Below, in pieces: positions 1 through 41,108 of a stretch of DNA of 41,108 nt. The DNA is from Bacteroidota bacterium (GTDB lineage Bacteria > Bacteroidota > Bacteroidia > Cytophagales > Cyclobacteriaceae): assembly GCA_022571715.1 (NCBI GenBank), contig JACZXH010000030.1:1-41108 (forward strand), read 5' to 3'. Position 1 is the first letter of the stretch. Every line of letters starts with the position of its first letter. The notes beneath the pieces were generated by a model, which was given only the letters and a program-made list of their open reading frames with translations, made no database searches and had not been told where the DNA came from. The translations under genes were made by a program, and so were the position numbers.

Positions 1-951
1 CAGTACAATTCCCCACGTTAACCGGTATGCCACCGAGTTTTCCGACCAGTTCCGGTTCGGATTTGATAGCAGTGTCTTTCCTGTTATAGCCGAAGCCAGT
101 GGAGCGGTTAATGCGGAGGTAATTCCTGCGGCAAATAATCCCAGTCCGAAAAGCGTTCCGGCATACTTGCCTTTCATTGAAATTAGCGCCTCGGTCAACG
201 CATCAAAGCTCATCATTCCCGTTATAGCGGTGCCAGCTACCAGAATAGCCAGCGAAATAAATCCGCCAATCAGTACGGCAATGGTTATCCCGATGCGCAT
301 TTCCCTGACAGACTGGCTTTTACTAATGCCTGATCCGAGAAAAAGGTTATATGGTACGATGGTAGTACCGATAAGACCAATGGTAATAAGCCCTGATCCT
401 TGTGGGAAAGAAGGCTGAAATGAAGCCATTAGAACATCCATGAAGGAATAGCCAATACCTGAAGCAGCGCTGATAAACAGGATCCCCATTAAGGCAACGA
501 TTATTCCAAGGAAATGAACAAGCATCCGGCCTGTGCCATACCACAGGAGAATACCACAAAATAAGAATATAGCTGTAGTTGAATAACCTGCGGGGAGATT
601 GAAAATCAGCTTTAGTCCCGATACGGCGCCCAGCATGTTACCCGCTTCGTATGCTGCACATCCGAAGATCACGGAAAGTGCCAGCCAGACTTTAATTTTA
701 TTTTTTCCATAACGCAAAGAAATGGCCTCACCAAATGTAAATCCGGATCCAATGGTTATTCTTGCCGCAGCTTCCTGAAGCACAATGCAGGAAACAGTGG
801 CAAACACCAAAGCCCACACCAGGTCAAGTTGAAAGAGTGCCCCGGCTGTGGTTGCTGTGGTAACCGTACCTGGTCCGATAAAAGCAGCTGCAATTACCGA
901 CCAGAAAAGGACACTTGCTGCTCCTTTCTTAAAAGTAACTGTTTTAGGCAT
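1..951 (-). CDS. Nramp-family metal ion transporter (divergent), 3' end outside window
   Basis: Reading from the ATG at 951 gives 317 residues that run off the left edge without a stop. The product is a very hydrophobic polytopic membrane protein of the Nramp (SLC11) type, which imports divalent metal ions with protons. Residues 16-45 form TM1 and include a GPGT sequence (26-29) where canonical Nramps have DPGN. TM6 has VPYN (199-202) where canonical members have MPHN. The surrounding framework (TM1 glycines, NLFL after the TM6 motif, the EAAAR stretch after TM2) still fits the family. Because the usual metal-ligand Asp, Asn and Met are all replaced, the substrate cannot be assumed to be Mn/Fe and may be Mg or something else. 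It is the last gene on this strand before the RAYT element. Family assignment is firm, specificity is open. Confidence 0.8.
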   Translation of the reverse strand, partial: MPKTVTFKKGAASVLFWSVIAAAFIGPGTVTTATTAGALFQLDLVWALVFATVSCIVLQEAAARITIGSGFTFGEAISLRYGKNKIKVWLALSVIFGCAAYEAGNMLGAVSGLKLIFNLPAGYSTTAIFLFCGILLWYGTGRMLVHFLGIIVALMGILFISAASGIGYSFMDVLMASFQPSFPQGSGLITIGLIGTTIVPYNLFLGSGISKSQSVREMRIGITIAVLIGGFISLAILVAGTAITGMMSFDALTEALISMKGKYAGTLFGLGLFAAGITSALTAPLASAITGKTLLSNPNRNWSENSVAYRLTWGIVL

Positions 952-1084
952 TGACGATATCTGTTTTTCTCATATAATTTCTTACCAATTTTAATGTAAT
1001 TCAATTTTAGTATCATAAAAGTGAATAAGTATCACGTCTAAGATATTGATTATGTTTCTTGTTTGAAATTCATAAGGAAACCTT

Positions 1085-1113
1085 CGCGCGCATTTGCAAT
1101 GCGTGCGGATTTA
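1085..1113 (+). repeat. REP-like repeat, left copy (short form)
   Basis: The block contains CGCGCATTTG followed almost directly by AATGCGTGC and GATTTA. It is the reverse complement of the block at 1709-1760 apart from one substitution near the GATTTA end and the absence of a 23-base insert. The two flank the RAYT gene as inverted repeats. It lies just beyond the transposase stop codon. Confidence 0.7.
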
Positions 1114-1122
1114 CTATCACTA

Positions 1123-1665
1123 TCATAAAAATTCAACTTTCAATATTGTCTCTTTGTCCTGGTAGTTCGAAGCGCTACTATAAACATAATCCTCAGGTAA
1201 CCATACAATTCCAGCTTCAACGGGATTATTATGGACATAATCCAGTCTTTCTTCCAACATCATATTTGTGTTTAATTCAACTGGATGAAAACCGTCTTTC
1301 CAAATCTTATAATTTCTTCCTCGTTTGACCCTGTCTGAAGCAAATTTAAACTTCTTCAATAACCAGACTTTACGACTCTCGCTTGTCTTGTTAATTGCAG
1401 TTATTAATTGCTTTGAGGTATATTTCTTGAAATCTCGGATTATAAAATTCAGATCATTATTTTGAGAACTGGCAATCAAGTGGATATGATTGCTCATTAT
1501 GCAATAAGCATGTAATGAAAGACCACGGTTTTCAATACAATACTTCAGAGATTCAATGAGAATATCCCGAAATTCCTGCCTTGTAAACAGGTCAACCCAG
1601 TCAATGACAGTGATAGTCATGAAATGAGGAATAGCGCTTTCGCCGACTTTATATTTTTCTGACAT
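1123..1665 (-). CDS. REP-associated tyrosine transposase (RAYT, IS200/TnpA-like Y1 family)
   Basis: The 180-residue protein belongs to the Y1 (HUH) transposase superfamily. The HUH metal-binding motif is seen as NHIHLIA around residues 58-64. The likely nucleophile tyrosine lies in the YVHNNPVEAGIV motif near residue 142, which is diagnostic of the RAYT branch rather than of true IS200 TnpA. Length fits the family (about 150-220). No frameshift or internal stop is present, so the gene looks intact. RAYTs are thought to cut and join single-stranded REP sequences at hairpins. Matching hairpin-forming sequences lie on both sides, which supports the call. It stands alone on its strand and its promoter would lie inside the right-hand repeat region. 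Confidence 0.88.
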   Translation of the reverse strand: MSEKYKVGESAIPHFMTITVIDWVDLFTRQEFRDILIESLKYCIENRGLSLHAYCIMSNHIHLIASSQNNDLNFIIRDFKKYTSKQLITAINKTSESRKVWLLKKFKFASDRVKRGRNYKIWKDGFHPVELNTNMMLEERLDYVHNNPVEAGIVWLPEDYVYSSASNYQDKETILKVEFL

Positions 1666-1708
1666 GGAATTTGAATTAATATTGGAATTTTATTTTACTG
1701 TTGCTATT

Positions 1709-1760
1709 TAAATCGGCACGCATTACGCCATAGGCGTCCCTTCGGGACAAATGCGCGCCA
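1709..1760 (+). repeat. REP-like repeat, right copy (long form with two small hairpins)
   Basis: This is the inverted partner of 1085-1113: it begins TAAATCGGCACGCATT and ends CAAATGCGCGCC. Between the conserved arms it carries about 23 extra bases that fold into two tandem stems: ACGCC/GGCGT around 1726-1738 and GTCCC/GGGAC around 1736-1748 with a TTC loop. The left copy lacks this insert. Confidence 0.7.
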
Positions 1761-1805
1761 GTGTAAATTAAAACCATTAGTCTATTGACAATTTTGGGTT
1801 TAATG

Positions 1806-1850
1806 TCCACGCCATATCACCCTTACGGGTGACCACCCGATAGGCGTGGA
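1806..1850 (+). repeat. REP-like nested hairpin outside the RAYT unit
   Basis: A perfect 8-bp outer stem TCCACGCC (1806-1813) / GGCGTGGA (1843-1850) encloses an inner 5-bp stem CACCC (1818-1822) / GGGTG (1827-1831) with a TTAC loop. No T-run follows on either strand, so it looks more like a REP-type palindrome than an intrinsic terminator, although it lies about 65 bases beyond the 5-oxoprolinase stop codon and could stabilise that mRNA end. The rest of 1666-1915 holds nothing else I can name. Confidence 0.6.
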
Positions 1851-1915
1851 ATGGCGTGGTTAGTCACTCATACTTATTCAAAAGTCCACCTAAACGCATA
1901 TGCCTATTCAACTAT

Positions 1916-4900
1916 TTACGGGTGTCCGTAACCCCCTCCTCCCGGTGTGCAAATTACAATACTATCCCCTTTCTTTACGTTGTATTGATCTTTCCATTTC
2001 AAGTCAACCTTTTTACCCGACGAAGTTACAATCCATTGTTCGCCGGATTTTCCGTCTTCCCCGCCTGCCATTCCATACGGGGAATTTGTGCGGTGCTGAC
2101 TCAGTACGGTGAGTTTTACGGGAGAACTGAAAGTCATCTTCCGGATCACCCCGTTTCCCCCATTCCATTTTCCTCTACCGCCAGAATGTTCCCTTATCCT
2201 GAAATAATCGAGCGTGACCGGGTAGCGGTATTCAAGTATTTCAGGATCGGTGATTCGCGTATTGGTCATATGCTGATGCACTGCATCTGCACCATGTGAA
2301 TTTATGGAAGCACCCACACCTCCACAAATTGTTTCGTAATATCCGAATGAATCGTTTCCAAACAGGAGGTTATTCATCGTTCCCTGGCTGCAGGCAGCAA
2401 TACCAAATGCTTTGAGCAAGGTATCGACAAGCCGCTGGCTGGTTTCGGTATTTCCTCCAACCACAGGTGGACATTTGGAGGGTTGTCCGCTGAAATCAGG
2501 ATTAAGCATACATGGAGGCAGAATTATCTTTACATTTTCCAGTAATCCTTCATTCAGGGGTATCTCTTTGTGTGAAAGCAACCGTAATACATAAAGTATC
2601 GCACTCATCGTTATAGCCGGAGTTGCATTCAGATTATTGGCTTGCTGAAGCGAAGTGCCCTCAAAATCAATGATCACTTCTTCCTTTCTTATATTTATTT
2701 TTACCACAATCTTTGCACCGTTATCCAGGATTTCTGTAGCGGAAAGAATTTTTCTATCATACACAGACAATGCATCCGTTAATGATTTGTGTGCATGCTC
2801 TCTGATTTTATCCATGTATCTTTTTAGCTGCTGCACCGTATATTTCTCAGCAAGCATTTTTAATTCAGCCACCCCCAGCCGGATAGATGCCAGGGCTCCG
2901 TTTAGGTCAGCAAGGTTTTCCTGCAACGCCCTGGTGGGATATCTGGCTTTTTTGAATACCGCTTGCACTTCGTTCCATTTTGTTTTACCATTTTTAACAA
3001 GATACATTGGACTGATTACCACTCCTTCTTCTTCCAGTGACCTGGCATCAGGGGGCATCGATCCCGGCCTTGTTCCTCCAACTTCCGCATGATGGCCCCG
3101 GTTTGCAACATATCCGATCAGGGAATTGCCATAATATACAGGGCTTACAAGTGTAATGTCGGGCAAATGGCTGCCTCCAAACCGTGGATGGTTGGTAATA
3201 ACTACATCACCTTTCTTCATGGATAGTTCCTCCCGTATTTCCCTGATACATAATCCCAAACTGCCGAGATGTACGGGAATGTGAGGTGCGTTCACCACAA
3301 GGTAACCATCTGCATCAAGGATGGCACACGAGAAATCCAATCGCTCTTTGATATTTACGGAGAATGAAGTACGCTGTAGCAAAGCACCCATCTCATGTGC
3401 GATGGAGGTAAACCGGTTTGAAAATAACTCCAGTTGCGCTGCTTCAGGTTTAGTTATATGTCCCGATTCAACCTGTGTAATTCCACCCTTCTTTGTCAGT
3501 ATCGTATTTCCGACAACATCAATTTCAGCTGCCCAGCCTTTAACAATATAAGTTGTGGCTGTACGGCTGCCTATGATTGCCGGGCCGATGATCTGCGCTC
3601 CTGGTTTTAAATCCGATTGGTAGAAAACAGCAATATTTTTCCATCTTCCATCGACAAGCGACTTGATTTGTTTATTACTTTTCGGTGAATATAAAGAAAG
3701 GCCTTTTACTTCAATTTTCTCATTTTCTATAATGTTGCAGGCGGCAATTTTTATAGATTCAAGTTCAATTTCACGGTTTTCTAACCAGTGGCCATACAGC
3801 TTTACGTATGCTTTTTTAAAATCAGCAATAATATTTTCCTGACCATTGACTTCAATGTTATAGTCTTGTCCAAAAAAGCGAAGATAGAAAAAACGATTAC
3901 GTATCCGAATTTCATCTTTTCTAAAGCCCTCGTTCTCAAGCCTTGTCGTCACTTTTTTCTCCAGGTTTGACACGATAGCCGGGACATCCCTTATAACTTG
4001 GTTCCATGGTTTCAATACCTGACTACTGGCAAATCTCTCCACAACAGCCTGCCCGATTCCATATGCGCTCAACAATCCCGCATCTTCCGGTATCAGCACG
4101 GCTTGCATCTGCAGCAGATCTGCTATCTGACAGGCATGTTGCCCCCCGGCTCCGCCAAAGGCAAACAATGTATAATCAGCCGGATCATATCCTTTAGTCG
4201 TTGAAATTTTCTTTATGGCTTCTGCCATTTTTTCATTAGCGATCTGCTCGAATCCTTCAAGAATGACCTCTCTGCTATATTTCTGTTTGTATTTCCCGAA
4301 TATCAGATTGCGGATACCATCAAGCGCTTTTTCGGCTGCGGTGGTATTTACTGGTATTCCAAAAATTTCAGGATCAATCTTACCGAGCAGAAGATTAACA
4401 TCCGTAATAGTTAACGGCCCACCTGTTCCATAACAGGCAGGGCCTGGTTCTGCCCCGGCGCTTTCAGGACCAACCGTAAATCTGTACCCATCAAACCGGC
4501 AAACCGATCCGCCACCTGCAGCTATGGTTTCAATAAAAAGGGCTGGACTCAGAATCTTTGCATTTCCAACTTTTGTTTCATACCTGTAGTCGAATCCCTT
4601 GTCATACCTTGCTACATCGGTGCTGGTGCCCCCCATATCCAACGTTAGTATTTTATATATATCCGATTTTTCGGCCATATTAGCTGCACCTACCAGTCCA
4701 CCGGCAGGTCCGCTAAGCAGGCTGTCTTTTGGATGGAATTTTTCTGCGTCAATCAACCCACCTGCACTGGTCATTACCTTCATGTTTGCAGATTTCAATA
4801 CCCCTTTTATGTTCCCGATGTAGGATTTGATAATCGGATCCAGGTAAGCGTTGGCCACCACCGTTTCGGCTCTGGGGAGTATCTTAATAGAATTTGAAAG

Positions 4901-5680
4901 GGATGCAGAGGTGGAAACAAAATTAAAACCAGCCTTTGTTAATACATTTGCTGTTTGTTGTTCGTGTTCAGGATTCAGGTAACTGTGAAGAAATGCAACG
5001 GCCACCGATTCTATTTTATGTTTTTTCAGATTATTTACAATGTTATTTAGATCTGATTCGCGTAATTGCCGGACAATTTCTCCCTTTTGATTTAATCTTT
5101 CATCTACTTCACATTCGATCGTGTAATATGGTGCAGGTTTATTAATGGAGATCGAAAAAAGATTTTCCCTCTGCTGATTCCCGATTTTGAGAAGGTCTTT
5201 GAATCCTCTGGTTACTAAAAATGCTACGCGGGCTCCTTTTCTTTCGAGAAGCGCGTTTGTACCCTTGGTGCTACCAAGACGTATGCTCAGGGAGGGTAGT
5301 GGATTTTTCAGCGGTGTCTGAGTAAGCATGCGTGCAGCAAGCAATGGCACCTCTTCCGGCGAACAAATTTCCAGTTCGCCATAAGAACCGGAAATCGGAT
5401 TTTGAAGTGTCAGTTGCGAATTATTCGGATCGAAATCTACTATTTCATTTTCTTTACCCGAGTTCAGGATTCTGATCGAATAACCGGAAAAGATGTTTTT
5501 GGAAACGTACCAGTGGTGGCCGATAATAATATGCAGCGGATCAATTACTTTCAGGATACGGCATCTTAGCCGGCTGTTACTTAATATTTTCAACTTCAGC
5601 ACACGGCCATTTGGATCATGTGCGATGCAGTCAGTAAAAGTGCCACCGGTGTCAATAAAGATTTCCCATTTCCCTGCCAT
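1916..5680 (-). CDS. 5-oxoprolinase (ATP-hydrolysing), fused hydantoinase A/B type
   Basis: At 1254 residues this is the single-chain, OPLAH-like form that opens 5-oxoproline (pyroglutamate) to glutamate with ATP. The N-terminal half is HyuA-like: the nucleotide-binding motif DTGGTFTDC is at residues 10-18, GSTKGTNALLERKG near 135-150, LDMGGTSTDVAR near 345, and FAFGGAGGQHAC near 500. The HyuB-like half begins around residue 745 (a stretch with RLDFSCAILDADG), and the chain ends in the glycine-rich GGGGYG typical of this domain. Length and domain order match eukaryotic and bacterial fused oxoprolinases, so no piece is missing. The alternative, an acetone- or hydantoin-type carboxylase/hydrolase, is less likely because those usually have separate A and B subunits. 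A promoter-like pair lies immediately upstream, giving almost no leader. Cytosolic. Confidence 0.9.
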   Translation of the reverse strand: MAGKWEIFIDTGGTFTDCIAHDPNGRVLKLKILSNSRLRCRILKVIDPLHIIIGHHWYVSKNIFSGYSIRILNSGKENEIVDFDPNNSQLTLQNPISGSYGELEICSPEEVPLLAARMLTQTPLKNPLPSLSIRLGSTKGTNALLERKGARVAFLVTRGFKDLLKIGNQQRENLFSISINKPAPYYTIECEVDERLNQKGEIVRQLRESDLNNIVNNLKKHKIESVAVAFLHSYLNPEHEQQTANVLTKAGFNFVSTSASLSNSIKILPRAETVVANAYLDPIIKSYIGNIKGVLKSANMKVMTSAGGLIDAEKFHPKDSLLSGPAGGLVGAANMAEKSDIYKILTLDMGGTSTDVARYDKGFDYRYETKVGNAKILSPALFIETIAAGGGSVCRFDGYRFTVGPESAGAEPGPACYGTGGPLTITDVNLLLGKIDPEIFGIPVNTTAAEKALDGIRNLIFGKYKQKYSREVILEGFEQIANEKMAEAIKKISTTKGYDPADYTLFAFGGAGGQHACQIADLLQMQAVLIPEDAGLLSAYGIGQAVVERFASSQVLKPWNQVIRDVPAIVSNLEKKVTTRLENEGFRKDEIRIRNRFFYLRFFGQDYNIEVNGQENIIADFKKAYVKLYGHWLENREIELESIKIAACNIIENEKIEVKGLSLYSPKSNKQIKSLVDGRWKNIAVFYQSDLKPGAQIIGPAIIGSRTATTYIVKGWAAEIDVVGNTILTKKGGITQVESGHITKPEAAQLELFSNRFTSIAHEMGALLQRTSFSVNIKERLDFSCAILDADGYLVVNAPHIPVHLGSLGLCIREIREELSMKKGDVVITNHPRFGGSHLPDITLVSPVYYGNSLIGYVANRGHHAEVGGTRPGSMPPDARSLEEEGVVISPMYLVKNGKTKWNEVQAVFKKARYPTRALQENLADLNGALASIRLGVAELKMLAEKYTVQQLKRYMDKIREHAHKSLTDALSVYDRKILSATEILDNGAKIVVKINIRKEEVIIDFEGTSLQQANNLNATPAITMSAILYVLRLLSHKEIPLNEGLLENVKIILPPCMLNPDFSGQPSKCPPVVGGNTETSQRLVDTLLKAFGIAACSQGTMNNLLFGNDSFGYYETICGGVGASINSHGADAVHQHMTNTRITDPEILEYRYPVTLDYFRIREHSGGRGKWNGGNGVIRKMTFSSPVKLTVLSQHRTNSPYGMAGGEDGKSGEQWIVTSSGKKVDLKWKDQYNVKKGDSIVICTPGGGGYGHP

Positions 5681-5684
5681 TACC

Positions 5685-5714
5685 CGAAAATAGGAATTGC
5701 ATCAGTAAAGTCAA
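5685..5714 (-). promoter_or_regulatory. Bacteroidota-type promoter of the 5-oxoprolinase gene
   Basis: On the minus strand a TTG (5714-5712) is followed after 19 bases by TATTTTCG (5692-5685), one base off the TAnnTTTG consensus of the Bacteroidota -7 box. The start codon at 5680 is only four bases further on, so the transcript would be nearly or fully leaderless. This is a pattern match, not proof. Confidence 0.45.
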
Positions 5715-5743
5715 TAACGAAATTCAAAAACTCGGCATGAATG

Positions 5744-8266
5744 TTATTGTGATTTTATTAGTTTGCGGGTAATATTGTCATCACCCAAAGTGGCGATCAC
5801 GAAGTAAATACCCAGAGGCTGATTACTCAGGTCGAGTCGGTAATTAAACACCAACGAAGTCCCGGATATTTTGGATGACATGATCACTTTGCCAAGCATA
5901 TCTAATACGGTTAAACGAATTTCGGTAGGCTGCTTTTTGAAGGTAGCCGAGATGGTATAAATACCATTGTACGAAGGATTAGGGAATATCTTAAATTCGT
6001 CGGTTGAAACCAGAAAATCTTCAACGGAAGTTACAATCTCGCCCTGGATCTGAAGATTATCAATGGCCCATCCCCAGCCGGCAGCAGCTTCATCTGCAAA
6101 CATCCGGAAACGGATCAGTAAAGTATCTCCCGGATCAAATAATCCATTATCAGTCAGATCAAGGATTCTTTCTCTGAACAGGGTGGGATTTCCAACCGCT
6201 GTTGAGATGTTTTCAGAATTAACTCTACTGGTATAAAGGTTATCCCATACGTCATACTCACGGCTATCGTATCCGAGAGTAAGCCGTCTCCAGGTAGTTC
6301 CATCATTTATTGAACCTTCCACAATTACATAATCCCAGAACTGAGAGTTCCCGAAAACAGTGCCTGGTTCGCCAGGCTCAACGAGCACAATTTCATCAAA
6401 CCGCATTTCGTGCTGGTCTGCATCAATGATGATGGGAATTTTTAGTTGGGTAATATAGTTTATAGAATTATCCAGACCCGCTTCTCCATATGGATGAATG
6501 GAGTGCAGAGCGCCATCGGTAAATCCTGATGCTGTAAATACGGTAAACTGATCACCGAGAAAATCGGTAGTAGGATTGTTAAAATCATTGAAATATTCAG
6601 TTACCGGTTGTTCAATACCTTCTACAAATATTTCATGAAAGCCGGATACGGGATGAACGGATGAATTTTGGGCAAGAGACTTGTCGATGGCCACGATTCG
6701 GTATTTGATAATATCGTCAGCATTTATACCTCCCGACAAGTCAATTGTTCCGTTATAAATCGAAAAAGTTTCCAAATCGGGCAGCATGGCAATGGATGCC
6801 TGATTTACATCATTGATAGAATATTCAATATACGCCGTGTCCACCCCAATAAAAAAATCTGTTATCGAGGCAGATATGGCCACATCCGTTTCATTTTCAA
6901 GAATGAAACTTACAGGAGTATGTTCTATTTCGGGAATACTGTCGTCCACATCTATTCTGAACCCAAAAGATACAAAATCAGGCGCCTGCCCCGGATCGGT
7001 AAACCTTCTTAATTTATCATCAAAAACTTCGATGAAATACGATAAATCGGTTCCTTTTCCGGGGTTTGGTAATGTGGCGGTGTATTCATTTTTATTTGCA
7101 GTAGGGACCATTTGAACAATTGAATCCATCACTGCAAATGCATCAGTTGAATAATGTAATTTAAGAGAGGTAGTATCGAAACCGAGATCAGATGTTACAT
7201 TGGCGTTAACTTCAAAGGTATTAAGGGTGTCCTCGGTACTGGCAAGGGGATTATGAATAATATACGTAAACTCCCAACCATAATCCTGCATCATATCCAG
7301 CGCCAGGCCGGGGTCATGGATGAGTACATCGCTACCGATAAATGGAGTCATCAGTTCATTTGGCGTATTGACAAAACTTCCATTCAAATGAGATATACTG
7401 GAGCCGATATTTAAATCCTGTGGGGCATGCAGCCGAACATCCTGGGAGATATTTGTATATCCCTGGTAAAATAACCTTGTTGAAGTCATGGCATCGCCCA
7501 GCTCTTGCGATTCGTTTTCAATGTCGCTGACAATGTTATTTCCATCTTCATCTTCAATAAAAGTTGTATATGCCATTGGAAAGCCATTTAAACCAATGGT
7601 GCCAATTCCATTTTCATCCAAATCCGGAAACGCAGAAAATCCAAGCCCATGCGCTAGTTCATGCATTACCACCGTAACAAAATCAAATTGTCCGGTACCC
7701 TTGATGCTATCAGGATTTGCAATATCGAAATACCAGTTTTGAGTATTGTTAAATGTGGCTAACATTTCATATTCATCAGACGTATTTAATTCAATGCCGG
7801 TTATTTTTTCGGCCAGCGCAACCGGATACCAAACATTCCATTGTGGTGTATTATCAAAATTTCGCCATATTTCCCCCGGGATACTTGCGCCGAGTATGTT
7901 GGCATCCAGAGATTCATAGGTTGCTTCGATACGTATTACTACGGGTGATTCAATAAGCGCTGACCATGTATCAACGGCAAATTGGAAAGCTTCTTTTGCT
8001 TGAGGGAAATTGTCAAACCCGATATAGGTAACATCGAATTTAGCGTTGTTACCTTTGGTACGGGCATTTAACTTATCAATCACAGAGGCTCTTCGTAGAA
8101 CAGACACATCCAATGGCTGGCCTGCATAACATACAATAGGTATTTCAGGTTTGTAATATTCCGGTTTTGGGAAAATATTCTGATCAGAAGCCTGCTTCTG
8201 CGCAAATACGTTTCCGGCCAGGACAATTAAAAAAAATGGCAATGTTTTTGTAAATAGTCTGATCAT
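5744..8266 (-). CDS. Secreted zinc metalloprotease-like protein with T9SS type A sorting domain
   Basis: The 840-residue product begins with a clear signal peptide (residues 1-22, ending VFAQ). Around residue 200 it has HELAHGLGFS, the HExxHxxG zinc motif of metzincin/MA-clan proteases, although the position of the usual third ligand (H or D) is Ala. Downstream of this, NELMTPFIG near residue 305 could form the Met-turn. The middle (residues ~330-550) resembles repeated beta-sandwich/Ig-like domains. Residues ~560-740 look like a jelly-roll or MAM-like module (SQFWDYVIVEGSINDG). The last ~85 residues (FKIFPNPSYNG through LIKSQ) form the T9SS C-terminal sorting domain. It is therefore expected to be exported and released or surface-anchored. 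Substrate is unknown. Protease activity is inferred from the motif only. Confidence 0.85.
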   Translation of the reverse strand: MIRLFTKTLPFFLIVLAGNVFAQKQASDQNIFPKPEYYKPEIPIVCYAGQPLDVSVLRRASVIDKLNARTKGNNAKFDVTYIGFDNFPQAKEAFQFAVDTWSALIESPVVIRIEATYESLDANILGASIPGEIWRNFDNTPQWNVWYPVALAEKITGIELNTSDEYEMLATFNNTQNWYFDIANPDSIKGTGQFDFVTVVMHELAHGLGFSAFPDLDENGIGTIGLNGFPMAYTTFIEDEDGNNIVSDIENESQELGDAMTSTRLFYQGYTNISQDVRLHAPQDLNIGSSISHLNGSFVNTPNELMTPFIGSDVLIHDPGLALDMMQDYGWEFTYIIHNPLASTEDTLNTFEVNANVTSDLGFDTTSLKLHYSTDAFAVMDSIVQMVPTANKNEYTATLPNPGKGTDLSYFIEVFDDKLRRFTDPGQAPDFVSFGFRIDVDDSIPEIEHTPVSFILENETDVAISASITDFFIGVDTAYIEYSINDVNQASIAMLPDLETFSIYNGTIDLSGGINADDIIKYRIVAIDKSLAQNSSVHPVSGFHEIFVEGIEQPVTEYFNDFNNPTTDFLGDQFTVFTASGFTDGALHSIHPYGEAGLDNSINYITQLKIPIIIDADQHEMRFDEIVLVEPGEPGTVFGNSQFWDYVIVEGSINDGTTWRRLTLGYDSREYDVWDNLYTSRVNSENISTAVGNPTLFRERILDLTDNGLFDPGDTLLIRFRMFADEAAAGWGWAIDNLQIQGEIVTSVEDFLVSTDEFKIFPNPSYNGIYTISATFKKQPTEIRLTVLDMLGKVIMSSKISGTSLVFNYRLDLSNQPLGIYFVIATLGDDNITRKLIKSQ

Positions 8267-8290
8267 ACACGTTAATTTTCAGGCGAATTT

Positions 8291-8298
8291 CAAAAATA
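8291..8298 (-). promoter_or_regulatory. Candidate -7 box for the T9SS metalloprotease gene
   Basis: On the minus strand TATTTTTG (8298-8291) matches TAnnTTTG exactly and lies 24 bases before the start codon at 8266. I do not find a good -33 element at the expected distance, so support is modest. Confidence 0.35.
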
Positions 8299-8392
8299 CC
8301 AATTTCAGCCTTTATTACGGATTCTATACTTAAAAAGTTTAACTTAATAACAATTATTGATAACCAGATAATTCAATAACCAATATATTTAT

Positions 8393-8872
8393 ATGAAGAG
8401 CATTATATATGTAACTCTCGCTATCGCATTTATTTCATGCAATACAACAAAAAAAATGGGTATAACTGATGATGCAGCCCCGACAGTGGCTGACAAAACG
8501 ATCGTAATATCGATGAAAAAAACCATGTGCTACGGCCAATGTCCGGTTTATGAGATTGAAATATATAACGACCACACCGCAAAATACATAGGTGAAAAAA
8601 ATGTAGATAATGTGGGAGAATTTATAGCTACTTTACCTGAAGAAAGATACAATACAATTTTACAACAGTTTAAAAATGCCAGTTTCTTTGAATTTGAAAA
8701 AGAATACCGGGCAGCGGTATCAGACCTGCCAACCACCTACCTGTTCTTTTCTTATGAAGGTAAATCAAAAAAAGTCATGGACTATTATGGAGCTCCTAAA
8801 TCACTTAAAGCTCTGGAAAAAATGGTGGTTGAATTAGTGAATGAACTGAAATGGGAAAAATCTAAAGAGTAA
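8393..8872 (+). CDS. DUF6438 lipoprotein
   Basis: This 159-residue protein has a lipoprotein signal peptide with the acceptor Cys at residue 16 (FISC). The core motif CYGQCPVYEIEIY (residues ~46-58) is the hallmark of DUF6438. It is followed by short beta strands and FFEFEKEYRAAVSDLPTTYL, a segment also typical of the family. The two cysteines of CYGQC may form a disulfide or bind a ligand, but no function is known. It is divergent from the metalloprotease gene and stands alone, with a strong stem-loop directly after its stop codon. It is expected at the inner face of the outer membrane or in the periplasm. Confidence 0.85.
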   Translation: MKSIIYVTLAIAFISCNTTKKMGITDDAAPTVADKTIVISMKKTMCYGQCPVYEIEIYNDHTAKYIGEKNVDNVGEFIATLPEERYNTILQQFKNASFFEFEKEYRAAVSDLPTTYLFFSYEGKSKKVMDYYGAPKSLKALEKMVVELVNELKWEKSKE

Positions 8873-8878
8873 AGGGTT

Positions 8879-8908
8879 GCACCTCATTTGTTTTCCGCAA
8901 TGAGGTGC
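8879..8908 (+). terminator. Stem-loop after the DUF6438 gene (terminator-like, no T-run)
   Basis: A perfect 10-bp stem GCACCTCATT (8879-8888) / AATGAGGTGC (8899-8908) with a 10-base loop begins six bases after the stop codon. No U-tract follows in the plus direction, so it may be a 3' stabiliser rather than a classical intrinsic terminator. The rest of 8909-9024 shows nothing further. Confidence 0.5.
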
Positions 8909-9024
8909 CCAACATTCCAGTTGCTCTTAATCAACTGGCAATTAGTAATACAATATCAGTTGGCTTTAAATCTCCTGTTTTGCCAATACATTTTTTTGTA
9001 TGATCAATTCTTACTCATTTCATA

Positions 9025-10362
9025 TCAATTTCCCCCCAAAAACAACCGATTATGCAACGCATTCAATGCTTGTTTCCTATCTGCTGATTTGACTAATACC
9101 GATATGTTATTTTTACTTCCACCGTAGGAAATCATTCTTACCGGTATGTCCTCCAAAGCATTGAAAATTCTGTAAACGACACCCGTTTCCTCCATAATCC
9201 TGTTTCCGACCATACATATAATGGATTGCTCTTTGTCCACTTCCGTTTCGCCAAAATATGCAAGCTCTGATACTATTTCATCCAAATGTTCCGGATTATC
9301 AATAGTCAGGCTGACGGCCACCTCCGAGGTGGTAATCATGTCAATAGGTGTTTTGTATTTTTCGAAAATTTCAAACACTTTTCGTAAAAACCCATAGGCC
9401 ATCAGCATACGGGAGGAACGAATTTTAATTGCAGTTATTCCATCTTTTGCTGCTACGGCCTTTACGACGCAGGGTGTATCGCTCTTCACTCTGTTGATCA
9501 ATGTTCCTTCTGCTTCAGGATTGAGCGTACTTTTAAGTTTTACAGGAATATCATATTTCTTCGCAGGGAGGATGGTTGACGGATGAAGTATTTTGGCTCC
9601 AAAATAAGCCAGCTCCGCAGCTTCATCAAATGTTAACAGAGAAATGGGACGGGTGTTAAAAACATCACGTGGGTCATTATTGTGAATCCCATCAATATCG
9701 CTCCATATCTGGATCTCCTCGGCACCGATACTGGCTCCTATCAATGAAGCCGTATAATCGCTTCCTCCACGTCCAAGATTGTCGATCTTTCCCTTGTGGT
9801 TCACGCAAATAAATCCCTGTGTAACATGAATGTTTTTTCCCTTTAATGTATCCAACTGAATTTCTTTCATTACCCCTTTATAGATATACCGCATATCAGG
9901 TTCCCTATTTTCATCAAGATTCATAAATTCAAGTGCAGGTAGTAGTGATCCGTTTAATTCTTTTTCATTAAGAAGCAAATGAAACAGATAGGTTGAAATG
10001 ATTTCGCCTTTTGAAACCATCTCATTTTCAGAAGCAATCGAATAGGAAGATTTTATCAGCTTCCGAATATCGTTCTTACAACTAGTGAGATAAGCGACTG
10101 CATTCTCCTTTCTGCCGGCAGATGAATACAGGTTTTTGATATAATCAGCATAAAATGTTTCAAGGTCGTCAAGTAAGTTGTGGCATATATGTGTATTACC
10201 AGTTTTATGATGTGCTGCTACTTTATAGAGCAAATCGGTTGTGCCTTTTATAGCAGATAAAACGACCACTTTTGACAAGGCATCGCTTGCAATGATTTCC
10301 ACAACATTATGCATCCGTTTCGGGCTACCCAGAGAAGTGCCCCCAAATTTATAAATCTTCAT
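9025..10362 (-). CDS. lysC: Aspartate kinase
   Basis: The enzyme phosphorylates L-aspartate to 4-phospho-aspartate, the entry step to lysine, threonine and methionine and to diaminopimelate for the cell wall. Residues 5-10 are KFGGTS, the kinase P-loop-like motif. Further family motifs are GRGGSDYTA (near 198) and WSDIDGIHNNDPR (near 218). Residues ~300-445 form the ACT regulatory region. Length (445) fits a monofunctional aspartokinase; there is no homoserine dehydrogenase domain. The gene follows ribH on the minus strand with an 11-base gap and is probably cotranscribed with it, although the pathways are unrelated. Feedback inhibition by lysine or threonine is likely through the ACT domains but cannot be specified from sequence. 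Confidence 0.93.
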   Translation of the reverse strand: MKIYKFGGTSLGSPKRMHNVVEIIASDALSKVVVLSAIKGTTDLLYKVAAHHKTGNTHICHNLLDDLETFYADYIKNLYSSAGRKENAVAYLTSCKNDIRKLIKSSYSIASENEMVSKGEIISTYLFHLLLNEKELNGSLLPALEFMNLDENREPDMRYIYKGVMKEIQLDTLKGKNIHVTQGFICVNHKGKIDNLGRGGSDYTASLIGASIGAEEIQIWSDIDGIHNNDPRDVFNTRPISLLTFDEAAELAYFGAKILHPSTILPAKKYDIPVKLKSTLNPEAEGTLINRVKSDTPCVVKAVAAKDGITAIKIRSSRMLMAYGFLRKVFEIFEKYKTPIDMITTSEVAVSLTIDNPEHLDEIVSELAYFGETEVDKEQSIICMVGNRIMEETGVVYRIFNALEDIPVRMISYGGSKNNISVLVKSADRKQALNALHNRLFLGGN

Positions 10363-10373
10363 TATGGTTGTAT

Positions 10374-10859
10374 TTACGGATGTAAAATGCCCAACATTTT
10401 AATTGCAGTGATAGCAGCTTCATCGCCTTTATTTCCGTGCTTTCCGCCGGCACGGTCGAGGGCCTGTTGTAAGGTTTCGGTAGTTAGCACACCGAATATA
10501 ACCGGCTTATTATATGTGAGCCCTGTGTGCATGATACCCTGGGCTACGGCCTGACAAATAAACTCAAAATGACGCGTTTCGCCCTGTATTACACATCCCA
10601 GGCATATCACGGCATCAATTTCTTTTTTCTGAGCTGCCCATTGAGCGCCAAGGGGAAGTTCAAAACTGCCTGAGACATCCGTACGAAAAATATATGATTT
10701 CTGGGCGCCGTAGTCAAGAAGGGTTTGAAATGCACCTGAAAACAGCGAACCGGTAATCTGTTCATTCCACTCCGAAACAATAATAGCAAACTTTTTGCCT
10801 GATATATCAATGACATTTTTGTTTGTGTATTCACTGAGATTTTTTTGCTTAGATGCCAT
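10374..10859 (-). CDS. ribH: 6,7-dimethyl-8-ribityllumazine synthase
   Basis: The enzyme condenses 5-amino-6-ribitylaminouracil with dihydroxybutanone phosphate in the penultimate step of riboflavin synthesis. The 161-residue length is standard. Visible motifs are GSFELPLGAQ (substrate pocket), CLGCVIQGETRHFEF (with the catalytic His in RHFEF), and GKHGNKGDEAA near the C-terminus. It normally assembles into pentamers or 60-mers in the cytosol. It is the first gene after the terminator at 10887-10918 and precedes lysC. I see no FMN riboswitch upstream; the leader before the terminator is only about 25 bases. Confidence 0.95.
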   Translation of the reverse strand: MASKQKNLSEYTNKNVIDISGKKFAIIVSEWNEQITGSLFSGAFQTLLDYGAQKSYIFRTDVSGSFELPLGAQWAAQKKEIDAVICLGCVIQGETRHFEFICQAVAQGIMHTGLTYNKPVIFGVLTTETLQQALDRAGGKHGNKGDEAAITAIKMLGILHP

Positions 10860-10886
10860 AATATATGCTTAATAATATTCGTAAAT

Positions 10887-10918
10887 AAAAAAGGGATAAA
10901 ACCAACCCGTCTTATCCC
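10887..10918 (-). terminator. Intrinsic terminator after the TPR gene
   Basis: On the minus strand GGGATAA (10918-10912) and TTATCCC (10899-10893) form a perfect 7-bp stem followed by a run of six T. It lies 23 bases beyond the stop codon of the TPR protein gene and separates that transcript from ribH-lysC. Confidence 0.8.
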
Positions 10919-10941
10919 ATCTGATCAATTGCTGGTTCTTT

Positions 10942-11652
10942 CTACGAGGCCATTATAGCTTCTAAACGCGCCTTTTCTTTCAGGGCAGCCTGGTACTCCG
11001 TTGATTCCTTGTAATCTGTAACAATTTCCTCGTAGCATCCTTTTGCCTTCTCCAGTTCTTCGAGATTTTCCCATGCGATTGCGGCTTTCATTAAATATAC
11101 GGGAGAAAAATATTTATTTGGATGATAATCGGCAGCTTTTTCATAATAGTTTACAGCCTTCTCATACTCACCTTGTTCCATATACGCATCACCAGTAAGG
11201 CTATATGCACTTGCTTGTATCAACAAATCGGAGGATTTAAAATCTTCAAAATAGAGTATGGCTAACTTGTAGTTTCCTTTTTTGATATGGATAACTCCTG
11301 TATAATAATTTGCTAAGTTGGCTGCATTGGTACCTGGATATTCATTCATGATATCCTTAAAACCATAATTGTTTCCGTCTCCATTCAGTGCAAGATCGAG
11401 GCTGTCATGTTCGAAATAGAACACAGCCTGAAACATATCTGCCTGCGCCAGTTTATTTTGATTATTTATGTAATACTGATAAACAAAAAATGCGGTAATG
11501 GCTACCGTAATTAATCCGCCAACCCACAAAACCCAAATCTTGTTAGCTAAAATAAACTCTTCAGTTTTACCGATTTGTTCAGCTAAAACATCTGGATTTT
11601 CATAAAATTCCTTACCCTTCTCAACTGCTTTCTTTTTACTTTTTCGTGCCAT
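10942..11652 (-). CDS. Tetratricopeptide-repeat membrane protein (YfgM/PpiD-partner-like)
   Basis: This 236-residue protein has a lysine-rich N-terminus, one transmembrane helix at about residues 38-60 (WVLWVGGLITVAITAFFVYQ), and then TPR helices to the end. The clearest repeat is AYMEQGEYEKAVNYYEKAAD near residue 155, followed by another ending LEKAKGCYEEI. This layout (cytoplasmic tail, one anchor, exported TPR domain) is that of the YfgM-like/TPR_21 family, proposed to help periplasmic chaperones. It lies between pdhA and ribH, with 62 bases to pdhA and a terminator after it. Function beyond protein interaction is not shown. Confidence 0.8.
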   Translation of the reverse strand: MARKSKKKAVEKGKEFYENPDVLAEQIGKTEEFILANKIWVLWVGGLITVAITAFFVYQYYINNQNKLAQADMFQAVFYFEHDSLDLALNGDGNNYGFKDIMNEYPGTNAANLANYYTGVIHIKKGNYKLAILYFEDFKSSDLLIQASAYSLTGDAYMEQGEYEKAVNYYEKAADYHPNKYFSPVYLMKAAIAWENLEELEKAKGCYEEIVTDYKESTEYQAALKEKARLEAIMAS

Positions 11653-11714
11653 GGCTTTATGCTACCAATTTTTGAGGGCGCAATGTTACAAATTGCCTGT
11701 GACTAAACAAAGCT

Positions 11715-12746
11715 CTAACCGGTAACAAAAGGGTAATTCTCCTGTTTATAGACATTCGTAAATGCTTCGGAGGGATCGGGAAATTTCGAATCTTCAGCAA
11801 ATTTCACTGATTCAGCCACAATTTCCCTGACTTTTAAATCTATTGCATCAATCTCTTTCTTTGTAGCAATACCTAGTTTCATGATTGTGTTTCTAACCTG
11901 TTCAACAGGATCTTTGGCTTTGTACATTTCCACTTCTTTTTTTGTCCGGTATTTTGCCGGGTCTGACATCGAATGGCCTTTATACCGGTAGGTTCTGAAC
12001 TCGAGTAAATATGGGCCTTTGCCACTACGCACATGTTTTGCAGCTTTTGTAACCGCTTCATGCACATTCTCTATATTCATGGCATCAACAGGGGCGGCAG
12101 GTATATCATATCCTTCTCCAAGTCTGTATAATTCGGTAACATTCGACGTCCTCGATACAGAAGTACCCATTGCATAACCATTGTTTTCGATTACATAAAT
12201 TACAGGTAATTTGAAATGCATTGCCATATTCAGCGCTTCATGAAATGCTCCCTGGCGAACTGCGCCATCACCCATGTAGCAAATGCAAAGGTTTTTTGTT
12301 CCTCTATATTTTTCAGCAAAACCAATGCCTGTTCCAAGTGGTATCTGGCCGCCGACAATGCCATGTCCGCCAAAGAAATTCACTTCTTTATCAAACATGT
12401 GCATGGATCCTCCTTTACCTTTTGAAACACCGGTTTTTTTACCAAACAATTCCGCCATAATTTTTTTAGGATCAGTACCCAAAGCCAGCGGATGTGCGTG
12501 GTCTCTGTATGCGGTTATCCAGCTATCTTCTTTGGTAAGAGCCGAAACGGCTCCGGCAACGCATGCCTCCTGACCGATATACAGATGACAAAATCCCCTG
12601 ATTTTCTGCTGCCCATATAGCTGCCCGGCCTTCTCCTCAAACTTCCGCATAAGATGCATACGTTCATACCAGGTCATATACATTTCTTTAGAATATTTGC
12701 CTTTACTGCTTTTTTTTACAGAAGTTTTTTCTTTCACACTTGCCAT
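11715..12746 (-). CDS. pdhA: Pyruvate dehydrogenase E1 component, alpha subunit
   Basis: The thiamine diphosphate-dependent subunit decarboxylates pyruvate in the PDH complex together with E1 beta. The ThDP/Mg signature runs from GDGAVRQGAFHEALNMA to the ENNG some 30 residues later. RYKGHSMSDPAKYR is the phosphorylation-loop region conserved in E1 alpha. I chose the ATG at 12746 (343 residues, starting MASVKEK). A longer reading from a TTG at 12791 would include a promoter-like -7 box (TAATTTCG, 12786-12779). The beta subunit is not in the window, so it is encoded elsewhere. A branched-chain E1 alpha is possible but the chain length and motifs fit PDH better. Confidence 0.92.
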   Translation of the reverse strand: MASVKEKTSVKKSSKGKYSKEMYMTWYERMHLMRKFEEKAGQLYGQQKIRGFCHLYIGQEACVAGAVSALTKEDSWITAYRDHAHPLALGTDPKKIMAELFGKKTGVSKGKGGSMHMFDKEVNFFGGHGIVGGQIPLGTGIGFAEKYRGTKNLCICYMGDGAVRQGAFHEALNMAMHFKLPVIYVIENNGYAMGTSVSRTSNVTELYRLGEGYDIPAAPVDAMNIENVHEAVTKAAKHVRSGKGPYLLEFRTYRYKGHSMSDPAKYRTKKEVEMYKAKDPVEQVRNTIMKLGIATKKEIDAIDLKVREIVAESVKFAEDSKFPDPSEAFTNVYKQENYPFVTG

Positions 12747-13031
12747 AACAGCTATAGTTTTGAATTCAAAGAGAACTGCGAAATTAGCCAAAATCAGCTA
12801 ACTTATAAAGCTATTTACCAACACCCGTTTCAAAATATGGTTTTACATCGAAATTAATAAGGATTGGATTTATGATAGAATGCTTAAATGCTTAAATAAA
12901 TATTTATAGAGAGGGATGACCGAGAACGAAACATCCTAATTAACAATAAATAACATTTATTCATTTATGTATTTTCGCAATTAATCATTTACGCTAATAT
13001 AACAGTAGAACCTAAAATAATTCACCAGCAG
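12747..13031. promoter_or_regulatory. Divergent intergenic region pdhA / recF
   Basis: This 285-base A+T-rich spacer separates oppositely transcribed genes. Candidate -7 boxes, each one base off TAnnTTTG, are TAATTTCG on the minus strand (12786-12779, towards pdhA) and TATTTTCG on the plus strand (12970-12977, towards recF). A direct repeat of TGCTTAAA occurs near 12890-12905. No RNA gene or other structure is apparent. Confidence 0.35.
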
Positions 13032-14138
13032 ATGCATCTTAAAAATCTGAGACTTCTGAATTTTAAAAACTATGAAGATGCTTACATCGAATTTACTTCA
13101 AAAATAAACTGTATTGTGGGTGATAACGGAAGCGGGAAAACCAATATGCTCGATGCAATACACTATCTGTCACTCACAAAAAGTGCGATTAATAGTATAG
13201 ATATGCTGAATATCCGGCATGAAAGCAACTTTTTTACAATAAAAGGCACGTTTAATAAATTGGGAAGGGATCATGAGGTTTTTTGCAGCCTTGAAAAAGG
13301 TAAAAAAAAGGTATTCAGGCAGGATAATACCGAATACGAAAAAATGAGTGAACATATTGGGCAGTTTCCTACAGTGCTTATATCCCCGGGTGATAATGAA
13401 ATCATACGGGAAGGGAATGATATCAGGAGAAAATATTTTGATACAATACTTGCCCAGATTGATCACCAGTATCTGCTGAATCTGATAGGCTACAATCATA
13501 ATCTACGACAGCGGAATAGTCTGCTGAAGTTTTTCCGCGATAATCTGTCTGCTGATCCTGATCTCATCGAGCCATATAATCATATCCTGCTTGATCTTGG
13601 ACAAAAGATTCATCAAAAGCGAAAAAACTTTGCGGACAGATATTTCCCTGTTTTTATAAAAAAATATGCATTCATCGCTGAGGAAAAAGAGAAAACCAGC
13701 ATCTCCTATGTTTCACAATTTGATGAAATGGATTATGAACATACACTGAAATCTGCATTGAGCTATGAAATTGAAAATCAACGTACGACATTTGGCATTC
13801 ATAAGGATAAGTGGGAGTTTATGATCGATGGTAGAAGATTGAAGAAATTTGGCTCGCAAGGGCAGCGAAAAACATTTGTAATTGCACTGAAACTAGCCCA
13901 GTATGATATCATTAAAGATGAAAAAGGGTTTGCACCTGTGCTTCTTCTGGATGATATTTTCGACAAACTGGATGACAGCCGCATACATAAATTGATGGAA
14001 ATGGTGGCGGCTGATTATTTTTCGCAAATATTTCTTACCGATGCCCGGCCGGAAAGAACAAATTCCATATTATCATCATTAAGTTTGGAGAGTAATATTG
14101 TAGCTATTAAAGACGGGAAAATTACAAATAAATGGTAA
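13032..14138 (+). CDS. recF: DNA replication and repair protein RecF
   Basis: RecF is an SMC-like ATPase that loads RecA at single-strand gaps with RecO and RecR. The Walker A motif GDNGSGKT is at residues 30-37. The ABC signature appears as GSQGQRKT (near residue 273) and Walker B as VLLLDDIFDKLD (near 308). The protein begins MHLKNLRLLNFKNY, the standard RecF start, and its 368 residues match the family. The next gene downstream is a DUF721 gene, a conserved pairing in Bacteroidota. dnaA, dnaN and gyrB are not adjacent, as is usual in this phylum. Confidence 0.95.
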   Translation: MHLKNLRLLNFKNYEDAYIEFTSKINCIVGDNGSGKTNMLDAIHYLSLTKSAINSIDMLNIRHESNFFTIKGTFNKLGRDHEVFCSLEKGKKKVFRQDNTEYEKMSEHIGQFPTVLISPGDNEIIREGNDIRRKYFDTILAQIDHQYLLNLIGYNHNLRQRNSLLKFFRDNLSADPDLIEPYNHILLDLGQKIHQKRKNFADRYFPVFIKKYAFIAEEKEKTSISYVSQFDEMDYEHTLKSALSYEIENQRTTFGIHKDKWEFMIDGRRLKKFGSQGQRKTFVIALKLAQYDIIKDEKGFAPVLLLDDIFDKLDDSRIHKLMEMVAADYFSQIFLTDARPERTNSILSSLSLESNIVAIKDGKITNKW

Positions 14139-14234
14139 GCCAGTAGAACAATAAAAAGGGATTTAAATTTGAACCGAATAATTTTGATGAATTTTATATA
14201 TTTATAATCGTGATCCACTAAATTTAAACACCAA

Positions 14235-14561
14235 ATGCCCTGGGACAAAGAAATTTACAAGAATTGGGCTGGACGGAAGTCCGAAGCCACTCCGATAAGG
14301 CAGGCACTCAACAACGTGTTTGATCAGTACAGGCTGACTGGCAAATTCCGGGAAAAACGTCTGGTTCACTCCTGGGAACGCCTTATGGGTAAACCCATTG
14401 CTAACCGTACTTCCAATATTTATATCAAAGACAATATCTTGTTTGTGCACCTTTCATCAGCACCACTGAAAAACGAGTTGACGCTATCAAAAAATAAGGT
14501 CCTGGATATATTTGAAAAGGAATTTGGCGCCGGTATTCTGGAGGATATCCGGTTTTTGTGA
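14235..14561 (+). CDS. DUF721 (DciA-like) protein
   Basis: The 108-residue protein contains the DUF721 core: a basic N-terminus, TPIRQALNNVFDQYRLTGKF, a WERLMGKPIANRT segment (residues ~48-60) and a short beta hairpin (IYIKDNILFVHL). DUF721 includes DciA, the ancestral loader of the replicative helicase DnaB, and Bacteroidota members often follow recF as here (96 bases downstream). A role in replication initiation or restart is therefore plausible but not shown. A TAATTTTG -7-like box at 14179-14186 could give it its own promoter. Confidence 0.82.
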   Translation: MPWDKEIYKNWAGRKSEATPIRQALNNVFDQYRLTGKFREKRLVHSWERLMGKPIANRTSNIYIKDNILFVHLSSAPLKNELTLSKNKVLDIFEKEFGAGILEDIRFL

Positions 14562-14773
14562 TTTAAATTTTGCGTACATAATTTAAAATGGAACGACGGA
14601 AATTTAACATCGAAATATTTTGATATAGTGTAGAAGTCAATAAGCAAATGCAAAACCGAATGTATGATTATTCAAGTGTAAATATGTGAATCGTATTTCG
14701 CATGAATAACACTATTGACAAAGTTAATCTTTCGCCATCTACTGGAAGTGACTAATAATTTGAGGCTTCTTAG

Positions 14774-15448
14774 CTAATCTTTTGCATCCCCTTTATTGTC
14801 TTCAGCGAAAGCCGAGTCCGGATTCTCTAAGACACTTTCAAATGTTGCGACTGATTCATCTTTTTTATCTTTTTCCGGAAAAAAACGCTTCTGGAATATC
14901 AGAATTATACATACTCCTATAAAAATGGAAGCATCTGCAACATTAAAGATTGCACTGAAAAACAGGAAATTAGTACCTCCAACAATGGGTATCCAGCCTG
15001 GCCATGTAAACTCAAACAGAGGGAAATACAGCATATCGACTACCTGTCCGTAAAACCAGGGTGAAGGAGCATTATAAGGTACATTATCGAGGAGTACACC
15101 ATAGAAAACACTGTCGATCACATTTCCGATGGCACCGGCAAGTATAAGCGAACCGGACCAGAGTAACCCGGAGTGAACGCCCTTTTTGGCATAATAATAC
15201 AGAAAATATATGCCCGCAAACGCAGCAATAAGCCTGAAAGATGTCAGTAAAACTTTACCATACGCCCAGTCGAGTCTCATGCCGAAAGCCATTCCTTCGT
15301 TGAGCATGTAATGAATTCTGAACCAATCACCTATCACTTTAATTTCACCGTTCACACCGAAATCCATGTTGAAATGCACCAGTAACTTAACGGTATGATC
15401 CAATAAGATTACAGCGAGCGTTAGCAAATAATATTTAACGTACTTCAC
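14774..15448 (-). CDS. lspA: Lipoprotein signal peptidase (signal peptidase II)
   Basis: LspA is a membrane aspartyl protease that cleaves prolipoprotein signal peptides. Both catalytic Asp motifs are present: GNVIDS (near residue 112) and FNVADAS (near 172). MNEGMAF (near 52) is the conserved loop. Four transmembrane helices are evident. The 224 residues exceed the ~165 of the E. coli enzyme because of an insert between the two Asp motifs and a charged C-terminal tail, both common in Bacteroidota. The start is a GTG at 15448 that overlaps the ileS stop as GTGA, so the two are translationally coupled. ileS-lspA is a widely conserved pair. Confidence 0.94.
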   Translation of the reverse strand: MKYVKYYLLTLAVILLDHTVKLLVHFNMDFGVNGEIKVIGDWFRIHYMLNEGMAFGMRLDWAYGKVLLTSFRLIAAFAGIYFLYYYAKKGVHSGLLWSGSLILAGAIGNVIDSVFYGVLLDNVPYNAPSPWFYGQVVDMLYFPLFEFTWPGWIPIVGGTNFLFFSAIFNVADASIFIGVCIILIFQKRFFPEKDKKDESVATFESVLENPDSAFAEDNKGDAKD

Positions 15449-18400
15449 CTAACTTCAATTTTTATTTTCAGACTAAATTTATCAATATCAACATCCTGTC
15501 CACCAGTTAACTGATCGGTGATGTTTATTTCTGTTGCCTGCGTTTCGAGACAGATATAATCCTTATAATTCCTGATCGCCGAGATGATCAGTTCCTTGCT
15601 GTTTTCAAGCGTAATCGTGATTTTATCCTGAACATCTAGGCCGGATTCTTTCCTCATATTTTGCAACCGGTTTACTACATCCCTGGCCAATCCTTCTTCC
15701 CTAAGTTCATCGGTAATAGTTATGTCCAGTGCCACGGTTACGTTTCCATCTGAAGCCATAGACCAGCCGGGAATATCCTTAAAAGAGATCTCTACATCTT
15801 CGAGGGTAATCGTAACCGGCGAATCATTCAGTTCTAATGTATAATTTCCTTCTTTTTCAATTTTGTTTATATCGTCTGAACCAAATTTTGCAATTGCTGC
15901 TGAAATATCTTTCATTCTTGAACCGTATTTTCTGCCAAGCTTCCGGAAATTAGGTTTGATCCGCTTTACCAGAATACCCGAAGTGTCATCAACAAATTGA
16001 ATTTCTTTCGTATTAGTTTCAGCTTTTATCAGGTCTGAAACCTTCCCAACAAGTTCTTCCTGTTCTTTATCCAAAACAGGCATAAGTATTTTGGTTAACG
16101 GCTGCCTTACTTTGATCTTATGCTTTTTCCGGATAGAATGAACAAGCGACGAAGTTTTTTGGGCTAGTTTCATTCTTTCTTCAAGATCAATATCAATCAG
16201 GTTTTCAGTCACAACAGGAAAGTTCGAAAGATGTACGGATTTATGGGGTTCTGTCCCAGTAACTTCATTCAGGTCTAGATACATCCGGTCCATATAAAAC
16301 GGCGCAATCGGGGCACCCAGTTTGGCAACTGTAATTAGACAATGGTACAGGGTATAGTACGCTGCTTTTTTATCTAAATTATAAGTCCCTTTCCAGAAAC
16401 GCTTCCTGTTTAATCTTACGTACCAGTTGCTCAAATCATCATTTACAAACCGTGAAATTTGCCTTGCTGCTTTTGTGGGGTCGTATGTATCGAATGCCTG
16501 ATCCACTTTCTTTATCAGGCTGTTTAACCGGGAGGTGATCCAGCGGTCGCTTTCTGTAAAAGCGCGCAGCTCAACTTCCTCACCGGCGTAGTTATCAAGG
16601 TTGGCATATAGTGCAAAAAATGAATAGGTATTATGAAGCGTACCGAAGAACCTTCTTTGCACATCCACAATGCCCTGCTCATCAAACTTCATGTTTTCCC
16701 AGGGATTGGTATTGGAGATCATATACCACCTGGTGGCATCGGCTCCATATTTTTCCAGGATTACAAAAGGGTCAGCCGCATTACCCAGCCTTTTAGACAT
16801 TTTATTTCCGTTTTTATCCAACACGAGGCCATTAGCAATTACATTTTTAAAGGAAATACTGTCAAACAGCATTCCGGCAATGGTATGCAATGTAAAAAAC
16901 CAACCACGGGTCTGATCAACTCCTTCCGCTATAAAATCTGCCGGATAGGTCTGGTCAAAAATATCTTTATTCTCAAACGGATAATGCCATTGTGCATAAG
17001 GCATCGAGCCTGAATCGAACCAAACATCTACCAGGTCAGGCTCACGAAACATTTTCTTACCTGAGTCACTTACAAGAAAGATATCATCCACAAATGGCCG
17101 GTGCGGATCGAAATTTTCATCCAGCGGCTTTTCCATGAAGCCTGCATCAATTGCTGCAGAGACTTCTTCATGAAGCTCTGCAAACGAGCCAATACATTTC
17201 AACTCTATCTTATCAGCAGACACCCATATCGGAAGTGGCGTGCCCCAGAATCGCGACCTGCTCAGGTTCCAGTCCTCCAGGTTCTCCAACCAGTTTCCGA
17301 ATCTGCCGGTTCCGGTTGAGGTGGGCTGCCAGTTAATGGTTTTATTCAACGCCACTAATTTATCCTTTACAGCAGTAGTTTTGATAAACCAGGAATCCAG
17401 GGGATAATAGAGAATAGGTTTATCCGTGCGCCAGCAATGCGGATAAGAGTGGATGTATTTTTCAACTTTGAATGCTTTATTCTCTTCCTTAAGCTTAATG
17501 GCAATGAGGGTGTCCGTTGATTTATAGCTGGAGTCTGATTCATCTTTACCCTCGTAATTTTTTACATACATTCCTGCGAAGTCTGTTATTTCCTTCACAA
17601 AACGCCCTTGCTTATCCACAATCGGAACTTCATTTCCTTCTTCATCTTTTACCATTATACCCGGAATATTGTACTGATTACTCACTCTGAAGTCGTCAGA
17701 GCCAAATGTTTTGGCAATATGTACAATCCCGGTACCATCGGCGGTAGATACAAAATCGGCATGAACAACTGTAAAAGCCGGTTTTGGTAAGGGTACATAC
17801 GGCATAAGTTGTTCATAATCTATTCCAAGGAGATCAACACCCTTCATCTCTTCAACTACTTCGTAAGGAATCAGTTTGTCTCCTTCCTTATACGCATCAA
17901 TCTGAAGACCGTCAGCTTTTGGATTGAAATAAGTATGCAAAAGGTCCCTGGCGAGAATCACGTTTACGGGCTTGAAGGTATAGGCATTAAAGGTCATTAC
18001 CTTCACATAATCAATGCTTTTGTTTACTGCCAGAATACTGTTGGCAGGCAATGTCCATGGGGTAGTGGTCCAGGCGAGAAAATAATCATTTTCTGTGTTG
18101 CTGATTTTAAACTGTGCCGCAATGGAAGTGTCCTTAACGTCGCGGTAACTCCCTGGCTGATTCAGTTCGTGGGTGCTTAAACCTGTACCTGCTGCAGGAG
18201 AATAGGGCTGAATAGAGTACCCCTTGTAGAGCAATCCTCTATCGAAAAGTTTTTTTAACAGAAACCAAAGGGTTTCAATGTAATTGCGGTCAAAGGTAAT
18301 ATAAGGATCATCCAGATCAATCCAATATCCCATTTTCAGGGTCAGATCTTCCCACAGCTCCTTGTATTTCATCACAGCTTCGCGGCACTTGCGGTTGTAT

Positions 18401-18747
18401 GCTTCGACCGATATTTTTTTACCAATATCCACTTTGGTGATTCCAAGTTCCTTTTCTACCTGAAGTTCAACAGGCAGGCCATGAGCGTCCCAGCCACCTT
18501 TTCGCTTAACCTGAAAACCTTTTTGTGTCTTATAACGGCAGAATATATCTTTAACGGTACGTGAAATTACGTGATGAATGCCCGGTGTGCCATTTGCCGA
18601 CGGAGGCCCTTCGTAAAAAGTAAATGTAACAGCTCCTTCTCTTTCCGTTACTGATTTTTCATAAATTCCATTATCTTTCCAATAAGATAAAATCTCATTA
18701 CTAATATCAGCATAGTTAATGTTTTTATATTCCCTGAATTTTCCCAT
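15445..18747 (-). CDS. ileS: Isoleucyl-tRNA synthetase, type 2 (eukaryote-like), GxHH variant
   Basis: The 1100-residue class Ia synthetase charges tRNA-Ile. Residues 56-59 read G-I-H-H, in the context NGTPGIHHVISRTVKD, where the canonical signature is HxGH; the first and third positions are exchanged. I checked the codons at 18582-18571. The second signature is KMSKRLGN near residue 650. The editing (CP1) domain lies between them and WWGTP-like tRNA/aminoacyl motifs (SRSRFWGTPLPIW) near residue 500. Length and KMSKR place it with type 2 IleRS, which are intrinsically less sensitive to mupirocin. It lies 39 bases after the RND exporter gene and overlaps lspA by four bases. Confidence 0.96.
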   Translation of the reverse strand: MGKFREYKNINYADISNEILSYWKDNGIYEKSVTEREGAVTFTFYEGPPSANGTPGIHHVISRTVKDIFCRYKTQKGFQVKRKGGWDAHGLPVELQVEKELGITKVDIGKKISVEAYNRKCREAVMKYKELWEDLTLKMGYWIDLDDPYITFDRNYIETLWFLLKKLFDRGLLYKGYSIQPYSPAAGTGLSTHELNQPGSYRDVKDTSIAAQFKISNTENDYFLAWTTTPWTLPANSILAVNKSIDYVKVMTFNAYTFKPVNVILARDLLHTYFNPKADGLQIDAYKEGDKLIPYEVVEEMKGVDLLGIDYEQLMPYVPLPKPAFTVVHADFVSTADGTGIVHIAKTFGSDDFRVSNQYNIPGIMVKDEEGNEVPIVDKQGRFVKEITDFAGMYVKNYEGKDESDSSYKSTDTLIAIKLKEENKAFKVEKYIHSYPHCWRTDKPILYYPLDSWFIKTTAVKDKLVALNKTINWQPTSTGTGRFGNWLENLEDWNLSRSRFWGTPLPIWVSADKIELKCIGSFAELHEEVSAAIDAGFMEKPLDENFDPHRPFVDDIFLVSDSGKKMFREPDLVDVWFDSGSMPYAQWHYPFENKDIFDQTYPADFIAEGVDQTRGWFFTLHTIAGMLFDSISFKNVIANGLVLDKNGNKMSKRLGNAADPFVILEKYGADATRWYMISNTNPWENMKFDEQGIVDVQRRFFGTLHNTYSFFALYANLDNYAGEEVELRAFTESDRWITSRLNSLIKKVDQAFDTYDPTKAARQISRFVNDDLSNWYVRLNRKRFWKGTYNLDKKAAYYTLYHCLITVAKLGAPIAPFYMDRMYLDLNEVTGTEPHKSVHLSNFPVVTENLIDIDLEERMKLAQKTSSLVHSIRKKHKIKVRQPLTKILMPVLDKEQEELVGKVSDLIKAETNTKEIQFVDDTSGILVKRIKPNFRKLGRKYGSRMKDISAAIAKFGSDDINKIEKEGNYTLELNDSPVTITLEDVEISFKDIPGWSMASDGNVTVALDITITDELREEGLARDVVNRLQNMRKESGLDVQDKITITLENSKELIISAIRNYKDYICLETQATEINITDQLTGGQDVDIDKFSLKIKIEVR

Positions 18748-18786
18748 GGAAACACCTCTTTTCAGATTCCCCTGTTGGTTTTAAAA

Positions 18787-21201
18787 TTAATCAAGCATAG
18801 ATGCTTTATTGTTAGCCTTAATTTGTTCTACATCTATTTCCTCGTCATCTTCTTCTTTGTAAAAATCATCCATTTGCTCGATAAAAGGATGCATATTTTT
18901 CTTTCGTTTTCCATCATCAAATGCAAGGAGCAAGGCAGGTAAAAGAATAAGGTTTGTCAGCAAGCTTATAAGCAACGTCGTGGATGTGAGAAAGCCCAGT
19001 GCCACGGTTCCGCCGAATTCAGAAAATGTGAAAATTATAAAACCCGCAAACAGAACTACCGAAGTGTATATCATGCTTGGCCCGATTTCTCTAAGTGCTT
19101 TGCTTACCGCAACAGGTACAATAAAATTATTACTGAACAATTCCTGTCGGTATTTGGCCAGAAAGTGAATGGCATAATCTACCGAGATACCAAATGCAAT
19201 ACTGAAAACAATTGCCGTACTTGGTTTAAGAGGTATCCCTGCAAATCCCATTATTCCCGCGGTAATAACTAACGGAATAATATTGGGTATGAGAGATATA
19301 ATAATCATTCGAAGATTTGCAAACAGCATCCCCATAATGATGGCTATGATAAAAAATGCCAGCACAAAACTGAACTTGAGATTCGAAATAAGAAAATTAT
19401 TTCCTTTGATAAACAACAGTGTCGTGCCTGTAATTGTGGCTTTCATTCTCGTGTCCTTAAATAACTCCTCCTTTTTAGGCACAATCACATTTTTGATCAA
19501 AGAATCCATCCGGTCTGATCCGATGTCAGCTACTTTAAGACTAATACGCATGATTTGGCTGGTGGAATCAACGAATGCACTAAGAAATGAGGATTCATCT
19601 CCTTCTTTGTTAAAGTATCTGAAGATAAAATCTTTGTCACGCTTATTGGGTAGCGAATACCTGTCCGGATTATTATTATAAAAGGCCTGCCTCATCGCCT
19701 TGATGAAGCTTACTACAGAAATGGGCTTCGAAATATATTTTTGATCCTGAAGAAACTGTTCAAATTCATCTATCACTTGCAGGTTATTCAGGTTTTGAAC
19801 TCCTTTAGGCCTCCCGGTATCAATAAAGATTTCAAGGGGCATTATTCCTGAAAAATTATATTCAAAAAAATGCAAATCTTTCTTTATCTGGCTCTCTTCC
19901 GGAATATCGTCAACCATAAACGCAATTGCTTTTACACGGTAGAGCCCGACCAGCGCAAGAACTATCACAACACCTGTCACAAAAAATATGGGATATTTAT
20001 ATCTGGGCACGAGTTGATCAAGTCCGGTCAGGAGTTTATCCAGCGGTTTAAAACGCAGGTGTTTCAAATGCTTCCATGAGGGTGGAGGCAAGTATGAGAA
20101 TACGCTTGGCAGAAGTATGATGCTTACTACGAACGTGGCCATGATATTTATGGATGCCACGATACCAAATTCCTTCAGAATGGACACATCCGTAAATCCT
20201 AATACCCCGAACCCTACCGCTGTGGTGGCATTTGTTATCAGAGTAACTACTCCAATCTTTTGTATCACCTTTCTGATTGCCCTTTCTTTATCTTTATGCA
20301 GACTATATTCCTGGTGGTATTTGTTGAACAAATAAATGCTGTTGGGTATCCCGATAATCACAATTATCGAAGGAATTACACCTGTAAGCAGTGTAATCTT
20401 ATACTGCATCAATACAATGGTGCCTAAAACCCAGATAACAATTATGCCAATAATAAGTAACGGAAAAATTACAGCAATTTTTGAACGGAAGAACAAAAGC
20501 ATGATCAACCCGGTGATCAACACTGAAAACAGCACAAACATCTGCATCTCCTTTTTTACTTTTACTACTATCACCGCCCGCACAAAAGGTAGCCCTACAT
20601 AATGTATGTCTATTCCGGTAGATTCGGTAAACAGTTTTCCCAGCATATGGATATCATCAATCAAATGAATCCTTTTTTTGCTGTTTGCATATTCGATGTC
20701 AATTCCTGCCAGGATCATTATTGCGCCGTTTTCGGAGTTTATGATCTGCCCGCTGTAAAATTTCTGATCAAGGGCAAACGCCAGCAGGCTGTCCAGTTCT
20801 TTCTGGTTTTCAGGTATCTCGGGAAAGATGGGTATAAGGTTGAACTTCTTCGCTTTTGTGTCCTTCATCATTTTCTTCATGGAAGGCAGCGAAATCACTT
20901 CCGTAATTCCCTCAAGTGTAGCGATTTCATCGCTCAGGTATTTGAATTTTCTGAAATTATCGACCTGATAAACAGCGCTGTCTTTAATGGCCAGGGCAAC
21001 CATATTTCCATCTTCACCAAACTGTTCCTTGAAAGCCTCAAACACAATCATGTCAGGGTCATCTTTTGGCACAACTTTCGCAAAGTTATAGCTCATAGTA
21101 ACCTGTGCCCCTTTATAGGCCATAAACACCGTAATCAATCCCAAAATAATCAGTAATGGTAGCCTGAATTTTATGATTATATGTGATAGTTTATCCCACA
21201 T
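18787..21201 (-). CDS. RND-superfamily (MMPL-type) transporter
   Basis: The protein has about 804 residues with the MMPL/Patched-like layout: a first helix near residues 12-35, an exported loop of ~190 residues, five helices, a second single helix, another exported loop and five closing helices (12 in all). Its lack of a long tripartite AcrB-style porter domain places it with MMPL/hydrophobe exporters rather than drug AcrB pumps. Substrates may be lipids or hopanoids but cannot be named. I prefer the ATG at 21201 (MWDKLSH). The longer reading begins at a TTG at 21228 and would place the -7 box TACCTTTG (21223-21216) inside the coding region. The C-terminus is acidic. It is the first of a likely minus-strand run RND-ileS-lspA. 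Confidence 0.85.
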   Translation of the reverse strand: MWDKLSHIIIKFRLPLLIILGLITVFMAYKGAQVTMSYNFAKVVPKDDPDMIVFEAFKEQFGEDGNMVALAIKDSAVYQVDNFRKFKYLSDEIATLEGITEVISLPSMKKMMKDTKAKKFNLIPIFPEIPENQKELDSLLAFALDQKFYSGQIINSENGAIMILAGIDIEYANSKKRIHLIDDIHMLGKLFTESTGIDIHYVGLPFVRAVIVVKVKKEMQMFVLFSVLITGLIMLLFFRSKIAVIFPLLIIGIIVIWVLGTIVLMQYKITLLTGVIPSIIVIIGIPNSIYLFNKYHQEYSLHKDKERAIRKVIQKIGVVTLITNATTAVGFGVLGFTDVSILKEFGIVASINIMATFVVSIILLPSVFSYLPPPSWKHLKHLRFKPLDKLLTGLDQLVPRYKYPIFFVTGVVIVLALVGLYRVKAIAFMVDDIPEESQIKKDLHFFEYNFSGIMPLEIFIDTGRPKGVQNLNNLQVIDEFEQFLQDQKYISKPISVVSFIKAMRQAFYNNNPDRYSLPNKRDKDFIFRYFNKEGDESSFLSAFVDSTSQIMRISLKVADIGSDRMDSLIKNVIVPKKEELFKDTRMKATITGTTLLFIKGNNFLISNLKFSFVLAFFIIAIIMGMLFANLRMIIISLIPNIIPLVITAGIMGFAGIPLKPSTAIVFSIAFGISVDYAIHFLAKYRQELFSNNFIVPVAVSKALREIGPSMIYTSVVLFAGFIIFTFSEFGGTVALGFLTSTTLLISLLTNLILLPALLLAFDDGKRKKNMHPFIEQMDDFYKEEDDEEIDVEQIKANNKASMLD

Positions 21202-21215
21202 TTTGAAAACAGGCA

Positions 21216-21223
21216 CAAAGGTA
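21216..21223 (-). promoter_or_regulatory. -7 box of the RND transporter gene
   Basis: On the minus strand TACCTTTG matches TAnnTTTG exactly and lies 14 bases before the ATG at 21201. It would give a leader of fewer than ten bases. No clear -33 element was found. Confidence 0.45.
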
Positions 21224-21264
21224 ATCAATTGTATTTATTTAAGTGTAACGATCAGGAGTATAAC

Positions 21265-22590
21265 TCATCTATGGCCTGACAATGAGATCCCTTTTATCTT
21301 TCTGAAAGTTGAAATGGCATATGAATCAGTCATTCCAGATATATAATCAATGCAACGACGTAAAATCATGTAAGTAGAATTATTTTCATATTCATCGGAT
21401 TTAAGATCGTCAGGAATAAGCCTCCATATTGTCTGCAACCTGTGGGATTTGGGACCAGATTTCAATTCCGAATACATGGCATCCGAAAAGGTTTCCATCA
21501 TACCGGTCAGCACTTCATAACCTGCCGCTTCAATTTCGAGCACCACCCGCGATCTGTATAGTCTAGCAACTGATAAATCAATAATTTTACCTAATACCTT
21601 TTTAGAAGGGATAAGCCCGATCAGTGGGCTGTCAAATTTTCCGCTTAATATTTCCGGTTCGTTTTCGAGAAAAGTGGCGGCAGCCTGCAACACCAGTTTA
21701 TTTATCGCCATTGCCCGTAGTAAACCAATTCGTTGTTGCCTTGTCGGGATCTTTTTATATTTTTTAAAATTAAAATCATCCAAGATAATTTCTTTTAATA
21801 ACGATGTAATAGTTTCTTCATCTACAAAACCAAGTGTGCAACCATCTTCCAGGTCAATAATATGATAACAAATATCATCTGCAGCTTCTACAAGAAATGC
21901 TAATGGATGTCTGCACCAAGACTGATTCTTTACATTCGTTTGGATAAGGCCGAGGGTATCAGCCATTTCAGCAAACCGTTTTTTTTCACTTTGAAAATAT
22001 CCGTATTTTTTTTGACTTACCCGGTTTTCTTTTGATTGAACACCCGTAGAGCTACACGGATATTTGCTGAATGCCCCGAGTACCGGATAGGAAAGTTGCA
22101 GTGATTTAGAGATGAGAAGGCGATACCCCTGTGCATTACCTTCAAAGCTTATCAGATCCTCCCATTCATCTTTTGTCATGTGAGCTTCATATTTTTGACC
22201 TCCCTGACTTCTGAAATACTCAGAAATGGCATTTTCGCCTGCATGTCCGAAAGGTGGATTGCCCAGATCATGTGCCAGGGAGCCAGCTGCTACAATTGAT
22301 CCAAAATCATACGAAGAATGGTCTTTCAAGTAAGGATATCTGTTAATAATTTCATCGCCAACAATCCGGCCCAACGACCGACCTACGCTTGATACTTCCA
22401 GGCTGTGGGTAAGGCGGGTATGTACAAAGTCATCTTCAGGCAACGGAAACACCTGCGTTTTATCCTGCAGCTTCCGGAACGGGTGCGAAAAAACAATTCG
22501 ATCGAAATCCTGTTCAAAAAACGATCGACTTTCTGTATTATCAGTCATTTTCGATCTTACGGGGGCTAACAATTGATTCCAGTCCATCAT
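21265..22590 (-). CDS. dgt: Deoxyguanosinetriphosphate triphosphohydrolase (dGTPase)
   Basis: An HD-domain enzyme that hydrolyses dGTP to deoxyguanosine and triphosphate, helping balance dNTP pools. The metal-binding HD residues are visible as RLTHSLEVS (near residue 62), AAGSLAHDLGNPPFGHAGE (near 105) and CYHIIDLEDG (near 240). The start FEQDFDRIVFSHPFRKLQDKTQV is diagnostic of the Dgt family. I chose the first of two consecutive ATGs at 22590, which gives MMDWNQLL as in related proteins; an ATG at 22614 adds eight residues. About 440 residues is normal for the type. The upstream 22591-22841 spacer shows nothing I can name. Confidence 0.93.
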   Translation of the reverse strand: MMDWNQLLAPVRSKMTDNTESRSFFEQDFDRIVFSHPFRKLQDKTQVFPLPEDDFVHTRLTHSLEVSSVGRSLGRIVGDEIINRYPYLKDHSSYDFGSIVAAGSLAHDLGNPPFGHAGENAISEYFRSQGGQKYEAHMTKDEWEDLISFEGNAQGYRLLISKSLQLSYPVLGAFSKYPCSSTGVQSKENRVSQKKYGYFQSEKKRFAEMADTLGLIQTNVKNQSWCRHPLAFLVEAADDICYHIIDLEDGCTLGFVDEETITSLLKEIILDDFNFKKYKKIPTRQQRIGLLRAMAINKLVLQAAATFLENEPEILSGKFDSPLIGLIPSKKVLGKIIDLSVARLYRSRVVLEIEAAGYEVLTGMMETFSDAMYSELKSGPKSHRLQTIWRLIPDDLKSDEYENNSTYMILRRCIDYISGMTDSYAISTFRKIKGISLSGHR

Positions 22591-22841
22591 AATGTTATAA
22601 CAGGTGAGGTTCATGATCCGGAACAGGTCTGCTGTAAGTGATTAATATGTCGGCCAATATCTAGTGTTTTTAAAAACCAAAACCCACATTTCTTATCATA
22701 TTTTCGAGATACCTGATATGTGCCATCTCATAATCGCGTGAAGTCACACTTTAATAAGTACCCATATCCTCTTACTTAAATGCTCGCTCTCAATGGCAAT
22801 ACAATGACTATTGACTTCTCCTTTATGATAACTCCAACTGA

Positions 22842-24386
22842 TTATAGCTTTCGAAGCAAATTAACAATTGATACAGATTCTCTCAATGTTTCTTTTACAT
22901 TTTCCACTGGCACCCGTTGTTGTTTCATACTGTCACGATCACGAATGGTCACTTTTCCATCTGAAAGTGTTTGGTGATCGATGGTAACGCAGTAAGGCGT
23001 TCCTATAGCATCTTGCCGGCGATACCTTCGTCCAATGGCATCCTTCTCATCATACTGGCAGTTAAACTCAAACTTTAGATTATGCATGATCTCCCGAGCC
23101 ATTTCAGGCAAACCGTCTTTCCGTACCAGCGGAAGTACAGCCACTTTGTAAGGGGCCAATGCGGGGGGTAAGCCTAATACTACCCGCTGACTTCCGTCTT
23201 CAAGGGTTTCTTCGGAATAGGTACTTGCCAGCAATGCAAGAAACATCCGGTCCAGGCCAATGGAAGTTTCGACTACATAGGGGATATATGATTTGTTTTC
23301 CTTTGGATCGAAAAACTGTAGCTTTTTCCCCGAATACTGTTCATGTGCTTTCAAGTCAAAATCAGTTCTGGAGTGAATGCCTTCAAGTTCTTTAAATCCC
23401 ATTGGAAATTCAAACTCTATATCAGTAGCGGCATTGGCATAATGTGCAAGATTTAGGTGATCATGAAAACGATATTTTTCTTTTGGAATGCCAAGTGCCA
23501 AGTGCCATCGCATTCGTTTTTCTTTCCATTTTTCATACCATTCCAGTTCTTCACCAGGTTTCACGAAATACTGCATTTCCATTTGTTCAAATTCTTTCAT
23601 CCGGAAAATAAACTGCCTGGCAATAATCTCATTCCGGAATGCTTTTCCGATTTGGGCAATGCCAAAAGGGATTTTCATTCGGCCTGATTTTTGAACATTC
23701 AGAAAATTTACAAAGATGCCCTGGGCTGTTTCTGGCCTCAGGTAAATCTCATCGGCGCCTTCGGAGAGCGAGCCCATCCGGGTGTTGAACATCAGGTTGA
23801 ATTGCCGCACATCAGTCCAGTTTTTTGATCCGGAAATTGGATCGACAATCCCCAATTCGGTGATAAGATCTTTAAGATCAGTCAGATTGCCTGAATCAAG
23901 GGCATTTTTTAGTCTTTCGTTTATTCCATTGATCTTTTCAAGATACTTTTTTACCCTTGTATGAGTAGATTTGAATTTTTTTTCATCAAAATCATCGCCA
24001 AATCGTTTGGCAGCTTTGCTTACATCTTTATTGATCTTAGCTTCAATTTTAGCGATGTGATCTTCTATAAGTGTATCGGCACGATATCTTATTTTTGAAT
24101 CTTTGTTATCAATAAGTGGGTCGATAAATGCGTCCACATGACCGGATGCTTTCCAGGTAGTCGGGTGCATAAAAATGGCGGCATCAATACCTACAATGTT
24201 TTCGTGCATCTGAACCATCGCTTTCCACCAGTATGATTTGATGTTATTTTTCAACTCTACGCCGTTCTGTCCATAATCGTAGACTGCTCCTAATCCATCA
24301 TAAATTTCACTTGAGGGGAAAATAAACCCATATTCTTTGGCGTGTGATACTATGTTTTTCAGTTGCACGTCATTTTTCTTTTCCAT
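22842..24386 (-). CDS. glyQS: Glycyl-tRNA synthetase, single-chain alpha2 type
   Basis: The class II enzyme charges tRNA-Gly. It is the eukaryote/archaea/Bacteroidota form (a homodimer), not the alpha2beta2 form. Motifs include GLGAVYDYGQNGVELKNNI at the N-terminus, motif 2 with LRPETAQGIFVNF (near 215) and FRNEI, and the C-terminal anticodon-binding domain starting APYKVAVLPLV and ending with VTIRDRDSMKQ. I use the ATG at 24386 (514 residues, MEKKNDV). The longer reading starts with GTG at 24422 and would run straight through the inverted repeat at 24392-24429. The gene stands alone behind a ~400-base upstream region. Confidence 0.95.
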   Translation of the reverse strand: MEKKNDVQLKNIVSHAKEYGFIFPSSEIYDGLGAVYDYGQNGVELKNNIKSYWWKAMVQMHENIVGIDAAIFMHPTTWKASGHVDAFIDPLIDNKDSKIRYRADTLIEDHIAKIEAKINKDVSKAAKRFGDDFDEKKFKSTHTRVKKYLEKINGINERLKNALDSGNLTDLKDLITELGIVDPISGSKNWTDVRQFNLMFNTRMGSLSEGADEIYLRPETAQGIFVNFLNVQKSGRMKIPFGIAQIGKAFRNEIIARQFIFRMKEFEQMEMQYFVKPGEELEWYEKWKEKRMRWHLALGIPKEKYRFHDHLNLAHYANAATDIEFEFPMGFKELEGIHSRTDFDLKAHEQYSGKKLQFFDPKENKSYIPYVVETSIGLDRMFLALLASTYSEETLEDGSQRVVLGLPPALAPYKVAVLPLVRKDGLPEMAREIMHNLKFEFNCQYDEKDAIGRRYRRQDAIGTPYCVTIDHQTLSDGKVTIRDRDSMKQQRVPVENVKETLRESVSIVNLLRKL

Positions 24387-24391
24387 GGCTA

Positions 24392-24429
24392 CAAAACTAT
24401 GCAAAGTTCGAAACTTTGCCACAGTTTTG
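24392..24429 (-). promoter_or_regulatory. Near-perfect hairpin immediately before glyQS
   Basis: The core GCAAAGTT (24401-24408) and AACTTTGC (24412-24419) is a perfect inverted repeat around CGA. It extends outward to CAAAACTA (24392-24399) and CAGTTTTG (24422-24429). As minus-strand RNA this gives about 17 pairs, counting one G-U, with a single bulged G and a 3-base loop. The base of the stem is five bases from the glyQS ATG. The inner arm also contains TAGTTTTG (24399-24392), an exact TAnnTTTG box. It may be an operator, an RNA element hiding the start region, or both. No T-run follows, so a terminator is unlikely. Confidence 0.6.
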
Positions 24430-24785
24430 CATGAAGCAGATATAAACCAGAATTTTCATTTTACTTCGTTGAGAATGCCTGAATTTGTTGTGTGTCAGGT
24501 ACCCTGGTTTCCACAGAATTTTGGCTCACAATCATTGTAAGGTATATTAGTATCTATATATGAGGAATTGCCTGAGGTATAGTTTGTAGTATATTTATAG
24601 TGGCAGCTCTTGGATTAAGACCCAGCGCGCCCTTATCCGCTACGGAGAGATGTAGGCAATTTCAAACTTCAAAAAGCAGTGATAATTCGTATTAGATATG
24701 TCCTTTGTTGTGAATTCCGGTTAATTGTTGTAAAAGTCAGAATATTTTTATTGCTACAAGGATTCATGCCGAATCTTAATACTTG
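24430..24785. other. Intergenic region upstream of glyQS
   Basis: This 356-base stretch between the antiporter stop and the glyQS hairpin contains no coding region I can support. It holds one copy of a dispersed repeat core (24457-24477, listed separately) and a short G+C-rich patch around 24625-24655 that stands out from the A+T-rich surroundings but shows no clear fold or homology to my eye. I looked for a T-box-like leader before glyQS and could not identify its conserved elements. Confidence 0.4.
24457..24477 (-). repeat. Copy of dispersed repeat core
   Basis: On the minus strand this reads CATTCTCAACGAAGTAAAAT plus G, closely matching the core at 36160-36182 and, less well, 27731-27753. 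See the findings for the comparison. Confidence 0.45.
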
Positions 24786-26711
24786 CTATTGTGCCGTAAA
24801 TCGAAGTGAAATATTTTCAAGACCCTCTTTCGATCCCACAACGGTGATATAATCTCCTAAACGCAATCGCGTATATCCGTGAGAAATCAGCTGATGTCCA
24901 CCGCGGTAAACCGATAAAATAATCAGGTCGGAAGGCAGACGAAGGTCACGAAGTGCAATACCGTGCAAGTTTGGATTTTGTACTTCAATATCTATGGTAT
25001 CCTGGTCGGGATCCATACCCAGCAACAACGATGCAGCCTGGGGCGACCGAACAAAGTGGTCCATAAGGCTAACCATTGCCGTTGTCGGATCAACGATCAA
25101 CGCTCCTAACTGATGAAATTTGTCAAAATTGTCTCGGTTATTGAGCCTTACAACCATATCGCGGGTACCGATATGCTCATACACAAGTTCACAAATATGG
25201 TAATTTTCATCGTCGGTCAGCATACATACGATGGCTTCGACAAGTCGCGTATCCAGGTCCTCTAGGGTTTTAAGCGTAATTTCGTTTACTTTTTTAACTA
25301 CTAGGTCAGGATAATCACTTTTTTTAATACCTTTTTGAAATGTAACAATTTTAACCTTCCAATCGTTATCCAGTAACTGCCTTGCCAGGGCTATTGACTG
25401 ACTTTCCAAACCGAAAATTATGACGTCGTGCATACCATCAAAAGAGGGTGTAGATGATTTACGGTGTCCTTCGCCAACGATATTAATTGCCCATTTAAAA
25501 AATGGCGGGCCTACCACTTGGCTAATTATAATCACCGAAACAATTAAAGTCGCAAATTCATCCCCGTTATCCGGAAATGAATATGCAACCATGGTAGCAA
25601 GACCAAGACTAACACCTGCTTGTGTCAGGTACGGCATCCAGCTTGCTTTATTAAACTTGATCGGATCACCTGCAATCAGTCCTCCTAGGGTTGAACCAAT
25701 GATGAGCGACAGCATTCTTACGGCAAACAATACAAGAGCAACATCAAGAATATCGATTAGTATATCCAATGAAAGAGTAGCACCAGCAAGGGTAAAAAAC
25801 GCTACATATACGTAAGGGCCTGCATCGTTGATAATCTTTATAAATTCAGCCCTATACCGGGAATAATTTACAACCACGAAACTACCTATAATACAAATAA
25901 GTAATGCTTCAAGACTGATTGCTGTACCAAAAAAGTCCTCTGTATATAGTTGGATATAAGAAGTCATCCGGTATATTAAAAATCCTGATAAAAGGATGAA
26001 AATTGTTTTGTAGTTGAGGCTCCACCTTCGTGCCAGTATAAACTGGAGAACCTTGCCAAGTACTAGTCCCATGGCGAAAGACAAGGATATTTCAAATAAT
26101 AGAATAAACAAAAATTTTAGCGTAAATGCGTTCCCGTTTATAAGTGCGAGTGAAATAGACAAATTGATAGCGAATAGGATGATGACTACGAAATCCTTCA
26201 CCACAGTCACGCCAAGAATTGTCTGTGTAAAAGGTCCTTTTGCCCTCATTTCATTTACAAGTGCTATGGCGGATGCAGGCGAACTGGCTATGAATATGGT
26301 AGCTGCGAGCAGAGAATATGCTATTTTAGCATTTACAGGCAGTTCGCGCATAAACGGAATATAATCTGCGGAAAAATATACAGCTAATACGCTAATCAGA
26401 AAAACGGCCAAAATCTGGCAAATAGTAATCCATTTTATGCTGTTAAACCTGTTTCGAAGTTCCTTGATATAGAGCTCACTACTTGCAGCGAATGCAATGA
26501 ACGCAAGTGATATCTCATTAATAAAAAATAACTTTTCAGATGCATCAGCCTTAATTAAATCGAGAATATGCGGTCCACTCAGAATACCGATAAAAATCAA
26601 TCCCGTAATTAAAGGCCATTTAAACCGGGCAAGAAAACCGGCAAAGTACCTGGCGGCAACAGCAACAATAATAAAACCACCTAATAGTAATATGGTATTC
26701 CAATCGGGCAT
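24786..26711 (-). CDS. CPA2 cation/proton antiporter with TrkA-N and TrkA-C domains
   Basis: The 641-residue protein has an N-terminal Na+/H+ exchanger domain of about a dozen helices (residues ~5-400) and a cytosolic regulatory part. The Rossmann-type TrkA-N/RCK domain begins near residue 427 (HDVIIFGLESQSIALARQLL) and a TrkA-C domain occupies the last ~85 residues, ending VGSKEGLENISLRF. This is the architecture of KefB/KefC-like and YbaL-like K+ or Na+/H+ antiporters. The nucleotide-binding glycine motif is altered (GLESQS in place of GxGxxG), so NAD(H) binding is uncertain. It is divergent from the DUF547 gene with a 69-base spacer. The ion cannot be assigned from sequence. Confidence 0.88.
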   Translation of the reverse strand: MPDWNTILLLGGFIIVAVAARYFAGFLARFKWPLITGLIFIGILSGPHILDLIKADASEKLFFINEISLAFIAFAASSELYIKELRNRFNSIKWITICQILAVFLISVLAVYFSADYIPFMRELPVNAKIAYSLLAATIFIASSPASAIALVNEMRAKGPFTQTILGVTVVKDFVVIILFAINLSISLALINGNAFTLKFLFILLFEISLSFAMGLVLGKVLQFILARRWSLNYKTIFILLSGFLIYRMTSYIQLYTEDFFGTAISLEALLICIIGSFVVVNYSRYRAEFIKIINDAGPYVYVAFFTLAGATLSLDILIDILDVALVLFAVRMLSLIIGSTLGGLIAGDPIKFNKASWMPYLTQAGVSLGLATMVAYSFPDNGDEFATLIVSVIIISQVVGPPFFKWAINIVGEGHRKSSTPSFDGMHDVIIFGLESQSIALARQLLDNDWKVKIVTFQKGIKKSDYPDLVVKKVNEITLKTLEDLDTRLVEAIVCMLTDDENYHICELVYEHIGTRDMVVRLNNRDNFDKFHQLGALIVDPTTAMVSLMDHFVRSPQAASLLLGMDPDQDTIDIEVQNPNLHGIALRDLRLPSDLIILSVYRGGHQLISHGYTRLRLGDYITVVGSKEGLENISLRFTAQ

Positions 26712-26736
26712 TATAAAATCGTAATGACTACGGAAC

Positions 26737-26744
26737 TAAATTTG
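26737..26744 (+). promoter_or_regulatory. Candidate -7 box for the DUF547 gene
   Basis: TAAATTTG matches TAnnTTTG exactly and lies 36 bases before the ATG at 26781, within the divergent antiporter/DUF547 spacer. No good -33 element was found at the expected distance. Confidence 0.35.
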
Positions 26745-26780
26745 TCTGAAATTGGTAATCTCTTAAAATAGTGAAATTTT

Positions 26781-27590
26781 ATGTATTCAAATATAAGACC
26801 ACACCATTATTTAGGATTTCTCATTTCCTTTATTTTGATTGGAGGTGCATGGATGATTCTTCCTGATAGAACTATTGACTTTGCTGATACAAAAAAATCA
26901 ACAAAATTAAAACATCAGATTTGGGATGAGTTGTTGCATGAATTTGTTGATAACCAAGGCATGGTAAATTATAAGGGCTTTATTACAGAAAGGGTCCGGT
27001 TACAGCAGTATTTGACACTACTCAGCCGGAATCCACCGGATAAAGAATCGTGGTCGCTGGAAGAGCAGCTTGCTTTCTGGATCAATGCTTATAATGCCTA
27101 TACCATTGCACTTATTATTGAGCATTACCCATTGTCGGGTATAAAAGATATTGGCAGTTCTATTCAGATACCGTTTATTAATTCTCCATGGGATGTTAAG
27201 TTTATCGAAATTGGTGGTAAGAAAATCGATCTGAACAATATTGAGCACGGCATACTAAGAAAGGAATTTAATGAACCCAGAATCCATTTTTCCATTGTTT
27301 GTGCCTCAATGTCGTGCCCACAGCTTCGGAACGAGGCTTTTACTGCTTCTGCCCTGAATATGCAACTTGATGAACAGGCTTCCGCTTTTATAAATGATCA
27401 TTTCAGGAATGACATTACAAGCAACAGGATTGAGATTTCTAAAATTTTCAGTTGGTTTAAAGGCGATTTTACAAAAAGCGGAACCCTGATTGACTTTCTT
27501 AATAAATACAGTAAAATCAAAATTCAATCCAACGCAGATATTACATACAAAAAATATGATTGGGCGTTGAACGAACAGAAGGAGCAGTGA
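26781..27590 (+). CDS. DUF547 protein, membrane-anchored or exported
   Basis: The 269-residue protein has one N-terminal hydrophobic helix (residues ~9-27) that acts as a signal peptide or anchor. The DUF547 core follows: LAFWINAYNAYTIALIIEHYPL (near residue 95 onward), then SPWDVKFIEIGGKKIDLNNIEHGIL and HFSIVCASMSCPQLRNEAF. The WINAYNAY and CASxSCP motifs are diagnostic. The fold is thought to be papain-like or transglutaminase-like, and the conserved Cys could be catalytic, but no activity is established. It has no obvious operon partner. Confidence 0.85.
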   Translation: MYSNIRPHHYLGFLISFILIGGAWMILPDRTIDFADTKKSTKLKHQIWDELLHEFVDNQGMVNYKGFITERVRLQQYLTLLSRNPPDKESWSLEEQLAFWINAYNAYTIALIIEHYPLSGIKDIGSSIQIPFINSPWDVKFIEIGGKKIDLNNIEHGILRKEFNEPRIHFSIVCASMSCPQLRNEAFTASALNMQLDEQASAFINDHFRNDITSNRIEISKIFSWFKGDFTKSGTLIDFLNKYSKIKIQSNADITYKKYDWALNEQKEQ

Positions 27591-27916
27591 TATACATGTA
27601 AAATCCTCTCTTCATTTAGTCAGAAAATTGCTTAGTTACCGGTTTTATTCTTTGCCCCAAGTCCTTTCTACTAATGAATAATTTCTGTAATAAATTGAAT
27701 TCCCAAAGATGTAATTTGCATACTCCTGCAGTCTGTTTGTCATTTCGAATGAAGTGAGAATTCATTACCACAATGTATATCAGTTCCTCTAAAAACTCCA
27801 TACATCTTTTGCAAATAAAACTGGTACGGAAGTTACTTCCATATGAGAAATTTTATTGAAGATCTGTTTTTCTCACTTTGCTAAAAACTACTATAACCTG
27901 GTCAAACAACCTTTAT
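27591..27916. other. Intergenic region DUF547 / mazG (convergent)
   Basis: These 326 bases lie between the converging DUF547 and mazG genes. The middle holds a repeat-like unit at 27705-27809 (listed separately). No gene, RNA or clear terminator is visible in the rest. Confidence 0.4.
27705..27809. repeat. Small intergenic repeat unit with 9-bp inverted ends
   Basis: AAAGATGTA (27705-27713) and TACATCTTT (27801-27809) are exact inverted repeats around a ~105-base unit. Inside at about 27731-27753 is CATTTCGAATGAAGTGAGAA plus TTC, a relative of the cores at 24457-24477 and 36160-36182. I take it as a decayed copy of a dispersed non-coding repeat. A short open frame across it is not convincing. 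Confidence 0.45.
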
Positions 27917-28726
27917 CTACAGATTTTTAGCCTTTTCCCAGTATTTGTCCATCTCTTCCAGCGTCATATCTGCAAGCCGTTTCCCATCTTTATGCGATTC
28001 TTCTTCGATGTAACGAAATCGTTTAATAAATTTTTTATTGGTTCTTTCAAGTGCCTCTTCGGGATTAATGTTAAGAAATCGTGCATAATTAATAAGTGAA
28101 AATAGCAGATCTCCGAATTCCGATTGTGCTTTTACTTTGTCGAGCATGCTCTCATCCGCAATGTTGAATTCAGACCTGAATTCATTCATTTCTTCTTCTA
28201 CCTTTTCCCAGACCTGTTCTTTTTTTTCCCAGTCAAAGCCTACTCCTCTTGCTTTTTCCTGAATGCGCATGGCTTTGATAAGGGCTGGCAGCGAAACCGG
28301 AACGCCTCCAAGCACGGAATTATCCCCCTTCTCCTTCAGCTTAATTTTTTCCCAGTTTTCTTTTACTTCCTGATCATTTGCAACTACTACATCCTGATAT
28401 ACGTGCGGATGCCTGATGATCAGCTTTTCGCAAATGGAATTAATAACCTCAGCAATATCAAAATCTCCCGATTCAGAAGCAATACGAGCATAAAATACCA
28501 GATGTAGCATCAAATCACCCAGTTCATTCCTTATTTCATTTTGGTTGTTTTCAATAATGGCGTCTGAGAGTTCATACGTTTCTTCAATGGTAAGATGCCG
28601 CAAACTTTCCATGGTTTGTTTTTTATCCCACGGGCATTGCTCTCGAAGTTCATCCATAATGGTAAGAAGCCTGTTGAATGCTATTGTTTGTTCTTTTCTA
28701 GAATATTTTGCCTGTGGTTTTTTCAT
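27917..28726 (-). CDS. mazG: Nucleoside triphosphate pyrophosphohydrolase MazG
   Basis: MazG hydrolyses (d)NTPs to NMP and pyrophosphate, cleaning non-canonical nucleotides and, in some bacteria, tempering the stringent response. The two-domain form (269 residues) is complete. The N-terminal domain has LREQCPWDKKQTMESLR and EETYELSDAI (metal-binding Glu residues) followed by NELGDLMLHLVFYA. The C-terminal repeat contains EFGDLLFSLINYARFL. It is not next to a toxin-antitoxin module here, so the chromosomal housekeeping role is preferred. It is divergent from the NqrM-like gene. Confidence 0.94.
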   Translation of the reverse strand: MKKPQAKYSRKEQTIAFNRLLTIMDELREQCPWDKKQTMESLRHLTIEETYELSDAIIENNQNEIRNELGDLMLHLVFYARIASESGDFDIAEVINSICEKLIIRHPHVYQDVVVANDQEVKENWEKIKLKEKGDNSVLGGVPVSLPALIKAMRIQEKARGVGFDWEKKEQVWEKVEEEMNEFRSEFNIADESMLDKVKAQSEFGDLLFSLINYARFLNINPEEALERTNKKFIKRFRYIEEESHKDGKRLADMTLEEMDKYWEKAKNL

Positions 28727-28758
28727 AATAAAGTCGAGAAACTTAATAGTGAATAGCC

Positions 28759-28787
28759 TTGTTATATAGTAATATTGACTAATTTTG
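28759..28787 (+). promoter_or_regulatory. Promoter of the NqrM-like gene
   Basis: TTG (28759-28761), 18 bases, then TAATTTTG (28780-28787), an exact TAnnTTTG match, 22 bases before the ATG at 28810. This is one of the better Bacteroidota-type promoter matches in the window. Confidence 0.55.
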
Positions 28788-28809
28788 CTTGCAAATATAA
28801 GTTTCTATA

Positions 28810-29031
28810 ATGATAACGTTTTTATTTACCGTTGGCATAATTGCCGTATTCTTCCTTCTTATGTCAGTACGACTACTTTTTGTAAAGAAAGGAGAATTTA
28901 AAGGAACATGCGCTTCACAAAGCCCATTTCTCCGGAATCAGGGGATTACATGTGGTTGTGGCAAAGGTGAATGTGAAAACCAGATAAATGAAGAATCAGA
29001 AGTAGATAAAGTAATGGCCAGGTTCGGTTAA
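28810..29031 (+). CDS. Small cysteine-rich membrane protein, NqrM-like (DUF539-like)
   Basis: This 73-residue protein has one N-terminal transmembrane helix (residues ~3-24), a basic turn (VKKGEFKGTC) and four cysteines at 34, 48, 50 and 55 in the pattern GTC...TCGCGKGEC, followed by an acidic tail. NqrM, the Fe-delivering maturation factor of Na+-translocating NADH:quinone reductase, has the same size, helix and Cys-rich layout. The similarity is architectural as far as I can judge, and no nqr gene is in the window. It has its own promoter and terminator, so it is a single-gene unit. A metal-binding role is inferred. Confidence 0.65.
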   Translation: MITFLFTVGIIAVFFLLMSVRLLFVKKGEFKGTCASQSPFLRNQGITCGCGKGECENQINEESEVDKVMARFG

Positions 29032-29056
29032 ACCATTCTGAAAGATCAATTTTTCG

Positions 29057-29080
29057 GGCTGCTGATTTTGGCAGCCTTTT
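29057..29080 (+). terminator. Intrinsic terminator after the NqrM-like gene
   Basis: GGCTGC (29057-29062) and GCAGCC (29071-29076) form a 6-bp stem with an 8-base loop followed by TTTT. It begins 26 bases after the stop codon. Confidence 0.7.
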
Positions 29081-29110
29081 GTATTATTAACATTCTCCAA
29101 TTATATTATT

Positions 29111-29118
29111 TACATTTG
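29111..29118 (+). promoter_or_regulatory. -7 box for glmM and the cysteine desulfurase
   Basis: TACATTTG matches TAnnTTTG exactly. The predicted start of transcription, about seven bases on, falls at or after the TTG at 29123, which makes the GTG at 29144 the more likely start codon. Confidence 0.45.
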
Positions 29119-29143
29119 AACGTTGTTCCAAACGCTATTTTCA

Positions 29144-30556
29144 GTGACACTTATTAAATCCATATCTGGTATCCGGGGCACCATAGGGGGAAGTATGGGT
29201 GAAGATTTAACTCCTTTTGATATTGTAAAATATACCGCTGCATTCGGCACCTGGATAAATCAAAAATCAGCGTTGAACAAACTAGTAGTAGGCCGTGATG
29301 CCCGTCCTTCCGGTCCTATGGTAAACCAGATTGTTTGTCAAACCCTGATTGCGCTCGGCATAAATGTGTTGGATCTTGGACTAACTACTACCCCCACCGT
29401 TCAAATAGCGGTACCTCTTGAAAATGCGGGAGGAGGCATGATTATAACAGCCAGCCACAATCCCATTGAGTGGAATGCGTTGAAATTATTGAATCAGAAA
29501 GGAGAACTAATTTCGGCCATTGATGGCCAAGAAATACTCGATATTGCTTCAAAGGATAATATCATATTTGCAAAAGTAAATAAGCTTGGAAAAATTACAC
29601 AAGATGATTCTTATCTCGAACAGCATATCAGAATGATCCTTGACCTTCCACTCGTCGATAAATCGGCTATTTCAAAAAAAGAATTCAGGATTGTGGTTGA
29701 TGCTGTCAACTCCGTGGGTGGGGTGGCCATTCCTTCACTGCTTGAAGCATTGGGGGTAAAAGAGGCATATCAACTTAATTGTAAACCAACTGGGCATTTT
29801 AAACACAATCCGGAACCTTTGCCTGAGAATCTTTACGAGATTTCGAATGTACTCAGAAAAGGACAGTATGACCTTGGCATTGCGGTTGACCCGGATGTGG
29901 ACAGACTCGCACTGATATGCGAGGATGGCGAACCGTTTGGTGAAGAATATACCTTGGTTGCAGTTGCAGATTATGTGATTAAAAATAATCCGGGAAATAC
30001 AGTGTCAAATCTGAGTTCCAGTCAGGCGCTGCGTTATATTACTGAGAAATCGGGAAATACGTACAGTCCTGCGGCTGTAGGTGAAGTCAATGTGGTTTCT
30101 CTAATGAAAGAAACACAAGCCGTGATCGGCGGAGAAGGCAATGGGGGCGTCATTTATCCTGACCTTCACTATGGCAGGGATGCGCTTGCAGGTATTGCCT
30201 TATTTTTGTCGTTTCTGGCCCGATCAGGCAAGCGCATCTCCCAATTACGGGCTGCTTATCCAAATTATGTGATTTCTAAAAATAAAATTGATATAACTCC
30301 GGAAATAGATGTGGAGAAAATATTGAATGGGTTGAAAAAAAAATATGCGTCTCATCCTGTTAATACTACCGATGGAGTGAGAATAGAATTTCCGGATCCG
30401 AATAAACCTTCATTAACCGAATGGGTGCATTTACGCAAATCTAACACTGAGCCCATTATCAGGATTTATGCCGAATCGGATTCAGAAGCAACTGCCGGGT
30501 ACCTGGCTAAAAAAATAATATCCGATATTAGTGAACTTATTTCGTCAAAAGTATAA
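29144..30556 (+). CDS. glmM: Phosphoglucosamine mutase (phosphohexomutase family)
   Basis: The enzyme interconverts glucosamine-6-P and glucosamine-1-P on the way to UDP-GlcNAc for peptidoglycan and LPS. From the GTG at 29144 it has 470 residues and starts VTLIKSISGIRGTIGG, as in close relatives. The phosphoserine loop TASHNP has Ser104. The Mg motif DPDVDRLA is near residue 250, the sugar-binding GGEGNGGVIYP near 335, and the phosphate-binding RKSNTEPIIRIYAE near 430. A phosphomannomutase/phosphoglucomutase activity is possible, since these share the motifs, but RxSNTEP and size favour GlmM. It is followed six bases later by the cysteine desulfurase gene. Confidence 0.88.
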   Translation: MTLIKSISGIRGTIGGSMGEDLTPFDIVKYTAAFGTWINQKSALNKLVVGRDARPSGPMVNQIVCQTLIALGINVLDLGLTTTPTVQIAVPLENAGGGMIITASHNPIEWNALKLLNQKGELISAIDGQEILDIASKDNIIFAKVNKLGKITQDDSYLEQHIRMILDLPLVDKSAISKKEFRIVVDAVNSVGGVAIPSLLEALGVKEAYQLNCKPTGHFKHNPEPLPENLYEISNVLRKGQYDLGIAVDPDVDRLALICEDGEPFGEEYTLVAVADYVIKNNPGNTVSNLSSSQALRYITEKSGNTYSPAAVGEVNVVSLMKETQAVIGGEGNGGVIYPDLHYGRDALAGIALFLSFLARSGKRISQLRAAYPNYVISKNKIDITPEIDVEKILNGLKKKYASHPVNTTDGVRIEFPDPNKPSLTEWVHLRKSNTEPIIRIYAESDSEATAGYLAKKIISDISELISSKV

Positions 30557-30562
30557 ACAATT

Positions 30563-31762
30563 ATGACTGATATGAGTATTTATCTCGATAATGCAGCTAC
30601 CACTTCCTTGCATCCGGAGGTTTTTGACGCTATGAAGCCTTGGTTAACAGACAATTATGGAAACCCCTCCTCCATACATTCGTATGGCCGTCAGGCAAGA
30701 GTTGCTATCGAGGCTGCAAGGAATAATATAGCCGGATTAATTCAATGCGCTTCTTCTGAAATATTTTTTACTTCGGGGGGTACGGAGGCTAATAATGCTG
30801 TTATCACCAGCGCCACAGAATCTTTTGACATTCAGCACATTATTACTTCACCGGTTGAGCATCATTCGGTTTTGCATACGATAGCTCATCTTGAAAAAAC
30901 CAGGGGCACGAACGTTTCATTTGTTGATATAGATCAAAAGGGAAGGATCAATACAGACCATTTGCACGACCTTCTAAAAGATACTCCAAAAACACTTGTT
31001 TCTCTTATGGAGGCAAACAACGAGATCGGAACACTTACACCGCTTATAATGATCTCTGAAATATGTAAAGAACACAATGCCTGGTTTCACTCCGATACCG
31101 TGCAGGCGGTAGCTCATTATGCACATAACCTCAACCACCTCCAAATAGATGGCATGTCGGCTTCGGGACATAAGTTTCACGGACCAAAAGGAGCTGGATT
31201 TATGTTTATAAGCAAAAGAAGCCGTATTCGTCCTTTTATTTATGGCGGCCCCCAAGAGCATGAAATGCGAGCCGGAACTGAAAATGTAGCGGGTATTGTT
31301 GGTTTTGCGAAAGCACTCGATATCGCCTACGATAATATGGCGGATGATGCTACTTATATCCAGAAGTTGAAAAATCAAATGATCAATTCTCTGTCATCTG
31401 CAATTAAAGATGTAGCGTTTAACGGCGATCTCTCAAACAGCTTATATACCATTCTGAATGTTTCACTTCCTGCCTCGGAGTCAAACCAATTGGTATTGTT
31501 TAATCTTGACCTTGCCGGAATTGCTGCCTCAGGTGGATCTGCCTGCTCAGCGGGTGCAGTACAGGAGTCACATGTAATCAAGGCCATCGGTGCTGATCCA
31601 AACCGTGAGGTTGTACGGTTTTCATTCTCTGCACTCAACACCGAGCAAGACATTAAGCTGGCCACAGACAAATTAGCATCGCTTTATCAGGAGTTAAAAA
31701 CTAATCGATCCGGCGTGCCAAAGGAAGTAAGAGTAAACACCAAAACGGAGAAACCGGGTTAA
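30563..31762 (+). CDS. Cysteine desulfurase (NifS/IscS family)
   Basis: A PLP enzyme that takes sulfur from cysteine for Fe-S clusters, thiolated tRNA or thiamine. It begins IYLDNAATTSLHPEVFDAM, the typical NifS/IscS N-terminus. The PLP lysine is in SGHKFHGPKG (Lys204). The persulfide cysteine is Cys328 in GGSACSAGAVQESHV, on the long flexible loop of group I enzymes. Chain length is 399; an ATG at 30572 would shorten it by three residues. No iscU or other isc/suf gene is adjacent, so the acceptor is unknown. Its last 69 bases overlap the end of the oppositely transcribed VTT-domain gene. Confidence 0.92.
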   Translation: MTDMSIYLDNAATTSLHPEVFDAMKPWLTDNYGNPSSIHSYGRQARVAIEAARNNIAGLIQCASSEIFFTSGGTEANNAVITSATESFDIQHIITSPVEHHSVLHTIAHLEKTRGTNVSFVDIDQKGRINTDHLHDLLKDTPKTLVSLMEANNEIGTLTPLIMISEICKEHNAWFHSDTVQAVAHYAHNLNHLQIDGMSASGHKFHGPKGAGFMFISKRSRIRPFIYGGPQEHEMRAGTENVAGIVGFAKALDIAYDNMADDATYIQKLKNQMINSLSSAIKDVAFNGDLSNSLYTILNVSLPASESNQLVLFNLDLAGIAASGGSACSAGAVQESHVIKAIGADPNREVVRFSFSALNTEQDIKLATDKLASLYQELKTNRSGVPKEVRVNTKTEKPG

Positions 31763-32269
31763 AGAGATCAGCAGGAACACTCTGAAATTAAAATCGGCAG
31801 CTCCCGTAAGCATGCAAACAGCTGAGAATGGTAAGGGAGTGACAGCTGCTACAAATACTAAAAATCCGCCATATCTTTTAAAAAATAATTCATATTGGGC
31901 AAAAAATCTCCTTCTTGCATACCTGTAAAGCACAGCTTTGTTCAGAAGTTTTCCGATATAAAATCCTACAATTCCTGCGCCATACGAAATGAGTGAAAGC
32001 AGTGATACGTAAAAAATATAAAGCACTGGATCGCCCGGCTTGGTTGCCCATATCATAAAAACCTCTGGAGGAATTATTCCAATTATTATTTCTGAAGCAA
32101 GAAAAATAGAGTAAACGGCAAAGGGATTGTCAGACACTTTTCCGATAAGGCTTTCAGGATGAATTTCGATGCGGTCTTTGACCAGTATATAAATAACCAA
32201 TATTGCTGCAAACCATAGAAGTCCTTTTAGCAGGTTTTTAAGAAGAAATTTTATACGGTCTTTGTTCAT
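31694..32269 (-). CDS. VTT-domain (DedA/SNARE-associated-like) membrane protein
   Basis: This 191-residue protein has about five or six hydrophobic segments and the small-residue reentrant pattern of the VTT/DedA superfamily. Supporting pieces are EIIIGIIPPEVFMIWA (near residue 62), GAGIVGFYIGKLLNK (near 100), RYGGFLVFVAAVTPLPFSAVCMLTG (starting near 132) and a closing TRFLRFGVYSYFLW. Members act as lipid scramblases or polyprenyl-phosphate carriers; the exact substrate is unknown. It starts 32 bases after the GNAT-like gene and is likely cotranscribed with it. The 3' end reads 69 bases into the cysteine desulfurase gene on the other strand. Confidence 0.75.
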   Translation of the reverse strand: MNKDRIKFLLKNLLKGLLWFAAILVIYILVKDRIEIHPESLIGKVSDNPFAVYSIFLASEIIIGIIPPEVFMIWATKPGDPVLYIFYVSLLSLISYGAGIVGFYIGKLLNKAVLYRYARRRFFAQYELFFKRYGGFLVFVAAVTPLPFSAVCMLTGAADFNFRVFLLISLTRFLRFGVYSYFLWHAGSISF

Positions 32270-32301
32270 GGAGCCAGTCAGGTGGGCGCAAAAAATATTA
32301 T

Positions 32302-33465
32302 TCAGAGAATTTTCATCCTTTTAAAAGGTTTTGTTTCATCAAAAAGTTTCCTGTATGTTACGTGCGTTTTAACCACTTTGCTTTCAAGTTGTTCAGCAAC
32401 CCGGATCATTTTAGGATTGAAATCACCGATCCAGTTCATTTCAAGCACCGGGTACCTCGGGTATTCTTCCTGAACCATTTTGCCGGTAGCCACAATCAAG
32501 GCTCCGTCCACCCCCTTTCCCTGAAATTCAGGAATAATTCCATAAACCAAGCCCAGCATTTTCTTACAGGATTTCCTCCATTTATGGTACAGAAACTTGA
32601 TTTTACCAACCAGGTCGAGTTTTCCGTCAACGTACTTAAATATCTGATTAATTTCCGGAATGTTCATATAAATTGCAATCGGCTCGTCTTTGTAATAACC
32701 GTACCAAATGATCTTTTCATCCAGGATCGGTAATATTTGCTTCATCAGCGTTTTGGCCTGAAGTGATGAGATTTGTGGCACTCCATGCCTGGCCCATGCT
32801 TTATTATAGATTGTCCGGAAATCTTGTACATATTTATCGATATTTTTCTTTTTAAGATGTTCAAAATGATAATTGGGGTCGGCAAATATATTTCTGGCTT
32901 TTTCGTATATCTTATCACTGAACCGGTCAAAAACGTTAAGTCCGAATGTTAGCTGCTTAAAATATACCTGGAATCCATAAGCTTCAAATAGCTCTTTGTA
33001 ATAGGGTAGCTGATAATTGCACCTGTAATTGGGTTCGCGATCATACCCGTCAATCAAAAGGCCCCACCAAATGTCGCGTTCTCCGAAATTAACCGGGCCA
33101 TCCATGGCTTCTATACCTAGCTGTTGCAACCATGATTTGCAGGTATTAAACAGCTCGAATGCCACTTTACGGTCATTAATACACTCAAAAAACCCCATGC
33201 CCCCGGTTGGCTGATCATTTCCCTTGTTTACTATTTTATTATTTACAAAAGCCGCCACACGTCCAATAGTTTTACCTGAATCATCACGGAATATCCATCT
33301 GATACATTTTCCATGCCTGAATGATTTATTTTTATCTTTATCAAATACAACTTCAATATCTTTATCAAGTGGACGGATCCATTCCTGTATATTTTTATAT
33401 AAAGTGACTGGGAACAGTAGAAACTCTTTTGCTGTTTTTTTATCATTAACTTCTATGATCTGCAT
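32302..33465 (-). CDS. GNAT-like N-acetyltransferase family protein (YghO-like)
   Basis: At 387 residues from the ATG at 33465 (MQIIEVND), the protein resembles the YghO-type proteins often labelled GTP cyclohydrolase or hypothetical. Visible landmarks are WIFRDDSGKTIGRVAAFVN, GGMGFFECINDRKVAFELF, DGPVNFGERDIWWGLLIDG and, in the C-terminal half, a GNAT-like segment GIIPEFQGKGVDGALI that would bind acyl-CoA. A longer GTG reading from 33486 would begin inside a -7 promoter box, so I reject it. The acceptor substrate is unknown. It heads a probable two-gene unit with the VTT-domain protein. Confidence 0.72.
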   Translation of the reverse strand: MQIIEVNDKKTAKEFLLFPVTLYKNIQEWIRPLDKDIEVVFDKDKNKSFRHGKCIRWIFRDDSGKTIGRVAAFVNNKIVNKGNDQPTGGMGFFECINDRKVAFELFNTCKSWLQQLGIEAMDGPVNFGERDIWWGLLIDGYDREPNYRCNYQLPYYKELFEAYGFQVYFKQLTFGLNVFDRFSDKIYEKARNIFADPNYHFEHLKKKNIDKYVQDFRTIYNKAWARHGVPQISSLQAKTLMKQILPILDEKIIWYGYYKDEPIAIYMNIPEINQIFKYVDGKLDLVGKIKFLYHKWRKSCKKMLGLVYGIIPEFQGKGVDGALIVATGKMVQEEYPRYPVLEMNWIGDFNPKMIRVAEQLESKVVKTHVTYRKLFDETKPFKRMKIL

Positions 33466-33485
33466 ATGTGATTTTTGTACGGTCA

Positions 33486-33493
33486 CAAAGGTA
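33486..33493 (-). promoter_or_regulatory. -7 box of the GNAT-like gene
   Basis: On the minus strand TACCTTTG (33493-33486) is an exact TAnnTTTG match, 20 bases before the ATG at 33465, and identical to the box before the RND gene. The remaining 33494-33660 shows no other feature. Confidence 0.45.
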
Positions 33494-33660
33494 AGCGATT
33501 TATAGAAAACAGGATTAGGACCTCTTTTTAGCCTGGCTGCTGATTATCAGGAATGACAATATCGATTGATCTGGATTCAGACGGCTTGCAACGAAAAGAG
33601 ATCCTCCCAGTTTGTTAATTGAATTTTTTATTAATTAAAGACTGTATTTTGTGATCAGAT

Positions 33661-34431
33661 CTAATGTACAATAATGTGTTCAATATTTTTCAGATCCCAG
33701 TCGATTACCAGACCAAAGGCAATTCCTCTGGCAGTTTTGTTGCCATAAAGCAGTTCTACGAGGTACAAAGCAGGATCAAAGGATTTAGCGCCCCCGACAG
33801 AAGTAATAAGGTTATCATCGTGTACAAAACTCACCCCCTCATGCACTGTAAGATCCGGAAACATTGTCCGGTATTTTGAAATATCAGAAGGAAAAGTGGT
33901 TGATTCATGATTAGCAGTTAGTCCGGCTTTTGCGAGTACAAATGCCCCGTCACACAATGACATCACGTAGCTTGCTTTTTCTCCGGTACTTCTGACGAAA
34001 TTAATCAATGCGATATTTTCAAGATCAGAATCCATACTGTGTTTAGCGCTGGGTACCACCAATACATCAATAGGAGGTATATCATCGTCAAACGAATAGT
34101 CGGGAAGGATCCGTAAGCCCTCAAACGTAGTTATCACATCTTTTTCGGGCGCTACCGTAAAAACTTTCATGCCCGGATTAGTGTGGAATACAGTATGGTG
34201 AAGAATATCCATCGGAGCAACCAATTCGGAGTTATACACACCATCCACTACCAGAAATCCGACATTCCATATTTTGTCAGGTTTGGAAACCTGCGGGATA
34301 TATACATTTTCATTCTCCTGTGTTTTTACTTCATTACTACTACACCCACCGGTTATCAGTCCCGATAATGCGATTACCGAGCCAACAGCAATCAGGTATA
34401 AGTTGCTTTTTGAATTTTTCATTGCATACAT
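33661..34431 (-). CDS. DJ-1/PfpI-family lipoprotein
   Basis: The 256-residue protein carries a lipoprotein signal (hydrophobic stretch, then LITGGC, Cys near residue 30) followed by a class I glutamine amidotransferase-like DJ-1/PfpI domain. The nucleophile-elbow Cys is in SLCDGAFVLAKAGL (near 160). Other family pieces are DVLVVPSAKHS and TSVGGAKSFDPALYLVE. The His that follows TT in many relatives (TTHW) is replaced by TTFP, as in other GATase1-like members, so enzymatic activity is uncertain. An ATG three codons in (34422) is an equally good start. Export of a DJ-1-like domain to the envelope is the notable point. The gene stands alone. Confidence 0.8.
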   Translation of the reverse strand: MYAMKNSKSNLYLIAVGSVIALSGLITGGCSSNEVKTQENENVYIPQVSKPDKIWNVGFLVVDGVYNSELVAPMDILHHTVFHTNPGMKVFTVAPEKDVITTFEGLRILPDYSFDDDIPPIDVLVVPSAKHSMDSDLENIALINFVRSTGEKASYVMSLCDGAFVLAKAGLTANHESTTFPSDISKYRTMFPDLTVHEGVSFVHDDNLITSVGGAKSFDPALYLVELLYGNKTARGIAFGLVIDWDLKNIEHIIVH

Positions 34432-34621
34432 TTTATTAAGTAGTATAATAGATTCAGAAAATCCGTAGTTATGTTGTTCCGGATGAAATAATTCGTCGCC
34501 CCCGAGGCACTAATTTATATTTTATTCCCGGGTTTCGTGACGCCAAAAGGAGAAAATTGCATGTATCAGAATAAATACAGATAAATTTGAAGTAATATGT
34601 TGGAACTATGGAATGAGTATG

Positions 34622-35236
34622 TTATGAATTGAAATTACTTTTACAAAAGATTTCAGAAACGATAAAATCATGACAATAGGTAGTTTCACTAATCGATATA
34701 AAACCGTTTTTGATCAAAATATTTTTCCAATCTGCAAGCCTTTTGGCAGGCATGCCTGCAACAATCCTGAAAAACAAATACATAATAGCAAGTAAAATCC
34801 GTTGCCACCAGATGCCTGTATTTCGAAAATCAGAAACCAATAAAATCCCTGAACTGGTGAGATTGCTGTCCACTATTCTGACTATGCGTTCTACCTCTTC
34901 TTCAGTAAACAAATCAAAAAAGAAGTTCGCAATAACAATCTCAAATTTCCCGTTAAGGTTCGTGTTTTCAATGCAGGCATGATAATAGGATACCGGAAAC
35001 TGTACATTTAATTTACGTGCTTTTTCAATCATATTAAGCGACGAATCAACATAAACCACTTCCTTACAATCAGGAGGCAAATGATGTAGTATCCATCCTG
35101 TACCACCACCAGGTATTAAAATTCTTGCATCAGATTTTATCCGGTTAAAATGAACGATTTGAGACCTGAAAATGGCTTTACCAAAAATGGCCCGTGCCAG
35201 CCGGTCGTATATGGGGGTAATATGATCAAAGGTCAT
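34622..35236 (-). CDS. Class I SAM-dependent methyltransferase
   Basis: This 204-residue protein has motif I as ILIPGGGTGWIL (near residue 38), an acidic residue at the end of strand 2 (VVYVDSSLNMIEKA, near 60) and motif post-I/II as FEIVIANFFFDLF (near 98). A hydrophobic stretch WWQRILLAIMYLFFRIV near residue 145 suggests membrane contact or a lipid-like substrate. It follows the UbiA-like gene by 47 bases and is probably cotranscribed, so a prenylated quinone or other isoprenoid is a reasonable but unproven substrate. 34432-34621, between its 3' end and the PfpI gene, shows nothing else. Confidence 0.78.
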   Translation of the reverse strand: MTFDHITPIYDRLARAIFGKAIFRSQIVHFNRIKSDARILIPGGGTGWILHHLPPDCKEVVYVDSSLNMIEKARKLNVQFPVSYYHACIENTNLNGKFEIVIANFFFDLFTEEEVERIVRIVDSNLTSSGILLVSDFRNTGIWWQRILLAIMYLFFRIVAGMPAKRLADWKNILIKNGFISISETTYCHDFIVSEIFCKSNFNS

Positions 35237-35283
35237 GCGAATCAGATTTAAACCCTGTTCAAAGCATATATCCAGATGATTAC

Positions 35284-36126
35284 TTAAATAGTAAAATATA
35301 AAACTGGTATCAAAAATATGGAATCACCCACAATTCTATAACGCTCATTTTTTGAAAACAAATTCTTTCTAAGAATTATTAAAAGCAGTGCAAGGTCCAT
35401 ACATCCAACCAGGATTTGTGTTTTTAAGAAATCTGCATTATGTGTATTTAGAAAAACACATAACACTGAAGTCAATAATATTATGCCTGCCAGAATTTTA
35501 GTTATGATCATTACTTTATGATAACCAATTGACAAAACGATGGATTGAAATTCCTCATGCTTGTCAACATCTTTTTCAAATAGCGAGAAGATAAGCAAAT
35601 TAACCAAAGCCAGCCCGGCATATTCAAGAAACAATAACCATATATCCCATGACACATCTCTCTCATAAATACTTAGTGGTCCTACATATATGCCTGCTGC
35701 ATACGCAACAGCCGCCACGATTTCTTTATGATACATCTGCCTTTTTCGAGATAATTTTATAGATATAAAATAAAACGTCACTAAAAATACCAGTAACCCA
35801 CCATAAACCAGCGTCATAATAGGTAGCCGGAACAGAAATGAAAATGCTACAATGAGGAGGAAACTCCAGACTCTCCAGATAACTGTAGAGTTTTCCCAAT
35901 GCAATTTATGTCTGAATGTAACTGGTTTGCGAAATAAAGTTTTTGCATCCAGCAAATGGTCGAGGGTATAAATGAGCCAGATTACAACAATTAACTCGAG
36001 TAAAGTAAATATACTCAAAGTCACTCCAAGGTATGTTGCAATAAATAAGGCTCCGATGCCTCCACCAAGCATGATATTAAGGTTTAATGCCTGGAAGTAC
36101 TGAAAGCCTGTTTTTAGTATTTTCAT
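35284..36126 (-). CDS. UbiA-superfamily-like polytopic membrane protein
   Basis: The protein has 280 residues from the ATG at 36126 and about eight or nine transmembrane helices. After the second helix it has LIYTLDHLLDAKTLFRKP, which resembles the first Asp-rich loop of UbiA prenyltransferases (DxxxD present, the leading Asn absent). In the second half FEKDVDKHEEF sits where the second Asp-rich loop is expected. I therefore place it in or near the UbiA superfamily without naming a substrate. A reading from an ATG at 36162 would add twelve residues encoded by the edge of the repeat at 36137-36260 and is rejected. The downstream methyltransferase suggests a shared pathway. Confidence 0.6.
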   Translation of the reverse strand: MKILKTGFQYFQALNLNIMLGGGIGALFIATYLGVTLSIFTLLELIVVIWLIYTLDHLLDAKTLFRKPVTFRHKLHWENSTVIWRVWSFLLIVAFSFLFRLPIMTLVYGGLLVFLVTFYFISIKLSRKRQMYHKEIVAAVAYAAGIYVGPLSIYERDVSWDIWLLFLEYAGLALVNLLIFSLFEKDVDKHEEFQSIVLSIGYHKVMIITKILAGIILLTSVLCVFLNTHNADFLKTQILVGCMDLALLLIILRKNLFSKNERYRIVGDSIFLIPVLYFTI

Positions 36127-36136
36127 AAACGAATGG

Positions 36137-36260
36137 GGCTGTCTCAAAAGAAGTACCATCATTCTGAACGAAGTAAAGAATCCCCATTTTAAGTATGTGT
36201 TAATAGTTGGAGATTCTTTGGTTCCTCAGAATTGCGATTTTTTGATTTTTTTAGACAGCA
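36137..36260. repeat. Long imperfect hairpin repeat between atpG and the UbiA-like gene
   Basis: Ends GCTGTCT (36138-36144) and AGACAGC (36253-36259) are exact inverted repeats. Within them, CATTCTGA...AAAGAATC (36160-36182) pairs imperfectly with GATTCTTT...TCAGAATTG (36212-36234). The whole is a ~124-base self-complementary unit of the kind seen dispersed in Bacteroidota genomes. It shares its core with 24457-24477 and 27731-27753. It may double as a transcription end for atpG. Confidence 0.6.
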
Positions 36261-36291
36261 CCATTACAATTTAGTAAAATCGATGAATATA

Positions 36292-37170
36292 TTACCTAAG
36301 TGCCTCAGCCCCCGCAACGATTTCCAGAATTTCTTTGGTAATAGCAGCCTGTCGTGTCCGGTTATAAACGAGCCTGAGTTCGCCTAACAGTTCACCGGCG
36401 TTCTCCGTTGCTAGCTCCATGGCCGTCATCCGTGCACCGTGTTCGGCGGCATTCGATTCGAGTATCGCTTTATAAAATTGAATTTTCAGTGATTTGGGAA
36501 TCATTTCTTCAATGATAACTTTTTTATTAGGCTGGAAAATGTAATCAATGATACCGGGTAGCAGATCCATATCAGAATCAGGAGTTACGGGAAGGAATTG
36601 TTCTGCCCGCACCACCTGTGTTGCCACGTTTTTAAATTCATTATACACGATATATACTTTGTCGTACTCACCTTGCAGGAACGCATTCATGACAAAATCA
36701 GCAGATTCCCTTCCTTTTTCAAACGAAAGACCTCTGAAAATATCAGTGAAATCAGAAATCACACGGTACTTCTTTCTTCTAAAGAAATCAAAACCTTTTT
36801 TACCTAATGAGAGAATGTGCACGTCGCCAGCATCGAACTGGTATTTGTAGTTCTCTTCAATAAGTGCTACCGTGAGTTTGCATACATTGCTGTTGAATGC
36901 GCCACAAAGTCCACGATCAGAAGTTATCACCACGATCAGCACATTTTCGATTTCCCTTTCTGTTCCATATCCCTGCCCTTCATCAGCATCCAGCCCCTTG
37001 GAAACATTAACCAGAATTTCATTTAATTTTTTTGCAAATGGTCTCATTTGTAAAATAGTATTCTGAGCCCTTCGAAGCTTCGAAGCTGCAACCATTTTCA
37101 TAGCTTTGGTAATCTGCTGCGTAGAAATAACGGAACTTATTCTGGATTTAACTTCCTTTAAATTAGGCAT
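36292..37170 (-). CDS. atpG: ATP synthase F1 subunit gamma
   Basis: Gamma is the central rotor shaft of F1. The N-terminal helix begins with PNLKEVKSRISSVISTQQITKAM and continues MKMVAASKLRRAQ; the C-terminal helix contains ENAGELLGELRLVYNRTRQAAITKE, both diagnostic coiled-coil parts. The Rossmann-like middle includes TSDRGLCGAFNSNV (near residue 85). Length 292 is normal. It lies nine bases after atpA. The beta and epsilon genes do not follow, which is usual for Bacteroidota, where atpDC is often elsewhere. Confidence 0.96.
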   Translation of the reverse strand: MPNLKEVKSRISSVISTQQITKAMKMVAASKLRRAQNTILQMRPFAKKLNEILVNVSKGLDADEGQGYGTEREIENVLIVVITSDRGLCGAFNSNVCKLTVALIEENYKYQFDAGDVHILSLGKKGFDFFRRKKYRVISDFTDIFRGLSFEKGRESADFVMNAFLQGEYDKVYIVYNEFKNVATQVVRAEQFLPVTPDSDMDLLPGIIDYIFQPNKKVIIEEMIPKSLKIQFYKAILESNAAEHGARMTAMELATENAGELLGELRLVYNRTRQAAITKEILEIVAGAEALR

Positions 37171-37179
37171 ATATAATTC

Positions 37180-38766
37180 TTAGCTTTGAACTTCAAAACT
37201 TTTAGCTATATCATTTGCTGTAGATGTAAGTACCTCCGCAATGTTATCATCCAATATTCCGTCACTGAGCGAGTTAAGTAAATCAGCATGATGAGAGGTC
37301 AGCAGCTGGAGGTATTCCTTTTCAAATTCCTTAACCCTGTTTACAGGTACTTTGTCTAACAATCCTTTGGTAGATGCAAATATGATTGCCACTTGTTCTC
37401 CAACTTTGTATGGAGAATATTGTGGTTGTTTCAGTATTTCCTGATTTCTTCGTCCTCGCTCAATTGTCAATAGAGTTGCTGCATCAAGGTCCGACCCGAA
37501 TTGTGCAAAAGCCTCCAGTTCACGAAACTGAGCCTGATCCAGTTTCAATGTACCTGCTACTTTCTTCATGGACTTTATTTGAGCAGCGCCACCTACCCTC
37601 GATACTGAAATACCAACGTTAATAGCCGGCCTTACTCCCGAATTGAACAAATCCGTTTCAAGAAATATCTGCCCGTCCGTTATGGATATGACATTGGTTG
37701 GTATATAGGCTGAAACATCACCTGCCTGGGTTTCAATTATAGGGAGTGCAGTTAACGATCCGCCTCCTTTTACCTTATCTCTTAAAGATTCAGGTAGGTC
37801 ATTCATTCCTTTTGCAATTTTATCATTATCAATGACCTTAGATGCTCGTTCAAGAAGTCTGGAGTGAAGATAAAACACATCTCCCGGATATGCTTCACGA
37901 CCAGGAGGCCTCCGAAGCAGTAGCGAGACCTCGCGATAGGCCACTGCCTGCTTTGACAGGTCGTCGTAAATTACGAGTGCCGGCCGGCCGGTATCCCTGA
38001 AATATTCTCCGATTGCCGCTCCTGTAAATGGTGCATAAAACTGCATAGGAGCAGGATCAGCAGCAGTTGCTGCTACTATTATGGTATAATCCATAGCGCC
38101 ATGTCGCTCAAGCATATCCACTATTCCTACTACAGTAGAAGCTTTTTGGCCGATTGCAACGTATATGCAAAAAACAGTTTCACCCTTTTCATAAAACTCT
38201 TTCTGATTGATAATGGTATCAATTACAACTGCTGTTTTGCCTGTTTGCCGGTCGCCGATAATCAGTTCACGCTGTCCCCGACCAATAGGAATCATGGCAT
38301 CAATAGCCTTTATGCCTGTCTGAAGAGGCTCGTTTACTGGCTGACGGAAAATAACACCAGGAGCTTTTCTTTCGAGCGGCATTTCAAATAATTCTCCAGT
38401 AACAGGCCCTTTACCATCAATGGGGTTTGCAAGGGTATCCACCACTCTGCCAACAAGTCCTTCACCTACGCGGATAGAAGCAATACGCCCGGTGCGTTTT
38501 ACCGTGTCACCTTCTCTTATATCCTGGGACGGGCCCAGCAATACCACCCCGACATTATCTTCTTCAAGATTTAATACCAATCCATTCAGGCCGTTTTCAA
38601 ACTCAATAAGCTCGCCTGATCCAACCTGGGTTAAACCATAAATGCGCGCAACGCCATCGCCAACTTGCAAAACGGTTCCGATTTCTTCTAGCTCAGCTTC
38701 AGTTTTAACATTTGCCAATTGTTGTTTTAGTATGGCTGATACCTCATCTGGTCTTACGTTTGTCAT
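37180..38766 (-). CDS. atpA: ATP synthase F1 subunit alpha
   Basis: Alpha is the regulatory nucleotide-binding subunit. The P-loop GDRQTGKT is near residue 169, [12 protein letters not shown] near 275 and the signature [20 protein letters not shown] just after it. The N-terminus ([16 protein letters not shown]) is the beta-barrel/delta-binding region. 528 residues is typical for Bacteroidota. It lies 58 bases after atpH. There are no internal defects. Confidence 0.97.
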
Positions 38767-38824
38767 TTATTTTCGTATCAATGTTGATTTTGTTCTCTTT
38801 GCCCGTTTAGCATAAGAAAGATGA

Positions 38825-39361
38825 TTAGTTAATTAGGTCGTGTTCAATTTTCTTCAACTTCGATTTCACCGAAGAATCGATCCTTCGATCGTCAATATTG
38901 AGAATATAACCTCCAATAATATCTTTCGACACCTCTTCATAAAGGTCAGGATCCTTATTGGTAAGTGATTTAATAATTTTCTTGAATTCATTCTTAAGCC
39001 TATCATCAAGCTTAAAAGTAGTAATTACATTTGCCTTCTGGATTCCTTTAAATTCAAGATATTGCTTATGGAATTCACGGGTGATTTCATGAAGGACCTC
39101 CGCTCTTCCTTTACTGATAATTAATGTCATGAATAATCGCGTAACCTTGTTGACTTTATTTCCAAAAATAGCTTTCAAAATCTTGATTTTTTTGTCTTGA
39201 TTAATGATTGGGCTCCGGAGAACAAGAATGAGTTCGCGGTTTTGTTCACAAGCCGAATCAATCAATACCATGTCATTACTGACCTCCTCCACAAGGCCTT
39301 TTTCCTTGCATAGGTCAAGCAAAGATTTGGCATATCGTGAAGCAACCCTGAATGCTGACAT
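38825..39361 (-). CDS. atpH: ATP synthase subunit delta (OSCP)
   Basis: The 178-residue protein ties F1 to the peripheral stalk. The N-terminal helical bundle starts SAFRVASRYAKSLLDLCKEKG, a standard delta opening. The C-terminal part has IIGGYILNIDDRRIDSSVKSKL, the conserved segment ending the subunit. It sits 14 bases after atpF and 58 bases before atpA, in normal operon order. Confidence 0.93.
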   Translation of the reverse strand: MSAFRVASRYAKSLLDLCKEKGLVEEVSNDMVLIDSACEQNRELILVLRSPIINQDKKIKILKAIFGNKVNKVTRLFMTLIISKGRAEVLHEITREFHKQYLEFKGIQKANVITTFKLDDRLKNEFKKIIKSLTNKDPDLYEEVSKDIIGGYILNIDDRRIDSSVKSKLKKIEHDLIN

Positions 39362-39375
39362 TTAACTAGAAGAAC

Positions 39376-39870
39376 TTAATTAAGATTTTTTTCTTTTAGG
39401 TACAGATCCACCAGCTCTTTTTGCGCAACATCTTTAGCAAGTGCCTTCTGAAGGAGTATTTCAGCAATTTCAACTGATAATGAGACTACCTGGTTTCTCA
39501 CCTCTTGCAGTGCGGCGTTTTTTTCAGATTCAATTTCCTTTTTTGCAACTTCGATCATCTTATCAGTGATTCCTGACGCAGCTGATTTTGCCTCATCTTT
39601 AATCTTGAGGGCCACAGTATTTGCAATCTTTAGAATTTTATCCCGCTCTTTTCGTGCCTCCTGGAGCAGTTTTTCATTTTCTGCTTTAAGTTGTGACATT
39701 TCTTCTTTTGCCTCTTTTGCAGAATCAAGTGCCTCCTGAATAGATTCCTCTCTTATCTTCAGGGAATGCAGGATAGGTTGCCAGGCAAATGTCTTTAATA
39801 ACAACAATAATGAAACGAATACAACAATTTGCCAGAAAATGAGTCCAGAACCTGGTGTCAATAATTCCAT
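39376..39870 (-). CDS. atpF: ATP synthase F0 subunit b
   Basis: The 164-residue protein has an N-terminal transmembrane helix (GLIFWQIVVFVSLLLLLK, residues ~9-26) followed by a long, charged, right-handed coiled coil (ESIQEALDSAKEAKEEMSQL and so on) that forms the stator stalk. Length and layout match subunit b. It follows the atpE remnant by 94 bases; that spacer has a small CCGG-containing stem near 39920 and no other feature. Confidence 0.94.
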   Translation of the reverse strand: MELLTPGSGLIFWQIVVFVSLLLLLKTFAWQPILHSLKIREESIQEALDSAKEAKEEMSQLKAENEKLLQEARKERDKILKIANTVALKIKDEAKSAASGITDKMIEVAKKEIESEKNAALQEVRNQVVSLSVEIAEILLQKALAKDVAQKELVDLYLKEKNLN

Positions 39871-39964
39871 TTTTTATTTTTTTTCGCTATCATCAAATAA
39901 TTTCAATAAACTTATCCCGGCCCAATGCCGGCATGACAAGCTCTTAATTTTACAAAACGAAAGA

Positions 39965-40153
39965 TTACGTTGCTCCGCTTTGCGAAATGAGGAAAGCGAT
40001 AACCACACCAAAGAGTGCAATCACTTCAACAAGTGCAGCAATAATCAGCATGGCAGTCTGTATCTTACCGGCTACTTCCGGCTGTCTTGCAATGGCTTCC
40101 ATTGCTGAACCACCGATTCTACCGCTACCAATACCGGCTCCAATTGCAGCTAA
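39965..40153 (-). pseudogene. atpE: ATP synthase subunit c, 5'-truncated by the junction
   Basis: This is the true atpE portion: about 62 codons ending at the TAA-side of the host ATP synthase cluster, in the correct order before atpF. It lacks roughly the first 20-25 residues of helix 1. The native gene is probably intact in the organism, with atpB (subunit a) upstream; both are missing here because the contig changes source. Confidence 0.8.
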
Positions 40154-40552
40154 TATTGGCTCTTTTGCAACATACACTGCCTTAGCTCCAGCTGCCAAGC
40201 CGGCCTCAATCACCGCTCTCCGTTCTGTCGAAGTGATACCAGCTGGTATACCAATGAGGAGCTCTGGTTTCAAGAGTCTGAAGCCGCGTGTTGCTTTCTT
40301 AATAAAGTATCGCAGCATAGCTTCGGTCACTCGGTAGTCGGCAATCACGCCATCTCGCAGAGGTCGATATACCCGAATGGTATCAGGGGTTCGTCCCGTC
40401 ATCTCCTTTGCCTCCTTTCCGACCGCCAAAATCCTGTTTTCTGAAAGTGTCACTGCGACAACCGACGGTTCGTCCAAAACCACGTGTTTCTGGGGAGTGA
40501 ACACGATTGAATTACAGGTCCCAAGATCGATGCCAATTTTCTTAATAAACAT
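39965..40552 (-). CDS. Hybrid frame: MreB N-terminus joined in frame to AtpE C-terminus (probable assembly chimera)
   Basis: A single 195-codon frame joins two unrelated proteins. Residues 1 to ~134 are the start of actin-like MreB: GIDLGTCNS (7-15, phosphate-1), EPSVVAV, RPLRDGVIADY, and IPAGITSTERRAVIEAGLAAGA. Residues from ~135 on are the C-terminal two thirds of F0 subunit c: GRIGGSAMEAIARQPE and a last helix with the conserved ion-binding Glu (ALVEVIALFG). The switch falls in AAIGAGI (residues ~135-141), a string both families use at this point. The MreB half lacks everything after domain IA/IIA start (no phosphate-2 motif), and the subunit c half lacks most of helix 1. Neither would work. 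I regard this as two genes spliced at a short identity, not as a real gene. Confidence 0.85.
   Translation of the reverse strand: MFIKKIGIDLGTCNSIVFTPQKHVVLDEPSVVAVTLSENRILAVGKEAKEMTGRTPDTIRVYRPLRDGVIADYRVTEAMLRYFIKKATRGFRLLKPELLIGIPAGITSTERRAVIEAGLAAGAKAVYVAKEPILAAIGAGIGSGRIGGSAMEAIARQPEVAGKIQTAMLIIAALVEVIALFGVVIAFLISQSGAT
40130..40162. other. Junction between Bacteroidota contig and foreign murA-mreB segment
   Basis: The transition from AtpE to MreB coding lies here, where both genes would encode AAIGAGI. Everything to the left is continuous with the ATP synthase cluster; everything to the right belongs to murA-mreB with higher G+C. Short identity at the seam is what an assembly graph error would use. 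Confidence 0.75.
40132..40552 (-). pseudogene. mreB: MreB N-terminal fragment, apparently from another genome
   Basis: About 140 codons of MreB, the actin-like organiser of cell elongation, starting at the ATG at 40552, eight bases after the murA stop. The VPAG/IPAGITSTERRAV style and the tight murA-mreB spacing remind me of Patescibacteria (candidate phyla radiation) more than of Bacteroidota, but this is an impression. Base composition also shifts (31 and 32 G+C in the 60-base lines at 40381 and 40441, against 24 at 39541). Confidence 0.75.
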
Positions 40553-40560
40553 AGAAAACT

Positions 40561-41108
40561 TTACGTTACCCTCTTTATATCCGCCCCCAACTGCCTCAAA
40601 CGTTCTTCTATTTTTTCATATCCACGATCAATTTGATAGATATTGTGCATCGTCGTAGTTCCCTTTGCAATCAAAGCCGCGATGAGGAGAGCTGCTCCTG
40701 CTCTAATATCAGGACTTGGAATTTCAATACCGTGCAGCAAAGTGGGACCGTCAACGATCGCTCGATGCGGATCGCAAAAAATAATGTCGGCGCCCATCTT
40801 GTTGAGCTCTTCAAGGTACTTCAATCTCCCTTCGTACAGAGGATCGTGCAGGAGAGTCGGACCCTTTGTCTGGGTAGCCAACACACCAAGTTCCGGCTGT
40901 AAATCTGAATGGATACCAGGATACGGCAAGCTCTGGATTTTATCCATAACAAGCTTTTTCGACGGGAATACCTTGAGCACGTCCTTGCCTTGCACTTCAA
41001 TCCGTGCCCCAAAGTCCCGTAAGCGCTTCAAGAAGAGCGTCAAAAAGCCATGTTCTGCATGACGAATAACCACTTCACCCTTCGTAGCTAAAGCTGCTAT
41101 CACAAAGG
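40561..41108 (-). CDS. murA: UDP-N-acetylglucosamine 1-carboxyvinyltransferase, C-terminal part (5' end outside window)
   Basis: MurA transfers enolpyruvate to UDP-GlcNAc in the first committed step of peptidoglycan synthesis. About 182 codons are present and the frame is open to the right edge, so the N-terminal half with the catalytic Cys loop is not seen. Recognisable C-terminal parts are YPGIHSDLQPELGVLATQ, the loop with LLHDPLYEGRLKYLEELNKM, and the closing IPSPDIRAGAALLIAAL followed by RGYEKIEERLRQLGA. It is upstream of the MreB fragment on the same strand and shares its higher G+C, so it belongs to the same foreign segment. Confidence 0.88.
   Translation of the reverse strand, partial: FVIAALATKGEVVIRHAEHGFLTLFLKRLRDFGARIEVQGKDVLKVFPSKKLVMDKIQSLPYPGIHSDLQPELGVLATQTKGPTLLHDPLYEGRLKYLEELNKMGADIIFCDPHRAIVDGPTLLHGIEIPSPDIRAGAALLIAALIAKGTTTMHNIYQIDRGYEKIEERLRQLGADIKRVT

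Follow-up and report, generated by a model that had tools for sequence, protein, structure and literature searches.

The closest described systems are natural type 2 isoleucyl-tRNA synthetases (IleRS2) in which the class I signature HXGH is replaced by G/AXHH. The initial annotation of the locus described here referred to a study of such enzymes. The study in question is that of Brkic et al. (2023, PMC10485003), which does report the G/AXHH form together with a high Ki for mupirocin and largely kept activity. In it, G/AXHH was found in 86 and HXGH in 77 type 2 enzymes among 379 IleRS sequences, and the swap in none of the type 1 enzymes. With the swap, the Ki for mupirocin increases by a factor of up to about 10^3, while activity declines only mildly. 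The D. radiodurans IleRS2 (ALHH) has a normal kcat/KM, and its Ki drops from 6.6 mM to 8.1 uM when HVGH is introduced. Conversely, GVHH raises the Ki from 0.20 to 35 uM in T. thermophilus IleRS2 and from 1.08 to 460 uM in P. megaterium IleRS2, each with a modest loss of activity. As these engineered enzymes reach only 35 and 460 uM, how strong the effect is varies with the scaffold. The third-position His is described as replacing the role of the first His and as clashing with mupirocin, and introducing GXHH into IleRS1 leaves no activity. The S. griseus IleRS bears the same motif; its mupirocin Ki is about 10 mM (PMC4861432). Antibiotic selection is argued for in PMC10485003, with at least two independent gains and a reversion in Deinococcus-Thermus. 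Words beginning with "Bacteroid" are absent from the text of that paper, to which this search was confined.

The locus compared here lies in a stretch of 41,108 nucleotides (the window) from a Bacteroidota bacterium (GCA_022571715.1, contig JACZXH010000030.1). The features referred to in the following are:

15445..18747, minus strand: ileS, type 2 isoleucyl-tRNA synthetase, 1100 aa (TIGR00392; PF00133, PF08264, PF19302)
18571..18582, minus strand: GIHH, residues 56-59, swapped class I HxGH signature (translation; G56, H58 and H59 invariant)
17692..17697, minus strand: Asp351-Asp352, CP1 editing site (invariant in a 20-row alignment)
16972..16986, minus strand: HYPFE, residues 588-592, marker of eukaryote-like/type 2 IleRS (motif search; PMC4861432)
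16789..16803, minus strand: KMSKR, residues 649-653, a form of the KMSKS loop with Lys652 kept (motif search, aligned rows)
15451..16035, minus strand: C-terminal DUF5915 domain, residues 905-1099 (PF19302, 190.7 bits)
14774..15448, minus strand: lspA for the lipoprotein signal peptidase, which overlaps the 3' end of ileS (NF011369, 245 bits; PF01252)
18787..21228, minus strand: MMPL/RND-family transporter, upstream neighbour and outside the feature (PF03176, 112 bits; TIGR00921 below cut-off)

The ileS reading frame starts with ATG and is free of internal stops, and the N-terminus of its product reads MGKFREYKNINYADISNEILSYW. The plus strand at 18571..18582 is gtgatgaatgcc, which on the minus strand gives GGC ATT CAT CAC, in frame, that is Gly56-Ile57-His58-His59. 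The initial annotation had placed Gly-Ile-His-His at these codons with the first and third positions of HxGH exchanged, and both statements hold to the base in an intact frame. When aligned with the type 2 enzymes of P. megaterium, the surrounding protein sequence, FYEGPPSANGTPGIHHVISRTVKDIFC, matches their HIGH region without a gap, and the columns of G56, H58 and H59 show no variation in two alignments. We also looked for a canonical HxGH elsewhere in the protein, which the initial annotation had named as evidence against its reading. A regular-expression search with H.GH and H..H found neither pattern elsewhere in the 1100 residues.

NCBIfam and Pfam domains, the HYPFE motif, the place in the tree and the predicted fold all identify the protein as a type 2 IleRS. 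The NCBIfam ileS model TIGR00392 gives it 951 bits (cut-off 621.4) and so assigns it to the isoleucyl-tRNA synthetases, and it contains the domains tRNA-synt_1 (PF00133), Anticodon_1 (PF08264) and DUF5915 (PF19302). The models for the acquired mupirocin-resistance enzymes MupA and MupB reach only 771 and 775 bits against a cut-off of 1900, so it does not belong to that group. HYPFE, described as a marker of the eukaryote-like/type 2 group (PMC4861432), is present, and the sequence flanking the signature differs from that of E. coli and Listeria IleRS1, as is typical of type 2. In a tree of 60 rows, from which the motif columns were left out, the protein falls inside a 55-row group with 100% SH-aLRT that does not contain the IleRS1 of E. 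coli, Listeria and Sinorhizobium; branches near the root are long and the deepest joins are unsure. Among solved structures the best sequence match is 8c8w (813 bits), whereas no type 1 enzyme scores higher than 301 bits.

The predicted model of the protein has a mean pLDDT of 76, and near the catalytic loops its confidence is only moderate to low. Its top Foldseek match is again 8c8w, and it aligns to 8c8v, 8c8w and 8c9d over residues 3-1100, thus including the C-terminal domain of the type 2 fold, with Z of about 37-38 versus about 30 for PmIleRS1. In general, structural Z values of the model are 37-39 against bacterial type 2 enzymes, 28-30 against the type 1 enzymes of P. megaterium and S. 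aureus and about 25 against that of H. pylori. The model places GIHH where helix 57-75 begins, the first helix to follow strand 41-46, and this is the usual place of HIGH. Sequence and predicted model hence both show G/A-X-H-H in the position that H-X-G-H normally takes, at the beginning of helix alpha1. The Asp351-Asp352 pair, whose role is assigned from homology with the editing Asp described in PMC4861432, suggests that proofreading by the ileS product is intact.

With the natural G/AXHH enzymes of S. griseus and D. radiodurans (PMC10485003) the protein shares the type 2 class, the exchanged positions 1 and 3, a hydrophobic position 2 and the fourth His. It differs from both in its Bacteroidota source and in having KMSKR instead of KMSKS, and from the D. 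radiodurans enzyme in having Gly instead of Ala in the first place. The closest solved structure, 8c8w, is the P. megaterium GVHH-IleRS2, a "hyper-resistant HIGH motif mutant", with which it shares GxHH and the type 2 C-terminal domain at 36% identity over the structural alignment. In that mutant, however, GVHH was introduced in place of HVGH and impairs kcat and KM, whereas here the swapped form is native. MupA, the plasmid-borne staphylococcal IleRS, is likewise type 2-like, associated with mupirocin resistance and 37% identical, but it is acquired and has a canonical HTGH. Other Bacteroidota IleRS (58-70% identity, GIHH, KMSKR), for example those of Splendidivirga corallicola, Belliella buryatensis and Parabacteroides distasonis, are the same enzyme without notable difference.

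The KMSKR form is usual in the class to which the window belongs (59 aligned rows), the exceptions being two rows with KMSKS (L077, L086) and one with KMSKH (L116). The aligned rows from other classes of the phylum mostly have KMSKS. The Plasmodium falciparum enzyme has KMSKR together with HYGH (PMC12077802), therefore KMSKR is neither unprecedented nor bound to GxHH.

A second ileS gene was not found in the draft genome, which is 95% complete; the other matches to the ileS model are valS, leuS and cysS according to NCBIfam. The order ileS-lspA is the same as in E. coli, and the gene therefore looks like a housekeeping gene rather than an acquired resistance gene such as that of MupA. A glycyl-tRNA synthetase gene (22842..24422, minus strand; NF003211, 660 bits) lies on the same strand within about 4.1 kb of ileS, separated from it by the MMPL transporter and an HD-domain phosphohydrolase. 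Searches for tRNAs and Rfam families in the window found none.

The distribution of the motif was determined in two ways. A DNA pattern for NGxPGxHH was found in all 392 sampled genomes of the phylum, which represent 179 genera, while the reversed control pattern was almost silent. One of these genomes (G232) gave no IleRS match in the protein search, yet the pattern is present. A corresponding search for HxGH matches nearly all genomes; the matches seen are NGYLHIGH and NGPxHIGH, as expected of other class I synthetases, and they therefore say nothing against a fixation of GxHH. The alignment of type 1 and type 2 enzymes, which the initial annotation had proposed, gives GxHH in 100 of 109 rows, the motif being taken from the best BLAST frame of each locus. 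The nine rows without it comprise three IleRS1, the ValRS of the same genome as outgroup, MupA, an archaeal HIGT enzyme and three HYGH enzymes (from Bdellovibrionales, Nomurabacteria and one further bacterium). GIHH or GVHH is present in all examined members of the genus, family and order as well as in other named Bacteroidota; the named relatives of the source organism are of the Cytophagales type. Two congeneric genomes with 93% and 89% identical proteins keep the swapped motif. Outside the phylum the aligned rows show GxHH in the Bacillota and Actinomycetota, namely in Clostridia, Anaerococcus, Nonomuraea and Rhodococcus.

The GIHH enzyme is thus the rule in its phylum as sampled and an unremarkable case of a class that has been published. 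It had been put forward as a natural Bacteroidota example of the swap; it is indeed a type 2 GIHH enzyme, but nothing singles it out among its relatives. A non-canonical signature is accordingly the normal state of a major phylum, within the sample, and not the oddity of a single gene. For annotation this means that a missing HIGH in a Bacteroidota IleRS is not to be taken as an error. The GIHH form itself was already published, and we add no mechanism beyond that of the 2023 work.

We consider it highly probable that the gene encodes a housekeeping type 2 IleRS, the only one found in the genome, whose native GXHH allows normal charging and inhibition by mupirocin only at very high dose. Judged by homology with the IleRS2 mutants of P. 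megaterium, the enzyme would have its active-site helix shifted in such a way that a third-position His fits. His58 would then do the catalytic work of the canonical first His, with Gly56 in the first place, and by its bulk would clash with mupirocin. Charging of tRNA-Ile would be normal, and mupirocin would inhibit only at upper micromolar to millimolar concentrations. As the sole IleRS found in the genome, the enzyme very likely activates its amino acid, and by analogy with the characterized enzymes it is probably very resistant to mupirocin. What counts against this reading is the KMSKR loop, which is unlike that of the tested bacterial enzymes, together with the scaffold-dependent Ki of the engineered enzymes, the draft state of the genome and the limited confidence of the model near the catalytic loops.

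By the same reasoning, the mupirocin target of Bacteroidota is predicted to be intrinsically insensitive. The literature searched contains no direct report on their mupirocin sensitivity. One study (PMC10234816) lists the effects of other antibiotics on Bacteroides and that of mupirocin on E. coli, which is weakly consistent with resistance of the Bacteroidota. Mupirocin was also used with Porphyromonas gingivalis (PMC6994654); the part of that text found does not give the outcome.

A different question is whether the antibiotic maintains the swap at all. It may be an old catalytic solution that the phylum took over from its ancestor and that has become entrenched, with resistance as a by-product. 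This concerns the origin and not the function of the motif and can hold together with the preferred reading. The swap is fixed in the entire phylum sample, the GxHH rows cluster on the tree with two label changes, and many of these bacteria need presumably never meet a mupirocin producer. Moreover, MupA is resistant with its canonical signature, so the swap is not the sole route to resistance. However, PMC10485003 favours antibiotic selection with multiple gains and a reversion, and few HxGH type 2 enzymes are contained in the present sample. We therefore regard entrenchment as quite possible, though slightly less probable than its opposite. For the broader proposal that the swap is fixed in all Bacteroidota, that hyper-resistance of the target goes back to the phylum ancestor instead of being a scattered adaptation, and that the swap may persist regardless of the antibiotic, we see the arguments as evenly balanced.

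A severe catalytic defect or a different function of the enzyme is very improbable. Such a view could be based on the first His of HIGH, which is essential in other class I enzymes, and on the inactive GXHH variants of IleRS1. Against it stand the intact frame, editing site and KMSK lysines, the conservation of the motif across the phylum, the absence of another IleRS among the genes found in the 95% complete genome and the normal kcat/KM of the D. radiodurans ALHH enzyme. A sequencing, assembly or frame artefact is refuted, since the same form recurs in independent genomes at the level of genus, family, order and phylum, and conservation together with the intact frame likewise rules out a pseudogene.

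Three single loci of the survey deserve mention. One relative (L019) has one in-frame TAA inside its ileS match, perhaps at the edge of the match or through an assembly error. A Candidatus Woesearchaeota contig (L067, JAFGPW010000006.1) contains an IleRS-like signature HIGT, in which the fourth His is replaced. Finally, a Rhodococcus opacus plasmid (L119, NZ_CP095404.2) carries a type 2 IleRS with GTHH and KMSKH, which may represent a mobile ileS2 with the swapped signature.
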